Shown: in pieces, positions 1-64,000 of the stretch
Numbering within the stretch: position 1 is the stretch's first letter
Layout: each line of letters opens with the position of its first letter
Assembly: GCF_001517625.2 (NCBI RefSeq)
Contig: NZ_LN999828.1
Span: 574,303-638,302 of the forward strand
Direction of reading: 5' to 3'
DNA length: 64,000 nt
Source: Clostridium sp. AT4
GTDB taxonomy: Bacteria; Bacillota; Clostridia; Lachnospirales; Lachnospiraceae
Translations under genes and position numbers: made by a program
Notes under the pieces: generated by a model
What the model saw: only the letters and a program-made list of their open reading frames with translations
Databases searched by the model: none
Told to the model about the DNA's origin: nothing

Positions 1-2
1 AT

Positions 3-323
3 TCCCCGAACGTAGAGGTAATTTTAGACAGTGTGAACCTGATCCATCCGGATGAGGTGGCACCTGAGGCTCAGGAAAGAGTCGTTCGCCAGGCTTTTGA
101 GTATTACGGCGACCGGATCAGCGCCCTTCATGTGAAGGACTTTGTGTTTGATGGCCAGAATCAGCTGTTTAGGCACGTTGGCGAGGGCCTGTTCTGCTAT
201 GAGCCTCTGATGAAGCTCATTAAGGAGAAAAAAACTCATATCCCGGTGCTGCTTGAAAACTCCAGCAGAGAACGTTTCCACAGCGATGTGGCCTTCCTGC
301 AGGAGATTTATGACCGGGCATAA
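3..323 (+). CDS. Sugar phosphate isomerase/epimerase (TIM barrel), 3' part
   Basis: The gene enters from the left edge in the frame that begins at base 3 and stops with TAA at 321-323, so only about 106 C-terminal residues are visible. They resemble the end of the xylose-isomerase-like TIM barrel family: a stretch ending ILDSVNLIHPDEV is followed by ALHVKDF, which carries the family's metal/substrate His, and by HVGEG and a late LLENSSRERF segment. The family isomerises or epimerises sugars or inositols; the substrate cannot be told from this fragment. The GTG at 33 is an internal codon, not a start. A strong hairpin follows 26 bases after the stop. Confidence 0.75.
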   Translation, partial: SPNVEVILDSVNLIHPDEVAPEAQERVVRQAFEYYGDRISALHVKDFVFDGQNQLFRHVGEGLFCYEPLMKLIKEKKTHIPVLLENSSRERFHSDVAFLQEIYDRA

Positions 324-348
324 TAAAAAGAATAGAAACAGACGGATG

Positions 349-399
349 ATCCCGGACAATTCTGCGCGCTGGAAAGGGCAGAGTTGGCCGGGATTTTTC
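349..399. terminator. Bidirectional intrinsic terminator
   Basis: The arms ATCCCGGACAATTCTG and CAGAGTTGGCCGGGAT pair over 16 bp with G-T wobbles and are followed by TTTTT on the plus strand. It lies between the converging isomerase gene and the SpoVB-like gene, where a shared terminator is expected. Confidence 0.75.
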
Positions 400-1978
400 A
401 CTTCTTTTTGTGAAACAACACCAGCATCCCTCCATACACCAGGCTGATAAAGCCGATCTGCACGGCAGCATTCAGAAAAACAGGAAGGGAGGACAGAGCG
501 GGAATAAAAGCGCATAAGGCGAAATTGATTCCAAACGCGATCAAAAGAATCAGCACCGGTTTTACAACCATGGAAAAAACGTCCCAGCCAATAGGGGCGA
601 TGCGGTTAAGGCTTAAGCAGCACATAAGAGCCAGAGCCAGTTCGCTTGCCAGAAGCCCCCATAGATATCCCCGGATTCCAAAGGCGGGAATGGCAAAGAG
701 GACAAAGAGCAGTCGAAGAATCATGGCGGCTACATTCTGGAAAAAAGTGGATGAGGTTTTTCCGAGGCCGTTCTGTATGCTTCCCAGCGTGGTTGCAAGG
801 TACATAAAGGGGCAGAGCCAGCAGAGGGTGGTGATAAAGGCTCCGGCCTGCTGGTTGTGAAACAGGCTGGTTCCCAGCGTATTGCCAAAGCGGGTAAAAA
901 TGCCGATGCACAGGATTCCCATATAGCAGCTGCAGCGGATGGAAAGCGCCAGCATGGAAGAGATGCGCTCCTTATTTCCGCGCGACTGGGCTTCTGCCGC
1001 TGAGGGGAGCAGCAAAACTGCCATGGAATTTGTGATGGCAGAGGGAAAGAAGATAAAGGGCATGGCCATGCTAGTCAGGACGCCGTAAAGGGACAGGGCC
1101 TGGGGATCTGAAAGGCCAAATGCGGTTAAACGGTCCGGGATCCAGATGGCCTCCGCACTTCCAAGGATATTTAATACAAGACGGTTTCCCATCAGGGGCA
1201 GAGCCAGGATTAAAAGAGAGGACAGTACCTGAAAAAAGGAGTGTTCCGTCCCAAAGGAGTGTTCCGTCTCGGGGGAAGACGGATAAGGATCCTGTGACAA
1301 AGGGGGAAGATTCTGGAATCCTGGAGCAGGACGTTTTTCAGACCGGGGCGGAAATGCTCCCAGACACATAAGGGTAAAGAGAGCAGAGGCCATTTCACCA
1401 GCCAGATGGCCGTAAAAAGCCAGATCTACCGTAACAGGCCGGCCTTTTTCTGTCCAAACACAGACGATCAGCCACACAGTCACCATGCGTATTCCCTGTT
1501 CAGCCACCTGGGAAAGAGCAGGAACCCTTGTTTTCTGCATTCCATAATAGTATCCGTTAATACAGGCGTGAAGGGCGCAGAAAGGAACGGACAGAGCGAT
1601 AACAGGAAGAAATGGAGCACATCGGGGCTCTAAAAGCACATACCGGGCCAGGGGAGTGCGGAAGGAAGTGATGAGCCAGGCTAAGAGGACAGAAAGGCTT
1701 AGAGATACGGACAGGGCAGCCATAAGAGCCTTTTTGCCCTGAGATTGACGGGCAGCCACATATTGGCTTAGTGCGGTCTGGAGGGAACCGGCGCAGAGTG
1801 CAAAGCAGATGCCAAAAAGCGGGTGTACCATCTGATAAAGTCCCAGACCTTCCGCCCCAATGGTCCGGGAGAGATAGATCCGGTAGAAGAATCCCAGAAT
1901 CCGGCAGATCAGGCCGGTAAAGGTCAGAAGAAGGGTGCCGGTAAGAAAGGCTTTTTTGCGGGGAGTCAGCTGGAACAT
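398..1978 (-). CDS. SpoVB-like polysaccharide flippase (MVF/MOP superfamily)
   Basis: This 526-aa multi-pass membrane protein resembles the stage V sporulation protein B / oligosaccharide flippase family. The N-terminal signature (residues about 8-50, GLICRILGFFYRIYLSRTIGAEGLGLYQM) is typical of that family. About 13-14 hydrophobic segments follow, with one long hydrophilic loop near residues 210-245 that carries an imperfect internal repeat (TEHSFGTEHSFF). In spore formers SpoVB is needed for the cortex peptidoglycan; paralogs move other lipid-linked sugars, so the substrate is inferred. It is transcribed alone on the minus strand, diverging from the nifS operon. Confidence 0.8.
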   Translation of the reverse strand: MFQLTPRKKAFLTGTLLLTFTGLICRILGFFYRIYLSRTIGAEGLGLYQMVHPLFGICFALCAGSLQTALSQYVAARQSQGKKALMAALSVSLSLSVLLAWLITSFRTPLARYVLLEPRCAPFLPVIALSVPFCALHACINGYYYGMQKTRVPALSQVAEQGIRMVTVWLIVCVWTEKGRPVTVDLAFYGHLAGEMASALFTLMCLGAFPPRSEKRPAPGFQNLPPLSQDPYPSSPETEHSFGTEHSFFQVLSSLLILALPLMGNRLVLNILGSAEAIWIPDRLTAFGLSDPQALSLYGVLTSMAMPFIFFPSAITNSMAVLLLPSAAEAQSRGNKERISSMLALSIRCSCYMGILCIGIFTRFGNTLGTSLFHNQQAGAFITTLCWLCPFMYLATTLGSIQNGLGKTSSTFFQNVAAMILRLLFVLFAIPAFGIRGYLWGLLASELALALMCCLSLNRIAPIGWDVFSMVVKPVLILLIAFGINFALCAFIPALSSLPVFLNAAVQIGFISLVYGGMLVLFHKKK

Positions 1979-2052
1979 GGTCGGGGCCTCCGAAACCGGA
2001 AAATTATTATTACTATATGAAAAGAATAAGAATATCAGAACCGAATTATTTT

Positions 2053-2093
2053 ATAGTATTCCTATTGAAATTGTAGGAATACTATGGTATAGT
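2053..2093 (+). promoter_or_regulatory. Promoter of the nifS operon with an overlapping inverted-repeat operator
   Basis: A sigma-A type promoter is visible: TTGAAA (2065-2070), a 17-bp spacer and TATAGT (2088-2093). A perfect 12-bp inverted repeat, ATAGTATTCCTA (2053-2064) and TAGGAATACTAT (2074-2085) with a 9-base centre, brackets the -35 box and fills most of the spacer. This is the geometry of a repressor site. The ATTCCTA / TAGGAAT half sites resemble those of Rrf2-family regulators such as CymR, which would suit a cysteine desulfurase/Fe-S operon; the regulator is not in the window. Confidence 0.7.
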
Positions 2094-2134
2094 AAGGACA
2101 GAATGAAAGAAACAGAAAGGCGGAGCGTTTTAAT

Positions 2135-3319
2135 ATGGAAAAAATGATATATCTTGATAATGCGGCAACCACAAAGACCCGTCCTGAGGTAGTAGAGGCC
2201 ATGCTTCCCTATTTTACAGAATTCTATGGAAATCCTTCCTCTGTATATACATTTTCAGCAAAAAGCAAAGAGGCTGTAACAAAAGCCAGAGAGATCATAG
2301 CAGACTCCCTGGGAGTAAAGAGCAATGAAATCTATTTCACAGCAGGAGGAAGCGAAGCGGATAACTGGGCCCTGGTGGCTGCGGCAGAGGCTTATGAAGC
2401 CAAGGGGAAGCACATTATCACAAGTAAAATTGAACATCATGCCATCCTTCATACCTGTGAATATCTGGAAAAAAGAGGGTATGAGGTCACTTATCTGGAT
2501 GTGGATGAAAATGGCGTAGTAAAGCTGGATGAGCTGAAAAAGGCCATCCGCCCGGATACCATTCTTATTTCTATCATGTTTGCAAACAATGAGATCGGAA
2601 CCATTGAGCCGATTAAGGAGATCGGAGCCATTGCAAAGGAGCACGGTATCCTGTTTCATACCGATGCGGTACAGGCATACGGCCATGTGCCCATTTCAGC
2701 GGACGAGTACAACATCGACATGCTCAGCGCCAGCGGCCACAAGATAAACGGCCCCAAGGGAATCGGCTTTCTGTATATCCGAAAGGGCGTAAAGATCCGT
2801 TCCTTTATCCACGGCGGAGCCCAGGAGCGCAGACGCAGGGCGGGAACGGAAAATGTTCCAGGCATTGTGGGCTTTGGAAAAGCGGTTCAGCTTGCCATGG
2901 ATGAGATGGAAGAGCGGACCAAAAAGGAAGTTGAGATGCGGGAGTATCTTATGGAAAAGGTACTGCGGGAGGTTCCCTTTACCCGGATCAACGGTTCCCG
3001 TACCAGCCGTCTGCCGAATAATATCAATTTTGCCTTCCAGTTTATTGAGGGTGAGTCCCTTTTGATCAAGCTGGATATGGCCGGAATCTGCGGTTCCAGC
3101 GGATCGGCCTGTACCTCAGGCTCCTTAGATCCTTCCCATGTGCTTCTTGCCATTGGTCTTCCCCATGAGATTGCCCACGGCTCTCTGCGTCTGACCTTAA
3201 GTGAGGAAAATACCATGGAGGAAATGGATATAACAGCAGATAAGATTAAGGAAATCGTAGCATATTTAAGAGAGCTTTCCCCTCTGTATGAGGATTATAT
3301 GAGAAAACACAGCCGTTAA
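2135..3319 (+). CDS. nifS: Cysteine desulfurase (NifS/IscS type)
   Basis: A 394-aa PLP enzyme that removes sulfur from cysteine as a protein persulfide, for Fe-S clusters and tRNA thiolation. It shows the class V aminotransferase features: YLDNAATT at the N-terminus, HH in SKIEHHAI, the PLP lysine in SASGHKINGPKGIG (about residue 203) and the active-site Cys in GICGSSGSACTSG near residue 325. It starts at ATG 2135 after AAGGCGGAG. Its neighbours nifU and mnmA, in the same operon, are the expected users of the sulfur. This is distinct from the CsdB-like desulfurase at 52.2 kb. Confidence 0.95.
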   Translation: MEKMIYLDNAATTKTRPEVVEAMLPYFTEFYGNPSSVYTFSAKSKEAVTKAREIIADSLGVKSNEIYFTAGGSEADNWALVAAAEAYEAKGKHIITSKIEHHAILHTCEYLEKRGYEVTYLDVDENGVVKLDELKKAIRPDTILISIMFANNEIGTIEPIKEIGAIAKEHGILFHTDAVQAYGHVPISADEYNIDMLSASGHKINGPKGIGFLYIRKGVKIRSFIHGGAQERRRRAGTENVPGIVGFGKAVQLAMDEMEERTKKEVEMREYLMEKVLREVPFTRINGSRTSRLPNNINFAFQFIEGESLLIKLDMAGICGSSGSACTSGSLDPSHVLLAIGLPHEIAHGSLRLTLSEENTMEEMDITADKIKEIVAYLRELSPLYEDYMRKHSR

Positions 3320-3351
3320 AGGGCGAAAATGACGAACAAGGAGAAGAGACG

Positions 3352-3789
3352 ATGTATACAGAAAAAGTAATGGATCATTTTGAACATCCCAGAAACGTAG
3401 GAGAGCTTGAGAATCCAAGCGGCGTAGGAACGGTGGGAAATCCCAAGTGCGGCGACATCATGCGTATTTATCTGGATATTGACGAAAACCAGATCATCCG
3501 GGATGTAAAGTTTAAAACCTTTGGCTGCGGAGCTGCCGTAGCAACCAGCAGCATGGCAACAGAGCTTGTAAAGGGAAAAACGGTGCAGGAAGCCATGCAG
3601 GTTACAAATAAAGCTGTGATGGAAGCACTTGACGGACTGCCTCCTGTTAAGGTACACTGTTCATTGTTAGCAGAGGAGGCCATTCACGCCGCCCTCTGGG
3701 ATTATGCACAGAAAAACGGTATTACCATTGAGGGTCTGGAAAAGCCCAAGGATAATATCGAAGAAGAGGAAGAAGAGGAAGACTATTGA
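3352..3789 (+). CDS. nifU: Fe-S cluster scaffold protein NifU/IscU
   Basis: A 145-aa IscU-like scaffold on which Fe-S clusters are built. The three ligand cysteines are visible in NPKCGD, FGCGAA and VHCSLLAEEA. The protein ends in an unusual acidic tail of about ten Glu/Asp after residue 132. It follows nifS after 32 bases with GGAGAAGAG as ribosome site, and its TGA overlaps the start of mnmA by 4 bases, so translation of the two is likely coupled. Confidence 0.93.
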   Translation: MYTEKVMDHFEHPRNVGELENPSGVGTVGNPKCGDIMRIYLDIDENQIIRDVKFKTFGCGAAVATSSMATELVKGKTVQEAMQVTNKAVMEALDGLPPVKVHCSLLAEEAIHAALWDYAQKNGITIEGLEKPKDNIEEEEEEEDY

Positions 3790-4862
3790 GCAAAAAAGTT
3801 GTAGTAGGCATGTCCGGAGGAGTCGATTCCTCCGTGGCAGCCTGGCTGTTAAAGGAGCAGGGTTATGATGTGATCGGAGTAACCATGCAGATATGGCAGG
3901 ATGAGGATACCGAGGTCCAGGAGGCAGAGGGAGGCTGCTGCGGTTTGAGCGCAGTAGATGACGCCCGCAGAGTCGCCATGGAACTGGGTATCCCTTATTA
4001 TGTTATGAATTTTAAAGAGGAATTTAAGTGCAGGGTAATGGATTATTTTGCCCAGGAGTATCTGGCGGGCCGTACCCCCAATCCATGTATCGCCTGCAAC
4101 CGCTATGTGAAATGGGAGTCCCTGCTGCAGAGAAGCCTTGCGATCGGGGCAGACTGCATTGCAACAGGCCATTATGCAAGGATTGCAAAGCTGGAAAACG
4201 GCCGTTTTGCCCTTGAAACCTCTGTGACGGCGGCAAAGGATCAGACCTATGCCCTTTATAATCTGACCCAGGATCAGCTGTCAAGGACATTGATGCCGGT
4301 AGGAGATTACACAAAGGATGAGATCCGCCAGATGGCCCAGAAGCTGGGCCTTCCGGTGGCATCCAAGCCGGACAGCCAGGAAATCTGTTTTATTCCGGAT
4401 CACGACCATGCCTCCTTTATTGAGAATTATACAGGCAAAGAATCAAAGCCCGGAAATTTTGTAGATCTTAAGGGAAATGTGATCGGCCGCCATAAGGGCA
4501 TTACCCATTATACGGTCGGCCAGAGAAAGGGCTTAAATCTGGCTATGGGCCATCCGGTCTTTGTCACGGCCCTGCGTCCGGAGACAAACGAGGTGGTGAT
4601 CGGGGACAGTCAGGATGTATTTACCAGTACCGTGCGCTGCAATAGGCTCAACTGGATGGCTGTGGACGGGCTTCACGGCAGAGAGACGAGAGTGAAGGCC
4701 AAAATCCGCTACAATCACGGCGGAGCTATGTGCACTATCCGCGAAATAGAAAATGGAGAGGTAGAATGCAGGTTCGATGAGCCTGTACGGGCTGCGGCTC
4801 CGGGACAGGCTGTGGTATTTTATGAAAATGGCTATGTAGTGGGAGGAGGAACTATCCTATGA
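3786..4862 (+). CDS. mnmA: tRNA-specific 2-thiouridylase MnmA
   Basis: A 358-aa enzyme that thiolates U34 of tRNA Lys, Glu and Gln. The PP-loop motif GMSGGVDSSVAAWLL is at residues 8-22. The catalytic cysteines are in NPCIACNRYVKW (about residue 102) and SQEICF (about residue 199). It starts at a TTG (3786) whose bases overlap the nifU stop, preceded by a GAAGAGGAAGAGGAAG purine run. It takes sulfur from the cysteine desulfurase two genes upstream. Length and motifs are normal for the family. Confidence 0.95.
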   Translation: MSKKVVVGMSGGVDSSVAAWLLKEQGYDVIGVTMQIWQDEDTEVQEAEGGCCGLSAVDDARRVAMELGIPYYVMNFKEEFKCRVMDYFAQEYLAGRTPNPCIACNRYVKWESLLQRSLAIGADCIATGHYARIAKLENGRFALETSVTAAKDQTYALYNLTQDQLSRTLMPVGDYTKDEIRQMAQKLGLPVASKPDSQEICFIPDHDHASFIENYTGKESKPGNFVDLKGNVIGRHKGITHYTVGQRKGLNLAMGHPVFVTALRPETNEVVIGDSQDVFTSTVRCNRLNWMAVDGLHGRETRVKAKIRYNHGGAMCTIREIENGEVECRFDEPVRAAAPGQAVVFYENGYVVGGGTIL

Positions 4863-5941
4863 GGCAGAGGGGCGGAGCAGAACGCGCAAAAACAGTCCGA
4901 ATGTTTTTCTGGAAGAGAGGTGTTTTAGCCGCTGCAATGGCCGCGCTTATTTTATCAGGCTGTTCAGAGTATGAGTCCAGTGAAGAACTGCGGGCACAGG
5001 CCAGTACAGAGGCGCAGGCTGATGGAGAAGTACACGCTGCTGCAGAAGTTTGGACATCCAAACAGACGGAGACCGGAGCGGATATTTCCGGCCGCTCCCA
5101 GTCCAGAACACGGGCTGCAGTGCCGGAATTTGAAACGGTTTCCGATCGGGTTTATGTAAATACAGAGGGCGGCGCCATAGCTGAAAATGGCAGGCAGGTT
5201 TTATTGGATCCGAACTGGGATTATGCAGAGTTTGCAAAGATTACCTCCGGAACGGCGGTTCTCTATCAGAGCCAGACGGCAGAGAGAAAGAACCTTACCA
5301 TCTGCGTCAATGCAGGTCATGGTACCAAAGGAGGCGCTTCTGTAAAGACTCAGTGTCATCCAGACGGCAGCCCCAAGGTCACAGGAGGCACTACGGGAGC
5401 GGGAGCTGTGACAGCCGCGGCGGTATCCGGCGGCATGACCTTTGACGACGGTACGCCTGAGAGCAGCGTTACCCTTTCCATGGCGCTCATTTTAAAGGAT
5501 AGGCTGCTGGCAAAGGGCTATGATGTGCTGATGATCCGTGAAACAGAGGATGTCCAGCTGGATAATATCGCCAGAACACTTATCGCCAATAATGCCAGCG
5601 ACTGCCACATTGCGCTTCACTGGGATTCCACCTCCAGCAATAAAGGAGCCTTTTACATGAGTGTTCCAAACAATGCCGCTTACCGGAATATGGAGCCGGT
5701 AAAATCAAACTGGCAGAAGCACAACGCGCTGGGAGAAAGCCTGGTTGCGGGGTTAAAGGAAAAGGGGGTTAAGATCTTTTCCGGCGGCTCCATGGAGATG
5801 GATCTGACCCAGACCTCCTATTCTACCGTTCCGTCTGTGGACATTGAATTGGGAGATAAGGCCTCTGACCATTCCCAGGCCGCGTTAAAACAGCTGGCGG
5901 ATGGCCTGGCAGCCGGTATAGACCAGTATTTTGCCGGATAG
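4859..5941 (+). CDS. N-acetylmuramoyl-L-alanine amidase, lipoprotein (Amidase_3)
   Basis: A 360-aa exported cell-wall hydrolase. The N-terminus carries a hydrophobic segment ending in the lipobox LSGC (Cys near residue 35), so it is probably lipid-anchored outside the membrane. After a low-complexity linker (about 40-140), the Amidase_3 domain shows the zinc residues: His in NAGHG (about 153), Glu in TPESSVTLSM, and His in CHIALHWDS. The late Glu in VDIELGDKASD is the usual catalytic residue. The ATG overlaps the mnmA stop, with GGGAGGAGG upstream. An internal ATG at 4901 gives a more typical signal peptide and is an alternative start. Confidence 0.85.
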   Translation: MRQRGGAERAKTVRMFFWKRGVLAAAMAALILSGCSEYESSEELRAQASTEAQADGEVHAAAEVWTSKQTETGADISGRSQSRTRAAVPEFETVSDRVYVNTEGGAIAENGRQVLLDPNWDYAEFAKITSGTAVLYQSQTAERKNLTICVNAGHGTKGGASVKTQCHPDGSPKVTGGTTGAGAVTAAAVSGGMTFDDGTPESSVTLSMALILKDRLLAKGYDVLMIRETEDVQLDNIARTLIANNASDCHIALHWDSTSSNKGAFYMSVPNNAAYRNMEPVKSNWQKHNALGESLVAGLKEKGVKIFSGGSMEMDLTQTSYSTVPSVDIELGDKASDHSQAALKQLADGLAAGIDQYFAG

Positions 5942-6013
5942 GGAACAGATGAAAAAATATCAGAATTCTTAAGAGAAAAGATGAAATCGTAAGAAATATA
6001 TTTGCGTTTTACA

Positions 6014-6042
6014 TGGACAGCAGAGCTGTTTTGGAGTACAAT
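6014..6042 (+). promoter_or_regulatory. Sigma-A type promoter
   Basis: TGGACA (6014-6019), 17-bp spacer, TACAAT (6037-6042). It lies 55 bases before the ATG of the methionine-rich protein gene and fits a separate transcript for it. Confidence 0.6.
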
Positions 6043-6097
6043 AGCAGTATCATCAGTGACAATTTAAGAGGAATTTCTTTACCGAGGAGGTTACGCT

Positions 6098-6934
6098 ATG
6101 AGAAAAATGAAACGTTTCTTTGCTGTCCTGCTATCAGCCGCGCTGCTTTGCCCTATGACCGCCTACGCAGATAATTCTGAGGATGCAAAAGCTCTTTATC
6201 ACCAGGTATCCGAAACTCAGAAATCCATTACAGACATGAACGCCTTTGCTGATTTTAAGATTTCCATCGGAGGCAGTATCCTGGAGGATACAGGCGTAGA
6301 TGCCATGAATCTGCGTATGGAAATGAATATGAAGATGAACCATATGACAGAGCCTCAGCAGATGCGCTACATGATGTATTCCCGTACGACTATGGACGGC
6401 ATGGAAGAACCGATGATCATTTCCGCATATTATCAGGACGGCTGCTACTATCAGGATTCCATGGGACAGAAGGTAAAGATGCCTATGGATATAGGAACTA
6501 TGATGGAGCAGAGCATGGCATCCGCTATGGCCTTTGAGGATGAGTTTGAGAATTATTTATCCAATTTCCGTTTATGGGATGAGGGAGAAAATAAGGTGAT
6601 CGGCTTTGTGGCTGAAGCCGACCAGATGAATGAATATTTCCAGATGGTGATGAGTTCTACCGGCATGAGCGGACTGTTAGATACGGCAGGCATTACCATG
6701 GGCGATGTGATCTATGAATATGTGATTGATCCGGCAGGAAACTGCATTAAGATGCGCATGAAGATGGATATGGCAATGGAAGCAGATGGTGAAAGCATCA
6801 CCATGAAGCTGGACGGCGATATCGGCATCGCAGACCCGGGCCAGCCCGTAGAGGTTCCCACAGTTCCTGATCCGGAGGCATATCAGGATTTTGAAACTCT
6901 GATCGCAGAGGCTGTACAGGCAGAGCAACAGTAA
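6098..6934 (+). CDS. Exported methionine-rich protein, DUF6612-like
   Basis: A 278-aa protein with a clear signal peptide (KMKRFFAVLLSAALLCPMTAYA, cleavage near residue 24). The rest resembles the LppX/LolA-like beta-sheet families (DUF6612) found in Firmicutes envelopes, but I recognise it only by general character. By my count 34 of 278 residues are methionine, in runs such as MNLRMEMNMKMNHM (near residues 68-83) and KMRMKMDMAM. The function is unknown; lipid binding, metal binding or oxidant scavenging are possible. It has its own promoter and terminator. Confidence 0.6.
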   Translation: MRKMKRFFAVLLSAALLCPMTAYADNSEDAKALYHQVSETQKSITDMNAFADFKISIGGSILEDTGVDAMNLRMEMNMKMNHMTEPQQMRYMMYSRTTMDGMEEPMIISAYYQDGCYYQDSMGQKVKMPMDIGTMMEQSMASAMAFEDEFENYLSNFRLWDEGENKVIGFVAEADQMNEYFQMVMSSTGMSGLLDTAGITMGDVIYEYVIDPAGNCIKMRMKMDMAMEADGESITMKLDGDIGIADPGQPVEVPTVPDPEAYQDFETLIAEAVQAEQQ

Positions 6935-6965
6935 AAAGACAGGAAATTTAAAAGCAGGTTATGAA

Positions 6966-6999
6966 GAACCGGCGCAGACCAAAAGCGCCGGTTCTTTTT
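6966..6999 (+). terminator. Intrinsic terminator
   Basis: GAACCGGCGC and GCGCCGGTTC pair over 10 bp around a 9-base loop and are followed by TTTTT. It closes the single-gene unit at 6098-6934. Confidence 0.9.
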
Positions 7000-7009
7000 C
7001 CTGAACTAA

Positions 7010-7038
7010 TTGCACCCTTTTGCGGAATGTGGTACAAT
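7010..7038 (+). promoter_or_regulatory. Sigma-A type promoter
   Basis: TTGCAC (7010-7015), exactly 17 bp, TACAAT (7033-7038). It precedes the SseB-like gene and probably drives the run of genes to about 11.8 kb. Confidence 0.7.
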
Positions 7039-7066
7039 TTTACAAGAATGTGTTGATAAGGAGAAA

Positions 7067-7891
7067 ATGAAAATGAGTGATACGCAAAACACCGTTGCAG
7101 CTGTAAAGAAGGAGCTTCTTACCCGGCTGGGACATGACGCTGATATTTTTGTACTGATTTCCCTGTGCACAAGGGAACCGTATGTGGTATGTGATCCGGA
7201 AACCTTTGATGACGAGGTATTCTTATACTTAAATGAGGAGGAGGCAAAAACAGCAGCAGCCGGCCTCGCAGAGCAGAAGATCCCTGTTTCCGTTGCAAAG
7301 GTAAACGGTAAGGATATGCTGGTATTTTTTACCAGTCTTTATGCTATGGGCGTGAATGCCCTGATCGTGGAGATGAACGGGGAAAAGGCTTCCATGCAGG
7401 TAGGAGATATTGTAAAGCGCAAGTCTCCGGATGATATGCCCCAGGGAACCGTGTGGGTGGAAAATCCATCCCTTCATCTGACTGCCATCTATCTGGCTCA
7501 GGAGATGAGACGGCCGGCAGCTGAGGCAGAAGCAGAGGCGCGGGCAGAACGGATCAAAGAGCTCAATGAGGAGCTGACAGCCGATTTCCGCAAGGGCAGC
7601 TATATTTTTGCCATTCAGAAAGAGGAGAAGGGGATTCCTCTTGTAAAGATGAAGGACGGACAGCTGTTCCAGCCTGCTTTTACAGATATTCTGGAGTTCC
7701 AGAAATTTAACCGCGACAATAAGCTGCGCCCGGTTGTGGTGGAGGCGGAAAAGGTGCCTACCGTACTGGCGGCTGAAGCAGGCGGCATTATTTTAAATGT
7801 GCTGGGAGTAAACCTTCCTTTGACTGTAAACCGTCCGGGGGTTCAGAGACCGGAAGCACCTGCGGCTGAGGCTGTGCCTGAGCAGGCATGA
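7067..7891 (+). CDS. SseB family protein
   Basis: About 275 aa. The middle part (YVVCDPETFDDEVFLYLNEEEA and the later PSLHLTAIYLAQEM) resembles the SseB N-terminal domain family (PF07179), whose molecular role is poorly known. A Glu/Ala/Arg-rich helix lies near residues 147-175, and a Pro/Ala-rich tail ends the protein. AAGGAG at 7058-7063 supports ATG 7067 or, with better spacing, ATG 7073; an upstream ATG-like reading at 7010 would lie in the promoter. The stop overlaps the start of the GTPase-nuclease fusion by 4 bases, so the two are probably translationally coupled. Confidence 0.65.
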   Translation: MKMSDTQNTVAAVKKELLTRLGHDADIFVLISLCTREPYVVCDPETFDDEVFLYLNEEEAKTAAAGLAEQKIPVSVAKVNGKDMLVFFTSLYAMGVNALIVEMNGEKASMQVGDIVKRKSPDDMPQGTVWVENPSLHLTAIYLAQEMRRPAAEAEAEARAERIKELNEELTADFRKGSYIFAIQKEEKGIPLVKMKDGQLFQPAFTDILEFQKFNRDNKLRPVVVEAEKVPTVLAAEAGGIILNVLGVNLPLTVNRPGVQRPEAPAAEAVPEQA

Positions 7892-10617
7892 AAAAAACAG
7901 TTGTAGGTCTGTTGGCCCATGTAGACGCCGGAAAGACTACCCTGTCGGAGGCTATCCTTTACGGCGCCGGAGCCATCCGCAGGCTGGGGAGAGTGGACGA
8001 CAGGGATGCGTTTTTAGATACCTTTGAGCTGGAGCGGGCCAGAGGGATTACCATTTTCTCCAAACAGGCCGTTTTTTCTATGGGCGATACGGAAGTGACC
8101 CTTATGGATACGCCGGGCCATGTGGATTTTTCAGCAGAAATGGAGCGCACCCTTCAGATCCTGGACTATGCCGTTCTGGTGATCAATGGAGCGGACGGCA
8201 TCCAGGGCCATACGGAAACGCTGTGGAGGCTGCTAAAGCGCTATCAGATTCCGGCCGTTTTGTTTGTCAACAAAATGGATCAGGCGGGTACGGATAAGGA
8301 GCGCCTGATGGCAGAGCTAAAGGATCGTCTGGATGAGGGCTGTGTGGATTTCGGAGGCTGGCAGGCAGATGGGGGAGAATGGAATCCCGGAACAGACGAG
8401 AGGGAGAGCTTTGCAGAGAACCTGGCGGTCTGTGATGAGGCGGTGCTGGAAACATATCTGGAGACAGGAGAGATTGGCAGGGAGGAGATTATCCGCATGA
8501 CAGCCGGCCGGAAGCTTTTTCCTGTATTTTTCGGATCAGCCCTTAAGATGAAGGGGATCGAGAGCTTTTTAAGGGGGCTTTTTGAAATTGTCCGGGCTCC
8601 GAAGGGAAGCTCTTCTTTTGGTGCCAAAATCTATAAAATATCCAGAGACAGCCAGGGAAACCGTCTGACCCATTTAAAGGTTACCGGAGGAGTCCTTTGT
8701 GTGAAGGATGCGCTGATCGGGGAAGAAAAGGTCAATCAGATCCGGATTTATTCCGGATCAAAGTATGAGACGGTTCAGGAGGCGCAGACAGGTACGGTCT
8801 GCGCAGTTACCGGCCTTCTTTCCTCTGCTCCGGGACAGGGGCTGGGAGCAGAGGCCGCTTCTGAGCTTCCGGTACTGGAACCGGTGCTGACCTATCGCAT
8901 TCTTCTTCCGGAAGGTACGGATGTGCATAAAAGCCTCCGGGATTTGCGCCAGCTGGAGGAGGAGGAGCCGGAGCTTCACATCCTCTGGGAAGAGGCGACC
9001 GGTGAGATCAAGGCTCAGGTTATGGGCGAAGTACAGATCGAGATTTTAAAAACGCTGATCCGTGAGCGATATGGTCTTGAGGCAGAGTTCGGCACGGGAA
9101 ATATCGTGTATAAGGAAACAATCCTGGAGCCCATAGAGGGCGTGGGCCATTTTGAACCTCTGCGCCATTATGCGGAGGTGCACCTTCTTCTGGAGCCTGG
9201 GGAACCGGGAAGCGGCCTGCAGTTTGATACGGTCTGCAGCGAGGATGTGCTGGACCGGAACTGGCAGAGACTGGTGCTGACCCATCTGGAGGAAAAACGT
9301 CACAGAGGCGTTCTTACAGGGGCTGAGATTACGGATATGCGGATTACCCTTTTAACCGGACGGGCCCATATTAAGCACACAGAGGGAGGGGATTTCCGCC
9401 AGGCGACGTACCGGGCTCTGCGCCAGGGGCTGCGTGCGGGAAAATGCCGCCTGCTGGAGCCGTATTATGGGTTCCGTATGGAGATTCCTGCGGAGAATCT
9501 GGGACGGGCAATGGCAGATATAGAGCGGAAAAACGGCGTATTTGATCCTCCGGAAACCGAAGGGGATATGGCGGTTCTTACAGGAAAAGGGCCGGTGGTG
9601 AATCTGAGGGATTATCAGAGAGAGGTCACTGCCTATACAAAGGGAAGAGGACGGCTGTCCTTGTGGTACAGGGATTATGAGCCCTGCCACAATGAGGAGG
9701 AGATCATCGGCCAGGCAGGATATGATCCGGAGGCAGACCTGGAAAATCCAACCGGTTCTGTATTCTGCTCCCATGGAGCCGGTTTTGTGGTACCCTGGGA
9801 TCAGGTGGAGGACTATATGCATCTGGAAAGTCCTTTAAAGAAGAAACAGGCGGAGAATGAGGCTGAAAGGAAAGTATCTGCCGCGGATGTCCGTTCCAAC
9901 GGTTCGGAGCCGGGCCGTGTTTTGGGCGGTGCAGGAGGCTCCTGGACGGATGATAAGGAGCTGGAAGCTATTTTCGAGCGCACCTTCGGCCCGGTACGCC
10001 GGAAAAATCCTGGCCAGGAGGGAGCGAGAAGCCGGGTTTTTGCCAGTGAAAAGAAAAGAAAGCCGGAAGAAAAAAAAGAGGAAGAAACAGAGTACCTTCT
10101 TGTGGACGGCTATAATATTATTTTCGCCTGGGAGGAACTCAGGGAGCTGTCGAAAACGACCATTGAGGGCGCCCGCCACCGTTTGATGGATATTCTGTGC
10201 AATTATCAGGGCTATAAGAAATGTACGCTGATCCTGGTATTTGACGCTTACAAGGTTTCAGGGAATACAGGGGAAGCGCTGGACTACAACAACATCCATG
10301 TAGTATACACCAAAGAGGCGGAAACAGCGGATCAATATATTGAAAAGCTGGCTCACCGCATTGGGCGGAAGTACAGCGTGACCGTGGCTACCTCAGACGG
10401 TTTAGAGCAGCTGATCATTTACGGACAGGGCTGCCGCCTGATGTCTGCAAAAGATTTGAGAGAGGATATTGAGTGGACGGAGCAGCTGATCCGCGAGGAA
10501 AAAAAACGCCTGGGAGCACCTGGCAAACATTACCTGTTTCAGGGAGCAGATAAAGAGCTGAATGATTATCTGGAAGAGATCCGGCTGGGACGAAAGGAAA
10601 CAAAAACACAGGAGTAG
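7888..10617 (+). CDS. TetM/EF-G-like ribosomal GTPase fused to a Rae1/YacP-like NYN nuclease domain
   Basis: A 909-aa fusion. Residues 1 to about 650 follow the tetracycline-resistance ribosomal protection / EF-G layout: P-loop AHVDAGKTT (10-18), DTPGH (74-78), NKMD (128-131), then domains II to V. A charged linker (about 650-732) leads to a second domain from about residue 736 (YLLVDGYNIIF) that matches the NYN family of YacP. It has Asp740, the FDAYK Asp and the TSDGLEQ Asp in the expected order. YacP/Rae1 in Bacillus subtilis is a ribosome A-site mRNA endonuclease. The fusion suggests a GTPase that brings a nuclease to the ribosome, which is inference. Drug resistance need not be its role. 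Confidence 0.85.
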   Translation: MKKTVVGLLAHVDAGKTTLSEAILYGAGAIRRLGRVDDRDAFLDTFELERARGITIFSKQAVFSMGDTEVTLMDTPGHVDFSAEMERTLQILDYAVLVINGADGIQGHTETLWRLLKRYQIPAVLFVNKMDQAGTDKERLMAELKDRLDEGCVDFGGWQADGGEWNPGTDERESFAENLAVCDEAVLETYLETGEIGREEIIRMTAGRKLFPVFFGSALKMKGIESFLRGLFEIVRAPKGSSSFGAKIYKISRDSQGNRLTHLKVTGGVLCVKDALIGEEKVNQIRIYSGSKYETVQEAQTGTVCAVTGLLSSAPGQGLGAEAASELPVLEPVLTYRILLPEGTDVHKSLRDLRQLEEEEPELHILWEEATGEIKAQVMGEVQIEILKTLIRERYGLEAEFGTGNIVYKETILEPIEGVGHFEPLRHYAEVHLLLEPGEPGSGLQFDTVCSEDVLDRNWQRLVLTHLEEKRHRGVLTGAEITDMRITLLTGRAHIKHTEGGDFRQATYRALRQGLRAGKCRLLEPYYGFRMEIPAENLGRAMADIERKNGVFDPPETEGDMAVLTGKGPVVNLRDYQREVTAYTKGRGRLSLWYRDYEPCHNEEEIIGQAGYDPEADLENPTGSVFCSHGAGFVVPWDQVEDYMHLESPLKKKQAENEAERKVSAADVRSNGSEPGRVLGGAGGSWTDDKELEAIFERTFGPVRRKNPGQEGARSRVFASEKKRKPEEKKEEETEYLLVDGYNIIFAWEELRELSKTTIEGARHRLMDILCNYQGYKKCTLILVFDAYKVSGNTGEALDYNNIHVVYTKEAETADQYIEKLAHRIGRKYSVTVATSDGLEQLIIYGQGCRLMSAKDLREDIEWTEQLIREEKKRLGAPGKHYLFQGADKELNDYLEEIRLGRKETKTQE

Positions 10618-10659
10618 TGTGCGCCTCAGACGTACATATTCGGAAAAGAGAGATAAGAA

Positions 10660-11784
10660 ATGCTGTATACATATCCCCATTATTACAGAATGTTTCAGTG
10701 TATCGGGTCAAAATGTCCCGATACCTGTTGTGCCGGATGGGCAATTATGATTGATGATAAGGCCTTAAAACGGTACCGGCAGACAGAGGGTTCCTTTGGA
10801 AACCGCCTGCATAATTCCATTGACTGGAAGGAGGGCTCCTTTCTGCGCTATGAAGGGCGCTGTGCCTTCTTAAATGAGGAAAATCTCTGCGATCTTTATA
10901 TTGAACAGGGAAAGGACAGCCTGTGCCGGACCTGCAGGCAGTATCCCCGCCATACAGAGGAATTTGAGGGCTGCCGTGAGATTTCTCTGTGTCTTTCCTG
11001 TCCGGTGGCTGCAGAACTGATCCTTGGCTGTAAGGAACCGGTCCGCTTTCTGGAAAAGGAGGATGAGCGGGAGGAAACCTATGAGGACTTTGATTTTTTC
11101 CTGTATACAAAGCTCATAGATGCCAGAAGCCTTATTTTTAAACTGCTCCAGGATCGGAAGACGCCGGTTTCCCTGCGGCTTTCCATGGTGCTGGCTTTGG
11201 GCCATGACTTTCAGGGAAGGATTCGGAGAAACCGGCTTTATGAAGCCGACGCCCTGTTTGCCAGATATGAACGGGAGGATCGGATCAGGTATTTTGAAGA
11301 AAAGAAAATTCAGGGAAGCCGGTATGATTTTCTTAAAAAGCTGTTTTCCCTTTTGGGGGAAATGGAACCCTTAAACCTCAAATGGCCTTCCAGAAGGGGG
11401 AAAATCGAAGGCTCTCTTTACGGAAATGGGGAAGAGGCTTATAAAAAGGCCTGGAACGTATGTTTAAAGGCCTGTCCTGAACTTGAATTATGGACTGAGC
11501 AGCTGATGGTATACTTTGTATTTACCTACTTTTGCGGAAGCGTTTACAATGAAAATCCCTATGGAAAGCTTAAAATGGCCCTGGCCTCTGTACTGATCAT
11601 TCAGGATATGGCTTTAGAGCGTTTTATGGAGCAGGGAAGCCTGGATGTAAAGGCCATGGCGGATGCAGCACACACCTATTCCAGAGAGGTGGAGCATTCA
11701 GACGAAAACCGCCTGCTCTTGGAGGAGCGCCTTACAAAGGATCCGCGGTTTGGATTGAGGGATTTTCTGGGGGCCATGCTGTAA
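10660..11784 (+). CDS. FliB-like lysine N-methylase family protein
   Basis: A 374-aa protein whose cysteine pattern fits the flagellin lysine-N-methylase (FliB) family: CIGSKCPDTCCAGW near residues 14-27, CAFLNEENLC, CRTCRQYPR and CLSCPVAAE. FliB methylates flagellin lysines in Salmonella, and the cysteines are thought to hold an Fe-S cluster. No flagellar gene is in this window, so the target here is unknown. It follows the GTPase-nuclease gene by 42 bases, with AGAGAGATAAGAA upstream of its ATG, and is probably in the same transcript. Confidence 0.75.
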   Translation: MLYTYPHYYRMFQCIGSKCPDTCCAGWAIMIDDKALKRYRQTEGSFGNRLHNSIDWKEGSFLRYEGRCAFLNEENLCDLYIEQGKDSLCRTCRQYPRHTEEFEGCREISLCLSCPVAAELILGCKEPVRFLEKEDEREETYEDFDFFLYTKLIDARSLIFKLLQDRKTPVSLRLSMVLALGHDFQGRIRRNRLYEADALFARYEREDRIRYFEEKKIQGSRYDFLKKLFSLLGEMEPLNLKWPSRRGKIEGSLYGNGEEAYKKAWNVCLKACPELELWTEQLMVYFVFTYFCGSVYNENPYGKLKMALASVLIIQDMALERFMEQGSLDVKAMADAAHTYSREVEHSDENRLLLEERLTKDPRFGLRDFLGAML

Positions 11785-11826
11785 GGGATTAAGCCTGTAA
11801 AATGCAGAAACAAACGTTCAAAGGAA

Positions 11827-11855
11827 TGGACATTCCGCCGGGAAAGGATTATAAT
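11827..11855 (+). promoter_or_regulatory. Sigma-A type promoter
   Basis: TGGACA (11827-11832), 17-bp spacer, TATAAT (11850-11855), upstream of the Mrp-like gene. A short dyad GGAATG/CATTCC overlaps the -35 box. Confidence 0.65.
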
Positions 11856-11914
11856 AAAAAGAGTGTCTGCTTCTGGCAGAAAAGGAAACTGAAATTTGGA
11901 AGGAGAATATGATC

Positions 11915-12751
11915 ATGAGCGAATGTAATCATGACTGCGGTTCCTGCAGCGCAAACTGTGAGAGCCGTACAACAGATAAAACAAGCTTTTTAGAGGCTCT
12001 GGCTCCGGAAAGCAAGGTGAAAAAGGTCATCGGCATTGTCAGCGGAAAGGGCGGCGTGGGCAAATCCCTTGTAACCTCCATGCTGGCTGTAAGCATGAAC
12101 CGCAAGGGCCATCACACAGCCATTCTGGATGCGGATATTACAGGCCCTTCGATCCCCATGGCCTTTGGCGTGGCAGACGAGAGACCGGCTGTGACTCCGG
12201 ACGGACGTCTGATGATTCCGGCAAAATCCTTAGAGGGCGTGGAGATCATGTCTGCCAATCTGCTTCTTGAAAACGCCACAGATCCCGTGATCTGGAGAGG
12301 TCCTGTGATCGCAGGCGCTGTAAAGCAGTTCTGGACGGAAACCCTGTGGCAGGACGTGGACTATATGTTTGTGGATATGCCTCCGGGAACCGGCGACGTG
12401 CCTCTGACGGTTTTCCAGTCTCTTCCGGTAGACGGAATTATCATCGTTACCTCTCCTCAGGAGCTGGTAAGCATGATCGTGGCAAAGGCTGTTAATATGG
12501 CAAAGAAGATGGATATCCCCATTCTGGGAGTAGTGGAGAACATGAGCTATCTGGAATGTCCGGACTGCAAAAAACACATCCATGTATTTGGCGAAAGCCA
12601 TGTGGAGCAGGCAGCACAGGAAAATGGCTTAAAGGTTCTGGCTCAGATCCCGATCGATCCGAAGATCGCTCAGATGGTTGACGGCGGACGGGTAGAGTAC
12701 ATCGAGATGCCATGGTTTGAAAAGGCTGCAGAAGCAGTGGAAGCTCTGTAG
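11915..12751 (+). CDS. Mrp/NBP35 family P-loop ATPase
   Basis: About 278 aa. Fe-S cluster carrier ATPase of the Mrp (ApbC/NBP35) family. It shows the deviant Walker A GKGGVGKS near residue 45, the DMPPGTGD motif and the C-terminal CPDC pair that holds a bridging cluster. A Cys-rich N-terminus (CNHDCGSCSANC) is like the extra cluster site of NBP35-type proteins. ATG 11915 has better spacing from AGGAG than ATG 11909. The sequence is also similar to the MinD/ParA fold, but the CPDC pair and MPPGTGD identify Mrp. Confidence 0.9.
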   Translation: MSECNHDCGSCSANCESRTTDKTSFLEALAPESKVKKVIGIVSGKGGVGKSLVTSMLAVSMNRKGHHTAILDADITGPSIPMAFGVADERPAVTPDGRLMIPAKSLEGVEIMSANLLLENATDPVIWRGPVIAGAVKQFWTETLWQDVDYMFVDMPPGTGDVPLTVFQSLPVDGIIIVTSPQELVSMIVAKAVNMAKKMDIPILGVVENMSYLECPDCKKHIHVFGESHVEQAAQENGLKVLAQIPIDPKIAQMVDGGRVEYIEMPWFEKAAEAVEAL

Positions 12752-12774
12752 GACAATATGAGGTGGCAAAATCA

Positions 12775-13488
12775 ATGAATACGAATCTTAGCCCCAACAG
12801 CGAACTTCACCAGTCCATCGTCCGTGTTCCGGATGTGGCCCAGGTTCCGGATATCTGGCTGGATCAGGCAAGACAGTTCCAGCAGGTGATGATGCACTAT
12901 ACCTGCGCCATCCGGGAGGTAAAAACGAAGCTGGAGGTCTTAAATGACGAGCTTTCGGTAAAGAACCAGAGAAACCCCATTGAGATGATCAAGTCTCGTG
13001 TGAAAAAGCCGTTGAGTATTGTGGAAAAGCTGCAGCGCCGGGGACTGGAGGTATCTCTGGAATCTATGGTTAAAAACCTGGATGACGTGGCGGGAGTACG
13101 GATTATCTGCTCTTTTGTGGATGATATTTACGAAGTGGCAGAGATGCTGGTGCGCCAGGATGATGTAAAGGTGATCGCGGTAAAGGATTATATCAAAAAT
13201 CCAAAGCCCAACGGCTACCGCAGCTATCACATGATCGTGGAGGTTCCCGTATTTTTTACGGATTCCAAGCGTTTTATCCGCGTAGAGGTCCAGATCCGCA
13301 CCATTGCTATGGATTTCTGGGCCAGTCTGGATCATGAGCTGAAATACAAAAAGTCATTTGTAGATACAGACGGGGAGATCAGCGGGGAATTAAAAGAATG
13401 CGCCGATGTGATTGCCCAGACAGATGAAAAGATGCTGGAGATCCGAAAGCGCATTGAAGCTCAGGGAGTAGAGGTGCGCCGGGATTAG
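12775..13488 (+). CDS. Small alarmone synthetase (RelQ/YjbM-like GTP pyrophosphokinase)
   Basis: About 237 aa. A stand-alone RelA/SpoT synthetase domain that makes (p)ppGpp. The core is visible: SRVKKPLSIVEKL, DDVAGVRI, NPKPNGYRSYHMIVEVP and RVEVQIRTIAMDFWASLDHELKYK with the catalytic Glu. There is no hydrolase HD domain and no ACT/TGS domain. GAGGTGG upstream favours ATG 12775; GTG 12763 is an alternative giving 241 aa. It follows the Mrp gene by about 20 bases and ends at a strong hairpin. Confidence 0.88.
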   Translation: MNTNLSPNSELHQSIVRVPDVAQVPDIWLDQARQFQQVMMHYTCAIREVKTKLEVLNDELSVKNQRNPIEMIKSRVKKPLSIVEKLQRRGLEVSLESMVKNLDDVAGVRIICSFVDDIYEVAEMLVRQDDVKVIAVKDYIKNPKPNGYRSYHMIVEVPVFFTDSKRFIRVEVQIRTIAMDFWASLDHELKYKKSFVDTDGEISGELKECADVIAQTDEKMLEIRKRIEAQGVEVRRD

Positions 13489-13504
13489 GCGCGGTGTATT
13501 CCGT

Positions 13505-14242
13505 TTAATAAAGATAAAAGGACAGGGTTTCAGTGATATGAAACCCTGTTTTTTTATACAGGGCCATGGCGGGAAGATTCTCTCCCGATACCTGGAGACG
13601 GACAGAGGAAAATCCAAGGGCTTTCAGCCGGGGGAAAAGATGGTGCAGAAAAGTCAAAGCCCGTCCCTGTCCGCGAAACGCCTCTTCGGTAAAGAGCTGA
13701 TACAGATAGATCGAGGAGCCGTGAGCGGAGAGAAGGCAGGATACATGAGGGCAAGAGGCCATTCCTTCTGTTCCCTGAAAGGAAACGGTAAGCTCGTCTG
13801 AAAAATCGGCCTCTATTTTCAGGCGGGCAGATGAAAGGTTTTGAAATGAATATTCCATCATGTATTCATCAAAGGCTTTTTCGGCTTCAATGGAGTTGAG
13901 AACCTGTAGCCAGAGTGTCTGCGTGGGACGGACGGAAAAGAAAAGGTCATCCTCTCCGGGACAGTTCCCCTTTTGGCAGGCATTTGCCAGCAGAGCGGAA
14001 AAAATCCCCTTCCTGCGGTAAGCTGGATGAACGAAAGGGATTCCTTCCCAGGAATGAAGATCCGTTTGGAACAGGAGCAGGCAGCCGGTCAGTTCGTCAT
14101 TTTCATCAGCAGCCAGCCAGAGGCCGTCTGCATCTGCCGGCAAAGCGCCGGGAAGGCAGGGGGACGGAAAACAGAGATCGAAAAGAGCGGAAAGCTTTAA
14201 ATGCCGCCTATGCTCCAGTGCGTCAGCGTAAAAAAATTTCAT
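13505..14242 (-). CDS. GNAT family N-acetyltransferase (two-domain)
   Basis: A 245-aa acetyltransferase. Two GNAT-like halves can be seen: the first with PFVHPAYRRKGIFSALL (acetyl-CoA loop) and the second with LFTEEAFRGQGRALTFL and LQVSGENLPAMALYKKTGFH, the classic C-terminal GNAT motif. The substrate is unknown. The start at ATG 14242 is chosen because GGAAAGGATC stands just upstream; the longer frame to 14500 has no ribosome site and runs into the lrgA promoter. The 3' end carries the terminator hairpin of the converging gene. Confidence 0.82.
   Translation of the reverse strand: MKFFYADALEHRRHLKLSALFDLCFPSPCLPGALPADADGLWLAADENDELTGCLLLFQTDLHSWEGIPFVHPAYRRKGIFSALLANACQKGNCPGEDDLFFSVRPTQTLWLQVLNSIEAEKAFDEYMMEYSFQNLSSARLKIEADFSDELTVSFQGTEGMASCPHVSCLLSAHGSSIYLYQLFTEEAFRGQGRALTFLHHLFPRLKALGFSSVRLQVSGENLPAMALYKKTGFHITETLSFYLY
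13521..13556. terminator. Intrinsic terminator inside the converging gene's 3' end
   Basis: ACAGGGTTTCA and TGAAACCCTGT form an 11-bp stem with a 6-base loop, followed by a run of seven T. It terminates the alarmone synthetase transcript yet lies within the last codons of the minus-strand acetyltransferase, so one sequence serves as terminator and coding DNA. Confidence 0.85.
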
Positions 14243-14341
14243 AGAATTCAGATCCTTTCCGGATATGTTTTCTTTTATTGTAATCGGCCATTGTCCGGAA
14301 TGCAAGACCGGGTGGATTGTATTTCCTTTGTATTTTATGAA

Positions 14342-14378
14342 TTCAGGCCTTGCGCCTGAAAATGGGTGGTGATAGAAT
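14342..14378 (+). promoter_or_regulatory. lrgAB promoter with inverted repeat
   Basis: TTGCGC (14350-14355), 17-bp spacer, TAGAAT (14373-14378). A perfect 7-bp inverted repeat TTCAGGC/GCCTGAA (14342-14360) covers the -35 box, as a repressor or activator site would. The regulator is not adjacent. Confidence 0.55.
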
Positions 14379-14434
14379 AGGACGGCGTATAGGATGGTTG
14401 GGAGAGTACATATAAAACAGCAGGAGGAATCCAT

Positions 14435-14797
14435 ATGAAGTATGTAAAACAAATTGGCATTATCCTGGGGGTCACCCTGGCAGGAGAGGCCCTCAGCCAC
14501 TTTCTTCCGTTTCCAGTACCGGCAGGCGTATACGGCCTTTTTTTAATGCTGACAGCCCTGATGAGCGGGATCGTGAAGCTGGAAAGCGTAGAGGGGACCG
14601 GAAATTTTCTCATGGATACCATGAGCATGATGTTTATTCCGGCTACCGTAGGGATTATTGAAAGTGCAGACCAGCTGCGGGAGGTGCTCCTGCCGTTTCT
14701 GCTTATTATTGCGACGTCAACGGTGATCGTCATGGCAGTTACGGGAACAGTGGCCCAGAGAATGGTGGAGAGCGGAAATAAGAAAGAGGAGGACTAA
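14435..14797 (+). CDS. lrgA: CidA/LrgA family membrane protein
   Basis: A 120-aa, four-helix membrane protein of the holin-like CidA/LrgA family. Residues 20-45 (GEALSHFLPFPVPAGVYGLFLML) carry the family's conserved P-x-P-G/S motif, and MFIPATVGII follows. LrgA with LrgB influences cell lysis and, in some bacteria, uptake of organic acids such as pyruvate. It starts at ATG 14435 after GGAGGA and is 4 bases from lrgB. Confidence 0.9.
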   Translation: MKYVKQIGIILGVTLAGEALSHFLPFPVPAGVYGLFLMLTALMSGIVKLESVEGTGNFLMDTMSMMFIPATVGIIESADQLREVLLPFLLIIATSTVIVMAVTGTVAQRMVESGNKKEED

Positions 14798-14801
14798 GAG
14801 G

Positions 14802-15506
14802 ATGAAGGAAATACTGAAGGAATTTTTGGAACAGTCACAGTATTGGGGATTTGTATTCAGTGTCGGAGCGTATTTGTCTGCCTGCTGGCTGAAAGAAAAG
14901 ACAAGGCTTGCTCTTTTAAATCCGCTTCTGGTGTCAGCGGCTGTTATCATTGTTTTTCTTTTGGGAACAGGCGTGGATTATGCGGTCTACAGTCAAAGTG
15001 CATCCGGTTTAAGCTGGCTTTTAACACCGGCCACGGTGTGCCTGGCGATCCCTCTTTATAAGCAGCTCCATCTGCTGAAAAAATACGGAGCGGCTGTATT
15101 TGCAAGCATTGGATCAGGAGTGGCAGCCAGTGTGGTGAGCATTTTTCTCATGTGCCAGCTGATGGGGCTTTCCCATGTAAATTATGTAACGCTGCTTCCA
15201 AAGTCCATTACCACGGCTATCGGAATGGGAGTCAGTGAGGAGGCGGGGGGGATCGTTACCTTGACTGTTATGAGTATTATCCTCACAGGTGTGATCGGAA
15301 ATGTACTGGGAGAACTGGTATTTCGCATCACGGGGGTGCGCCACCCCATTGCCAGGGGGCTGGCTTTAGGCACCAGCGCTCATGCCATTGGTACCGCTAA
15401 GGCGCTGGAGCTGGGGGAGATTGAAGGGGCTATGAGCAGTCTCTCCATCGCTGTGGCAGGTTTGATGACCGTGATCGCAGTTCCGATTGCAGCAAATCTG
15501 ATATAG
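14802..15506 (+). CDS. lrgB: LrgB family membrane protein
   Basis: A 234-aa multi-pass membrane protein. The family signatures are GIGMGVSEEAGGI-like (residues about 140-155) and RGLALGTSAHAIGTAKALELGEIEGAMSSL near the C-terminus. Works with LrgA. It overlaps no other gene and ends 8 bases before the next promoter. Confidence 0.92.
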   Translation: MKEILKEFLEQSQYWGFVFSVGAYLSACWLKEKTRLALLNPLLVSAAVIIVFLLGTGVDYAVYSQSASGLSWLLTPATVCLAIPLYKQLHLLKKYGAAVFASIGSGVAASVVSIFLMCQLMGLSHVNYVTLLPKSITTAIGMGVSEEAGGIVTLTVMSIILTGVIGNVLGELVFRITGVRHPIARGLALGTSAHAIGTAKALELGEIEGAMSSLSIAVAGLMTVIAVPIAANLI

Positions 15507-15514
15507 GGTTGGTC

Positions 15515-15543
15515 TTGCAATTCTCGTCTGGTGGTGATAAAAT
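15515..15543 (+). promoter_or_regulatory. Sigma-A type promoter
   Basis: TTGCAA (15515-15520), 17-bp spacer, TAAAAT (15538-15543), before the TPR/DUF4125 gene. The spacer end TGGTGGTGATA is almost the same as that of the lrgA promoter (GGGTGGTGATA at 14364-14374), which may be chance or a shared site. Confidence 0.6.
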
Positions 15544-15606
15544 AAACAAACATTCGCACAAAACAAATATATTTTATACAAATAGCACAAAGGAGGGGGC
15601 TGCAGC

Positions 15607-18012
15607 GTGTTCCAATTAGATGAATTTATGAATGGGCTGGATCGTCTGTATGAGAACGGACGTATGGATCTGGCAGAAGAATATCTTACAGAAGGCATGA
15701 AAACAGCGAGGCAGGCAGATGACAAGGGGGGCATTCTGGCTGTTTTAAATGAACTGATAGGATATTATCGTGTAAGGGGAGAGTATGAAAAATGTGTGCT
15801 TTGTGCGAAAGAGGCGATGGAGCTGGTGAGGGAACTGGGGCTTTCCGGAACGCTTCATCACGGAACTACTTGTTTGAACGCAGCCACCGGCTTTCGTGCG
15901 GCGGGAAGGTATGAGGAAGCAGAAGCAGCTTACAGGGAAGCCGAAAAGGTATATGCTTCTCTTTTAGAGGAGCCGGATTACCGTCTGGCGGGCCTTCACA
16001 ATAATCTGAGCCTTCTGTATGCGGAAACCGGACGGCTTTCGGAGGCAGAGAAAAGGGGCTTAAAGGCGCTTGATATGATCCGCCGTCTTCCTGACGCTCA
16101 GGCAGAGTGTGCTACAACGCTGACCAATCTGGGAAATATCTGCTTTAAGATGCACCGCACAGCCAGAGGCGCACGGTATATGAAGGAGGCGGCAGCGCTT
16201 TTTGAAAACCTTCCCGGAAATCCGGATCCCCATTACCCTTCTGCTCTGGCTGGTCTGGCGGAAGCCTGTTTTCATCGGGGCGAACTGGATGAGGCGGAAG
16301 CGTATTACAGACAGGCTATGGAGCTCATCAACCGTCTGTACGGAAAAAATGACGGATGGCAGACGTTAAACCGCAACCGGGAACAGGTTCTTGATGTGAA
16401 AGCCCGAAGAGAGGCCTTTGAAAAGAGCGGGATCTGCGGACTGGATCTGGCAAGGAGCTTTTATGAACAGAAGGGCCGTCCTATGCTGCTGGAAAAATAT
16501 CCTGCCTACGCGGACCGGATTGCCGCAGGCCTGGCGGGAGAAGGCTCAGAATGTCTGGGATTGGATGATGTATATTCTACAGATCACGATTTTGGTCCCG
16601 GCTTCTGTTTCTGGCTTACAAAAGAGGACTATGAAGCAATCGGAGAACAGCTTCAGGCAGATTATGACAGGCTGGCAGAGAGTTTTAAGGGGATTCCCGT
16701 GCGAAATACGACAAAAGAGGGAGCGGGCCGCGTGGGAGTGATCGAAATCGGTGCTTTTTACAAAAGGCTTACCGGTCTGGAACATGCTCCAGACTGCAAA
16801 ACGGCTGAGGGCATGGCCGCATGGAACAGGATCCCTCCGGAGCAGTTAAGAACTGCGGTCAGCGGAGCTATTTTTGAAGATAAACTGGGAGAATTTACCA
16901 GACGCAGGAGGGAATTTGAAGCCTGTCCGGAAAAGGTACGTCTGTACCGTCTGGGACTTTGTCTGGGAAAAATGGCCCAGTCCGGACAGTATAATTATGA
17001 GCGGGGCCGCCGCAGAAGGGATATTGGGATGATGCAGGCCAGCCTTGCAGAGTTTATTCAGGCTTCTGCAGAGGCGGGATATCTTTTAAACCGCCAGTAT
17101 ATGCCCTTTTATAAGTGGAGATTGCGGGCTATGGAGGCGTTTATCTGTGTGCAGGAGCTTAAGGGAGCGCTGGAACAGCTGGCAGGCAGCCGTCCGGACG
17201 AGGAGGAAACAGAGGAGCGGATTGAGAATGTCTGCGGGATTATTTTAGATGAACTGAAGAAGCAGGGGCTGACAGACAGTGACGAGCTGTTTTTAGAGCG
17301 CCAGAAGGCGGAAGTTTTATCGCGGATGGAAAAACTTTCTGGGGAGAAAACACAAAAAGAGGAGAAATCTTCTGAATCTGATGCTGCTCCGTCAAAGGAA
17401 ATCAGGACTCTGGCAGATGAGATTACCGCTATGGAGTGGCAGCAGTTTACACAGGTGAAAAATCAGGGCGGACGGGCTTCCTGTCAGGAAGATCCTTACA
17501 CTTTTGACATTATGCGCAAAAGCCAGTTTTATACCTGGGATCTGCCGGTGTTGGAAAGTTATCAGGAAGATTTAAAAGAGGCCAAACAATCAGGCTGGAA
17601 CCTTTTGACGGAAAAGTATGCCAGGATGATGGAGCATACTGCGCCGGAGGAATATGATGCATTAAAGGACCGTCTGCCTTACAGGGATCCGGCAAGAAAA
17701 GTCCTGGAGGAGCTGCTCGTCTCCCTTATGATGGACTGGACAAGGGAAACAGCAGAAAAATTCCCCTCAGTTATGTCTATGGGGCGCAGCCTTTCTGCAT
17801 CAGAGGACGGGATGTTCAATACTTCAAGTGAAACGTACCTAAAAGGCGAGCTTGGTACATATTCCGACAAAACCTTAAAGCTTTATGCAGCCATGCTTTT
17901 AAAGCGGATGAAGGATGGGCGCAATCCGGTCCGGGAAACGCTGGAGCATACAGTGGCTTTTTACGGATATCCTTCCCTTGAGGAAGCGGAGCAGAAGCTT
18001 GGCAGGAGATAG
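15607..18012 (+). CDS. TPR - DUF4037 nucleotidyltransferase-like - DUF4125 protein
   Basis: An 801-aa cytoplasmic protein of unknown function. Residues about 10-245 are TPR-like repeats (RYEEAEAAYREAEKVY, NNLSLLYAETGRLSEAEK, TNLGNICF, GELDEAEAYYRQAMEL). Residues about 285-570 look like DUF4037, a predicted nucleotidyltransferase: GEGSECLGLDDVYSTDHDFG at 311-330 has the G-S then D-x-D pattern. The last 200 residues, from about 600, resemble DUF4125. The start is GTG 15607 after AAGGAGGGGG. It is 20 bases from the MerR gene that precedes the choline microcompartment operon, so it may share its regulation. Domain names are from memory of the families. Confidence 0.65.
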   Translation: MFQLDEFMNGLDRLYENGRMDLAEEYLTEGMKTARQADDKGGILAVLNELIGYYRVRGEYEKCVLCAKEAMELVRELGLSGTLHHGTTCLNAATGFRAAGRYEEAEAAYREAEKVYASLLEEPDYRLAGLHNNLSLLYAETGRLSEAEKRGLKALDMIRRLPDAQAECATTLTNLGNICFKMHRTARGARYMKEAAALFENLPGNPDPHYPSALAGLAEACFHRGELDEAEAYYRQAMELINRLYGKNDGWQTLNRNREQVLDVKARREAFEKSGICGLDLARSFYEQKGRPMLLEKYPAYADRIAAGLAGEGSECLGLDDVYSTDHDFGPGFCFWLTKEDYEAIGEQLQADYDRLAESFKGIPVRNTTKEGAGRVGVIEIGAFYKRLTGLEHAPDCKTAEGMAAWNRIPPEQLRTAVSGAIFEDKLGEFTRRRREFEACPEKVRLYRLGLCLGKMAQSGQYNYERGRRRRDIGMMQASLAEFIQASAEAGYLLNRQYMPFYKWRLRAMEAFICVQELKGALEQLAGSRPDEEETEERIENVCGIILDELKKQGLTDSDELFLERQKAEVLSRMEKLSGEKTQKEEKSSESDAAPSKEIRTLADEITAMEWQQFTQVKNQGGRASCQEDPYTFDIMRKSQFYTWDLPVLESYQEDLKEAKQSGWNLLTEKYARMMEHTAPEEYDALKDRLPYRDPARKVLEELLVSLMMDWTRETAEKFPSVMSMGRSLSASEDGMFNTSSETYLKGELGTYSDKTLKLYAAMLLKRMKDGRNPVRETLEHTVAFYGYPSLEEAEQKLGRR

Positions 18013-18032
18013 GAAAAGGAGGTATAGGGGTT

Positions 18033-18869
18033 ATGGCGGCAAACAAACTGTATTCCATCGGAGAAGTAAGCAAGCTGTGCAATATCTCTACAAAGGCTCT
18101 CCGCTTTTATGATAAGATCGGCGTGATCGCGCCGGATGAGGTAGGTGAGAACGGTTACCGTTATTACACCCTGGATACCATTCTCCGGATCCCTATTTTA
18201 AAATATTACAAGCAGATGGGGTTTCGGCTGGAGGAGATGCAGGGGCTGGTAAAGGGCGGAGATTACTATGTGGTAGGCTCCTGCTTTCGCAGCAAGATCA
18301 ATGAGCTGCGGGAGCAGGAACATGCAATCCACAACAGCTATGTATCTGTAAAGGACTGGTATGAACTGATCCAGGAGGCAAGGGCAGTGCTTTACAATAA
18401 AATCCAGGAAGTGGGAATGCGCTATGTAAGTGAGGATCATTACTGCTATATGGATCAGGAGTTTGAATATCACTACATGGATTCGATTATCAATATTCCC
18501 TGGGTCAATTATCTGGACACGGTAAAAAATGAGATCACCGGGCCGGTAATCCTGGAATTTCCATCCTGGAAGGAAAAGATGAAACGAACCTGCAGACAGG
18601 CCAGGATTATGCAGAAACCCATCCATCCCTGCTGCTGCGGAACGAATGAGATCAATTTCGGCGGCTTTCTGGCAGCGACGATCTATCATGTGGGCTCCCA
18701 TGACCGGATCGAGGAAAGCTATCAGAAGCTGGCGGAATGGGCGAAAGCAAAGGGGGCATCCCTGGGGCCGAATGTTTATGAACGGTATGTGGTAGATTAC
18801 TGGACCACTGCAAATGAGGATGAATTTGTGACAGAGATTATTCTGCCCATACGAATTTTAGAGGAATAA
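18033..18869 (+). CDS. MerR family regulator with GyrI-like effector domain
   Basis: A 278-aa activator. Residues 5-75 are the MerR winged helix (YSIGEVSKLCNISTKALRFYDKIG, then GYRYYTLDTILRIPILKYYKQMGF). A dimerisation helix follows, and from about residue 125 a GyrI/BmrR-C-like small-molecule domain. BmrR-type proteins bind lipophilic or quaternary cations, so choline or trimethylamine is a plausible ligand (inference). The likely target is the promoter at 19081-19112, which has the stretched 20-bp MerR spacer. The gene ends at a strong terminator before that promoter. Confidence 0.88.
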   Translation: MAANKLYSIGEVSKLCNISTKALRFYDKIGVIAPDEVGENGYRYYTLDTILRIPILKYYKQMGFRLEEMQGLVKGGDYYVVGSCFRSKINELREQEHAIHNSYVSVKDWYELIQEARAVLYNKIQEVGMRYVSEDHYCYMDQEFEYHYMDSIINIPWVNYLDTVKNEITGPVILEFPSWKEKMKRTCRQARIMQKPIHPCCCGTNEINFGGFLAATIYHVGSHDRIEESYQKLAEWAKAKGASLGPNVYERYVVDYWTTANEDEFVTEIILPIRILEE

Positions 18870-18941
18870 AACAAAAACCTTCCCCATAGGGGAAAAGAAT
18901 GGAAAGAGCTTTCACTTACAGGAAAACTTCTTTCAGGGATA

Positions 18942-18972
18942 AAAAGCAGAAGGAAAACCCTTCTGCTTTTTT
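18942..18972 (+). terminator. Intrinsic terminator after the MerR gene
   Basis: AAAAGCAGAAGG pairs with CCTTCTGCTTTT across a short AAAAC loop, and TT follows. It separates the regulator's transcript from the microcompartment operon. The rest of 18870-19202 holds only the operon promoter and its leader. Confidence 0.85.
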
Positions 18973-19080
18973 GTGTACGCCGGTTTCTTCGTCATATTGC
19001 TGTGAAAAAAGTAACGATATTATGCGATATATACAATAAAAGATGGAGAAATCGTCTGTTGAAAAATTGATAAATTACAC

Positions 19081-19112
19081 TTGACCTTCCACATATGGGA
19101 ATGGATTATACT
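19081..19112 (+). promoter_or_regulatory. MerR-type promoter of the choline microcompartment operon
   Basis: TTGACC (19081-19086) and TATACT (19107-19112) are separated by 20 bp instead of 17. The spacer holds a dyad, CCTTCC and GGAATGG, around ACATATG. Overlong spacers with a dyad between -35 and -10 are the hallmark of MerR-activated promoters. The start of transcription would fall near 19120, leaving a leader of about 80 bases that contains an inverted repeat GTATGC...GCATAC (19128-19158). Confidence 0.8.
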
Positions 19113-19202
19113 AAATGTACAGAAAATGTATGCTTTTTGTGAAAAGATCATGCATACTGCGCGCGCTGGCTGTAAAAAAGAAGAAAAAGAAGGAGAAGAA
19201 AC

Positions 19203-19490
19203 ATGAAGTACGATGCATTAGGAATGATCGAGACAAAGGGACTTGTAGCATCTATTGAAGCAGCAGATGCCATGGTAAAGGCTGCCAATGTAACTCTGAT
19301 CGGCAAGGAAAAAGTAGGAGGCGGCCTGATCACAGTTCTGGTAAGAGGCGATGTAGGCGCGGTTAAGGCAGCTACAGATGCAGGCGCTGCTGCAGCCCAG
19401 AGGATCGGAGAGCTGGTATCCGTTCATGTAATCCCACGTCCCCACGGAGAAGTGGAGACCATCCTTCCGGGAGGCGGAAAGGCAGAATAA
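19203..19490 (+). CDS. BMC-H microcompartment shell protein (copy A)
   Basis: A 95-aa single-BMC-domain protein that forms the hexameric tiles of the shell. It has the canonical start [20 protein letters not shown], the pore strand region [17 protein letters not shown] and the ending [12 protein letters not shown]. It is the first gene of the operon, with GAAGGAGAAG ahead of its ATG. It is nearly identical to the last gene of the operon at 34323-34607; only about ten residues differ outside the tail. Confidence 0.97.
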
Positions 19491-19508
19491 TCAAAGGAGA
19501 GAAACGCA

Positions 19509-20510
19509 ATGAGCGGCAATATGACAAACACATCTGCTGCGGATATGAAGATGAAGCAGCTGAGCAAAAAATTCCGCGTAACAGGCCTTACAGCAGGAGC
19601 TCTTTCCGGCCTTACATACGGAATCTATACGACTTTGGTATTGGTTGCGGGCTATTATGAACCACTTGTAAGTGCGGTTGGTATCCTGGCAGCCCCTTAT
19701 GTATGTTCCGGACTGAACGATCTGTTCGCCGGTATCTGGCTTACGATCTACAATGCAAAAAAGGGACGTCTGGCAGAGATTGGACGTACAGCCAATACCT
19801 TCCCAGGAAAGATGATGATCCTGGGAGCACTTTTGGGCGGCCCTATCGCTAACGGCGCTTATCTGGTAGGCCTGGCTCTGGCCGGTGCTTATGCGATCCC
19901 CATTTCTGCAACCTGCGGCCTGTTCGGCGCTCTGTTTGCATGGATTTTCTTAAAGCAGCGTCCAACCAAGCGTGTGGTAGCAGGTATGCTTACCTGTGTG
20001 GCAGGCGCTATCATTATCAACTGGGTAAAACCGGAAGGCAGCCCGAACTTTACACTGGGAATTATCTGCGCACTGATCGCGGCTGTGTGCTGGGGACTTG
20101 AGGGAATGCTTTCCAGCTACGGCGGAGCCATGATCGATACAGATGTGGCAACCAATATCCGTCAGCTCTTCTCCGGTCTGGTAGATCTGGTGATCATCGT
20201 TCCCTTAGTAGGCGGACTTGGACTTTTAGGCGGCACCATGTCAGCTGTTATTCCGGCTCTGTGGCTGGCAGTATCCGGACTGAGCGCAGGCGCTTCCTTC
20301 CTTCTGTGGTACAAGGCAAATTCCACAGTCGGCTGTGCCATCGGCATGAGCTTAAACGTTACATATGCATTCTGGGGCGTATTATTCTGTATCCTGTTCC
20401 TGGGACAGCCTGTAACAACTACCATCGTAGTTGGTTCTGTTGTAATCATCTTTGGTGCGATCCTGGTTACCATGAACCCGCTGGACTTTTTCAAGAAGGG
20501 AGAGGTGTAA
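19509..20510 (+). CDS. EamA/DMT-type membrane transporter of the choline operon
   Basis: A 333-aa protein with about ten hydrophobic helices in two similar halves (drug/metabolite transporter superfamily). Helix pairs such as GLFGALFAWIFLKQRPTKRVVAGMLTCVAGAIIINW fit the EamA repeat. Its position as the second gene, between shell genes, points to a role in import of choline or release of trimethylamine or another product. Small multidrug-like transporters are known in cut clusters of Desulfovibrio. The substrate is inferred, not seen. Confidence 0.75.
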   Translation: MSGNMTNTSAADMKMKQLSKKFRVTGLTAGALSGLTYGIYTTLVLVAGYYEPLVSAVGILAAPYVCSGLNDLFAGIWLTIYNAKKGRLAEIGRTANTFPGKMMILGALLGGPIANGAYLVGLALAGAYAIPISATCGLFGALFAWIFLKQRPTKRVVAGMLTCVAGAIIINWVKPEGSPNFTLGIICALIAAVCWGLEGMLSSYGGAMIDTDVATNIRQLFSGLVDLVIIVPLVGGLGLLGGTMSAVIPALWLAVSGLSAGASFLLWYKANSTVGCAIGMSLNVTYAFWGVLFCILFLGQPVTTTIVVGSVVIIFGAILVTMNPLDFFKKGEV

Positions 20511-20511
20511 G

Positions 20512-20796
20512 ATGCTGCTGCCCGCAAGAATGGCGGTGCTCAACTATTTAAGCACTGTGAAAAATGCTGATATCAACGAGATCATGGAGGCAATGAAGCC
20601 CCAGTACGGACATGAGAAACAGTTTACAAAGGATATGTATCTGGATCATACGATGTCCTTAGAGGCCAACGGAATGTGCACTCTGGTAAGCCATGAGCTG
20701 GATGTAAACGGAGATCTTTCTCTCCGGTTTGCCATTACAGACGACGGCCGCACAACCGTGGAAAAATACGTTCCTGCTAAATACCGCAGCAGATAG
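20512..20796 (+). CDS. Small winged-helix-like protein of the choline operon
   Basis: A 94-aa protein I do not recognise by name. It looks like a winged-helix fold: MAVLNYLSTVKNADINEIMEAM, a second helix segment KDMYLDHTMSLEANGMCTLVSHE, then a beta wing NGDLSLRFAITDDGRTTVEKYV. It starts 1 base after the transporter stop, with GGGAGAGG upstream. It could be a DNA-binding regulator or a protein-protein adaptor. There are no cysteines or histidines arranged as a metal site. Confidence 0.6.
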   Translation: MLLPARMAVLNYLSTVKNADINEIMEAMKPQYGHEKQFTKDMYLDHTMSLEANGMCTLVSHELDVNGDLSLRFAITDDGRTTVEKYVPAKYRSR

Positions 20797-20813
20797 GAAA
20801 GGAGAAACGGCAT

Positions 20814-21110
20814 ATGAGATATTATGGTGAAGAGGCTCTCGGACTGGTAGAGACCCTTGGACTGGTTCCGGCTCTGGAAGCGGCAGACAAGATGTTAAAG
20901 GCCGCAGATGTGGAGCTCATCTCTTATGAGAATGTTGGATCGACTCTGGTAACAATCATGGTAAAGGGCGATGTGGCCGCTGTGCGTTCCTCTGTCGAGG
21001 CCGGCGCCGCAGCCGCAGCCGCGATCGGAAAGCTGACAGCAAAGAATGTAATGCCAAGACCGATCCGTGCCGTTGGAGAGATCGTTTCGGTACACGATAT
21101 TGACGCGTGA
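20814..21110 (+). CDS. BMC-H microcompartment shell protein
   Basis: A 98-aa BMC-domain shell protein. ALGLVETLGLVPALEAADKMLKAADVELISYENVGSTLVTIMVKGDVAAV is a standard BMC-H core, ending MPRPIRAVGEIV. It differs from copy A in the region around the central pore (NVGST against VGGG), so the pore probably passes different molecules. GGAAAGGAG precedes the ATG. Confidence 0.95.
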   Translation: MRYYGEEALGLVETLGLVPALEAADKMLKAADVELISYENVGSTLVTIMVKGDVAAVRSSVEAGAAAAAAIGKLTAKNVMPRPIRAVGEIVSVHDIDA

Positions 21111-21145
21111 CCGCTGCTATAAACCGAGATGTGAGAGGGAAAAAT

Positions 21146-21457
21146 ATGGAAAGATATGAAGCCATTGGATGTATTGAAACCTTCGGCCTGGTATTTGTTC
21201 TGGAGGCTGCAGACGCGATGTGCAAGGCGGCTGATGTAGAACTGATCGGCTATGAAAATGTTGCTTCCGGTTATATTTCCGTTATTGTACAGGGCGATGT
21301 GGGAGCCTGCCGTACAGCGGTAGATGCCGGGGTGAAGGCAGTAGAAAATATGGGAGCAGAGGTATACAGCTCTGTGGTGATCCCAAGACCGCATCAGGAT
21401 CTGGGCAAGATCGTTACCCGCTACAGTCTGACCAATCTTTTGCCTCAGGAAGAGTAA
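21146..21457 (+). CDS. BMC-H microcompartment shell protein
   Basis: A 103-aa BMC-domain shell protein, starting at ATG 21146 (MERYEAIGCIETFGLVFVLEAADAM) after GAGAGGGAAAA; the frame is open further upstream but that part overlaps the previous gene and is not BMC-like. The pore region reads NVASGYISVIVQGDVGAC, and the protein has an unusual Cys in each of the first two elements (GCIE, MCKAAD). It has a PRPHQDLGKIV ending. Confidence 0.93.
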   Translation: MERYEAIGCIETFGLVFVLEAADAMCKAADVELIGYENVASGYISVIVQGDVGACRTAVDAGVKAVENMGAEVYSSVVIPRPHQDLGKIVTRYSLTNLLPQEE

Positions 21458-21482
21458 ATAAGAGGCAGAAGGGAGCAGTGAA

Positions 21483-22853
21483 ATGAAGTTTATCGACAAA
21501 GACTTAAAGGCAGTCCAGGAAGCAAGAGTTTTGATGGAAGAGGCGGCCGAAGCAAAGAAAACACTGGCTCTTTTTGAACAGAAGAAACTGGACCGGATCG
21601 CAGCCTGCATGATGGATGCTTTAGAGCTTAAGCTGGAACAGCTCACAGAAGAGGCGGTTCGGGAAACGGGATACGGAGACGCAAAGGATCAGCTGCTTCA
21701 GGCAAAGCTCCTGATCAAGAAAATGCGGAAAACTCTGGAACCTATGAAATGCGTAGGCGTTCTCAGCACAGATGAGGCTCAGGGCGTTTTGGAAATCGGC
21801 GTTCCAATGGGCGTGATCGCTGCGGCTGCACCGGCTGTAAGCCCGGTGGCTGCGGTTCTGAGCGCTGCCGTATGCGCGGTAAAATCAGGAAACGCCATTG
21901 TTTTTGCACCCCATCCCAGAGCGGTGAAGACCACGGTGCGTACCGTACATATCCTGGAGGAAGCGGCTCTTGAGGCCGGACTGGTCCGGGGAGCTTTATC
22001 CTGCAGTGAGACAGCGGCAAAGGAAGGGGCCATCGAGCTTCTTTCACACCCGGAGACAAATCTGATCCTGAATATGGGTGAACGGCCGCTTTTGGAAGCC
22101 TGCAGCCGCACCGGATGCCCGGTTTTATACGGAGGGATCGCTCCCGGACCGGTATTTATTGAAAAAACAGCAGATATAAGCAGGGCGGCGGCATGTATTA
22201 CGGACAGCCGGGGCTTTAACTGCGGAACCGGAGCAGGAAGCGAGCAGTATGTGGTGGCAGACCGGCAGATCGCCGCTCAGGTAAAGGAGGAACTGATCCG
22301 TCACGGGGCCTATTTTATGACGGAGACAGAACAGAAACAGCTGACTGCGTTTCTGGGACTGGAAAAAGGAACGGGGCTTCCGGATAAGGAGTTCATCGGA
22401 AAAACGGCAGCATGGCTGGCTCAGAAAGCCGGATTTGCAGTGCCGGAGCATACAAAGGTCCTTGTATCCGAGCAGTCTTATATAACGGATTTTAATCCAT
22501 ATGCCAAAGGGCTTTTATGCCCGGTACTGGCATTTTACATTGAAGAAGACTGGATTCATGCCTGTGAAAAATGTATTGAGCTTCTGGTGGGAGAAAGCCG
22601 GGGCAATACGCTTACCATTCATTCGCAGGATCCGGAAGTCATTCGGCAGTTTGCCTTAAAGAAGCCCGTAGGCCGTGTGCTGATCAATACGCCGGCTGTA
22701 TGGGGCGCCATGGGAGTTACAACAGACCTGTTCCCCACAGTGATCCTTGGAAGCGTGACCTCAAAAGAGGGGATCACTGCAGAGAATGTATCGCCTCTTC
22801 ACATGATCTATAGAAGAAAGGCAGCATTTGGGATCCATGGACTCTGTTCATAA
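21483..22853 (+). CDS. Aldehyde dehydrogenase paralog without catalytic Cys (probable pseudoenzyme)
   Basis: A 456-aa member of the CoA-acylating aldehyde dehydrogenase family (EutE/PduP-like). It aligns without gaps to the operon's other dehydrogenase over the first 251 residues. At residue 251, where the other enzyme has the catalytic Cys (GTICASEQ), this one has Ala (GTGAGSEQ); the oxyanion Asn 120 is Ser (PAVSP against PSTNP). A Cys stands at 247 instead. The N-terminus ([19 protein letters not shown]) keeps the helix found in microcompartment dehydrogenases. It may be structural, a cargo adaptor or a partner of the active enzyme. It sits directly before cutC. Confidence 0.88.
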
Positions 22854-22882
22854 ACAGGCAGCCAGAAAGAGAGGGATTTATT

Positions 22883-25438
22883 TTGGATATTAGAGAATTT
22901 TCAAATAAGCTTGCAGAAGCGACAAAAAATATGTCTCCTGAAGAGAAAGCTTCTCTGATGAAGATGTTTGAATCTGTTTCACAGGAAATTGGAAAAGAAG
23001 ATACAAAAAAAGAGACCGCAAAGGATCTGTGCGAGTATCCTTCTGAGGGAACTCAGATTCCGGACGGCATGACAAGACGTTTAAAGCTGTTAAAGGAGAA
23101 TTACTTAAAGCAGAAGCCATCCATCACGACCTACCGTGCAAGAGCGATCACAAAGATTGCTGCTGAAAATCCCGGTATGCCAAAGATCGAATTAAGAGCA
23201 AAGTGCTTCCGCTACTGCTGTGAGACAGCTCCTCTGGTTATTCAGGATAACGAGCTGATCGTAGGCGCACCCTGCGGCGCACCCAGAGCCGGCGCATTCT
23301 CACCAGATATCGCATGGAGATGGATGGTAGATGAGATTGATACCATCGGAACAAGACCTCAGGATCCATTCTACATTTCCGAGGAAGACAAGAAGATCAT
23401 GCGTGAGGAGCTGTTCCCATTCTGGAAGGGCAAATCCGTAGATGAGTACTGCGAGGATCAGTACCGTGAGGCAGGCGTATGGGAGTTATCCGGCGAGTCC
23501 TTCGTATCCGACTGCTCCTACCATGCATTAAACGGCGGCGGCGACTCCAACCCAGGCTATGATGTAATCCTGATGAAGAAGGGTATGCTGGATATCCAGA
23601 ATGAAGCAAGAGAGCATTTAACAAAGCTTCACTACGAGAATCCAGATGATATTGAGAAGATCTACTTCTACAAGTCCATTATCGAGACAACCGAAGGCGT
23701 AATGATCTATGCCAGAAGAATGTCCGAATATGCAAAGGAACTGGCTGACAAAGAGACCGATCCAAAGAGAAAGGCAGAGCTTTACAAGATCTCCGAGATT
23801 AATGCAAAGGTTCCTGCTCACAAGCCTGAGACCTTCTGGGAGGCAATCCAGGCAGTATGGACCATCGAGTCCCTGCTTGTTGTGGAAGAGAATCAGACTG
23901 GTATGTCCATCGGCCGTGTAGACCAGTATATGTACCCGTTCTACAAGGCAGACATTGAGTCCGGCAGAATGAATGACTTCCAGGCATTTGAGCTTGCAGG
24001 CTGTATGCTGATCAAGATGTCTGAGATGATGTGGATCACCAGCGAGGGCGGTTCCAAGTTCTTTGCAGGATACCAGCCATTCGTAAATATGTGTGTAGGC
24101 GGCGTTACAAGAGAGGGCCGTGATGCAACCAATGACCTGACCTATCTGTTGATGGATGCAGTCCGTCATGTAAAGATTTACCAGCCGTCTCTGGCCTGCC
24201 GTATTCACAACAAGTCTCCGAGAAAGTATTTAAAGAAAATCGTAGACGTTGTACGTTCCGGAATGGGCTTCCCGGCCTGCCATTTTGATGATACGCACAT
24301 CAAGATGATGCTGGCAAAGGGCGTTTCCATCGAGGATGCAAGAGATTACTGCCTGATGGGCTGTGTAGAGCCTCAGAAGGCCGGCCGTCTCTATCAGTGG
24401 ACCTCTACCGCTTATACACAGTGGCCCATTTGTATCGAGCTTGTATTAAATCACGGTGTTCCGCTGTGGTACGGCAAGCAGGTTTGCCCAGATATGGGTG
24501 ACTTAAACAGCTTTAAGACATATGAAGAGTTTGAAGCTGCCGTTAAGGAAGAGATCAAATACATCACAAAGTGGACCAGCGTTGCTACGGTTATTTCCCA
24601 GAGAGTTCACAGAGAGCTGGCTCCGAAGCCTCTGATGTCCATTATGTACGAGGGCTGTATGGAAAAGGGAAAGGACGTATCCTCCGGCGGCGCTATGTAT
24701 AACTTTGGACCAGGCGTTGTATGGTCCGGACTTGCTACCTATGCAGACTCCATGGCAGCCATCAAGAAGCTGGTATTTGACGATAAGAAATATACGCTGG
24801 AGCAGTTAAATGAAGCATTAAAAGCAGACTTTAATGGATATGAGCAGATCCGCACCGACTGTCTGAACGCTCCTAAGTACGGAAATGATGACGATTACGC
24901 AGATGATATTGCGGCAGATCTGATCAATTTTACCGAGCATGAGCACAGACAGTACAAGACTCTTTACTCTATTCTGAGCCATGGTACTCTGTCCATTTCC
25001 AATAATACCCCATTCGGCCAGATGACCGGTGCGTCTGCAAATGGACGCCATGCATGGCTGCCTCTGTCTGACGGAATCAGCCCAAGCCAGGGCGCTGACT
25101 TCAAGGGCCCGACCGCTATTATCAAGTCTGTATCCAAGATGTCCAATGATAATATGAACATCGGTATGGTACATAACTTCAAGATCATGGCAGGCCTTCT
25201 TGATACTCCTGAGGGCGAGGAAAGCCTGATCACCCTGCTGCGTACAGCCTGCATGTTTGGAAACGGCGAGATGCAGTTTAACTATCTGGATAACAAGACC
25301 CTGATCGAGGCTCAGAAGCATCCAGAGCAGTACCGCGACCTGATCGTGCGTGTTGCCGGATACAGTGCTTTCTTCGTAGAGCTGTGCAAGGATGTACAGG
25401 ATGAGATCATCAGCCGTACCATGCTGACTCATTTTTAA
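22883..25438 (+). CDS. cutC: Choline trimethylamine-lyase CutC (glycyl radical enzyme, short type I form)
   Basis: An 851-aa glycyl radical enzyme that splits choline into trimethylamine and acetaldehyde. All key residues known from the Desulfovibrio enzyme are found at a constant offset of +5: Tyr213 and Asp221 ([10 protein letters not shown]), the thiyl Cys494 and base Glu496 (MGCVEP), Thr507 and Tyr511 ([10 protein letters not shown]), Phe400, and the radical Gly826 (RVAGYS). These separate CutC from glycerol and propanediol dehydratases. The first 37 residues form an amphipathic helix region that may target it to the shell. The start is a TTG (22883) with AGAGAGGG upstream. Confidence 0.96.
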
Positions 25439-25468
25439 TCCGGGCGTGGGGCAGTTAGGAGAGATATC

Positions 25469-26395
25469 ATGGAAAGAAAAGCTCTGATCTTTAATGTTCA
25501 GAAATACAATATGTATGATGGACCGGGAATCCGCACCATCGTATTCTTCAAAGGCTGTCCGCTGCGCTGCAAATGGTGCGCCAACCCGGAAGGTCTGGAG
25601 CGGAAGATCCAGATTATGTTTAAGAAAAACTCCTGCGTCAACTGCGGCCTTTGTGTGGACGCCTGTCCGGTGGGGATCCATGAGATCACACCGGAGGGCA
25701 TCCACCAGGTGCGCCGGGATATTGACTGTACCGGCTGCGGAAAATGTAAATCCGTATGCCCTCAGGCTGCTCTGGAAGTCAACGGCCAGGTAAAAACTGT
25801 ATCCGAGCTTCTTGAGATAGTAGAGGAGGACGCTGCATTTTACAGTATGTCAGGCGGCGGCGTTACCCTGGGCGGCGGCGAATGTACGGCACAGCCGGAA
25901 GCTGCCAGGGAGCTCCTTATGGCCTGCAAGAGCCAGGGAATCAATACGGCCATTGAAACCTGCGGACACACGAAGCCGGACAAGCTCTTTGCCATTGCGG
26001 AATATGTGGATCTGTTCCTGTTTGATATTAAGCATATGGATCCCAAACGTCATAATGAGCTGACAGGAATTGGAAATGAATTGATCTTATCCAATTTAAA
26101 AGAGCTTTTGACAAGGCGTTATAACGTGAAGGTGCGTATGCCGATGTTAAAGGGTATCAATGACAGCAAGGAAGAAATTGATCAGGTGATCCAGTTTCTG
26201 CTTCCGTTCCGGGATGATCCAAACTTTAAGGGAGTGGATCTTCTTCCTTATCATAAAATGGGCGTGGGAAAATACGGGCAGCTGGATAAGCCCTATCCCA
26301 TTGAGGGAGACCCCAGCTTAAGCCAGGAGGATTTAGACCGGATCGAGGGCTGGATGAAAGCCTATGATTTCCCTGTAACCGTAGTGCGCCACTGA
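25469..26395 (+). CDS. cutD: CutC-activating radical SAM enzyme CutD
   Basis: A 308-aa glycyl-radical activase. The radical SAM cluster motif C-x3-C-x2-C is at Cys30, Cys34 and Cys37 (GCPLRCKWC). Two ferredoxin-type clusters follow (CVNCGLCVDACPVG and CTGCGKCKSVCP, about residues 56-95), as in activases of dehydratase and lyase types. It abstracts a hydrogen from Gly826 of CutC. ATG 25469 follows TTAGGAGAG. It lies 30 bases after cutC. Confidence 0.96.
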   Translation: MERKALIFNVQKYNMYDGPGIRTIVFFKGCPLRCKWCANPEGLERKIQIMFKKNSCVNCGLCVDACPVGIHEITPEGIHQVRRDIDCTGCGKCKSVCPQAALEVNGQVKTVSELLEIVEEDAAFYSMSGGGVTLGGGECTAQPEAARELLMACKSQGINTAIETCGHTKPDKLFAIAEYVDLFLFDIKHMDPKRHNELTGIGNELILSNLKELLTRRYNVKVRMPMLKGINDSKEEIDQVIQFLLPFRDDPNFKGVDLLPYHKMGVGKYGQLDKPYPIEGDPSLSQEDLDRIEGWMKAYDFPVTVVRH

Positions 26396-26411
26396 CAGGT
26401 AAGGAGGAGCC

Positions 26412-26762
26412 GTGACAGAAGGAATTATGCCTGCCGGACGGGTGATTGAAGAATCGGTTCCGGGCAAACAGGTGACGATCGCCCATGTGATCGCTTCTCC
26501 GGTGCCGGAGATCTATGAATGTCTTGGAATTGAGGGCAGAGGAGCCATTGGCATTCTGACCCTTTCTCCCTTTGAGACAGCCATGATCGCGGCGGATATT
26601 GCAGCCAAGGCGTCTGATGTGGAGATCGGATTTTTAGACCGCTTTACCGGTTCTGTAGTGATTTCCGGAGATGTGGAAAGCGTAGATACGGCCCTCAGGG
26701 CTGTGACGGATACGCTGAAACGGGTGCTGGGATTTGCGGCCGCGGAGATAACGAGAACGTGA
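26412..26762 (+). CDS. Circularly permuted BMC shell protein (EutS/PduU/CutR type)
   Basis: A 116-aa shell protein. RVIEESVPGKQVTIAHVIASP at the start, then GAIGILTLSPFETAMIAADIAAKASDVEIGFLDRFTGSVVISGDVESV match the EutS/PduU/CutR family, in which the BMC fold is circularly permuted and often bent. It starts at GTG 26412 after AAGGAGGAG and overlaps the next gene by 4 bases. It probably shapes edges or gives a special pore. Confidence 0.94.
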   Translation: MTEGIMPAGRVIEESVPGKQVTIAHVIASPVPEIYECLGIEGRGAIGILTLSPFETAMIAADIAAKASDVEIGFLDRFTGSVVISGDVESVDTALRAVTDTLKRVLGFAAAEITRT

Positions 26763-27238
26763 GAAAGAAACGGATCATGATCATAGGGCCCGGAAAAAGC
26801 GGAAAAACAACGCTGGCTGCCTGGCTAGAAGACAGCAGCGATATCCGCAGGGTCCAGAATATGGTTTACAGAAAAAATACACTGGATACGCCGGGAGCGT
26901 ATCTGGAAAGCCCATGGATGCACCATCATCTCATTGCGGCGGCTCAGGACGCCTCCTGTGTGGTGATGACTGCGGATGCAAAGGGAAAACGGGAGGTATA
27001 TCCTCCGGGATTTGCAAAAGCCTTCCGCGTTCCTGTCATCGGAGTGGTCACACGCTGCGACCTCGCAGAGGGAGACTGCAAAGGAGCGGTACGCCAGCTG
27101 ATAAGAGCCGGGATCCAGCCGCCCTTTTATGAGATCAGCATCTATGATACAGAACGTATGAAGCAGCTTCGGAGAATTCTGGATCCATACAGGCCGGATG
27201 CTTCGGAGCCGGAAAAATCAGAAGAAAGGAGGGAATGA
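26759..27238 (+). CDS. eutP: EutP/PduV-like small GTPase-fold protein
   Basis: A 159-aa protein with Walker A GPGKSGKTTL at residues 9-18 and a DTPGAYLESPWMHHHLIAAAQDA switch region, both typical of EutP/PduV. PduV associates with the outside of microcompartments, and a EutP has been reported to have acetate kinase activity; which applies here is not known. The NKxD guanine motif appears as TRCD (VVTRCDLAEG). GTG start overlapping the upstream stop. Confidence 0.9.
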   Translation: MRKKRIMIIGPGKSGKTTLAAWLEDSSDIRRVQNMVYRKNTLDTPGAYLESPWMHHHLIAAAQDASCVVMTADAKGKREVYPPGFAKAFRVPVIGVVTRCDLAEGDCKGAVRQLIRAGIQPPFYEISIYDTERMKQLRRILDPYRPDASEPEKSEERRE

Positions 27239-28383
27239 TGATGGGACAGTTTTTAATGAGTACCCGGATCTATACAGGGGAAGCTTCTCTGGAAGAAATT
27301 GAACATCTGGGACTTAAAAGAGCATATATTATCTGCGATCCTTTTATGGAGAAGTGCGGACGGGCCGGAGAGCTTGCTGCCATGCTGAATGGGGCTGGAG
27401 CAGAAACAAGGATTTTCTCAGAGGTCGTACCGGATCCATCCATCGAGGTGGTTGCAAAGGCCATTCAGGGGATGAAGGAATTTGAACCCGATGGGATCAT
27501 TGCTCTGGGAGGCGGTTCAGCCATTGATACCGCCAAGGCAGCCGGTCATCTTTATGGCTCCATGAACGGAGAGGGAAGGCCTCTTCTGGCAGCCGTTCCC
27601 ACCACCAGCGGAACAGGAAGCGAGGTAACATCCTTTGCGGTGATTTCGGATACAAAGGCTCAGGCAAAATATGCGCTGCGGGATCAGGCTCTGGTACCGG
27701 ATGCAGCGTTTTTAGACCCAAGGCTGACAGCTTCCGTTCCGCCGGCGATTACGGCAGATACAGGAATGGATGTGCTGACCCATGGACTGGAAGCTTATGT
27801 TTCCGCAAAGGCGGATGATTTTACAGATGCCTGTGCAGAAAAAGCGATCCGGCTGGTATGGGAATATCTGGAACGGGCCGTGTTGGACGGTTCTGATATG
27901 GAAGCCAGAGAGCATATGCATAATGCCTCCTGTCTGGCAGGAATCGCATTCAGCAATGCTTCCTTAGGCGTCTGCCACAGTATGGCTCACGCCCTGGGAG
28001 CACATTTCCATATTCCTCACGGCAGAAGCAATGCTTTAATCCTTCCCCATGTGATCGCATATAATGCGGGACTGGAGGAGAATGGAGAAAATGAAGCACT
28101 GCTCCGGTATGAAAAGATTGCGGATATGCTGGGAATCGGAGGCGGTACTCCCAAAGCGGCAGTACACGGCCTGATCCGCCACATCCGGAATCTGATGAAG
28201 CGGATTGGAAGTCCTGCTTATGTGACAGACCTGTCCGTTGAACGGGAGGCATTTGAGGAAGCCATTCCCCAGATGGCAGAGCAGGCGTTAAAGGATAACT
28301 GTACGGCTACCAATCCCAGAGTGCCTGAAAAGCAGGAGCTGGAATACCTTTACAAGAAGCTTTGTAAAGGGGGAATCGTATGA
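27235..28383 (+). CDS. cutO: Iron-containing alcohol dehydrogenase (acetaldehyde to ethanol)
   Basis: A 382-aa group III (Fe) alcohol dehydrogenase. GGGSAIDTAKAAG is the NAD-binding turn and TTSGTGSEVTSFAVI is the family signature. Metal ligands lie in DVLTHGLEAYVS, HSMAHALGAHFHIPHGRSNALILPHV. It reduces acetaldehyde and recycles NADH within the compartment. The N-terminus has three ATGs in a row (27235, 27238, 27241), so the exact start is uncertain by two residues. Confidence 0.93.
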   Translation: MMMGQFLMSTRIYTGEASLEEIEHLGLKRAYIICDPFMEKCGRAGELAAMLNGAGAETRIFSEVVPDPSIEVVAKAIQGMKEFEPDGIIALGGGSAIDTAKAAGHLYGSMNGEGRPLLAAVPTTSGTGSEVTSFAVISDTKAQAKYALRDQALVPDAAFLDPRLTASVPPAITADTGMDVLTHGLEAYVSAKADDFTDACAEKAIRLVWEYLERAVLDGSDMEAREHMHNASCLAGIAFSNASLGVCHSMAHALGAHFHIPHGRSNALILPHVIAYNAGLEENGENEALLRYEKIADMLGIGGGTPKAAVHGLIRHIRNLMKRIGSPAYVTDLSVEREAFEEAIPQMAEQALKDNCTATNPRVPEKQELEYLYKKLCKGGIV

Positions 28384-29084
28384 GATTTATCACAGAAGAG
28401 GATTTGAGGCAGCGGTTTCGCAGAGAACGGTTTACAGAATATGAGCCAGAAGCGGGAACGCGGCTTACACCGGGAGCAAGACAGTTTTTAAGTGACCGCG
28501 GTATCCGTCTGACAGAGACAGAAAATGGCGTTCGTCCAGGAAACGGACAGACCGGCTTTGGAAAAAAAGAAGCCGGCAGCAGTCTGAAACAGAATGAACA
28601 GCCAAGGGAAACGGAAGCAGAGGAGCGTTCACAGGGAGCTCATCCGGCAGAAGAACTGCCCTGCTGGCAGCTTGAGCTTGGAAACCTTCAGGCTGATTTT
28701 CTTCAGGCAGGACTGGATCTTCAAAGAGAAGATGTTCTTGTTTCAAAGGAAATCTTTGAACTGGAACGGAATCTTGCCAGGCTTGCGTCCGGGGAAGAGA
28801 TGGCCGAAGGAGAAAGGCGCTGGGAAATGCTCTGTCCGGCCTGTACGGGAATCGGTCCTGAAAACTGCAGAAAGTGTTTGGCAGACTGCTTTGAAATCAC
28901 AGGATTTCATGCCCAGTCACCTAATGGCCGGGTTGTGATCCGGCTTCATGTGCTCAGAAGCAGATTAAGAAAGCTGGAACGGGAGCTTCCCGACGATAGA
29001 AAGGAAATGGCACACTGTATCATCAACCGATTATCACAGATGATCTGCCATGGGTTTGGAGGAAAAATATGTCAGAAGAATTAG
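28380..29084 (+). CDS. EutT-like (cobalamin adenosyltransferase family) protein
   Basis: A 234-aa protein. Its start (FITEEDLRQRFRRERFTEYEPEAGTRLTPGARQFLSDRGIRL) and the C-terminal helices (LRKLERELP...CHIINRLSQMIC) resemble the EutT cobalamin adenosyltransferase family. A Cys cluster CPACTGIGPENCRKCLADC lies near residues 157-175. CutC needs no B12, so either the fold has a new role or the protein was kept from an ethanolamine-type ancestor. The middle part (about 50-90) is low in complexity. The stop overlaps the next gene by 16 bases. Confidence 0.7.
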   Translation: MRFITEEDLRQRFRRERFTEYEPEAGTRLTPGARQFLSDRGIRLTETENGVRPGNGQTGFGKKEAGSSLKQNEQPRETEAEERSQGAHPAEELPCWQLELGNLQADFLQAGLDLQREDVLVSKEIFELERNLARLASGEEMAEGERRWEMLCPACTGIGPENCRKCLADCFEITGFHAQSPNGRVVIRLHVLRSRLRKLERELPDDRKEMAHCIINRLSQMICHGFGGKICQKN

Positions 29085-29911
29085 CATTTGCAGAATGTGA
29101 CCGCCTGGTGAGAGAATTTGAACAGGTGGTAAAAAAGCCAGTAAAGAAGCGCTCTTCCATTTATTATACCGGCGTGGATCTGGGAACAGCCTGTGTGGTT
29201 TTAGCTGTTCTGGATGAGAACCGCCGGCCGGTAGCAGGCGCTTACCGGTATGCAGATGTGGTTCGTGACGGCATGGTAGTAGATTATATCGGTGCCATCC
29301 GTCTGGTGCGTGAAATGAAGGAAGAGCTGGAGGAAAAGCTGGGTACGGAACTGATCTATGCAGCCGCAGCCATTCCTCCGGGAACCGACGCTCTGGACGG
29401 GGGAGCGATTAAAAATGTAGTGCAGGGCGCTGGATTTGAAATCACAGCCCTGTTAGATGAACCCACAGCCGCCAATCAGATCTTAAAGATCCAAAACGGA
29501 GCTGTAGTAGATATCGGAGGCGGAACCACAGGCATTTCCATTTTAGAAAATGGAAAAGTGATCAATGTAGATGATGAGGCCACCGGAGGAACCCATTTTT
29601 CTCTGGTATTAGCCGGAGCTTATAAGCTTCCCTTCTCAGAAGCGGAGATTTATAAGAGGGATAAGAAGAATCACAAAGAAATCCTTCCGGTGTTGAAGCC
29701 GGTGATTGAAAAAGTGGCTTCTATCATCAGCCGCCAGATCGAGGGTTATAATGTACAGGGACTGTATCTGGTAGGAGGAACCTGCTGTCTTTCCGGAATC
29801 GAGGATATCATAGGAAAGAAAACAGGGATCCCTACCTATAAACCGGAAAATCCCATGTTCGTTACGCCTCTTGGAATCGCTATGAGCTGTACGGATCAGG
29901 AAATGGAGTAA
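29069..29911 (+). CDS. eutJ: EutJ-like actin/Hsp70-fold protein
   Basis: A 280-aa protein of the EutJ family with the actin/Hsp70 ATPase fold: phosphate loop YTGVDLGTACVVLAVLD near residue 31, DIGGGTTGISI near residue 150, and an adenosine motif LYLVGGTCCLSGIED near 235. EutJ is thought to act as a chaperone for microcompartment enzymes; its job is not firmly known. There is no substrate-binding domain as in DnaK. Confidence 0.9.
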   Translation: MSEELAFAECDRLVREFEQVVKKPVKKRSSIYYTGVDLGTACVVLAVLDENRRPVAGAYRYADVVRDGMVVDYIGAIRLVREMKEELEEKLGTELIYAAAAIPPGTDALDGGAIKNVVQGAGFEITALLDEPTAANQILKIQNGAVVDIGGGTTGISILENGKVINVDDEATGGTHFSLVLAGAYKLPFSEAEIYKRDKKNHKEILPVLKPVIEKVASIISRQIEGYNVQGLYLVGGTCCLSGIEDIIGKKTGIPTYKPENPMFVTPLGIAMSCTDQEME

Positions 29912-29916
29912 AGCAT

Positions 29917-30222
29917 ATGGAGTACCGGATCATTAAATCCCCAAGCCGGGGTACATTAGAGATCCTGGCCCGGAGAAAGGGTTCGGGAAATGCAGTAAAG
30001 CTGGACGATGTGGATGCCGTAGGCCTGGTTCAGGGACGTCTGATCGAAATGGTCTGCGCCGCTGATGTAGCAGAAAAAGCAGTGGGCGTTACGGTGGAAG
30101 ACATCCGGGGCAGCTGTCCCCAGCATATGATCATGCTGGCAATCTTTGGGGATACGGCTTCGGTAGAAGCGGCCCTGGAAGAAATCCGACGGAGAGAAAA
30201 GGAGGGAGCGGAGGAATGGTAA
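29917..30222 (+). CDS. Divergent BMC-fold shell protein
   Basis: A 101-aa protein. VDAVGLVQGRLIEMVCAADVAEKAVGVTVEDIRGSCPQHMIMLAIFGDTASVEAALEEI has the pattern of a BMC domain, but with an extra strand pair at the N-terminus (YRIIKSPSRGTLEIL) and a changed pore region (GSCPQHM). It could be a permuted or edge-type shell protein. Its start lies 5 bases after the eutJ stop, and it overlaps eutN by 7 bases. Confidence 0.78.
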   Translation: MEYRIIKSPSRGTLEILARRKGSGNAVKLDDVDAVGLVQGRLIEMVCAADVAEKAVGVTVEDIRGSCPQHMIMLAIFGDTASVEAALEEIRRREKEGAEEW

Positions 30223-30485
30223 CAGCAAGACTGACAGGAAATATCTGGGCAACACGAAAATCAGACCTTCTAAGCGGATATAAGCTCCTTTTAGCTGAGG
30301 TCATCGGAGGCACAAGAGCCGGTGAGAGCATGGTAGTGATCGATACCATCGGAGCCGGGATCGGGGATCGGGTGATCGTAGCCTGCGGATCTTCTGCCAG
30401 ACGGATGCTGGGAAGCGACGAAATTCCGGCTGATGCGGCAGTAGTGGGAATTATTGACGAAGACTGCGCCTTTGAGGATTCATAA
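30216..30485 (+). CDS. eutN: EutN/CcmL-type pentameric vertex protein
   Basis: An 89-aa protein of the EutN/CcmL/PduN family that caps the vertices of the shell. MVTARLTGNIWATRKSDLLSGYKLLLAE at the start and MVVIDTIGAGIGDRVIVACGSSAR in the middle are diagnostic, and it ends with the usual AAVVGIIDE. It is the only vertex protein seen in the operon. Confidence 0.96.
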   Translation: MVTARLTGNIWATRKSDLLSGYKLLLAEVIGGTRAGESMVVIDTIGAGIGDRVIVACGSSARRMLGSDEIPADAAVVGIIDEDCAFEDS

Positions 30486-30511
30486 GGCGGATCAGGAGAG
30501 GATGTGGAAAA

Positions 30512-31150
30512 ATGAAACAGCTGATTTGTGCTGCGGATATAGAAGCACTGAAGCAGGCAGGAAAGACAGTATGCGTGACAGGACCGGATGTGATCGTAAC
30601 ACCTTCTGCTAAGGATGCTGCAGAAGCCCTTGGAATCACATTTTCAGACAAGGAGCCGGAGAAGGCAGCATGTACCTGCGACGGAGAGGGCATTGACAGC
30701 GAACAGATCTATCAGCTTTTAAAAGCTCTGATGGACAAGGGACTTTTAGGAGAACTGCTGACAAAATGCGGCAGCCGCCCCTATCAGTGCGTAACCCATG
30801 AAAATGGATTAAAGGTAGTCCGCGGAAATACAGTGAAAATGGATGTATTTGACACAGGCGATCCAAATGCCACTGCTTATTTCCAGGAACTGGTAAGCAA
30901 AGAGGAATCTCATATCAGTGCAGGATTCCTTGTGATCGATCATTCTGAGTTTGCCTGGGAGCTGACGTATGAGGAAATCGACTATGTAATCGAGGGAACG
31001 CTGACCGTTACCATTGACGGAAAGAAATATACGGCAAATGCAGGAGATGTTCTTTTTGTTCCATCCGGTTCCAAGGTAATCTGGGGTTCTCCGGACAAGG
31101 CAAGAGTATTCTATGCAACCTATCCGGCCAACTGGGCGGACCTTCTGTAA
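30512..31150 (+). CDS. eutQ: EutQ-like cupin protein
   Basis: A 212-aa protein with a helical N-terminal part (residues 1-90, KQLICAADIEALKQAGKTVCV) and a C-terminal cupin barrel (about 110-212: VIDHSEFAWELTYEEIDYVIEGTLTVTIDGKKYTANAGDVLFVPSGSKVIWGSP). EutQ has been reported to have acetate kinase activity and to link assembly with metabolism in Salmonella. Here it could convert acetyl phosphate from PduL into ATP and acetate. Confidence 0.9.
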   Translation: MKQLICAADIEALKQAGKTVCVTGPDVIVTPSAKDAAEALGITFSDKEPEKAACTCDGEGIDSEQIYQLLKALMDKGLLGELLTKCGSRPYQCVTHENGLKVVRGNTVKMDVFDTGDPNATAYFQELVSKEESHISAGFLVIDHSEFAWELTYEEIDYVIEGTLTVTIDGKKYTANAGDVLFVPSGSKVIWGSPDKARVFYATYPANWADLL

Positions 31151-31162
31151 AGGGGGACATAA

Positions 31163-31909
31163 ATGCAGGCGCTGGGTATGATAGAAACAAGGGGAACCCT
31201 GGCAGCCATTGAAGCGGCAGATGTGATGCTCAAGGCAGCAGATGTAACCCTTGTAGAAAAGACAAAGATCGGCGGCGGTCTGGTGACGGTTACTGTAACA
31301 GGTGATGTGGCAGCCGTAACTGCAGCTGTAGATGCAGGCGCATCGGCAGCAGAGCATCTGGGTGAAGGACTTTTGGTCAGCCGCCATGTGATCCCAAGGC
31401 CTCATGAAGAGCTGGAGGGATTTTTCGGGCCAGAGCCGGAGGATCCGGGAAATCGGAATGAACCGAAGGCAGCGGCCGGAGAGGCTGAAATTGTATCTGA
31501 GGATGAGCCGGAGGAAGCGGCCGAAGAGCCGGAAACTGCATTTGAGGATGAGCCGGAGACTGTGGCAGCAGGGCTGTCGGAGGATACCGGGGCTGAAGAG
31601 GCTGATGCAGAGACTGGGGAAGACGGCACAGCGGTACAGGAGTTGGATGCAGAAGTGGGCAATACCGCCGTACAGGAGCCGGACATAAGCATTCCCAATC
31701 CTGTTACACGGGCATGGTGCGATGGCCTTTATGATGTTTCAGGAGCAGAGGCAGTGATGACAGCTCTTAAAAACTGTCATGTAACGCAGCTTCGTAAGCT
31801 TGCCAGAAGTTATCCGGAGCTGGGAATGGCCGGAAGGGAGCTTTCCAGAGCAAACCGGTCCCGTCTCTTAAAGGAATTGAGACAATGGTATGAAACGCGA
31901 CAGAAATAA
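31163..31909 (+). CDS. BMC-H shell protein with acidic linker and SAP-like C-terminal tail
   Basis: A 248-aa shell protein. Residues 1-85 are a normal BMC domain ([30 protein letters not shown]). Residues 86-178 are a Glu/Asp/Ala-rich linker with DEPE repeats. Residues 179-248 form a small basic helical domain ([36 protein letters not shown]) that resembles a SAP/Rho-N helix-turn-helix. EutK and PduK also carry C-terminal additions; EutK's is thought to bind nucleic acid. The tail could bind RNA, DNA or the cell surface of the compartment. Confidence 0.9.
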
Positions 31910-31944
31910 AACATCCGGTGTCTGACCGGAGAAAGGAACCGATA

Positions 31945-33576
31945 ATGGAGAATTTTGATTTAGATCTGCGTTCCATCCAGGAAGCCAGAAATCTGGCCCG
32001 TCAGGGTGAGGAAGCAGCAAAGAAAATGGCCACTTATACAAGTGAGCAGATTGACAAAATTTTAAAAAGCATGGTAGAAGCAGCAGAAGAGCATGCGGCC
32101 TGTCTGGGAAGAATGGCAGTGGAAGAGACCGGCTTCGGAAATGCAGTTCATAAGGCATATAAAAACCATGCGGCGTCTACATTATTATATGAAGATATCC
32201 GTGATATGAAAACCGTAGGCATTATCTCAGAGGATCGTGCCAGAGGTACCATGGATGTAGCTGCTCCGGCAGGATTGATCATGGGCATTGTTCCATCTAC
32301 CAATCCTACCTCTACCGTAATTTACAAATCCATCATTGCTATTAAGGCTGGAAATGCAATCGTATTTTCTCCCCATCCATCCGCAGCCAAGTGTACTTTA
32401 AGGGCAGCAGAGGTAATGCGTGACGCAGCTGTTAAGGCAGGCGCTCCGGAGGGCGTGATCAGCTGCATTACAACACCTACCATGGCGGCAACTAATGAAT
32501 TGATGCACTGCAAAGAGGTGGCTCTTATCATCGCAACCGGCGGCCCGGGAATGGTTAAGGCAGCCTACAGTGCAGGAAAGCCGGCCATCGGCGTAGGCGC
32601 AGGAAACTCCCCTGCATACATTGAACGTACAGCAGACGTTAAGGCGGCAGTAGACGCTATTATTGCCAGCAAGACCTTTGACAATGGAACCATCTGTGCT
32701 TCTGAGCAGTCGATCATCTGCGAGCGCTGTAACCATGATGAGGTGGTTGCAGAGTTAAAACGCCATGGAGCTTACTTTATGACGAAGGAAGAGACCGACA
32801 AGGTATGCCGTCTGCTCTTTAAGAACGGCCATGCAATGAATGCCAAGTTCGTAGGACGCAGTCCGGAGGTGATCGGACAGGCAGCCGGGATTTCTGTTCC
32901 GGCAGGAACCACGGTTCTGATCGGAGAACAGGGCGGCGTAGGAGAGGGATATCCTCTTTCCTATGAGAAGCTTACAACAGTTCTGGCATTTTACACCGTA
33001 GAAAACTGGGAAGAAGCCTGCAAGCTCAGCATTGACCTTTTACAGAACGGTATCGGTCATACCATGAGCATCCATACCAATGATCAGGAACTGGTTCGCA
33101 AGTTTGCCATGAAGCCGGCTTCCCGTATCCTTGTAAATACCGGAGGCAGCATGGGCGGAACCGGAATCAGCACAGGACTGAATGTAGCCTTTACCTTAGG
33201 CTGCGGAACCTGCGGCGGAAGCTCTGTTTCCGAAAATGTAAGCCCCTTAAATCTGATCAATGTAAAGAAGGTTGCTTATGGATTAAAGAACTGCTCTACC
33301 CTTCTTAAAGATGACAGAACCTTCCGCAATCCGGAGAAGGCGCAGGAAGTACAGGCCAGCTGCTCTCAGAATACAGCTTCTTCCCAGAGCTTTAGCCCGG
33401 CTGATATCGTGGCATCCTTTGAACGCCGCCAGGGCGGGTGCTGCTGTGGGGCTGCTGTTCAGGAATCCAGCATTGATACGGCAGAACAGTTAAAAGAGGC
33501 CTCTGTTAAGGGATTTACAGATGACGCCCATCTGGCTGATCTGGTACGCCAGCTGATTGCATCCATGAACGAATAA
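31945..33576 (+). CDS. cutF: CoA-acylating acetaldehyde dehydrogenase (active)
   Basis: A 543-aa EutE/PduP-type enzyme that turns acetaldehyde into acetyl-CoA with NAD. The catalytic Cys251 (GTICASEQ) and Asn120 (VPSTNPTSTV) are both present. A C-terminal extension of about 80 residues carries a Cys triplet (GGCCCGAA) and two amphipathic helices (FSPADIVASFERR; DDAHLADLVRQLIASM) that may be encapsulation signals. ATG 31945 after AGAAAGGAACC is preferred to the GTG at 31918. Confidence 0.94.
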   Translation: MENFDLDLRSIQEARNLARQGEEAAKKMATYTSEQIDKILKSMVEAAEEHAACLGRMAVEETGFGNAVHKAYKNHAASTLLYEDIRDMKTVGIISEDRARGTMDVAAPAGLIMGIVPSTNPTSTVIYKSIIAIKAGNAIVFSPHPSAAKCTLRAAEVMRDAAVKAGAPEGVISCITTPTMAATNELMHCKEVALIIATGGPGMVKAAYSAGKPAIGVGAGNSPAYIERTADVKAAVDAIIASKTFDNGTICASEQSIICERCNHDEVVAELKRHGAYFMTKEETDKVCRLLFKNGHAMNAKFVGRSPEVIGQAAGISVPAGTTVLIGEQGGVGEGYPLSYEKLTTVLAFYTVENWEEACKLSIDLLQNGIGHTMSIHTNDQELVRKFAMKPASRILVNTGGSMGGTGISTGLNVAFTLGCGTCGGSSVSENVSPLNLINVKKVAYGLKNCSTLLKDDRTFRNPEKAQEVQASCSQNTASSQSFSPADIVASFERRQGGCCCGAAVQESSIDTAEQLKEASVKGFTDDAHLADLVRQLIASMNE

Positions 33577-33587
33577 GGAGGCAGAAT

Positions 33588-34238
33588 ATGAATCAGTGTG
33601 AAGAACTGCTTAAGCTTTTAATGGAAGCGGTACAGCAGGAAGGGCAGAAAAAGGAAGAACCCTGTGCCAATGGGGGGATTCCGGTAGGTGTTTCCAACCG
33701 CCATGTCCATCTGTCTCAGGCTGACTTAGACCGCCTGTTTGGTCCGGGATATGAGCTGACCAAGATGAAGGATCTTTCCCAGCCGGGGCAGTATGCCTGC
33801 AAGGAAATGGTTACGGTCTGCGGCCCTAAGGGAGCGATTGAAAAGGTACGCATCCTGGGGCCGGTACGCCGGGAAACACAGGTAGAAATACTGGCAGGAG
33901 ACGGCTTTAAGCTGGGAGTAAAGGCTCCGGTACGGCTTTCCGGAGATCTGGATGGAACACCGGGAATTACCCTGGTGGGCCCGAAAGGTTCTGTACAGAC
34001 AGAAAAAGGCGTAATGGTTGCTCAGAGGCATATTCATATGCTTCCGGCTGACGCAGAGCGCTTTGGCGTCCATGACGGACAGGTTGTAGATCTGGAGGCA
34101 GAAGGTCCCAGAGGAGGTATTTTAAGAAATACGGCAATCCGTGTGACTGCACAGTCGCAGCTGGAATGCCACCTGGATATGGAGGAGGCAAATGCTTTCG
34201 GTCTGGGAGGAACTTCCGTGGTACATATCCATTGCTAA
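33588..34238 (+). CDS. pduL: PduL-type phosphate acyltransferase
   Basis: A 216-aa zinc enzyme that converts acetyl-CoA and phosphate to acetyl phosphate, recycling CoA inside the compartment. The two PduL domains are seen, each with metal histidines: SNRHVHLS (about residue 36) and AQRHIHM (about residue 147). The first 20 residues (MNQCEELLKLLMEAVQQE) form an amphipathic helix that fits an encapsulation peptide. Confidence 0.95.
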   Translation: MNQCEELLKLLMEAVQQEGQKKEEPCANGGIPVGVSNRHVHLSQADLDRLFGPGYELTKMKDLSQPGQYACKEMVTVCGPKGAIEKVRILGPVRRETQVEILAGDGFKLGVKAPVRLSGDLDGTPGITLVGPKGSVQTEKGVMVAQRHIHMLPADAERFGVHDGQVVDLEAEGPRGGILRNTAIRVTAQSQLECHLDMEEANAFGLGGTSVVHIHC

Positions 34239-34322
34239 ACTATATTGGAAGTCTTCGGCTGAAAATGGCTGGACTGTAATCATGTGAACTAAAAAATTAA
34301 GATAAATCAGGAGGAAATAATC

Positions 34323-34607
34323 ATGAAGTATGATGCATTAGGAATGATCGAGACAAAGGGACTGGTAGGCTCTATTGAGGCAGCAGATGCTATGGTAAAG
34401 GCAGCAAATGTTACCCTGATCGGCAAGGAATTCGTAGGCGGCGGCCTTGTTACTGTTATGGTACGCGGCGATGTAGGCGCAGTTAAGGCAGCTACAGATG
34501 CAGGCGCAGCAGCAGCTCAGAGAGTAGGAGAGCTTGTTTCCGTTCATGTAATCCCACGTCCACATGCAGAGGTAGAGACCATTCTTCCTTCCGTAAAGGA
34601 GAACTAA
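34323..34607 (+). CDS. BMC-H microcompartment shell protein (copy B)
   Basis: A 94-aa BMC-H protein almost identical to the first gene of the operon: both start [15 protein letters not shown] and share the [30 protein letters not shown] and VHVIPRPH blocks. Differences are mainly K/F near residue 37 and the last eight residues. It has a strong ribosome site (AGGAGGAAATA) after an 84-base spacer without genes, and the operon terminator follows. This suggests it is made in large amounts. Confidence 0.97.
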
Positions 34608-34625
34608 AACGTATTAAAGATAAGA

Positions 34626-34663
34626 AAGGCCGCAGCCGGATGAGTCCTGGCTGCGGCCTTTTT
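34626..34663. terminator. Terminator of the choline microcompartment operon
   Basis: AAGGCCGCAGCC (34626-34637) and GGCTGCGGCCTT (34649-34660) form a perfect 12-bp stem followed by T's. It may also end the converging malic enzyme transcript. Confidence 0.93.
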
Positions 34664-34709
34664 GCGCCTGTGTTTTGATGTTATATGGCTTTTAAATAGA
34701 TTGTATTCT

Positions 34710-35879
34710 TTAAATCCGTGCGATCCCTTCCTCTACAGCCACATCAGCTACCGCTTTTGCAACTACGTCGGCTACCGCCTTGTTTAACGGGGAGGGAATG
34801 ATATTATCTGCTGTAAGCTCCTCATCAGAAACCATGCCGGCAATGGCATAGGAGGCTCTCTGCTTCATGGATTCAGTGATCTCTCTGGCACGGACGGAGA
34901 GAGCACCTTTAAATACGCCCGGAAATACCAGTACATTGTTGATCTGGTTGGGGAAGTCAGAGCGGCCGGTTCCTACGACTGCAGCGCCTCCTGCCAAGGC
35001 CTCGTCGGGCATAATCTCCGGTGTGGGGTTTGCCATGGCAAAGACGATACCCTTATTCATGGAGGCAACCATTTCCTTTGTCACCAGTCCGGGACGGGAT
35101 ACGCCGATAAAGGCGTCCGCATTTTTTAAAGCGTCGGCCAGAGTGCCATGCTCGTGATCCAGATTGCTGATATGGGAAATTTCTTCCTGGCCAGGATTTA
35201 AGCCCTCGTCGCCTTCGCAGATAATACCATTGATATCGCAGAGGATCACATTTCCAAAGCCCATATTGATCAGATGTTTTCCGATGGCAATGCCTGCGGC
35301 TCCTGCTCCGTTAATTACCACACGAAGCGTTCCCATTTCTTTTCCTGTTACCTTGATGGCGTTTAACAGGGCGGCTGCCACAACGATAGCGGTGCCGTGC
35401 TGGTCATCATGGAATACAGGGATATCGCACAGCTCCTTTAAACGGCGCTCAATCTCAAAGCATCTGGGAGCGGCAATATCCTCCAGATTGATGCCGCCGA
35501 AGCTTTTGGAAATCAGATGTATGGTCTGTACAATGGTATCTGTGTCCTTGGAGTCAATGCAGAGAGGGAATGCATCCACATCTGCAAATTCCTTAAACAG
35601 GGCGCATTTTCCTTCCATAACCGGCATACCGGCTGCAGGGCCGATATCTCCCAGACCCAAAACAGCCGTACCGTCTGTGATGACGGCTACCAGGTTGGAG
35701 CGGCGGGTCAGCTTAAAGGACTGCTCGTAATCCTTTGCGATCACCCGGCAGGGCTCGGCTACGCCCGGAGTGTAGGCTAAAGAAAGATCCTCTCTTGTTT
35801 CGATTTTTTTGCGAGAAACGACCTCGATTTTTCCGTTCAGGTCGTAATGCATCTGCAGGGATGCCTGATTGATATCCAT
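34710..35879 (-). CDS. Malic enzyme (oxaloacetate-decarboxylating malate dehydrogenase)
   Basis: A 389-aa bacterial short-form malic enzyme converting malate to pyruvate and CO2. Motifs are SLAYTPGVAEPC at the N-terminus, GTAVLGLGDIGP, the HDDQHGTAIVVAAALLNA signature and the NAD(P) loop VINGAGAAGIAIGKHL. It lies 47 bases downstream of fumC in the same direction, so the pair could route fumarate via malate to pyruvate. Confidence 0.94.
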   Translation of the reverse strand: MDINQASLQMHYDLNGKIEVVSRKKIETREDLSLAYTPGVAEPCRVIAKDYEQSFKLTRRSNLVAVITDGTAVLGLGDIGPAAGMPVMEGKCALFKEFADVDAFPLCIDSKDTDTIVQTIHLISKSFGGINLEDIAAPRCFEIERRLKELCDIPVFHDDQHGTAIVVAAALLNAIKVTGKEMGTLRVVINGAGAAGIAIGKHLINMGFGNVILCDINGIICEGDEGLNPGQEEISHISNLDHEHGTLADALKNADAFIGVSRPGLVTKEMVASMNKGIVFAMANPTPEIMPDEALAGGAAVVGTGRSDFPNQINNVLVFPGVFKGALSVRAREITESMKQRASYAIAGMVSDEELTADNIIPSPLNKAVADVVAKAVADVAVEEGIARI

Positions 35880-35926
35880 GATTTTGTTCCTCCTGTAAAA
35901 TAAAATGTGCTCTGGGAGCAGAGTGT

Positions 35927-37291
35927 TTATACCATAGCTTCGGGTTTGAATACCTGATCGAATTCCTCTTCCGTGAGAAAGCCCAGAGATACGCAGGCTT
36001 CCTTCAGGGAAATATTTTCCTTATAGGCTTTTTTTGCGGTTTTAGCCGCATTTTCATAGCCGATATGCGGATTAAGGCAGGTCACAAGCATCAGGGAACG
36101 ACGGAGATTTTCATCCATCTTTTCACGGTTGGGCCGGATGCCGGATACGCAGTTATTATTAAAGGAAATCAGTGCGTCGGTTAAAAGACGGACAGACTGG
36201 AGAAAATTGTAAATACATACGGGCATGAATACATTTAATTCAAAGTTTCCCTGAGAGGCAGCAATGCCTACAGCCGTATCATTTGCCATAACCTGAACCG
36301 CCACCATAGTGACAGCCTCGCACTGAGTCGGATTTACCTTTCCCGGCATAATGGAGCTTCCGGGCTCATTTTCCGGGATAAAGATTTCACCCAGTCCGCA
36401 GCGGGGGCCGCTGGAAAGCCAGCGGATATCATTTGCGATCTTCATCAGATTGGCTGCCAGGCCTTTTAAGGCGCCGTGGGCAAATACCAGCTCGTCCTTG
36501 CTGGTGAGAGAGTGGAACTTGTTGGCTGCGGTGACAAATTCTTTTCCTGTGAGCTCGGAAACTGCTTTTGCCACTTCCGTATCAAAGCCTTTTGGGGCGT
36601 TTAAGCCGGTGCCTACGGCAGTGCCGCCCAGAGCCAGCTCCCGAAGTCCCTTAAGGCTTAAGGCAAGCATTTCCTTTGATTTTTCCAGCATATTTTTCCA
36701 GCCGCTGATCTCCTGGGAAAAGGTGATGGGAGTGGCGTCCTGAAGATGGGTGCGCCCGGTTTTGATGATACCCTCATTTTCCTTCATCAGGCGGTCAAAG
36801 GTGGAGATTAAAAGATCCAGAGCAGGAAAGAGCCTGTCCTCGATTTCGACCGCCGCAGCAATGTGCATGGCAGTGGGGAAGGTGTCATTGGAACTCTGGG
36901 ACATATTGGAGTGGTCGTTGGGGTGGAGCAGCTTCTTTCCGGCGATTTCATTTCCCCGGTTGGCGATGACCTCGTTTACATTCATATTAGACTGGGTGCC
37001 GCTTCCGGTCTGCCATACAGCCAGAGGAAAATGACCGTCAAGCTTTCCTGCCAGAATCTCATCACAGACTGCAGATATGAGGGAAAGGCGTGTTTCATCC
37101 AGCTTTCCCAGACGGTGATTGGCCATGGCCGCTGCCTTTTTCAGGATCGCAAATGCCCGTATTATCTCCATAGGGATCTTTTCTGCTCCGATTTTAAAGT
37201 TTTCAAAGCTGCGCTGGGTCTGAGCCCCCCAATAACGGTCTGCAGGAACCTGGATTTCTCCCATGGAATCGTGTTCAGTACGGTACTGCAT
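35927..37291 (-). CDS. fumC: Class II fumarase
   Basis: A 454-aa fumarate hydratase. The superfamily signature GSSIMPGKVNPTQCEAV is near residue 315, with the catalytic TGRTHLQDATPI region near 182 and SGSGTQSNMNVNEV-type segment near 97 (QTGSGTQSNMNVNEV). It is an oxygen-stable form, and is first gene of the fumC-malic enzyme unit. AGGAGG lies about 9 bases before its ATG. Confidence 0.96.
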   Translation of the reverse strand: MQYRTEHDSMGEIQVPADRYWGAQTQRSFENFKIGAEKIPMEIIRAFAILKKAAAMANHRLGKLDETRLSLISAVCDEILAGKLDGHFPLAVWQTGSGTQSNMNVNEVIANRGNEIAGKKLLHPNDHSNMSQSSNDTFPTAMHIAAAVEIEDRLFPALDLLISTFDRLMKENEGIIKTGRTHLQDATPITFSQEISGWKNMLEKSKEMLALSLKGLRELALGGTAVGTGLNAPKGFDTEVAKAVSELTGKEFVTAANKFHSLTSKDELVFAHGALKGLAANLMKIANDIRWLSSGPRCGLGEIFIPENEPGSSIMPGKVNPTQCEAVTMVAVQVMANDTAVGIAASQGNFELNVFMPVCIYNFLQSVRLLTDALISFNNNCVSGIRPNREKMDENLRRSLMLVTCLNPHIGYENAAKTAKKAYKENISLKEACVSLGFLTEEEFDQVFKPEAMV

Positions 37292-37486
37292 GATTTGTTA
37301 GCCTCCTTGCGTGTACGTCGTAATATTTTTGATAACAGTATACCACACATGAAGTTGTTTGAAAATAATTTACTTTATTTTCCCGAACTGTTCGCAAGAT
37401 ATGGACTTTCAAACTTTAATATGTTAAAATAACTGAGTGCAGATTATATAAATAAAAAGTCATAAAGCAATAAGGAGAATATAGAT

Positions 37487-37795
37487 ATGAATAAAAAAAT
37501 TAAAACAGAAGCAGTGGATCATTTGTTTGATGCGATTCTTACCCTGAAAACACCGGATGAGTGCTATAAGTTCTTTGAAGACGTATGCACCATCAATGAA
37601 CTTTTGTCCCTTTCCCAGCGCTATGAGGTGGCAAAAATGCTCAGGGAAGGGCAGACCTATCTGGAGATTGCGGACAGAACCGGAGCCTCTACCGCTACCA
37701 TCAGCCGTGTAAACCGTTCTTTAAATTACGGAAGCGACGGCTATGATATGGTGTTTGGGCGTCTGCATCTGGGAGAAGATACGGACGGGGAGTAG
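37487..37795 (+). CDS. YerC/YecD-type TrpR-like regulator
   Basis: A 102-aa protein of the TrpR/YerC family. The helix-turn-helix is EMAKMLREGQ-like: LSLSQRYEVAKMLREGQTYLEIADRTGASTATISRVNRSLNYG, residues about 40-82. The family is common in Firmicutes and its target is mostly unknown. It starts at ATG 37487 after AAGGAG and ends just before a hairpin. Confidence 0.9.
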   Translation: MNKKIKTEAVDHLFDAILTLKTPDECYKFFEDVCTINELLSLSQRYEVAKMLREGQTYLEIADRTGASTATISRVNRSLNYGSDGYDMVFGRLHLGEDTDGE

Positions 37796-37819
37796 GGGGT
37801 CACTTATAAAGTGGGTTAA

Positions 37820-37867
37820 AAACAGCACGGGTTTTCTTTTGTGACGGGCACGTGCTGTTTCTTTTGT
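37820..37867 (+). terminator. Intrinsic terminator
   Basis: AAACAGCACG (37820-37829) and CGTGCTGTTT (37851-37860) pair over 10 bp and are followed by CTTTTGTT. It closes the regulator gene. Confidence 0.75.
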
Positions 37868-38058
37868 TGGAGATTGCGGAAACTGTAGGATTATCCTAAA
37901 TTATTCACGGAACAGTATTTGAATTGATAACAGTACCATGAATCTGAAAATTGATCCATGCAGCCATAACATCACTCAATTAACCCGTCAAAAGGGTATA
38001 AAATCCCTGTGGCAGAGTTCAGAGCAGTTGTTAAGCTGTCAATGTTCGTTAATAGTTG

Positions 38059-38460
38059 CTATTCCAGCTGTACATTCAGCTTGCCGATATTTGAAAGTGT
38101 CTCATAGAATTCATTCTTATAGGGGCAACTGCTGCACAGTTTGAATGTGATATATCCTGCTGAATGAACTACTTTTGCAGCAATCTTCAGCAATTTTAAA
38201 CGGACGGTATCAATGCGTTGCTTTCGCATATTTGCTGATAACACCAATCTTCTAAACCAATTAAATATGTTATACGCAAGAGCATGTACCTGCAGTCTAT
38301 TGGCATTTACCATTCTGGTATGACTGCTTACGGACGCAAAATCAAAACCGGATTTGCTTTCTTTAATGAAGTTTTCCATCAGCCCTCGCTTGCAGTAAAA
38401 TTTGAAGAGATACTCTGGTGAGGAATCCATGTTTGTGACAACAAATGTGTACATGTAAAC
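38059..38460 (-). pseudogene. Decayed IS1380-family transposase, C-terminal remnant
   Basis: On the minus strand, about 130 residues match the end of an IS1380-type DDE transposase: YMYTFVVTNMD, EYLFKFYCKRGLMENFIKESKSGFD (with the last catalytic Glu), AYNIFNWFRRLVL and the ending ITFKLCSSCPYKNEFYETL. The N-terminal two thirds are missing, cut off near 38460, where an unrelated coding fragment on the plus strand begins. No terminal inverted repeats are clear. Base composition is lower in G+C than the neighbours. Confidence 0.8.
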
Positions 38461-38463
38461 CAT

Positions 38464-38685
38464 TTGGTTTATCAGGCACTTCCGATGGGGGCGGTTCCTG
38501 TAGGGCATAATTCCATAATAGACTTAAAGGATGTGCCCTGTGAAGAAGTTGATATGGGAGAAACGAATGCATATCATTTTTCTCTGGAAGGAGAATTCTT
38601 TATGCATAAAGAGCAAGCCTATGTTGAAACTGCTCCAAGAGATATTATACAATTTAAATATGCGGAAAGCCTGCAAATCCAGTAA
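38464..38685 (+). pseudogene. 3' fragment of an unknown gene cut by the IS event
   Basis: A 73-codon open frame that ends at TAA 38685. Its residues (VPVGHNSIIDLKDVPCEEVDMGET, HKEQAYVETAPRDIIQFKYAESLQI) look like the C-terminal end of a soluble protein, but I do not recognise the family. There is no ribosome site at the first codons, and it begins at the edge of the transposase remnant. It is probably the tail of a gene whose front was deleted. Confidence 0.45.
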
Positions 38686-38750
38686 TGGTAAGACACTGCA
38701 AATATGAGGATCGTGTAGAAATACATGATCCTTTTCTGCCCCGCAAACCA

Positions 38751-38779
38751 TTTACAAATTCCCCCATTCGTGGTATCAT
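38751..38779 (+). promoter_or_regulatory. Promoter of the molybdenum cofactor operon
   Basis: TTTACA (38751-38756), 17-bp spacer, TATCAT (38774-38779). Transcription would start near 38786, just ahead of the ModE-type site, and would read the eleven genes down to about 47.6 kb. Confidence 0.65.
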
Positions 38780-38787
38780 CATAAGAG

Positions 38788-38811
38788 CGTTATTTCAAAA
38801 AAACAATAACG
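38788..38811 (+). promoter_or_regulatory. ModE-type operator, site 1
   Basis: A 24-bp inverted repeat with arms CGTTATT and AATAACG around an A-rich centre. Length and arms match the E. coli ModE site at modA (CGTTAT...ATAACG, 24 bp), as recalled. It lies at the start of transcription and touches the ribosome site of the first gene, a position suited to repression by molybdate-loaded ModE. Confidence 0.75.
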
Positions 38812-38825
38812 GTGGAGGTTGCAAA

Positions 38826-39884
38826 ATGAAGCTGATAAAAACAGTAGATGCAGAGGGTGCTGTACTCTGCCATGACATTACACAGATCATCAAGGGCGTG
38901 ACAAAGGACGCCGTATTCCGCAAGGGGCATATTGTTGCAAAGGAGGACATACCGGTACTTTTAAGTGTGGGAAAGGATCAGCTGTATGTCTGGGAAAAGG
39001 AGGAGGGGATGCTTCATGAAAATGAGGCAGCCGAGATCCTGTGCAGCCTGTGCAAGGGAAACCATATGGAGCGCTCTGAGGTAAAAGAGGGAAAGATTGA
39101 GCTTACGGCTGACTGTGACGGTCTCTTAAAGGTGGATAACAGAGGCTTAAAGGCAGTGAACGGATTCGGACAGATGATGATCGCCACCCGTCACGGAAAT
39201 TTTGCCGTAAAGAAGGGGGACAAGCTGGCTGGAACCCGTATCATCCCTCTGGTGATCGAAGAGGAGAAGATGGAGCGGGCCAAAGAAAGCGCATTGGCTG
39301 CCACAGGGGGACGTCCGATCCTGGATGTAATGCCTTTTGTACATAAAAAGGTAGGAATCATTACCACGGGAAATGAGGTGTTCTACGGGCGGATCAAGGA
39401 TACCTTTACCCCGGTGATCGAGAAAAAGATGGCGCAGTTTGACACGGAGATCATTGATCATGTGACCTGGAATGATGATGATAAAAAGGTGACTGCTTCT
39501 ATCCTTGATATGGTGAAAAAGGGTGCGGATGTAGTAGTCTGCACCGGAGGCATGAGCGTGGATCCTGACGATAAGACGCCCCTTGCCATCAAAAATACAG
39601 GAGCAAGGGTGGTATCCTACGGGGCTCCTGTGCTTCCGGGAGCTATGTTTTTATTAGCTTATCTGGAAGTAGAGGAGGAAGGAAAGAGCCGTACAGTGGC
39701 AGTGATGGGGCTTCCGGGCTGTGTGATGTATGCAAAGCGTACGATTTTTGACCTGGTGCTGCCAAGGGTGATGGCAGATGATGAGGTGACAGAGGAAAAT
39801 CTGGCTTCTCTGGGACAGGGCGGCCTGTGCCTGAACTGCCCGGTCTGCACATTCCCCAACTGCGGTTTTGGAAAAGGAGTGTAG
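38826..39884 (+). CDS. MoeA-like molybdopterin-binding protein
   Basis: About 352 aa. The C-terminal part is a MoCF (MoaB/MogA/MoeA domain 3) fold: [18 protein letters not shown], then [16 protein letters not shown] and a [16 protein letters not shown] segment. The N-terminal half resembles a shortened MoeA. The end is Cys-rich ([20 protein letters not shown]), which is odd for MoeA and might bind metal. ATG 38826 follows GGTGGAGG; the longer frame from 38685 has no support. It heads the Mo operon. Confidence 0.85.
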
Positions 39885-39889
39885 GAAAA

Positions 39890-40378
39890 ATGGATTTTTC
39901 ACATTTTGATGAACAGGGAAATGCCTGGATGGTAGATGTAGGCGGAAAGGAAGAAACAAAACGGGAGGCCACTGCAAGGGGCAGTATCTTTATGAGCCCG
40001 GAGTGCCTGAAAATGGTGAAAGAGGGTTCTATGAAAAAAGGCGATGTTCTGGGCGTGGCCCGTGTGGCCGGGATCATGGGGGCCAAGAGAACCTCTGAGC
40101 TGATTCCTCTGTGCCACCTGCTGAACCTGACCAAGCTGACTGTGGACTTTACGATCCATGAGGAGACAAATGAGATTGAAGCAGTCTGTACGGCCCGTAC
40201 CACCGGACGCACCGGCGTGGAGATGGAAGCGCTGACCGGAGTGAATGTGGCCCTCCTTACCATCTACGATATGTGCAAGGCAGTGGATAAGTCTATGGAA
40301 ATGAGCCATATCTATTTAGAGCATAAGTCCGGCGGAAAGAGCGGGGAATTTTATAATGAGGTAAGAAGGCAGAGGTAA
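39890..40378 (+). CDS. moaC: Cyclic pyranopterin monophosphate synthase MoaC
   Basis: A 162-aa MoaC that forms cyclic pyranopterin monophosphate with MoaA. The family core is seen: [75 protein letters not shown]. Start ATG 39890 with AAAGGAGTG upstream, 5 bases after the MoeA-like stop. Confidence 0.96.
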
Positions 40379-40381
40379 AAA

Positions 40382-41437
40382 ATGAGGGATCAGACGGGAA
40401 GAGAAATCGATTATATGCGGATCTCCATTACAGACCGCTGTAATCTGAGATGTAAATACTGTATGCCGGACGGGATCCAGTGTATGCCCCGGTGGGAGAT
40501 CCTTTCCCTGGAAGAACTGGAGGCGATAGCCGTTTGTGCGGCGGATCTGGGAATCAGGAAGATTAAGGTTACAGGTGGAGAGCCGCTGGTGCGCAGGGAC
40601 TGCCCCCAGTTAGTACGGATGCTCAAAAATGTCCCCGGTATTGAGAAGGTAACTCTCACCACCAACGGTGTTCTTCTGGAACAGTATCTGGGTGAGCTTT
40701 TGAATGCGGGGCTGGATGCGGTCAATATCAGTCTGGATACTCTGGATCCGGGGCTTTATGAGACCATTACCGGGGCAGATGCGCTGGATAAGGTTCTGGG
40801 AATCATAAGCAGGGCAGACAGGCTTCCCATCCCGGTGAAGGTCAATGCGGTATCCATTGATTTCGACAACTGGAAGGATGGAAAAGAGCGGGACAAGAAC
40901 GGCTGGCGGGCCATGGCAGCACTGGCAGAGCAGTATCCGGTTGATGTGCGCTTTATTGAAATGATGCCCATTGGTTATGGAAAGCAGTTTCAGGGCATTG
41001 ATCACAGAACGCTGCTTTTGCAGCTGAAGGAAATGTATCCGGATCTTGAAACAGACCATGAAGTCCATGGTTTTGGCCCGGCTGTTTATTATAAATCCCA
41101 AAGGTTTAAAGGCAGCATTGGCTTGATCAGCGCTATTCACGGAAAGTTCTGTTCTTCCTGCAACCGGGTGCGTCTGACCGCTCAGGGATATTTGAAAACC
41201 TGTCTGTGTTATGAGGATGGCGTGGATCTGAAACAGGTGCTCAGAGAGGAGATATCCCGGCCGGAAAAGGAAAGCCACTTCATCTGGCCGGAAGGGCTGG
41301 ATGTTCGTGACGAAGGGCTTCAGAGCCGTTTGAGGACTGTGATGGAGAAAACGATCCTTAAAAAGCCCATGGCCCACTGCTTTGAAACACCGGGAAGGAT
41401 TACGGAATCACATAATATGAGCTCGATCGGAGGATAA
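40382..41437 (+). CDS. moaA: GTP 3',8-cyclase MoaA
   Basis: A 351-aa radical SAM enzyme of the first molybdopterin step. The SAM cluster motif is CNLRCKYCMPDG near residue 20 and the second cluster is in CSSCNRVRLTAQGYLKTCLC near residues 256-276. MoaC is immediately upstream. moaD and moaE are not in the window. Confidence 0.96.
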   Translation: MRDQTGREIDYMRISITDRCNLRCKYCMPDGIQCMPRWEILSLEELEAIAVCAADLGIRKIKVTGGEPLVRRDCPQLVRMLKNVPGIEKVTLTTNGVLLEQYLGELLNAGLDAVNISLDTLDPGLYETITGADALDKVLGIISRADRLPIPVKVNAVSIDFDNWKDGKERDKNGWRAMAALAEQYPVDVRFIEMMPIGYGKQFQGIDHRTLLLQLKEMYPDLETDHEVHGFGPAVYYKSQRFKGSIGLISAIHGKFCSSCNRVRLTAQGYLKTCLCYEDGVDLKQVLREEISRPEKESHFIWPEGLDVRDEGLQSRLRTVMEKTILKKPMAHCFETPGRITESHNMSSIGG

Positions 41438-41441
41438 AAGG

Positions 41442-41966
41442 ATGGATGCGAAGGAGAGAAACGGATTTGAGGAAAAGTCATTTAAGGCAGCTGTTATTAC
41501 GGTGAGTGATAAGGGAGCCAGGGGAGAGCGTGTGGATGAAAGCGGCCCTGCAGCAAAAGAGATGCTGGAGGAGGCAGGCTATGAGGTAGTGGAGACGCTG
41601 ATCATTCCTGATGAGCCGGAGGAACTTAAGACAGAGCTGATTCGTCTGGCAGATGAAGTCCGGGCAGATCTGGTGGTTACAAGCGGCGGTACGGGATTTT
41701 CCATGCGGGATCAGACTCCGGAGGCGACTCTGGCAGTGGCAGACCGGTTGGCTCCCGGAATTGCCGAGGCCATCCGGTATCAGTCCATGGCAGTGACGAA
41801 CCGGGCCATGCTCAGCCGTGGAGTATCAGTGATCCGCAGACAGACCGTAATCGTCAACCTTCCGGGAAGTCCGAAGGCGGTAAGGGAGAGTCTGGGTTAT
41901 ATTTTGGATTCTCTTGACCACGGGATTCGGATTTTAAGAGGCAGTGCCTCAGAATGTGCCAGATAA
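41442..41966 (+). CDS. MoaB/Mog family molybdopterin adenylyltransferase
   Basis: A 174-aa MoCF domain protein: AAVITVSDKGARGERVDESGPAAKEML, LVVTSGGTGFSMRDQTPEAT and a VNLPGSPKAVRESLGYIL ending. It would adenylate molybdopterin before metal insertion. MogA and MoaB are hard to separate by eye. It lies 4 bases downstream of moaA. Confidence 0.92.
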   Translation: MDAKERNGFEEKSFKAAVITVSDKGARGERVDESGPAAKEMLEEAGYEVVETLIIPDEPEELKTELIRLADEVRADLVVTSGGTGFSMRDQTPEATLAVADRLAPGIAEAIRYQSMAVTNRAMLSRGVSVIRRQTVIVNLPGSPKAVRESLGYILDSLDHGIRILRGSASECAR

Positions 41967-42021
41967 GGCCAATGGGAATGAGTAAATAACTGGAAAAAAT
42001 CAGAAAGAAGAGGAGTGGAAA

Positions 42022-42912
42022 ATGAGAAAACAGCTTTATGCAGTGGCAGCAGCAATTTTAGCAGCAGGGATGCTGGCAGGATGCTCAGGAGGAGCAAAGG
42101 AGACTGAGGAACAGACAAGTGTTCAGGCAGAGAAGGAAACAGAGACCGCGAAGATTCCGGCAGCCGCTGAGGCAGAAACAGAAGCCGCTTCAGAGAAAGA
42201 AGAGACAGAGCTTTTAGTGGCAGCTGCCGCCAGTTTAAAAAATGCCTATGAAGAGGAACTGATCCCCATGTTTGAGGCTCAGTATCCGGGTGTTATAGTA
42301 ACAGGCGTCTATGACAGCTCCGGTAAGCTTCAGACCCAGATCGAAGAAGGACTGGAGGCAGATGTATTTATGTCCGCAGCCACAAAGCAGATGGATGCTT
42401 TAAATGAAAAGGGGTTGATTGCTGAGGATACGATTGCGGATCTTCTGGAAAATAAGATCGTTCTGATTGTTCCCACAGGAAATGAAGCAGGGCTTGAAGC
42501 TTTTGAAGATATTGAAAAAGCATCCTCTATCGCACTGGGCGACCCGGCCAGCGTACCGGCCAGTCAGTATGCAGAGGAAGCGCTCACAAGTCTTGGGATC
42601 TGGGATCGGATCCAGGATAAGGTAAGCTTTGGAACCAATGTAACAGAGGTTTTAAACCAGGTAGCGGCTTCCAGTGCAGACGCAGGTATCGTATATGCCA
42701 CAGATGCAGCCAGCATGGCAGAGCAGGTAGATGTAATTGCTGAGGCTCCCGAGGGAAGTCTGAAAAAGAAGGTAATTTATCCTGTAGCTGTGTTAAAAGG
42801 CAGCGCGCATTCTGAAGAAGCGGCAGATTTTGTGGAGTTTTTAAAAACAGAGGAAGCCATGAAGGTATTTGAGGCTTATGGCTTCTCCAAGGGAAATGAA
42901 ATCCTGCCTTAA
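42022..42912 (+). CDS. modA: Molybdate ABC transporter, substrate-binding lipoprotein ModA
   Basis: A 296-aa periplasmic-type binding protein with a lipobox (LAGCSGG, Cys near 21) and a Glu/Ala-rich linker to about residue 62. The ModA core includes LLVAAAASLKNAYEE, TGVYDSSGKLQTQIEEGLEADVFMSAATKQMD and GDPASVPASQYAEEAL. The Ser/Asp pattern fits tungstate/molybdate binding. GAGGAGTGG lies before the ATG. modB and modC follow. Confidence 0.95.
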   Translation: MRKQLYAVAAAILAAGMLAGCSGGAKETEEQTSVQAEKETETAKIPAAAEAETEAASEKEETELLVAAAASLKNAYEEELIPMFEAQYPGVIVTGVYDSSGKLQTQIEEGLEADVFMSAATKQMDALNEKGLIAEDTIADLLENKIVLIVPTGNEAGLEAFEDIEKASSIALGDPASVPASQYAEEALTSLGIWDRIQDKVSFGTNVTEVLNQVAASSADAGIVYATDAASMAEQVDVIAEAPEGSLKKKVIYPVAVLKGSAHSEEAADFVEFLKTEEAMKVFEAYGFSKGNEILP

Positions 42913-42939
42913 ATCTGTAAATGAAAAGGAGGACGTATT

Positions 42940-43617
42940 ATGGACTGGTCACCGGTTCTGATATCCATGAAGACAGCCAGCCTGTCCATCTTTATCACCT
43001 TTTTTCTGGGTATTTTTGCAGCGGGGGTTGTGATCCGTCTGAAAAATGAGACGTCAAAAATCATATGTGACGGTATTCTGACTCTTCCCCTGGTGCTTCC
43101 GCCTACGGTGGCCGGCTTTTTTCTGCTCTATCTGTTTGGGGTAAAACGCCCCATTGGACAGTTTTTTATTGATTTTTTCGGAGTAAAGATTGCTTTTTCC
43201 TGGGGAGCTACGGTACTGGCGGCGGTGGTGATGTCATTTCCGCTGATGTACCGCTCTGCCAGGGGTGCATTCGAGCAGGTGGATCCGGATCTGACTGCGG
43301 CTGCAAGGACCCTGGGGATGAGTGAGTGGGAAATTTTTTGGAAGGTGCTTTTTGCCAATGCCACTCCCGGCATCTTAAGCGGCGGTGTCCTGGCCTTTGC
43401 CAGAGGTCTGGGAGAATTTGGAGCCACTTCTATGATCGCGGGTAATATTGCGGGAAAGACAAGAACCCTACCAATGGCAGTGTATTCAGAGGTGGCCGCA
43501 GGCAATATGGGGGCTGCAGACCGGTATGTGGCCGTCATTGTGGTCATTGCCTTTATCTCTATTCTGCTTATGAATCTGGGAGCCTTAAGGGCAGGAGGAA
43601 GAAAGCATGGCGCTTGA
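42940..43617 (+). CDS. modB: Molybdate ABC transporter permease ModB
   Basis: A 225-aa permease with about five to six helices, the ModB-type PLVLPPTVAGFFLLYLFG segment and the EAA loop (AARTLGMSEWEIFWKVLFANATPGILSG). AAAAGGAGG precedes ATG 42940. It overlaps modC by 11 bases. Confidence 0.95.
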   Translation: MDWSPVLISMKTASLSIFITFFLGIFAAGVVIRLKNETSKIICDGILTLPLVLPPTVAGFFLLYLFGVKRPIGQFFIDFFGVKIAFSWGATVLAAVVMSFPLMYRSARGAFEQVDPDLTAAARTLGMSEWEIFWKVLFANATPGILSGGVLAFARGLGEFGATSMIAGNIAGKTRTLPMAVYSEVAAGNMGAADRYVAVIVVIAFISILLMNLGALRAGGRKHGA

Positions 43618-44758
43618 GACAGAACACAGGCTTTTGCTGGGAGTTGAAATCAAAAAGAAGCTGAAGGAATTTTCTCTGGAGCTTTCCTTCGAGGCGGAAA
43701 AAGGCTGTCTGGGTATTTTAGGACCTTCGGGCTGTGGAAAGAGCATGACTTTAAAATCCATTGCAGGCATTGTGACGCCGGATTCCGGCCGGATTGCCCT
43801 TCAATATGCTCAGGGGGAGGCAGCCGGGGGACGGGTTCTGTTTGATTCTACCCTTAAGATCAATGAAACGCCTCAGATCCGCCGGGTAGGCTACCTGTTC
43901 CAGAATTACGCCCTGTTCCCCAATATGACGGTGGAGGAAAATATTGCCGCAGGCTTAAAGGGAAAGGGCGCAAGGGCTGCAGCGGGGGGCAGGAAGTCCC
44001 AGGTCTGCTCCCCTCAGGCCATTAAGCAGAAGGTGCAGGAGATGACGGAGCGTTTCCGGCTGATCGGACTGGAAAAGCATTATCCCGCTCAGTTGTCCGG
44101 CGGCCAGCAGCAGAGAACAGCACTGGCCCGGATTCTGGCCTATGAACCGGAAATCCTGCTTTTAGATGAACCGTTTTCAGCAATGGATACATATCTGAGG
44201 GAAAAGCTGCGTCTGGAGCTGGCAGAAGCATTAAAGGATTATGACGGCGTTTCCATTCTGGTAACTCATGACAGGGACGAGGCATACCAGCTCTGTCCGG
44301 AGATACTTTTGATGGATCAGGGAAAGGTTCTGGCCAGGGGAAAGACGAGAGATATTTTTGCCTGGCCCCAAACCTGCAAGGCTGCAAGACTTACGGGCTG
44401 CAAAAATATTTCCAGGATCAGGCGGATGGGTGAACGGCATATCTGCGCTTTGGACTGGGGCGGCTTAGAGTTGATGGCAGACCGTCTGGTGGGGGAGGAG
44501 ATTACTGCAGTGGGGATCCGGGCTCATGATTTTGAGCCGCTAAGCAGACAGAAGGCAGCTGCATACGCATATGAAAACTGTATTCCTGTGGAAGAACCCC
44601 AGGTGTCTGAAATGCCCTTTGAGTGGTATATTACCCTGAAAAACGGCCTGTGGTGGAAACGAGAAAAGACGATTCATACCCACAATTCTGCCGGAGTGAT
44701 CCCGGAGTATCTTCGGGTAGATCCGTCGGCTATTTTACTGTTAAAAGGAGAACTCTGA
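43607..44758 (+). CDS. modC: Molybdate ABC transporter ATPase ModC
   Basis: A 383-aa ATPase. Walker A GPSGCGKSM, signature LSGGQQQRTALARI and Walker B LLLDEPFSAMD are all intact. There is a family-atypical insertion of about 20 residues (GKGARAAAGGRKSQVC, near 120) before the signature. The C-terminal 90 residues would be the TOBE/Mop molybdate-binding part (ITAVGIRAHDFEPLSR). ATG lies inside the end of modB. Confidence 0.93.
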   Translation: MALETEHRLLLGVEIKKKLKEFSLELSFEAEKGCLGILGPSGCGKSMTLKSIAGIVTPDSGRIALQYAQGEAAGGRVLFDSTLKINETPQIRRVGYLFQNYALFPNMTVEENIAAGLKGKGARAAAGGRKSQVCSPQAIKQKVQEMTERFRLIGLEKHYPAQLSGGQQQRTALARILAYEPEILLLDEPFSAMDTYLREKLRLELAEALKDYDGVSILVTHDRDEAYQLCPEILLMDQGKVLARGKTRDIFAWPQTCKAARLTGCKNISRIRRMGERHICALDWGGLELMADRLVGEEITAVGIRAHDFEPLSRQKAAAYAYENCIPVEEPQVSEMPFEWYITLKNGLWWKREKTIHTHNSAGVIPEYLRVDPSAILLLKGEL

Positions 44759-44759
44759 T

Positions 44760-45704
44760 ATGAAAAAAACAGGAGCAGTCATTGTGGCGGCAGGCCATAA
44801 AAACAGAGGAACGGCCTTTTTGCCCATGCTCCCGGTAGGGGACAGCACCGTGATCCGTCGGATCATTATTACGATGAGGCGGGTGGGGATTGATCCTATT
44901 GTGGTAGTGACGGGAAAACAGGGAGATGAGCTGGAGAAGCATATAAGCGATCTGGAGGTTATTTCCCTGCGCAATCCCGATTACGAAACGGAACAGATGT
45001 TTGACAGCATTTCCATGGGTCTTCGCTACATCAGAGGACTGTGTACACAGACACTGATCCTTCCTGCTAAATTTCCGCTTCTTTTGCGTGATACGCTGGA
45101 AAAAATGCTTTCAGAAGAGGGCGATATTATCCGGCCGGTTTTTGACGGAAAAAGAGGCCATCCGGTTCTTATATCGGAGCACGCAGCCGGGAAAGTGCTT
45201 GAATACACGGGAAATCGGGGCTTGCGGGGAGCACTGTTTGAAGCGGAGCAGTGCTTTGTGACAAAGGAAGTACCTGTGGAAGATCAGGGAATTATCTTTG
45301 CAGTGGAAACGGATGAAGACAGTACGGAACGGGAAATGGAAAAACAGAAGATCCAGGTGCATCCGGAGGTGCGTCTGGTCGTTCGGAGAAATGATCCCTT
45401 CTTTGGGCCGCTGCTTGCCCGTTTTCTCACCGTGGTCCGTCATACAGGTTCTATGCAGACGGCCTGCAGGCAGCTGCACATATCCTATACCAAAGGCTGG
45501 AAGCTTTTAAAGGAGGCGGAGCATCAGCTGGGCTATGGCCTCCTTGTATCCCGGTCAGGAGGAACAGAGGGGGGATTTTCCCGTCTTACAGAGAAGGGGG
45601 AAGATTTTCTAAGACGATATCTGTGCATGGAAGAAGAACTGCGCAAAGAAAGCGAACGGCTGTTTAAACGGTATTTTCCGGAAGAAAATGAGGTGTCAAA
45701 ATGA
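44760..45704 (+). CDS. Degenerate MobA/MocA-like nucleotidyltransferase fused to a ModE winged helix
   Basis: A 314-aa fusion. Residues 1-200 have the NTP-transferase fold order, but the nucleotide loop is altered (VAAGHKNRGTAFLPML, without the usual G-x-S-x-R-M-G-x-x-K) and the metal Asp of D-x-P is Lys (LPAKFPLL). Residues 225-310 are the ModE-type winged helix (FLTVVRHTGSMQTACRQLHISYTKGWKLLKEAEHQLGYGLL). It may sense molybdopterin nucleotides and act on the two ModE sites, rather than be an enzyme. The next gene's ATG overlaps its stop. Confidence 0.82.
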   Translation: MKKTGAVIVAAGHKNRGTAFLPMLPVGDSTVIRRIIITMRRVGIDPIVVVTGKQGDELEKHISDLEVISLRNPDYETEQMFDSISMGLRYIRGLCTQTLILPAKFPLLLRDTLEKMLSEEGDIIRPVFDGKRGHPVLISEHAAGKVLEYTGNRGLRGALFEAEQCFVTKEVPVEDQGIIFAVETDEDSTEREMEKQKIQVHPEVRLVVRRNDPFFGPLLARFLTVVRHTGSMQTACRQLHISYTKGWKLLKEAEHQLGYGLLVSRSGGTEGGFSRLTEKGEDFLRRYLCMEEELRKESERLFKRYFPEENEVSK

Positions 45705-46840
45705 GAGAGTTATTTAAAGAACTGAAAAAATGCCTTTTAAGAGGAGAGGGAGCAGCACTTGCTTCGATCATAGAGAGCGCGGGTTCCACACCCAGAGGCG
45801 CGGGTTCGCGGATGCTGGTAAAAGCAGATGGAACGGCTCTTGGAACTGTGGGCGGAGGAGCTGTGGAGTATCAGGTAACTCTGGCCTGCAGGGAAGCAGT
45901 TAAAAGTAAAGAGTCCGGTCTTCGAGAGTTTACTTTAACCCGTGGGAAAGAAGCCGATATCGGTATGGTCTGCGGGGGAGATGTGACGGTGTACATCCAG
46001 TATGTGGATCCTGAAATGCCAGGTATCCAGGAGCTTATCGATCAGGTTCTGAGTGTTCTTGATGTGGATGAGGACAGCTGGCTGATTTTTGACCTCACTG
46101 TGGAAAAATCGTGGAAAATGGGGCTTTACAGTGAAAAGACAGGCGTTTTGGGCCTTGGAAATGAAACGGCAGGAGCAGGGTGGATGAAGCATAGCTGTCC
46201 TTCGGGAGCCGCAGAAATGAAAGATGGAAGGGACGCTTCTGTATGTGAACGGGTGTTGCCGGAGACGGTATTTGGGCCTGAGTTTACAGCGCTTTTTGGT
46301 TCCCAGGCGGTCATTTCCAGGGAAAACGATCATTTTTACTATGTGGAGCCTCTGGTTCAATCTGGTACGGCGTATGTGTTCGGCGGAGGCCATGTGGCTC
46401 AGGAGCTGGTTCCCGTATTAAAAAAAGTGGGCTTTCGCTGTGTGATCATGGATGACAGAGAGATGTTTGCCAACCGGCAGGTATTTCCCGATGCCGATCA
46501 GGTAATCGTGGGAGATATGGAGCGGATTGGCGACTATGTGTCTATCCGGCCTCAAGACTACGTATGCGTGATGACAAGAGGCCATCAGTTTGACTATTAT
46601 GTGCAGAAGCAGGCTCTGGCTTTAAAGCCCTGCTATCTGGGCGTGATGGGAAGCAAAAACAAGATCCGTGTGGTGACGGAACGGCTGCTTGAAGATGGAT
46701 TTTCAAATGAGGAGATCAAGGCCTGCCATATGCCGATCGGTTTGGGAATCCATGCGGAAACACCCCAGGAGATTGCAGTCAGCGTTGCGGCGGAGATGAT
46801 CTCTGTGCGGGCCGAGAGACTGGGAAAGACAAGGAGGTAA
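45701..46840 (+). CDS. xdhC: XdhC/CoxI family maturation factor
   Basis: A 379-aa protein of the XdhC family that binds and hands sulfurated molybdenum cofactor to hydroxylases. N-terminal XdhC domain: ALASIIESAGSTPRGAGSRMLVKADGTALGTVGGGAVE. C-terminal Rossmann part: AYVFGGGHVAQELVPVLKKVGFRCVIMDDRE and VMTRGHQFDYYVQKQAL, ending GLGIHAETPQEIAVSVAAEMI. No hydroxylase gene is adjacent. Confidence 0.92.
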   Translation: MRELFKELKKCLLRGEGAALASIIESAGSTPRGAGSRMLVKADGTALGTVGGGAVEYQVTLACREAVKSKESGLREFTLTRGKEADIGMVCGGDVTVYIQYVDPEMPGIQELIDQVLSVLDVDEDSWLIFDLTVEKSWKMGLYSEKTGVLGLGNETAGAGWMKHSCPSGAAEMKDGRDASVCERVLPETVFGPEFTALFGSQAVISRENDHFYYVEPLVQSGTAYVFGGGHVAQELVPVLKKVGFRCVIMDDREMFANRQVFPDADQVIVGDMERIGDYVSIRPQDYVCVMTRGHQFDYYVQKQALALKPCYLGVMGSKNKIRVVTERLLEDGFSNEEIKACHMPIGLGIHAETPQEIAVSVAAEMISVRAERLGKTRR

Positions 46841-46844
46841 AGGC

Positions 46845-47606
46845 ATGAAGGAATGTGTATGGGCAATATATTTCAGTCCTACCGGAGGAACAAAAAAAGC
46901 GGCCCTTTATCTGGCAGAGGGCCTTGGAAAAGAGGTAAAAGAGGTGGATCTTTCTGCTCCTGATTTTAATGGCGCAGAATTTAAAAAGGATGATCTGGTG
47001 ATTGTGGCTGCTCCTGCATTTGGAGGAAGGATCCCGGCACTGATGGCAGAGCGGTTAAAGTGCACCGCAGGAAAGGGCGCTGCTGCTGTTACGGCTGCCG
47101 TTTATGGAAACAGGGCCTATGAGGATGCTCTGGTGGAGTTAAATGATGCATTGGAGGAGCAGGGCTTTGAGCCTTTCGCTTCTGTGGCTGTCCTTGCGGA
47201 GCATTCCATGGTTCGGGAGGTGGCGGCAGGACGTCCGGATGCGAAGGATCATGAGGAGCTTTCCGGTTTTGGAGCACAGATCCTTAAAAAGCTTGAAGCG
47301 GCAGAAATTACAAGGCCCCAGGTGCCAGGGAACCGCCCATATAAGGAATGGAAAAAGATGCCTGCAGTACCGGTAAACGGCAGCGGCTGTACCGGGTGCG
47401 GACTCTGCGCCGGACTCTGTCCCTCTGGAGCTATTTCAAAAGAAAATCCATCAGTGACAGATCCAAAGAAATGTATCCTGTGCCTGCGCTGCATCGCTGT
47501 CTGTCCTTCCGGTGCAAAAAAGCTTCCGGAACCTGTTCAGGAGATGTTAAACCAGAAGCTTCTGCCGTTAAAGGGGATCCGGAAGGAAAATGAGCTGTTT
47601 TTGTAA
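46845..47606 (+). CDS. Flavodoxin-ferredoxin fusion protein (EFR1-like)
   Basis: A 253-aa protein with a flavodoxin-like N-terminal part (AIYFSPTGGTKKAALYL, VIVAAPAFGGRIPALM) and a C-terminal pair of 4Fe-4S clusters (CTGCGLCAGLCPSGAI and CILCLRCIAVCPSGAK). It is the last gene of the Mo operon and could feed electrons to a molybdenum or selenium enzyme (inference). GGAGGTAAAGGC precedes the ATG. Confidence 0.87.
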   Translation: MKECVWAIYFSPTGGTKKAALYLAEGLGKEVKEVDLSAPDFNGAEFKKDDLVIVAAPAFGGRIPALMAERLKCTAGKGAAAVTAAVYGNRAYEDALVELNDALEEQGFEPFASVAVLAEHSMVREVAAGRPDAKDHEELSGFGAQILKKLEAAEITRPQVPGNRPYKEWKKMPAVPVNGSGCTGCGLCAGLCPSGAISKENPSVTDPKKCILCLRCIAVCPSGAKKLPEPVQEMLNQKLLPLKGIRKENELFL

Positions 47607-47618
47607 AATTTGGGGTAA

Positions 47619-48206
47619 TTAGTCCGGACTATATAAAACAGGCTGGAGCTGTTCACCCTTCAGAGCAGCTTTTATGGTTGGAATTACAAGCTCTGTTCTC
47701 GCAACCAGGGAACAGGGCTTTTTTTGCGGTGAATCCTGGGAAAATGGAACAAAATATACATGTTTGCAGGGAAAGAGAAGTCCGATATTTTTAAAATTCA
47801 TTCCCATGGCATCATTGGTGGAAAGGAAGATCACCAGAGGCTTTTCATTACGCAAATGGGCTTTGGCAGCCATGAGTACGGGGGTATCCGTGATGCCGTT
47901 TGCCAGCTTGGCAAGGGTATTTCCTGTACAGGGAGCGATGAGCAGAAGATCCAGATAGCCTTTGGGGCCAATGGGTTCCGCGTCCTCAATGGTAAGAATG
48001 GGTTCCCGTCCGGTCAGACCGCTGATGGTCCGGATATATTCATCCGTGCTTCCGAAACGGGAACGGGTGGTCTGCACATGGGAGGAAAAGATGGGGTACA
48101 GCTCGGCTTCCTCCTGTATGAGAGTTTGTACGGTCTGTTTTATTTTATCAAAGGTACAGAAGGACCCGGTAACAGCCAGGCCGATCGTTTTTCCTTTCAG
48201 AGACAT
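47619..48206 (-). CDS. dpaB: Dipicolinate synthase subunit B
   Basis: A 195-aa flavoprotein-fold subunit (SpoVFB): LKGKTIGLAVTGSFCTFDKIKQTVQTL at the N-terminus, LLIAPCTGNTLAKLANGITDTPVLMAAKAHLRNEKPLVIFLSTNDAMG in the middle. With DpaA it makes dipicolinic acid for the spore core. It lies 37 bases downstream of dpaA. It marks a spore former. Confidence 0.95.
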   Translation of the reverse strand: MSLKGKTIGLAVTGSFCTFDKIKQTVQTLIQEEAELYPIFSSHVQTTRSRFGSTDEYIRTISGLTGREPILTIEDAEPIGPKGYLDLLLIAPCTGNTLAKLANGITDTPVLMAAKAHLRNEKPLVIFLSTNDAMGMNFKNIGLLFPCKHVYFVPFSQDSPQKKPCSLVARTELVIPTIKAALKGEQLQPVLYSPD

Positions 48207-48243
48207 AAGAATTTCCCTCTATTATATGAAAATGTAGTAGTTT

Positions 48244-49080
48244 TTAACGTCCCTCTCCAAGGACCTGCAGTACTGCCCGGCACAGGATCCTGGCAGAGGC
48301 TTTGGGACTGAAACGTCCCGGAAGCCCCGGACAGGCGATCCGGCAAAGTCCGGCCTGACGGCAGGCTTCCTCAGAAATACAGCCGGAGCCGGAAGCCAGT
48401 TCAAAAAGTACCGCGTCTTTATGGATCTGCTTGATAAGCAGGGGATCTGTAAGGATAGGAGCGGGAGCTGTATTAAAAATAAGCTCTGCCTGAGGAAGAT
48501 ATTTTTCCAGTTTTTGGGGATCAAAGGTGTCAAAGCCACGCGTTTTGGCAAGTGTCTGCCGGATGGGGGTTATCTCACAGACGGATGCATCTGCAAACAT
48601 TCCTCTCAGGCGGTCAGCCAGCGCCTGGCCGCAGCGCCCATAGCCAAGGATCAGGCAGCGGCAGCGATGGAGATTGATGGGGCACTGGCTGATTGCCAGA
48701 GAGATGGCGCCTTCTGCGGTGGCAATGGCGTTTTCCAGGGAAATTTCTTCCATGTCCATAAAATCCTTCCATAGAATGTCATTATTATCGCAGAACTCTT
48801 TTACAGGATCCGGGAGATTTCCGCCAAAAAGATACTGTCCGGGCATAAGGCAGGAAAGAAGGGCAGAGAGTTCCATACCGTGTGAGGGAGGCTGGAACAG
48901 ATGAACCCCGTCGCGGGTAAAGGGAACGGGGCCGAGGATCACAGAGGCCTCTTTGACTGCCGATTTCATCAGCGGGGAATCCGTTCCTGTAAAAAAAGAC
49001 ACGGGATATCCTTCCTTGGAAAGAATCTGTACCATCCATCGAAGACGCATATCGCCCCCGACTGCAAAAAATGTTTTCAT
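48244..49080 (-). CDS. dpaA: Dipicolinate synthase subunit A
   Basis: A 278-aa NAD(P)-binding subunit (SpoVFA). FFAVGGDMRLRWMVQILSKEGYPV starts the protein, and CLILGYGRCGQALADRLRGM is the Rossmann turn near residue 150. The pair is usually made in the mother cell under SigK. The AT-rich CATATATATA about 40 bases upstream of the start is only loosely like a sporulation -10 box. No asd or dapG gene follows. Confidence 0.94.
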   Translation of the reverse strand: MKTFFAVGGDMRLRWMVQILSKEGYPVSFFTGTDSPLMKSAVKEASVILGPVPFTRDGVHLFQPPSHGMELSALLSCLMPGQYLFGGNLPDPVKEFCDNNDILWKDFMDMEEISLENAIATAEGAISLAISQCPINLHRCRCLILGYGRCGQALADRLRGMFADASVCEITPIRQTLAKTRGFDTFDPQKLEKYLPQAELIFNTAPAPILTDPLLIKQIHKDAVLFELASGSGCISEEACRQAGLCRIACPGLPGRFSPKASARILCRAVLQVLGEGR

Positions 49081-49238
49081 GGCTGTTCCTGCCTTATTTC
49101 TGTCTGTAATTTATATATATGAAAGGGCTGGAAAAGCGTGAGAAAGCATGGTATACTATTACACATAGCACACAAAATACTGGCTGCGTCTTTTATGGCT
49201 GGATCCAAAAAGACAGAGACCAGTTTTTTTGCAGAAAT

Positions 49239-49262
49239 CGTTATATACAAAAGAGTATAACG
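49239..49262 (+). promoter_or_regulatory. ModE-type operator, site 2
   Basis: A 24-bp inverted repeat with arms CGTTATA and TATAACG and the same length as site 1. It stands directly before the ribosome site of the ModE-like gene, so that gene and the selD-yedF-yqeB-csd genes behind it may be under molybdate control or autoregulation. A possible -10 box TATACT lies about 80 bases upstream (49152-49157). Confidence 0.78.
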
Positions 49263-49274
49263 GGAGGGCAGAAG

Positions 49275-49670
49275 ATGGAAGATAACAATAAGCTTCATTA
49301 CGGTTTATCATTGCGCCTGTATTTTGAGGAAAAGGCCTTTGGTCCGGGGATGGTGACTTTGCTGAGAGCGGTAGAGAAAACAGGATCTCTGCAGAGAGCG
49401 GCCCGCTCTATGAATATGGCCTACAGTAAGGCATGGAAAATGCTCCGGGTGGCGGAAAAAGAGTGGGGGTTTTTGCTGACAGACCGGGAGACCGGAGGAA
49501 GAGACGGAGGAGGTTCCACCCTTACGCCTCAGGCGAAGGAGCTGATGGAAGCTTATTTAAGCTTTCGAAGAGATGCAGAGGCGGAACTGGATCGTCTGTT
49601 TGAAACGTATTTTTCGGATGAATGGTTAAATCATATGAGAGAGATGGGAGGAAATGAAAAAAATGAGTGA
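49275..49670 (+). CDS. ModE-like winged-helix regulator (DNA-binding domain only)
   Basis: A 131-aa regulator. The LysR/ModE winged helix covers residues about 20-85 ([46 protein letters not shown]), followed by [30 protein letters not shown]. The Mop/TOBE molybdate-binding domain of classical ModE is absent, so ligand sensing must come from elsewhere or be missing. ATG 49275 after GGGAGGG is chosen; the longer frame covers the operator. It overlaps selD by 8 bases. Confidence 0.9.
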
Positions 49671-50685
49671 GGAAATCGTATTTTGCAGGGGAGGAGGCTG
49701 TACGGCCAAGCTGGGGCCGGGGGTACTGGCCCGTGTGTTAAATCGGCTGCCCAAAACAAAGGATCCCAATCTGATGATCGGATATGACGGTTCCGATGAT
49801 GCGGCCGTATACCGGCTTACAGATGATCTGGCCATGGTGCAGACACTTGATTTTTTTCCCCCCATGGTGGAGGATCCCTATATATTCGGCCAGATTGCGG
49901 CTGCTAATGCGCTGAGTGATATCTATGCCATGGGAGGAGAGGTAAAAACTGCATTAAATATCGTATGCTTTCCGGAAGAGATGGATCTGAATATTCTGGG
50001 AAAGATCATGCAGGGCGGCAGCGAAAAGGTACGAGAGGCAGGAGGTGTTCTGGCGGGCGGCCATTCCATTGCGGACAGCGATGTAAAATACGGCCTTTCT
50101 GTTACGGGAATTATCCATCCTGACCGTGTATTTGCCAACAGCGACTGCAAAGAGGGCGATGCCCTGATCCTCACAAAGCCTCTGGGTGTAGGGATTGTAT
50201 GCACGGCAGCAAGGATGAAGGCGGCACCTCAGGCGGCGTATGACCTGGCGGTCCAGTCCATGACAACCCTTAATAAATATGCATCCGAGATTCTTAAAAA
50301 ATACAGGCTCCACGGATGTACGGATGTAACAGGCTTCAGCTTTTTAGGGCACCTGTGTGAAATGGTAACGGATCAGGCCACAGCCCGCATCTATAAGGAT
50401 CGCGTTCCGGTTATTCCGGAGGCGCCTGCATTGGCAGAGGAATTCTATATCACAGCAGCGGCTCAGAGAAACCGCAACCATGTGCAGGATAAGATTGATT
50501 TTGGAAGCTGTGGCTTTTCCATGCAGGAAATCCTGTTTGATCCCCAGACCTCCGGCGGACTGCTTGCATCCATTGATGCTGCAGATGCCGAAGCAGCACT
50601 CAAGGAACTGGAAGAACTGGGGCTTCCCTGCGGGATCGTGGGAAGGATCGAAGCGCGGCAGGAAAAGGCCGTGATTGTAGAATAA
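49663..50685 (+). CDS. selD: Selenide, water dikinase
   Basis: About 340 aa. Makes selenophosphate for selenium-modified tRNA, selenoproteins or selenium-dependent Mo enzymes. The active-site Cys and Lys are in [11 protein letters not shown] (Cys, not selenocysteine). [20 protein letters not shown] and the [12 protein letters not shown]-like [12 protein letters not shown] follow, and it ends with the normal [10 protein letters not shown] region. ATG 49663 has better spacing from GGGAGG than ATG 49654. Confidence 0.95.
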
Positions 50686-50710
50686 AAGAGAAGTGAGGAG
50701 GAAACAGGCT

Positions 50711-51349
50711 ATGATAAGACTGGATGAAAGGGGAAAGCAGTGTCCGCTGCCGGTGATTGAGGCGAAGCGGGCCCTGGAGGCAGCGGCGCCGGGGGAAGCA
50801 GTAGAGGTGGTCGTGGATAATGAGATCGCAGTACAGAATTTAAAGAAGCTGGCAGATCACAAGGGGCTGTCCTTTGCATCTGAAAAAAAGAGTAGCAGAG
50901 AATATGTGGCTGTTATTACAGCTGGTGAGGGAGTAAAAGAAAGGGAAAGCGCACCGCAGGCAGATGCTTTACCGGAAAAAGAGCCTGAAGTCTGCCATCC
51001 GGACGGACGCAGGAAGGGAATGGTGGTTGTGATTTCTTCCCGTGAAATGGGGCAGGGAGATCCGGTGCTGGGAACCCTTCTGATGAAGGGATTTATTTAT
51101 GCTCTTACACAGCAGGACGTACTGCCGGAAACCATTCTTCTCTATAATGGAGGCGCCTTCCTTTCCTGTGAGGGCTCGGATAATCTGGAGGATCTTAAGA
51201 CGCTGGAGGCTCAGGGCGTAGAAATTCTTACCTGCGGCACCTGCTTAAACCATTATGGGATCGGGGACAGGCTGAGAGTAGGCAGCGTTACCAATATGTA
51301 TGAGATTGCAGAAAGGATGACCGGGGCAGCTGTGCTGGTACGGCCTTAA
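50711..51349 (+). CDS. yedF: Selenium metabolism protein YedF (TusA-like plus DsrE-like)
   Basis: A 212-aa two-domain protein. Residues 1-75 are TusA-like (IRLDERGKQCPLPVIEAKRAL, with the CPxP motif). From about 110 a DsrE-like part carries an acceptor Cys in ILTCGTCLNHYGIGDRL. It is regularly found beside selD in bacteria with labile-selenium Mo hydroxylases. ATG 50711 follows GAGGAGG. Confidence 0.92.
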   Translation: MIRLDERGKQCPLPVIEAKRALEAAAPGEAVEVVVDNEIAVQNLKKLADHKGLSFASEKKSSREYVAVITAGEGVKERESAPQADALPEKEPEVCHPDGRRKGMVVVISSREMGQGDPVLGTLLMKGFIYALTQQDVLPETILLYNGGAFLSCEGSDNLEDLKTLEAQGVEILTCGTCLNHYGIGDRLRVGSVTNMYEIAERMTGAAVLVRP

Positions 51350-51359
51350 GGTGGGGAGT

Positions 51360-52184
51360 ATGAACAGACAAAAGCAGCTGATCATAGTCAGAGGCGGAGG
51401 GGATATTGCCACAGGAACCATCCACCGCCTTCATCGGTGCGGTTATCCGGTGCTGGTGCTGGAAACAGGCAGTCCTTCTGCCATCCGCAGGCAGGTGGCA
51501 TTTTCCGAAGCAATCTATGACGGACAGAGTGAAATTGAGGGTGTGACCTGCTTAAAGGTATCCGATTTTGCAGAGGCAAAGGCTGTCTTAGAGGCAGGAG
51601 CCATCCCCATGATGATGGATGAGGCGTGTGAAATATTAAAGGAAGTCCGTCCCTGGGCTCTGGTGGATGCGATCCTGGCAAAAAAGAACCTAGGAACGAA
51701 CCGGAATATGGCGGATAAGACTATTGGCCTGGGGCCAGGCTTTACAGCCGGGGAAGATGTGGATCTGGTGATCGAGACCATGCGGGGCCACAACCTGGGA
51801 AGGATCATTTCCAGGGGAACGGCCCTTCCGAATACAGGAACTCCGGGGCTGATCGGAGGCGCGGGAAAGGAACGGGTCATCCATTCGCCGGCCATGGGGA
51901 TCCTTTTTGGAAAAGTGAGGATCGGAGACCGGGTAGAAAAGGGACAGCCCGTCGCGGTCATTGTTACGGGGCAGGGAGAGGTAGTGGTAGAAGCTTCTCT
52001 TACAGGCCTGGTGCGTGGGCTGATCCGGGACGGTTATCCAGTGGCAAAGGGCTTTAAGATCGCGGATATTGATCCAAGAGAGAGCGAGTATGAAAACTGC
52101 TTTACCATTTCAGATAAAGCGAGGGCGATCGGCGGTTCTGTATTAGAAGCCCTTTTATATCTGGAACAGAAACAGGGCTTTTAA
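51360..52184 (+). CDS. yqeB: Selenium-dependent molybdenum hydroxylase maturation protein YqeB
   Basis: About 274 aa. EF2563-type protein of the selenium-dependent Mo hydroxylase system. The N-terminal Rossmann-like start is VRGGGDIATGTIHRLHRCGYPVLVLE; the middle has GLGPGFTAGEDVDLVIETMRGHNLGRII; and a biotinyl-lipoyl-like strand part (VRIGDRVEKGQPVAVIV) ends it. The biochemical step is not known. ATG 51360 is preferred to GTG 51351. Confidence 0.88.
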   Translation: MNRQKQLIIVRGGGDIATGTIHRLHRCGYPVLVLETGSPSAIRRQVAFSEAIYDGQSEIEGVTCLKVSDFAEAKAVLEAGAIPMMMDEACEILKEVRPWALVDAILAKKNLGTNRNMADKTIGLGPGFTAGEDVDLVIETMRGHNLGRIISRGTALPNTGTPGLIGGAGKERVIHSPAMGILFGKVRIGDRVEKGQPVAVIVTGQGEVVVEASLTGLVRGLIRDGYPVAKGFKIADIDPRESEYENCFTISDKARAIGGSVLEALLYLEQKQGF

Positions 52185-52196
52185 GGGAGGCGCATT

Positions 52197-53348
52197 ATGA
52201 TCTATCTTGACAGTGCGGCTACCTCCTTTTACCGTCCTCCTGTGGTGGCCCGGGCAGTGGCAGAGGCGATGAACTCCATGGGAAACTGCTCCCGGGGAAC
52301 GCACAGAGAAGCTTTAACGGGAGCCAGGATCATTTTTGAGACAAGACAGCTTCTGGCAGAGCTGTTTCATGCTCCCGGACCGCAGCAGGTGGCATTTACG
52401 GCTAATTCCACAGAAAGTTTAAATATGGCGGTCAAAGGCCTGATCGATCCGGGAGACCGGGTAGTGACTACCGTGCTTGAACATAACAGCGTGCTCCGAC
52501 CTCTGTATGAGATGGAAAAAAGGGGCGCTGTGCTGACCATTGTGGGCTGTGAGAAGGATCCTTCTAATGGGATTTCCAGAAAAGGAAGGCTGGATATGAT
52601 AGCCATGGAGAAGGCCATTACTCCGGGCACAAAGGCTGTGGTTATGACTCATGCCTCCAATCTCACCGGAAACTGCCAGGATCTGGCTCAGGTGGGAGAA
52701 TGGTGCCGCAGGGCAGGCGCTCTTTTTATTGTAGATGCCTCTCAGACCGCAGGACTCTTTCCGATTGATATGGAGAGAGATCAGATCGATGTCCTCTGCT
52801 TTACCGGTCACAAGGGCCTGATGGGGCCTCAGGGAACTGGCGGGATCTGCCTTGGCACAGGAGTGAATATACGGCCTCTTTTATCCGGAGGCAGCGGTAT
52901 TATGACCTTTGAAAAGCAGCATCCGTCACAGATGCCGACAGCGCTGGAAGCAGGTACCTTGAACGGACATGGGATTGCAGGACTGCGGGCCGCCCTTCTG
53001 TATATTAAGGAACAGGGTATGGAGCATTTGAGAAAGAGGGAACAGCAGCTTATGCGGCGTTTTTATGAGCAGGCGCTGGAAATTCCGGATATCCGTATCT
53101 ATGGGGATTTTTCCCAGAAAGACAGGGCTGCTATTGTATCTTTGAATCTGGGAGAAGAGGATTCCGCTCAGGTCAGCGACTATCTTTCTGAGGAATATGA
53201 CATTGCCACCCGCTCTGGAGGTCACTGTGCTCCTTTGATGCATGAGGCGCTTAAAACCGTGGAGCAGGGGGCGGTACGGTTCAGTTTTTCCCATTTTAAT
53301 ACAGAAGAACAGATCGACGAAGCCATTGATGCCCTGAAGCATTTTTAA
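52197..53348 (+). CDS. Cysteine desulfurase / selenocysteine lyase-like protein (CsdB family)
   Basis: A 383-aa PLP enzyme of the class V group: YLDSAATSFYRPPVV, the PLP Lys in CFTGHKGLMGPQGTGGI and the Cys in TRSGGHCAPLMHEAL. In this cluster it probably mobilises sulfur or selenium for the Mo cofactor of the hydroxylase. The last bases of its gene overlap the converging DUF2325 gene by 4. Confidence 0.9.
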   Translation: MIYLDSAATSFYRPPVVARAVAEAMNSMGNCSRGTHREALTGARIIFETRQLLAELFHAPGPQQVAFTANSTESLNMAVKGLIDPGDRVVTTVLEHNSVLRPLYEMEKRGAVLTIVGCEKDPSNGISRKGRLDMIAMEKAITPGTKAVVMTHASNLTGNCQDLAQVGEWCRRAGALFIVDASQTAGLFPIDMERDQIDVLCFTGHKGLMGPQGTGGICLGTGVNIRPLLSGGSGIMTFEKQHPSQMPTALEAGTLNGHGIAGLRAALLYIKEQGMEHLRKREQQLMRRFYEQALEIPDIRIYGDFSQKDRAAIVSLNLGEEDSAQVSDYLSEEYDIATRSGGHCAPLMHEALKTVEQGAVRFSFSHFNTEEQIDEAIDALKHF

Positions 53349-53641
53349 ATAGAAGAACAGGCAGCGGTACGCTGAGACAGAATTTCATTTAAGGCAGATG
53401 CACTGCTTGTATGGCTCCGCACGATCTGGGTTGTGTCCGGACGGACCTCATCCAGAGCACAGCGGATCATTTTGTGGGATACCGTATTCGTAAAGAGTAC
53501 GAGCAGATCCGGTGTTCCGATCTGCTTGTCCAGGCTGGCACTCATCTGGGTAAAAACCTTTGCTTTGCAGTTGTAGGTTTTGCATATTTTTTTATACTGG
53601 GTGACCATCCGGTCATGACCTCCGATGATAACAACACTCAT
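53345..53641 (-). CDS. DUF2325 protein
   Basis: A 98-aa protein of the DUF2325 family: SVVIIGGHDRMVTQYKKICKTYNCKAKVFTQM at the start, DLLVLFTNTVSHKMIRCALDEV and IVRSHTSSASALNEIL at the end. It has a Rossmann-like fold with possible metal-binding residues; its function is unknown. A GGAGGATA site precedes its start, and a 16-bp palindrome lies about 42 bases upstream. Confidence 0.88.
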   Translation of the reverse strand: MSVVIIGGHDRMVTQYKKICKTYNCKAKVFTQMSASLDKQIGTPDLLVLFTNTVSHKMIRCALDEVRPDTTQIVRSHTSSASALNEILSQRTAACSSI

Positions 53642-53682
53642 GAAATATCCTCCCTTGCAGGTATGTATTTGGAAATATATAG

Positions 53683-53698
53683 GTTAGTATATACTAAC
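53683..53698. promoter_or_regulatory. Perfect 16-bp palindrome, probable operator
   Basis: GTTAGTATATACTAAC reads the same on both strands. It stands in the upstream region of the DUF2325 gene (minus strand), within likely promoter range. It has the form of a dimer-binding operator. Confidence 0.55.
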
Positions 53699-53784
53699 TA
53701 AAAGTATCATATAACAAATCCGGTAAAATGTCCATAGAAATTTTACAGGAAAATGGTTCATTCCAAAAAGAAAATTATTTAATA

Positions 53785-53815
53785 CAAAAAGTTTTAGATT
53801 AACTAAAAATTTTTG
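53785..53815. repeat. AT-rich inverted repeat
   Basis: CAAAAAGTTTTAG and CTAAAAATTTTTG are 13-bp arms with one mismatch around ATTAA. It lies between the DUF2325 and peptide genes; it may be an operator or a weak transcript end. Within the 525-base gap between 53642 and 54167 the other features are the small ORF with its promoter and terminator. Confidence 0.4.
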
Positions 53816-53828
53816 TCAACAATGCAGA

Positions 53829-53857
53829 TTGCGGTTATATCCTTCTTGGGCTATAAT
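53829..53857 (+). promoter_or_regulatory. Promoter of the 27-codon peptide gene
   Basis: TTGCGG (53829-53834), 17-bp spacer, TATAAT (53852-53857), 36 bases before the small ORF's ATG. Confidence 0.65.
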
Positions 53858-53893
53858 AATTCCATCATAAGAAACAGGAGAGGAAGAAAGAAA

Positions 53894-53977
53894 ATGGGAT
53901 TTATTGCCGTAGTAATCGTATTTGCAAGCCTTGGCTATGATATGTACCGTGTGATCCGCAGTCATGGAAACAATTGA
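53894..53977 (+). CDS. Small membrane peptide (27 aa)
   Basis: ATG 53894 opens a 27-codon frame that stops at TGA 53975-53977. It begins GFIAVVIVFASLGYDMY, one hydrophobic helix, and ends in a basic tail RVIRSHGNN. GGAGAGGAAG stands about 10 bases before the ATG. A good promoter lies upstream and an intrinsic terminator downstream, so it looks like a complete one-gene unit. I do not recognise the peptide. It could be a small membrane regulator or a type I toxin-like peptide. Confidence 0.6.
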   Translation: MGFIAVVIVFASLGYDMYRVIRSHGNN

Positions 53978-54024
53978 GATAGAAATGCAGAATGTCTGAT
54001 GAAACATACATTTTGAAAAGGAAG

Positions 54025-54077
54025 CAGTCCGGTTTTTGGGGGCAGAGGGTTCTGCCTGCAGGAATCGGGCTGTTTTT
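54025..54077 (+). terminator. Intrinsic terminator after the small peptide gene
   Basis: CAGTCCGGTT (54025-54034) pairs with AATCGGGCTG (54063-54072), with an inner GGCAGA/TCTGCC hairpin, and TTTTT follows. Confidence 0.65.
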
Positions 54078-54127
54078 ATATACAGCTGTTTTTGCGTCTG
54101 TGGATGCGGCAGATGCATAGAAATTCC

Positions 54128-54156
54128 TTGTGCGGTCATTTGCTCCATGATAAAAT
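54128..54156 (+). promoter_or_regulatory. Promoter of yqeC
   Basis: TTGTGC (54128-54133), 17-bp spacer, TAAAAT (54151-54156). Transcription would begin near 54163, which makes an ATG start at 54168 unlikely and favours GTG 54192. Confidence 0.6.
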
Positions 54157-54191
54157 AAAACAGAACAATGGGAGAAGATGGGGGACAGAAC

Positions 54192-54998
54192 GTGGAAGCA
54201 TATTATTACGGAGCATGTTTGACACAGGCCGTTCACAGTATTTTCAAGGCGCTGGAAATAGAAAAATACCGGTTATCCGGCTGTCCGTTTGTGATCTCAT
54301 TCACCGGCGGAGGAGGAAAAACCTCCCTGATCCGCCGTATGGCATGGGAAGGGCGGGAACTGGGACTTAAGGTTCTTGTGATTCCTACAACCCATATGGC
54401 CCTTCCGGAGCATTTTTTTGTGCCGGAACCTTCGGTGGGGGCTTTGGAGCAGACATTAAAAGACAGTGGGATTGCGGTTGCGGGAAATCCGGAGGAACGA
54501 AAGCCCGGAGAGAAAAAGATATCCTTCTGGGGCTGGGAATTTTACCAGCAGGCCAGAGAAAAAGCGGATCTCGTCTTAGTGGAGGCCGATGGAGCAAAGA
54601 GGCTTCCGGTGAAGGTGCCGGGACCGGCAGAGCCGGTGATACCGGGAGATACAGATCTGATCCTCTGCGTGTACGGTCTTAAGGCTCTGGGACAAAAGGG
54701 AGAGAAATGCTGCTTTCGCATGGAACAGGCAAAAACGCTTTTGGGAGAGAGCTTCAGTCTGGATAAAGAGGACAGGGAATGGGCAATGGAGGAGAAATAT
54801 ATGGCCTATCTGATGAAACAGGGATATTTAAGTCCGCTGAAGCAGTCATTTCCTCAGGCCAGGATCCTTCCTGTGTTCAATCAGGCAGATACAGGGGAGC
54901 TTGTTCTGGCAGGAAAGCGGATCCTGGAGCAGATCGGACATACAGAGGGTCTGATCACGGGAAACCTGTGGAAGGAACCGTCATTTGAGTTGTTTTAA
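54192..54998 (+). CDS. yqeC: Selenium-dependent hydroxylase accessory protein YqeC
   Basis: About 268 aa. P-loop protein: FVISFTGGGGKTSLIRRMAWEGRELGLKVLVIPTTHM, then LVLVEADGAKRLPVKVPGPAEPVIP, both diagnostic of the YqeC family tied to selenium-dependent Mo hydroxylases. Its exact step is unknown. GTG 54192 with GGGGGA upstream is chosen for the start. mocA follows after 26 bases. Confidence 0.87.
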   Translation: MEAYYYGACLTQAVHSIFKALEIEKYRLSGCPFVISFTGGGGKTSLIRRMAWEGRELGLKVLVIPTTHMALPEHFFVPEPSVGALEQTLKDSGIAVAGNPEERKPGEKKISFWGWEFYQQAREKADLVLVEADGAKRLPVKVPGPAEPVIPGDTDLILCVYGLKALGQKGEKCCFRMEQAKTLLGESFSLDKEDREWAMEEKYMAYLMKQGYLSPLKQSFPQARILPVFNQADTGELVLAGKRILEQIGHTEGLITGNLWKEPSFELF

Positions 54999-55024
54999 AC
55001 AGGATAGAAAGGTGACTTTATACA

Positions 55025-55648
55025 ATGAAACTTTCGATGATTTACATGGCTTCCGGCTTTGGAAAGCGATTTGGTTCCAATAAGCTTCTGGCATCCTTTG
55101 AGGGACGTCCTCTTTATGCATACGGATTGTCTGCTCTGGAAAAAGGGGCGCAGATTCTGGAAAAAAAATCGGGGATAAGCTGTGAGATAATTACGGTAAG
55201 TCAATATCCCCAGATCCTGGAAAGTGCCCACTGCCTGATCTCCGGAGGAAAGGTGCTGGAAAATCCGTTCAGTGAAGAGGGGATAACGGCGTCGATCCGC
55301 CTTGGGGTAGCCGCCGCCTGGGAAGATACGGATGCATTCCTTTTTTTTGTGGCAGATCAGCCCTATACGGAAGGAGAAATGATCGCTTCTTTTGCGGAGG
55401 GCTATTTTAAAAGCGGAAAAAAGCTCGGCTGTACGGCATTTAAGGGACGCAGGGGAAGTCCTACTGCGTTTGGAGGCTGTTACCGCTCTGAGCTTTTGGC
55501 TATTTCAGGAGATAAGGGCGGCCGTCAGGTTATGAAGAACCATCCGGAGGAACTCTGGATCATGGAAACAGAGGAAAAACAGCTGTGGGATGTGGATCTG
55601 CCGGAGGATTTGAAGAGGGGGGAAAAAGAGTATGGCACAGGAGCATGA
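55025..55648 (+). CDS. mocA: Molybdenum cofactor nucleotidyltransferase MocA
   Basis: A 207-aa NTP transferase that makes molybdopterin cytosine dinucleotide. The intact loop ASGFGKRFGSNKLLASFEGRPL and metal Asp in FFVADQPYTEGEM contrast with the degenerate copy at 44.8 kb. It ends overlapping the MATE gene by 17 bases. Cytidylyl-type cofactor fits xanthine-dehydrogenase-like hydroxylases. Confidence 0.9.
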   Translation: MKLSMIYMASGFGKRFGSNKLLASFEGRPLYAYGLSALEKGAQILEKKSGISCEIITVSQYPQILESAHCLISGGKVLENPFSEEGITASIRLGVAAAWEDTDAFLFFVADQPYTEGEMIASFAEGYFKSGKKLGCTAFKGRRGSPTAFGGCYRSELLAISGDKGGRQVMKNHPEELWIMETEEKQLWDVDLPEDLKRGEKEYGTGA

Positions 55649-57008
55649 TTTTTCAAAGGGCAGTATCATTTCAAATATTTTAAAGCTGGCTCTTCCTATG
55701 ACGCTGGCCCAGCTGATCAATGTACTCTATAATATCATAGACCGGATCTATATCGGCCAGCTTCCTGAGGATGCTACGCTGTCTCTCACAGGTCTGGGGC
55801 TGTGTCTTCCTATTATTTCCATCGTAATAGCCTTTGCAAATCTTTTTGGAATGGGAGGTGCACCCTTATGCTCCATTGAGCGGGGAAGAGGAAATAAGGA
55901 AGAGGCAGAGGCCATTATGGGAAATTCCTTTGTAATGATGGTACTGGTGGGGCTGCTCCTTACCACTGCGGGCCTTCTGTTTAAGCGGCCGCTTTTATAT
56001 CTGTTTGGGGCCAGCGACGCTACCATTGGCTATGCGGATGACTATGTGACGATTTATCTTCTGGGAAATATATTTGTGATGGTCGGACTGGGTATGAACA
56101 GCTTTATCAATTCTCAGGGCTTTGGAACCATTGGAATGATGACGGTTCTTTTGGGAGCAGCCGCCAATATTTTACTGGATCCTGTATTTATATTTGGATT
56201 TCATATGGGGGTTCAGGGAGCGGCTCTGGCTACCATTCTTTCCCAGTTTCTTTCAGCTGTCTGGATCCTCCGGTTCCTCACCGGGCCCAAGGCCACTCTA
56301 CGGCTGCGCCGTTCATCCATGCGGCTGGAACGGGAGCGGATTTTCCGTATCATGGGTTTGGGAATGAGCGGGTTTACCATGGCGATCACCAACAGTTCGG
56401 TGCAGATCATGTACAACACCATGCTGCAGAGGGTCGGAGGTGATCTTTATGTGGGGATTATGACCGTCATCAATTCTGTCCGTGAGGTAATTTCCATGCC
56501 GGCTCAGGGCGTGACCAACAGCGCTCAGCCGATCATGGGGTATAATTATGGGGCAAAGGAGTATGGACGGGTAAAAAAGGCCATTGTATTTATGTCTTCT
56601 GTTTCTGTTTTATATACATTGGCTGCCTGGGGGCTGATCCATGGTTTTTCCGAATTTTTTATCCGGATGTTTAACCGCAGCGGAGAACTGGTGGAGGCGG
56701 GAATACCGGCTATGCGGATTTACTTTTTCGGCTTTTTTATGATGTCCCTGCAGTTTGCAGGCCAGTCCGTATTTGTAGGTCTGGGAAAATCTAGATATGC
56801 CGTATTCTTTTCCATTTTCAGGAAAGTGATAATCGTAATCCCGCTGATATTGATATTGCCGACAATTTTTCATCTGGGCACAGACGGTATCCTTATGGCA
56901 GAACCCATATCTAATTTTATCGGCGGAACGGCCTGTTTCGGGACCATGCTGTGTACGGTATGGCGCGAACTGGGAAAGAAGGAGAAATCAAATGCACAGG
57001 AAACATAA
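55632..57008 (+). CDS. MATE family efflux transporter
   Basis: A 458-aa MATE/MOP protein with 12 hydrophobic helices. The two halves share the pattern P-M-T-L-A-Q (early) and GVTNSAQPIMGYNYGAKEYGRVKKA (mid). It may export a drug, flavin or metabolite by Na+ or H+ exchange. The GGAGGA site and overlap with mocA suggest co-transcription, although a shared role is not shown. It overlaps the next gene by 17 bases. Confidence 0.92.
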   Translation: MAQEHDFSKGSIISNILKLALPMTLAQLINVLYNIIDRIYIGQLPEDATLSLTGLGLCLPIISIVIAFANLFGMGGAPLCSIERGRGNKEEAEAIMGNSFVMMVLVGLLLTTAGLLFKRPLLYLFGASDATIGYADDYVTIYLLGNIFVMVGLGMNSFINSQGFGTIGMMTVLLGAAANILLDPVFIFGFHMGVQGAALATILSQFLSAVWILRFLTGPKATLRLRRSSMRLERERIFRIMGLGMSGFTMAITNSSVQIMYNTMLQRVGGDLYVGIMTVINSVREVISMPAQGVTNSAQPIMGYNYGAKEYGRVKKAIVFMSSVSVLYTLAAWGLIHGFSEFFIRMFNRSGELVEAGIPAMRIYFFGFFMMSLQFAGQSVFVGLGKSRYAVFFSIFRKVIIVIPLILILPTIFHLGTDGILMAEPISNFIGGTACFGTMLCTVWRELGKKEKSNAQET

Positions 57009-58635
57009 GAGCAGGACATGGGTGGCAGCAGTCCTGTTTGTGGGGACTGCTATTCTTTTTACATGCGGATTTGGCAGAATGTCGGAGTATTCTTCTGGAG
57101 AAAGGGGTCATCTGCGTTCGGCAACCTATTATTCCGATGACTGGGTGATCAATTTCTGGAACAGCGAAAGTGTCCATATGGAGGAGGAACTGGCACGTAT
57201 TGCGGCAGACGGCTTTAACAGTATTATCCTGGCAGTTCCATGGAGGGAATTTCAGCCGGAAACAGCTCCGGTCATGTATGAGGAGTATGCCTGGAAAAAA
57301 CTGGGGGGCGTTATGGACGCAGCCGGAAAACAGGGATTGGGAGTGATCCTCAGAGTGGGTTATACCTGGGATTATGCGTCACCGGAGTCTGCTTTGTCAC
57401 GGTATGAAGGACTTTTATATGATCCGCAGCTAAAAGCCGCATGGATTTCCTATGCAGAACGTTTGTATAAACAGGTTTCTGCTTATGAAAACTTCTGCGG
57501 CGGCTTTCTCACCTGGGAAGATTTCTGGAATTTCACGGAAAATGCAGCCGGATATGGAAATGGGATTGCCGGACGCAGAATGGCAAAGTTGTGCGGATAT
57601 ACGGATTACCTGAAGGAAAAATATACGCTGGAGCAGCTAAAGGAATATTATGGAACTTCCTTTGAAAATTATGAGGAAATATGGCTTCCGGAGAAGGACT
57701 CTTATGCAAGAAAACTTTTTTATGAATTTTATGATGCGTTTCTTGCAGAGCTTTTGACGGAAACTCAGAAGGTATTTCCAGATCTTTCCATGGAAGTTCG
57801 GCTGGACGCAGATCCGGTAAAAAAAGCGGACAAAACGCTGGAAGGTGTTTCTCATCAGAGTACCTTTGGCTGTGGAAATGCATCCTGCACCAGTATTATG
57901 TACAGTGTCCCTATGGGGTTTCCTAATGAAGGCGAGTGGGTGACAGCTGATCAGGCATTAAACATGGCGCCTGTATTTTTTGATCAGGTCAGCCGGTATA
58001 ATGGAAATAAACCGGTATATGTGGATCAGTTCCTTTTTACGGACAATACTCCTGGTTTTGAAAGGAATGCCCGTTTAAAGCCGGAGGAGAAAAACGCCTA
58101 TCTGGCCGGAATGGGTGAGCTGTTTCGCACCATGACCATAGGATACGGCGTGTGGACTTACAGGGATTACGGAGATAACAAGCTTTATAACCCCCAGTTT
58201 GCCCTGGGACTGAGAGGCTGGAAGGTAACCGGAGAAAGCTATATCGAAGAGGGGAAGAATGGAAAAGAAGCGGTTCTTCCTTCAGGAAGCAGCATTTCCC
58301 AGGAGATGCGGGGCAGAGTCACCGGCAGAACTGGCCCGGATGTCCATGTGCGTTTCTCTCTGGAAGGAACAGCCGGGAGTACGGTAAGCGTCCGGGTGGG
58401 GAAGCGGACTAAGACCCTTCAGGCAGGAGAAAGAACGGATGCAGAACTGATATTTGAGAATGCATTGGCAGAAGAACTGACCATTTCCTGCGCCGGAGGA
58501 GGCAGCGTACGGATTGACGATCTGAATCTGTATACGTTTGTGACAGAGGGTGATATATACCGCATGGATGGCTCCGAGGGGGAATGTACGGATGGGATCC
58601 GGCAGCTGAACCAGGCTCTGGGGGCAGAGGATTAA
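56992..58635 (+). CDS. Exported glycoside-hydrolase-like TIM barrel protein
   Basis: A 547-aa protein with an N-terminal membrane anchor or signal (WVAAVLFVGTAILFTCGFG). The main part resembles a cellulase-like TIM barrel (GFNSIILAVPWREFQPE, GVILRVGYTWDYASPE, GFLTWEDFWNF with candidate acid residues, SIMYSVPMGFPNEGEW, YVDQFLFTDN). The last 150 residues form a beta-rich, carbohydrate-binding-like module (VHVRFSLEGTAGSTVSVRVG). The substrate is unknown. GH5/GH42-like assignment is tentative. Confidence 0.65.
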   Translation: MHRKHKSRTWVAAVLFVGTAILFTCGFGRMSEYSSGERGHLRSATYYSDDWVINFWNSESVHMEEELARIAADGFNSIILAVPWREFQPETAPVMYEEYAWKKLGGVMDAAGKQGLGVILRVGYTWDYASPESALSRYEGLLYDPQLKAAWISYAERLYKQVSAYENFCGGFLTWEDFWNFTENAAGYGNGIAGRRMAKLCGYTDYLKEKYTLEQLKEYYGTSFENYEEIWLPEKDSYARKLFYEFYDAFLAELLTETQKVFPDLSMEVRLDADPVKKADKTLEGVSHQSTFGCGNASCTSIMYSVPMGFPNEGEWVTADQALNMAPVFFDQVSRYNGNKPVYVDQFLFTDNTPGFERNARLKPEEKNAYLAGMGELFRTMTIGYGVWTYRDYGDNKLYNPQFALGLRGWKVTGESYIEEGKNGKEAVLPSGSSISQEMRGRVTGRTGPDVHVRFSLEGTAGSTVSVRVGKRTKTLQAGERTDAELIFENALAEELTISCAGGGSVRIDDLNLYTFVTEGDIYRMDGSEGECTDGIRQLNQALGAED

Positions 58636-58739
58636 GGTATTTTTGCATGAGAAAAGCCACCAGAGCGCATACTAAATCCTGTCATGACGCCTGAAACCTT
58701 ACGTTTTGGGAAAATTTATGTGACAGGAGGAAATCAAAT

Positions 58740-59054
58740 ATGACAAAATTGGAATGTTCAGTGGAAAATTGTGTGCACAATGCAGATCAGTGCTGCTGCA
58801 GAGGCTCGATCCTGGTAGACGGACACGGAGCCAGGGATGCAGAGGGTACCTGTTGTGCCAGCTTTGAGGAAAATAAGGGCGGGTCTTTTAAAAATCTCTT
58901 TAAAACCCCGGAAACCCGTCTGGAGGTAGACTGTGATGCCGTAAACTGCGTCTACAATGAGGACTGCTGCTGTACGGCGTCCGGAATCTGTATCTGCGGA
59001 AACGGAGCCTGCGACTGTGAAAATACAAGATGCGCCACTTATAAGGCAAAATAG
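58740..59054 (+). CDS. DUF1540 protein with two Cys-rich repeats
   Basis: A 104-aa protein with two DUF1540 units: residues about 5-42 (CSVENCVHNADQCCCRG...CCASF) and about 60-101 (CDAVNCVYNEDCCCTAS...RCATY). Each has about seven cysteines. The family is common in spore formers and is probably metal binding. AGGAGG precedes ATG 58740. Confidence 0.85.
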   Translation: MTKLECSVENCVHNADQCCCRGSILVDGHGARDAEGTCCASFEENKGGSFKNLFKTPETRLEVDCDAVNCVYNEDCCCTASGICICGNGACDCENTRCATYKAK

Positions 59055-59071
59055 GAAACTTAAAAAAGTAG

Positions 59072-59100
59072 TTGACATTACCGGAATCATATGGTATCAT
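59072..59100 (+). promoter_or_regulatory. Promoter of infC-rpmI-rplT
   Basis: TTGACA (59072-59077), 17-bp spacer, TATCAT (59095-59100). A leader of about 245 bases lies before the first gene. Confidence 0.75.
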
Positions 59101-59337
59101 TCTAAAAGTTGTGAAAACAACGCACAGGAAAGCAGGTTATCCGCCTCACCTTGGCACGAATCAGTGACCCGGGTTTATATCAGAAGCTGTATAAAGGGTT
59201 TTTTATATAAAGAATCTTTTTCGGTTTAAAATCAGAGCAGCAGACGAGTATGATTTTTTAGCGGATGGCATAAGCTGTCCGCTTTTTACATTTACCAAGC
59301 AGAGGCAAAGGCTCTTCATTCAAACAAACATGACTAT
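59101..59337 (+). promoter_or_regulatory. infC operon leader, L20-leader-like attenuator
   Basis: The long untranslated leader has GC-rich pairing segments early on (GCAGGTTATCCGCCTCACC...GTGACCCGGG near 59130-59175) and a terminator-type hairpin near its end. In Firmicutes this operon is often controlled by L20 binding to such a leader. Position and layout fit; I could not compare it to a covariance model. Confidence 0.6.
59260..59287 (+). terminator. Attenuator hairpin in the infC leader
   Basis: AGCGGATGGC and GCTGTCCGCT pair over 10 bp around ATAA and are followed by TTTTT. Its place 50 bases before infC's ribosome site suits premature termination rather than operon end. Confidence 0.75.
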
Positions 59338-59351
59338 GGAGGTGTACAACT

Positions 59352-59858
59352 ATTAGCGAGTTAATGATCAACGAACAAATCAGAGACAGAGAGATCCGTC
59401 TGATCGGTGAGAACGGCGAACAGTTAGGTATTATGTCTGCAAGAGACGCCTACAAGATGGCGCAGGAGGCAGAGCTGGATCTTGTGAAGATCGCTCCTAC
59501 TGCAAAGCCGCCGGTATGCAAGATCATCGATTATGGAAAGTACCGTTACGAATTGGCCCGTAAGGAAAAGGAAGCCAGAAAGAAACAGAAAGTGATTGAC
59601 GTCAAAGAAGTTCGTTTGTCCCCGAACATTGATACTAATGACTTAAACACCAAGGTGGGAGCTGCCAGAAAGTTCCTGGAAAAGGGTGATAAGGTAAAGG
59701 TAACTCTTCGTTTCCGTGGCCGTGAGATGGCCCATATGTCCAAGTCAAAGTACATTCTGGACGATTTCGCTGAGAGTCTGGCTGACATCGCAGTTGTTGA
59801 TAAGCCCTCAAAGGTGGAAGGAAGAAGCATGGTTATGTTTTTAACTGCAAAACGTTAA
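59352..59858 (+). CDS. infC: Translation initiation factor IF-3
   Basis: A 168-aa IF-3. [22 protein letters not shown] and the later [19 protein letters not shown] and [16 protein letters not shown] blocks are diagnostic. The ribosome site GGAGGTG (59338-59344) is 7 bases from an ATT at 59352 but 19 bases from the first ATG (59364), so the start is the rare ATT codon, as in many infC genes. This allows IF-3 to repress its own translation. Confidence 0.95.
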
Positions 59859-59889
59859 AAATAGAAAGTTTTCAAGGAGGAAATTTACA

Positions 59890-60087
59890 ATGCCAAAGTT
59901 AAAAACCAGCAGAGCAGCAGCAAAGCGCTTTAAAAAGACAGGAACCGGTAAGTTAGTCCGCAATAAAGCTTACAAGTCTCATATCTTAACTAAGAAGTCT
60001 ACAAAGAGAAAGAGAAATCTTAGAAAAGATATCGTTACCGATGCTACTAACGTAAAGGCAATGAAGAAGATTTTACCATATCTGTAA
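59890..60087 (+). CDS. rpmI: 50S ribosomal protein L35
   Basis: A 65-aa basic protein ([49 protein letters not shown]) with an AAGGAGGAAAT site. Middle gene of the conserved infC-rpmI-rplT operon. Confidence 0.98.
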
Positions 60088-60116
60088 GTTTTAGATTAAA
60101 TTAGGAGGAATTACCG

Positions 60117-60473
60117 ATGGCAAGAATTAAAGGCGGCTTAAACGCAAAAAAGAAGCACAATAGAATCCTGAAGATGGCTAAGGGCTACAGAGGAGCCCGT
60201 TCCAAGCAGTACAGAGTAGCTAAGCAGTCCGTAATGCGCGCACTGACCAGCTCCTACGCAGGCAGAAAAGAGAGAAAGAGACAGTTCAGACAGCTGTGGA
60301 TCGCACGTATCAACGCTGCAGCACGTATCAATGGCCTGTCCTACAGCAAGTTCATGTACGGCTTAAAGCTGGCTGAGGTTGATTTAAACCGTAAGGTTCT
60401 GTCCGATATGGCGATCAACGATGCAGAAGGCTTCGCAAAGCTGGCTGAGCTGGCAAAGTCCAAGCTTGCTTAA
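60117..60473 (+). CDS. rplT: 50S ribosomal protein L20
   Basis: A 118-aa protein ([44 protein letters not shown]). In Bacillus-type bacteria it is the repressor acting at the leader of this operon. TAGGAGG precedes the ATG. Confidence 0.98.
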
Positions 60474-60495
60474 TTAAAATATATTGATAAAAGCT

Positions 60496-60544
60496 CCTGT
60501 TCTATGGCTGATGATACAGATTCAGCCGTGGGGCAGGTTTTTTT
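60496..60544 (+). terminator. Terminator of the infC operon
   Basis: CCTGTTCTATGGCTGA pairs with TCAGCCGTGGGGCAGG over 16 bp (with G-T pairs), followed by seven T. Confidence 0.92.
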
Positions 60545-60569
60545 GTGTAAAAAAATGGATAAAGCAACA

Positions 60570-60598
60570 TGGACAAGGCTGTTTTGCAGAGTTATAAT
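60570..60598 (+). promoter_or_regulatory. Promoter of the second MATE gene
   Basis: TGGACA (60570-60575), 17-bp spacer, TATAAT (60593-60598). This sets the gene's start at ATG 60632 and rules out the ATG at 60569. Confidence 0.7.
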
Positions 60599-60631
60599 TG
60601 TATAAAAATACACACAAAGGAAACGAAAGTT

Positions 60632-61981
60632 ATGGCACAGAATGTAAAAGACAGTACAGACATGATCCACGGAAGCATCGCCAGATCCATCCTGCTGTTT
60701 TCCATTCCTCTTCTGGTTGGAAATTTCTTCCAGCAGCTCTACAATACAGTAGACGCCTATGTGGTGGGAAATTATGTGAATACCAGTGCGCTGGCGGCGG
60801 TCGGAGCATCTACGCCGATCGTAAATATGCTGGTAGGTTTCTTTACGGGTCTGGCAGCCGGTGCGGGGGTGGTGATATCCCAGTATTTTGGCGGAGGCCG
60901 GACGGAGCAGATGCGCCGGGCCATCCACAGTTCCCTGGCTCTTACGGCAATCCTGAGCGTTTTGTTTACAGCACTGGGCTTAAGCTTTACAAAGCCTTTG
61001 CTCCACGCCATCGGCGTACCGGAGGATGTAATGCCTAACTCTGCCCTGTATTTATCCATCTATTTCTGGGGAATGACATTTTCGCTCTTTTATAACATGG
61101 GCTCCGGTATTCTGCGTGCGATCGGTGATTCTAAAAACCCTTTGTTTTACCTCATTGCAGCCAGTCTGGTAAATATTGTCCTGGATTTTTTATTTGTCTG
61201 CGGGTTTGGAATGGGAGTAGAGGGAGCGGCGATTGCCACCATTATTGCGCAGGCGGTCAGCGCGGCGCTGGTGATGGGAAAGCTTCTTATGACCCGTGAG
61301 ATTTACCGTGTGCGGCTTGGAGAAATCTGTTTTGACAGGAAAATGATCCGGCGTATTGTAGATATTGGCCTTCCGGCAGCGATCCAGCAGAGCATCACCT
61401 CATTTTCCAATGTGATCGTTCAGTCCTATATCAATTATTTCGGTACGGCAGCCATGGCCGGGTATTCTGCTACACTGCGGGTAGACGGTTTTTTGCAGCT
61501 GCCCCTTCAGAGCTTTAATATGACGATCACTACCTTTGTGGGGCAGAATATCGGAGCAAAGGAATATAAAAGGGTAAAGAAGGGGATTTTTACTTCCTGG
61601 CTTATGTGCTCCGGTATTATTTTAGTGGGTTCTGTCATCATGTTCCTGAAGGCGCCGTCCATCATCGGTATTTTTACAGAGGATGCGGCTGTGATCAGCG
61701 TGGGAAGCAGTATGATCCGTATTTTTGGAAGCGCTTATCTGTTCCTGCCCATCATCCAGATTTTAAATGGCGCCCTGCGCGGCGCAGGACGCTCCAAGGT
61801 TCCCATGTATTTCATGTTAGGCTGTTTTGTGCTTCTGCGTCAGATTTATCTGATGATCGCCGTTCCTATGACAAAAAATGTTTCCGTTGTTTTTGCAGGA
61901 TGGCCTGTGACCTGGGTGGTCTGCGCCATCGGAATGCTGGTTTATTATTTTAAGGTGGACTGGCTGCCAAAGGAGGAGTAA
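60632..61981 (+). CDS. MATE family efflux transporter
   Basis: A 449-aa MATE protein (SIARSILLFSIPLLVGNFFQQLYNTVDAYVVGNYVN start, 12 helices, GLPAAIQQSITSFSNVIVQSYINYFG second-half start). DinF/NorM-like; substrate unknown. AAAGGAAAC lies upstream of ATG 60632. It is a different subtype from the MATE at 55.6 kb (GTAAMAG and NIGAKEYKRVKKGI). Confidence 0.93.
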   Translation: MAQNVKDSTDMIHGSIARSILLFSIPLLVGNFFQQLYNTVDAYVVGNYVNTSALAAVGASTPIVNMLVGFFTGLAAGAGVVISQYFGGGRTEQMRRAIHSSLALTAILSVLFTALGLSFTKPLLHAIGVPEDVMPNSALYLSIYFWGMTFSLFYNMGSGILRAIGDSKNPLFYLIAASLVNIVLDFLFVCGFGMGVEGAAIATIIAQAVSAALVMGKLLMTREIYRVRLGEICFDRKMIRRIVDIGLPAAIQQSITSFSNVIVQSYINYFGTAAMAGYSATLRVDGFLQLPLQSFNMTITTFVGQNIGAKEYKRVKKGIFTSWLMCSGIILVGSVIMFLKAPSIIGIFTEDAAVISVGSSMIRIFGSAYLFLPIIQILNGALRGAGRSKVPMYFMLGCFVLLRQIYLMIAVPMTKNVSVVFAGWPVTWVVCAIGMLVYYFKVDWLPKEE

Positions 61982-62044
61982 ATCTGGAGATTGAAAAAAA
62001 TCGAAAATCCCACTACCCAAATCCTGCATTTTAGTGTATAATAA

Positions 62045-62075
62045 AACACGGCTTGAAATTAAAGCCGTGTTTTTT
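62045..62075 (+). terminator. Terminator between the MATE gene and tRNA-Ser
   Basis: AACACGGCTT and AAGCCGTGTT pair over 10 bp and are followed by a T run that ends one base before the tRNA. A TATAAT (62037-62042) lies just before the left arm. Confidence 0.85.
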
Positions 62076-62164
62076 GGAGGAATACCCAAGTGGCTGAAGG
62101 GTCTGGCTTCGAACACCAGTAGGTCGGCAGTACCGGCGCAAGGGTTCAAATCCCTTTTCCTCCG
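62076..62164 (+). tRNA. tRNA-Ser (CGA anticodon)
   Basis: An 89-base tRNA with a long variable arm. Acceptor GGAGGAA (62076-62082) pairs with TTCCTCC (62157-62163), and the discriminator is G. The anticodon loop reads TTCGAAC, giving CGA, inside a stem CTGG/CCAG. The variable arm is GTCGGCAGTACCGGC-like, and the T arm reads AAGGGTTCAAATCCCTT. CCA is not encoded. The top pair of the anticodon stem next to the loop is C-A, a mismatch. Confidence 0.9.
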
Positions 62165-62172
62165 TTTTTGCA

Positions 62173-62222
62173 AAATACCGCTTCCTGCAGACTCGTGCTG
62201 TATCCTGCAGGAAGCGGTATTT
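62173..62222. terminator. Large perfect hairpin between tRNA-Ser and rsiV
   Basis: AAATACCGCTTCCTGCAG (62173-62190) and its exact reverse complement (62205-62222) form an 18-bp stem with a 14-base loop. It could end both the tRNA transcript and the converging rsiV transcript. Confidence 0.8.
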
Positions 62223-62247
62223 ATTTATGCATAAATGGGCTTTGCAA

Positions 62248-63135
62248 TCAGAAGGTTCCGGCTACAGAGGAAGGGATTGTAAACTCCACAGCGCCCATAT
62301 ATCCGGGAGCAACCTCATATTCGTCAAAGGCAATGACCAGAAGGCCTTCTTCATTAAAGTAGAAGCTCTCATCGCCGGTAAGCTCCTTAAAGTCATCCTC
62401 CGGCATGTCGCTGTTGTAAAAATAGCTTACAGAATCGTCGGCTGCCATCTGGGAAGCCATCTGTTCTTTAATATTGGCTGTGATGGAGGAGAGCATTTCC
62501 GGCCGGTCCTTAAAAAGTTCTTTCAGGGAAAGCTGTTTCCCGGTGGTTTTATCAATGGTAAAGATCTTTGTGGACTGCGCTCCGCTTGCCATGACAATGG
62601 TGGTGTCGATGCGCAGGCACAGATAGCGGTCATTATCCGTTACAACTTTATAGGAGGAGTCCAGAGAATAGCTGCCTTCTCCCTGAGACTGGGACAGTTC
62701 GCCTTCATAGGCGGTGATGAGCTCCTGTGCATATTCCTCAATGGATTTATTCAGAGTTTCGGGTGCAGCTTCAATCTGCGGGATCTGGATGTTGGCCTCA
62801 AAGTTGTTTGTCTTATTTTCGTAGGTACGAAAGGTTACAACCTTTGCGATCGGGCCGATAACAGGGATCTGTTCCATGGCATTGGCGATGGTCGGATGCA
62901 GATTGGTAAGAAGAGTAATGGCAACCATAGCGGCTGCTGCGGTCATGCCTGTACGTTTCATTAATTTCATAAAAATGACTCCTTTCATTTGAGCTTTGTC
63001 TGTTTCTTTTTTTCCCTGCGCGATTCCGGCAAGAATCCGGTCTCTGGCTTCCAGGGGAACGGGAAGTGACTCATATTCCTGTCTGAGCTGTTCTAACTGT
63101 CTGTATCCGGAAAGTTTAAGGTCTTTCTGCTCCAT
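62248..63135 (-). CDS. rsiV: RsiV-like anti-sigma factor (DUF3298)
   Basis: A 295-aa membrane anti-sigma factor. The cytoplasmic N-terminus (about 1-55) is followed by one membrane helix (TGMTAAAAMVAITLLTNL near 60-80). Outside is a DUF3298-type domain (ITAYEGELSQSQGEGSYSLDSSYKVVTDNDRYLCLRIDTTIV, then LFKDRPEMLSSITANI and FYFNEEGLLVIAFDEYEVAPGYMGAVEFTIP). RsiV in Bacillus binds lysozyme and is cut to release SigV. It lies 13 bases after the sigma gene. Confidence 0.9.
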   Translation of the reverse strand: MEQKDLKLSGYRQLEQLRQEYESLPVPLEARDRILAGIAQGKKETDKAQMKGVIFMKLMKRTGMTAAAAMVAITLLTNLHPTIANAMEQIPVIGPIAKVVTFRTYENKTNNFEANIQIPQIEAAPETLNKSIEEYAQELITAYEGELSQSQGEGSYSLDSSYKVVTDNDRYLCLRIDTTIVMASGAQSTKIFTIDKTTGKQLSLKELFKDRPEMLSSITANIKEQMASQMAADDSVSYFYNSDMPEDDFKELTGDESFYFNEEGLLVIAFDEYEVAPGYMGAVEFTIPSSVAGTF

Positions 63136-63148
63136 AAAGATTCTCCTT

Positions 63149-63649
63149 TCATTTTGCGTAAGATTTCTTCGGTTCTTCAGGTTCCATGGTAATTCTCAGT
63201 TTTTTTAAGGCTCGGTAAAGACGGGCTTTTACAGTATTTAAATTTTCATCTACAACTCTGGAAATATCTTCCAGTTTCATATCTTCAAAGTACCGTAGCA
63301 TGACAATGGTTCTGCTTTTTTCATCCAGATGCTTTAGGGCGGTCTTAAGATCCAGCTCCTGATATTTGTCCTCCCATGGGATTTCTGGCATTTCCTCTGC
63401 GGGGATTTCCTTTTTATTTTTTCTCAGAAGATCCAGAGAGGTATTTATAACGATCCGATAGATCCATGTGGATAAAAAGTCTGTATTTTTTACCTGGCCG
63501 CAGTCCCGGATGGCTTTGCAGGCGCTTTCCTGAACGACATCCAGAGCATCCTCCCGATTCTGTACATAACTGTAGGCCAGACGGTAAAAGCGCTCATATC
63601 CATCGATCAGTATCTGCTCGGTCTGTTTTGTGATGGGGTTGGTATCCAC
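63149..63649 (-). CDS. sigV: ECF sigma factor, SigV-like
   Basis: A 166-aa ECF sigma factor, the length of Bacillus SigV. Region 2 is YERFYRLAYSYVQNREDALDVVQESACKAI and region 4 is IVMLRYFEDMKLEDISRVVDENLNTVKARLYRALKKL. The start is GTG 63649, with AAAGGAGAAG upstream; the longer frame to 63775 lies over the promoter. The partner anti-sigma gene follows. Expected to answer cell-wall attack such as lysozyme. Confidence 0.92.
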   Translation of the reverse strand: MDTNPITKQTEQILIDGYERFYRLAYSYVQNREDALDVVQESACKAIRDCGQVKNTDFLSTWIYRIVINTSLDLLRKNKKEIPAEEMPEIPWEDKYQELDLKTALKHLDEKSRTIVMLRYFEDMKLEDISRVVDENLNTVKARLYRALKKLRITMEPEEPKKSYAK

Positions 63650-63683
63650 GTTAAACTTCTCCTTTCTTGGTTTCTGTCTGTTA

Positions 63684-63710
63684 GACGGCGGGAATGGTGA
63701 AAAAGTTGCA
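63684..63710 (-). promoter_or_regulatory. Candidate ECF-type autoregulatory promoter of sigV-rsiV
   Basis: On the minus strand, TGCAAC (63710-63705) and CCGTC (63688-63684) are 16 bases apart. ECF sigma factors of this group use TGAAAC-type -35 and CGTC-type -10 elements. Transcription would start about 25-30 bases before the GTG. Confidence 0.45.
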
Positions 63711-63809
63711 TTCAGTAACAATGAATTTATTGCATGGCTGCTTTTATTGTATACGTTAAGGAGCGAAAGAATCAACGCCCGTACAGGAAATTTTCTGATT
63801 CGCCCTGTA

Positions 63810-63838
63810 TTGAATTTTTATAAGGGAAAGGGTATAAT
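63810..63838 (+). promoter_or_regulatory. Promoter of the gene at the right edge
   Basis: TTGAAT (63810-63815), 17-bp spacer, TATAAT (63833-63838). Leader of about 75 bases before the ATG at 63921. Confidence 0.7.
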
Positions 63839-63920
63839 TAACACAACTGATATATTTAAGTAGTAAGAGTGTATCAGATAAAATGCTGCATTTGAAAAAA
63901 AGGGTAAGGAGAATGAGAAA

Positions 63921-64000
63921 ATGATCGAGTGGAAGAATTTTGACAGTCTTGAGTCCTACGGGGAGCTTGCCAAAGCAGAGCGTGTTAAGCTTGCAGAAGT
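63921..64000 (+). CDS. Probable glucose-6-phosphate isomerase, 5' end
   Basis: The visible 26 codons (MIEWKNFDSLESYGELAKAE, then RVKLAE) look like the start of glucose-6-phosphate isomerase in Lachnospiraceae, which I recall beginning with a W-K-N-x-D-x-L pattern. AAGGAG lies 10 bases upstream of ATG 63921; the ATG at 63913 meets a stop at once. Too little is seen to be sure. Confidence 0.5.
   Translation, partial: MIEWKNFDSLESYGELAKAERVKLAE

Follow-up and report, generated by a model that had tools for sequence, protein, structure and literature searches.

Introduction

Rae1 (YacP) is an mRNA endonuclease whose proposed place of action is the A site of the ribosome. This site is filled by domain IV when elongation factor G (EF-G) or TetM sits on the ribosome. 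The mRNA on which Rae1 acts is being translated (PMC10100781), and the combination of a Tet with a YacP-NYN domain was reported for ten clostridiales species by Atkinson 2015 (PMC4342817), whose accessible text reads the pair as possible antibiotic resistance assisted by an RNase, or as an rRNA RNase. The gene described here exhibits the same domain pair. That text does not mention its breadth, its single clade, its taking the place of yacP or its loops that differ from those of Tet. The breadth of the fusion and its replacement of free Rae1 were likewise not found in the literature searched, including the accessible portions of PMC4342817, PMC10100781, PMC11780869 and PMC7725328; a 2018 paper on the distribution of Rae1 may discuss the fusion.

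Domain structure of the fusion gene

The window, i.e. the whole 64-kb stretch of Clostridium sp. AT4 that was analysed, harbors a single open reading frame of 909 aa without internal stop, in which a variable linker separates an EF-G/TetM-like GTPase from a complete YacP/Rae1 NYN domain. The features of the locus are:

7070..7891, + strand: gene with SseB domain, upstream of the fusion with a 4-base overlap, not a conserved partner (ORF, Pfam)
7888..10617, + strand: fusion gene, EF-G/TetM-like GTPase and YacP/Rae1 NYN nuclease, 909 aa (ORF, Pfam)
7900..8592, + strand: G domain, residues 5-235 (Pfam, alignment of 105 fusions)
8623..9093, + strand: EF-G-like domains II (weak in Pfam, 21.2 vs. 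27 bits) and III, residues 246-402 (Pfam, predicted fold)
9100..9438, + strand: domain IV, residues 405-517 (Pfam)
9136..9183, + strand: domain IV loop with EPLRHYAEV, a subfamily signature (sequence comparison)
9343..9423, + strand: domain IV loop region with KHTEGGDFR (alignment)
9448..9696, + strand: domain V, residues 521-603 (Pfam)
9673..9825, + strand: extension at the C-terminus of the GTPase, containing C600, C627, H629 and H645 (alignment)
9826..10089, + strand: variable linker, residues 647-734 (alignment, structure model)
9958..9990, + strand: conserved linker motif ELxxIFxRTYG (alignment)
10096..10584, + strand: NYN_YacP (Rae1) nuclease domain, residues 737-899 (Pfam, PDB sequence and fold matches, alignment)
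10660..11784, + strand: FliB-type lysine methylase gene, downstream of the fusion, not a conserved partner (ORF, NCBIfam)

Pfam assigns GTP_EFTU to residues 5-235 (E 5.7e-50), followed by EFG_III, EFG_IV and EFG_C up to residue 603, each above its own cut-off; EF-G domain 2 gives a weak match below its own. NYN_YacP (PF05991) reaches 166.2 bits at residues 737-899 (curated cut-off 24.6). The domain identities proposed in the original prediction are upheld by Pfam, PDB and fold matches. At 78 of 80 named loci both domains are encoded in one frame of more than 820 aa, which speaks against an assembly accident; one exception consists of two frames (L156) and the other, with 807 aa, falls below the 820-aa threshold (L159). 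The fusion is thus confirmed as real and well conserved.

Replacement of the stand-alone yacP gene

The fusion is the only YacP match in its own genome (97% complete), where cysS-mrnC-rlmB is present without a yacP gene behind it. At 27 of 30 free-YacP loci the gene immediately upstream is rlmB. Among 121 fused loci, many of them short-flanked, there is not one with mrnC-rlmB beside the fusion. In our Lachnospiraceae sample 135 of 150 genomes contain YacP, comprising 119 with one fused frame, nine with the free form and seven with broken or contig-edge fusions (raw genome counts, as throughout, uncorrected for kinship). Counting these seven, the fusion is present in 126 of the 150 genomes and missing in 24 (15 without any YacP, nine with the free form), and it is therefore not indispensable. 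In the class sample a fused-clade GTPase and YacP occur together in 102 genomes, YacP is listed as free in 55, and in a further 32 YacP-positive genomes the frame is not listed; the overlap is zero. Of the 149 listed for the phylum sample, 18 are fused.

A genome that clearly holds both fused and free YacP was not found in the family, class or phylum sample. The nearest case is G039, whose fused gene is accompanied by a fragment that is cut by the contig within the NYN domain and is compatible with either form. Three class genomes seemed to have a second YacP, which was rejected because the 21-bit matches lie below threshold. The two YacP matches of G130 belong to one frame, and the second, 22-bit piece in G076 is located at a contig start. 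In the broken frames of G128, G006 and G372 the cut is preceded by sequence of the linker or the GTPase, which identifies them as fusions split by contig ends. The original prediction asked whether free YacP is absent where the fusion exists, and no separate copy was seen in the three samples; a separate YacP that always accompanies the fusion is, as far as the sequences tell, likewise not observed. The fusion thus replaces the stand-alone yacP in these clostridia. Our preferred reading, which we hold with somewhat more belief than doubt, is that it represents their Rae1/YacP mRNA endonuclease with a dedicated translational GTPase permanently attached, which would deliver it to ribosomes.

The nuclease half

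Sequence comparison matches the NYN part to the solved structure of Rae1/YacP from B. subtilis (5mq9, E 9e-26), and a Foldseek comparison of its predicted fold gives no matches at E <= 0.001 other than the three chains of 5mq8/5mq9 (1.7 A over 144 columns for 5mq9_B; 34-38% identity in the Foldseek alignments). Residues D740, D786 and D815 are present in 105/105 fusions and D837 in 104/105 (one gap); we take these four to be the catalytic acidic set of the NYN/PIN active site. Their loss among orthologs, which the original prediction had named as the outcome that would speak against it, is thus not seen. The same set is equally fixed in 30 free YacPs and shared with the B. subtilis protein, to which the fusion adds the GTPase and the linker. 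The fused NYN domains form one clade (98/92), and dN/dS between congeners is lowest in this part of the protein, at about 0.02 for one pair with dS near saturation.

The fusion differs from free YacPs in its position outside the cysS-mrnC-rlmB operon, in a Tyr at position 788 (mostly His in the free form) and in the relaxation of several residues, namely R851, E856 and E840, which are invariant in 21 free YacPs from outside the family. Substrate or docking may therefore differ. Such a shift of substrate would suit a ribosome maturation or turnover factor in which the NYN domain is guided by the GTPase to tRNA or to rRNA, perhaps close to the decoding centre, instead of mRNA, and the ability to act as rRNA RNase was raised for testing in the accessible text of PMC4342817. 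We nevertheless regard this role as unlikely, given that the domain resembles Rae1 in both sequence and fold, that Rae1 acts on translated mRNA (PMC10100781), and that the fused form occurs in place of free YacP and not beside it.

Linkage of the two halves

The linker contains low-confidence stretches in the structure model (residues 669-689 and 704-730) next to a helix (649-667), and within it the motif ELxxIFxRTYG is conserved (E691 in 100/105, I695 in 101/105 fusions). The preceding extension retains C627 in 105/105, H629 in 101/105 and H645 in 104/105 fusions; together with C600, these residues may form a metal site.

In the class sample 102 of 103 genomes with a fused-clade GTPase have a YacP match, and the exception, G280, holds a GTPase fragment whose 3' end is cut by the contig. 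None of the 15 YacP-less family genomes contains the GTPase at E <= 1e-100. An unfused GTPase occurs in five of the nine free-YacP family genomes, one of them (G099) with an internal stop, and a further one (G068) has only a distant relative (448 bits). An association of the unfused GTPase with free YacP, suggestive in the family (5/9 vs. 0/15), was rejected for the class, where unfused sister GTPases turn up in 10 of the 87 genomes whose YacP is free or of unlisted frame, against 6 of the 102 that lack a YacP match (Fisher p 0.20). Such cases show that the GTPase subfamily can do without the nuclease.

The two halves could share a chain for joint expression only, the NYN domain being an ordinary Rae1 and the GTPase having a separate job. 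The length and variability of the linker and the unfused versions of both halves in other genomes fit this explanation; we judge it distinctly improbable in view of the near-complete co-occurrence (102/103, with a contig-cut exception) and the conserved motif within the linker.

The GTPase half

The G motifs, described as intact in the original prediction, are nearly invariant: D13, G15 and K16 are kept in all 103 alignment rows that reach these positions, D74, K129 and D131 in 105/105, H78 in 104/105 and N128 in 100/105 fusions, with Thr in the other five. With GTP_EFTU, G motifs and EF-G domains (domain II weak by Pfam) the fusion qualifies for the EF-G/Tet superfamily; its domain order and predicted fold are those of EF-G, and TetO is its best PDB sequence match. 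However, it scores below the cut-offs of both families, with 290.6 bits for the EF-G model TIGR00484 (cut-off 659.4) and 409.6 bits for the NCBIfam tetracycline-resistance model NF012153 (cut-off 775), which the Tet(O/M)-type gene of the same genome clears as a control (851.9). This genome also has its own EF-G-type gene. Tet-type domain IV loops were not found in the fusion. It carries KHTEGGDFR where the Tet-type protein of the genome has SPVSTPADFR (KHTEGGDF is exact in 103/114 fusions), as well as EPLRHYAEV, which is absent from the Tet and EF-G proteins of the genome. The fused GTPases form one clade (100/100), separate from Tet, and the fusion further differs from TetM/TetO by the Cys/His extension and the nuclease. 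By these sequence features the GTPase is a subfamily of its own, beside but outside Tet and EF-G; the earlier label "TetM-like" holds for the fold and fails for family membership.

A drug-protection protein that clears tetracycline or another A-site drug with the help of the RNase, as suggested in 2015 (PMC4342817, accessible text), would agree with the EF-G/Tet fold and with the TetM/TetW/TetO/TetS-type annotation of the fusion WP_306784676.1 from Agathobacter rectalis. We consider it very unlikely: the fusion misses the Tet model, which the Tet(O/M)-type gene of this genome passes, the Tet loop is replaced, and a presence in 126 of 150 family genomes, broken and contig-edge frames included, is unlike that of a patchy acquired gene. 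At least one fusion gene is annotated as tetracycline resistance; labels of this kind could lead gut surveys to overcount resistance.

A possible mechanism

For the tethered Rae1 that we prefer, ribosome binding, GTP hydrolysis and RNA cutting are expected from the protein families of its two halves. The GTPase would bind ribosomes with a vacant or abnormally filled A site, and its domain IV loops might read the decoding region. GTP hydrolysis could then loosen this contact, whereupon the flexibly linked NYN domain would cut exposed mRNA at the A site or right beside it. The truncated mRNA might finally be handled by ordinary rescue through tmRNA and a MutS2-type protein; the genome encodes tmRNA as well as a Smr-domain frame of 836 aa, a size that fits the MutS2 type. 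The sequence of these steps, the handover between domain IV and NYN and the choice of ribosomes are guesses on our part. Should the GTPase bind in the manner of EF-G or TetM, its domain IV would occupy the A site and the NYN domain could not share it, so that the simplest version of the proposal needs a hand-off step.

This clash counts against our preferred reading, as do unfused GTPases without nuclease, the relaxed R851/E856/E840 and the 24 absences among 150 genomes; the sole YacP, the empty yacP slot, the exclusivity of fused and free forms, the near-invariant Asp and G-motif residues, the Rae1 fold, the single clades, the strong constraint on the NYN part, the lack of the GTPase in the 15 YacP-less family genomes and the presence of tmRNA and the Smr-domain frame count in its favor. 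A more far-reaching proposal, which we put forward tentatively, is a widespread clostridial surveillance factor that inspects the A site with its GTPase, cuts mRNA with a tethered Rae1 gated by GTP hydrolysis, and has taken over from free Rae1 across much of the class. The arrangement as the tail of a ribosome-type GTPase, seen in many gut and environmental clostridia, suggests a putative GTP-controlled clearing or censoring of stalled ribosomes. If most genomes of the family carry Rae1 only within the GTPase, the fusion names the partner of Rae1, and delivery, timing and target choice become testable in one purified protein.

Gene neighborhood and mobile records

In the upstream frame Pfam recognizes the N-terminal domain of SseB (39.9 bits vs. 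cut-off 21), and the end of this frame overlaps the start of the fusion in the sequence ATGA (7888-7891); the downstream frame exceeds the NCBIfam cut-off for FliB (308 vs. 85 bits). Both neighbors had thus been recognized correctly, but their proposed membership in a shared pathway is not supported by their distribution. SseB is located beside the fusion in one of 40 loci (same genus, no overlap there), FliB near it in two of 40 (the SseB-bearing locus and another, 2.2 kb off), and neither lies next to it at any of the 80 named loci, a good many of which include little flanking sequence. Clustering of the neighbors at 114 loci, 59 of them with more than 4 kb on both sides, revealed no conserved operon and no cluster in more than 12 loci; the largest, generic ABC ATPases (by eye), is found in 12/114 on either side. 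An anti-phage or abortive-infection device that stops translation by cutting mRNA, conceivable by reasoning for a ribosome-tied nuclease, is extremely improbable given a chance-like PADLOC match of just 15 bits, the presence of the fusion in most of the family sample and the lack of conserved neighbors at the 114 loci (SseB and FliB being the only neighbors to which defence models were applied).

A putatively phage-borne fusion (MT835514) was rejected, as its feoB-, glutamyl-tRNA-synthetase- and glycerol-kinase-like neighbors (by eye) point to a bacterial chromosome. The NYN part matches 23 plasmid records; among the ten listed, two, of 518 and 252 kb, bear GTPase/Tet names in their annotation, and the 252-kb record, the one of the two that was checked, holds the fusion.

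Architecture of the fusion protein

The protein is encoded by one uninterrupted gene, and its principal features are as follows:
7888-10617, + strand: fusion gene, single open frame, 909 aa
residues 691-701 (window 9958-9990): linker motif ELxxIFxRTYG, conserved within an otherwise variable linker
residues 737-899: YacP-like NYN domain (Pfam, 166.2 bits, cut-off 24.6)

Pfam recognizes an EF-Tu-type GTP-binding domain and EF-G domains III, IV and V up to residue 603, with a weak domain II. An AlphaFold model built on an alignment with 60 named relatives (mean pLDDT 85, pTM 0.66) predicts an ordered GTPase and an ordered NYN domain, with the low-confidence segments 669-689 and 704-730 between them; it is a basis for the fold of each half, not for their relative placement. 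The best structural matches of the full-length model are EF-G structures, and the separately modelled NYN part matches only Bacillus subtilis Rae1 (5mq8/5mq9) at E <= 0.001. The linker motif may be a docking element on the ribosome or the GTPase.

The domain pair itself is not new: Atkinson 2015 (PMC4342817) reports that Tet proteins from ten clostridiales species carry a YacP-like NYN domain, and suggests an RNase-based resistance mechanism. Our literature search, whose reach did not include PMC6152456 (by its title a Rae1 distribution survey), retrieved no account of the dominance of the fusion in Lachnospiraceae, of its replacing free Rae1, or of a link to the A-site model.

The fusion replaces free YacP

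The single YacP match in the window's genome (97% complete) is the fusion. YacP is present in 135 of the 150 genomes of the family sample, in 119 of them within frames of at least 840 aa, whereas nine are free (eight open frames of 174-184 aa, plus that of genome G068) and seven are broken or at contig edges (genomes G006, G042, G095, G098, G128, G135 and G140; fusion parts are visible where inspected). The nine genomes with the free form alone are additional to the 15 genomes without any YacP, in none of which the GTPase was found at E <= 1e-100. In the class sample, 189 of 291 genomes have a YacP match at E <= 0.001 (188 above the cut-off); 102 of the 189 harbor a GTPase of the fused clade, including a few broken frames (for example in genomes G200, G219, G230 and G372), 55 free YacPs are among the frames listed, and 32 further positives fall outside this listing. 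The phylum sample contains YacP in 155 of 299 genomes, and 18 of the 149 with a listed frame are fused, 12 of these outside the class. The three samples overlap, and the counts ignore kinship. Named carriers include Ruminococcus flavefaciens FD-1, Fusibacter sp. 3D3, Anaerovorax odorimutans and Intestinimonas butyriciproducens.

A fused gene together with a clear free YacP was not seen in any genome of the three samples, and no class genome belongs to both the fused-clade and the listed-free set, so that the sequences argue against a separate YacP always accompanying the fusion, a possibility raised with the original prediction. Two YacP matches occur in only four class genomes: G282 (61% complete) has two fusion genes (loci L176 and L186), and the second match in the other three is a partial 21-bit hit below the cut-off. 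The sole phylum genome with two matches has two short frames. In the family genome G039, the fused gene is accompanied by a YacP fragment (L239:2-421) that is cut by the contig end within the NYN domain and could be fused or free.

At 27 of the 30 loci with free yacP, the gene directly follows rlmB, and the order is mostly cysS-mrnC-rlmB-yacP. The exceptions are L217, which is at a contig end, and L047 and L051, which are placed elsewhere. The fusion has replaced the stand-alone gene, because in the window's genome no yacP follows cysS-mrnC-rlmB (contig C7, 443341-445948) and mrnC-rlmB adjoins none of the 121 fused loci, many of which have short flanks. One genus, with the fusion in four species and a free yacP behind rlmB in one (locus L192 of G208 versus L193 of G174), offers a useful natural comparison.

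At locus L058 (5513-8198), the GTPase (711 aa) and NYN domain (190 aa) occupy two frames overlapping by 23 bases, reflecting natural fission, a frameshift or a sequencing error. The fusion of L237 (MT835514.1), a record labelled bacteriophage, was rejected as phage-borne, since its housekeeping-like neighbours look like a bacterial chromosome.

Origin and relation to Tet proteins

In the NYN tree of 44 fused (of 114 at hand) and 30 free domains, all fused domains lie on one side of a branch (support 98/92, 96% of bootstraps). Free YacPs of Lachnospiraceae are nearest to them; the bootstrap of this tree had not fully settled, and many of its forks are open. The GTPase tree (28 fused and 13 unfused proteins, with a single Tet, a single EF-G and one further sequence) recovers the fused proteins as a single clade (100/100), adjoined by the unfused GTPases of about 650 aa and distant from Tet and EF-G on long branches. 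A single fusion event is the simplest reading.

The original description as TetM/EF-G-like holds for the fold, with a model closest to EF-G, but not for membership in the Tet family. All 24 aligned fusions match the NCBI Tet protection model at E <= 1e-30, yet the window's fusion, for which the score is known, reaches 409.6 bits against a cut-off of 775. The genome's own intact Tet(O/M)-type ribosomal protection gene (639 aa; contig C7, 1070968-1072809, outside the window) passes with 851.9 bits, and is above the cut-offs of NF012153 and NF033148. Its domain IV loop reads SPVSTPADFR versus KHTEGGDFR in the fusion, and both KHTEGGDFR and the motif of the second loop, EPLRHYAEV, are absent from the genome's Tet and EF-G. 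Judged by sequence, the GTPase is not a Tet protein. In public databases, at least one fusion is annotated as conferring tetracycline resistance.

The unfused sisters (L088-L091, L203-L211) group beside the fusion and share both loops with small changes (KHTxGGDF; KHTEGGDF exact in 10 of 13). They occur in 10 of 87 genomes with free or unlisted-frame YacP and in 6 of 102 without a YacP match (p 0.20), so that the GTPase subfamily has no general need of the nuclease.

Conserved residues

The residue counts cover 105 fusions in a single frame: that of the window, those at 78 of the 80 named loci, and those at 26 out of 40 further loci, a set that included the loci with free YacP. Frames that were split or too short were left out. 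The concern that the catalytic aspartates might vary among orthologs proved unfounded: D740, D786 and D815 are invariant (105/105), and D837 is kept in 104/105 (one gap). In the P-loop, D13, G15 and K16 are kept in all 103 fusions reaching them and T17 in 102 (one Met); D74, P76, G77, K129 and D131 are present in 105/105, H78 in 104 and N128 in 100 (Thr in five). Between window and congener, dN/dS is about 0.02 for the NYN domain and 0.08 for the GTPase, values from one pair with dS near saturation, so that they inform on the ranking alone. C-terminal to domain V, an extension with C600 and C627 (105/105), H629 (101/105) and H645 (104/105) may form a metal site.

The docking residues of the fused NYN domain may have shifted: across 114 fusions R851 (63%), E840 (81%) and E856 (51%) are relaxed, whereas they are fixed in the 21 free YacPs sampled beyond the family, and position 788, mostly His in free YacPs, carries Tyr in 99% of the fusions. 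This pattern would fit a GTPase that has assumed part of the docking as well as an altered substrate.

Neighboring genes and proposed mechanism

In the window, the upstream SseB gene shares four bases with the start of the fusion gene, and it was proposed, together with FliB, as a possible partner in the same pathway. Neither association is conserved: SseB adjoins the fusion at one of 40 loci, that of the congener (with a gap of about 110 bases for the ORF start chosen here), and at none of 80 named loci, many with short flanks, while FliB occurs in the congener locus and, at a distance of 2.2 kb, in another of the 40. Comparison of the neighbors of fusion loci revealed no conserved operon.

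EF-G and Tet factors insert domain IV into the ribosomal A site. A sequential cycle of docking and cutting is likely, because domain IV and the NYN domain should not occupy one A site together. The GTP-bound fusion would dock on the ribosome and test the A site, GTP hydrolysis would free domain IV, and the tethered NYN domain would then enter and cut the mRNA. Alternatively, it might cut just outside the A site. The cut products would pass to tmRNA or MutS2-type rescue; the window's genome encodes tmRNA and an 836-aa Smr-domain frame.
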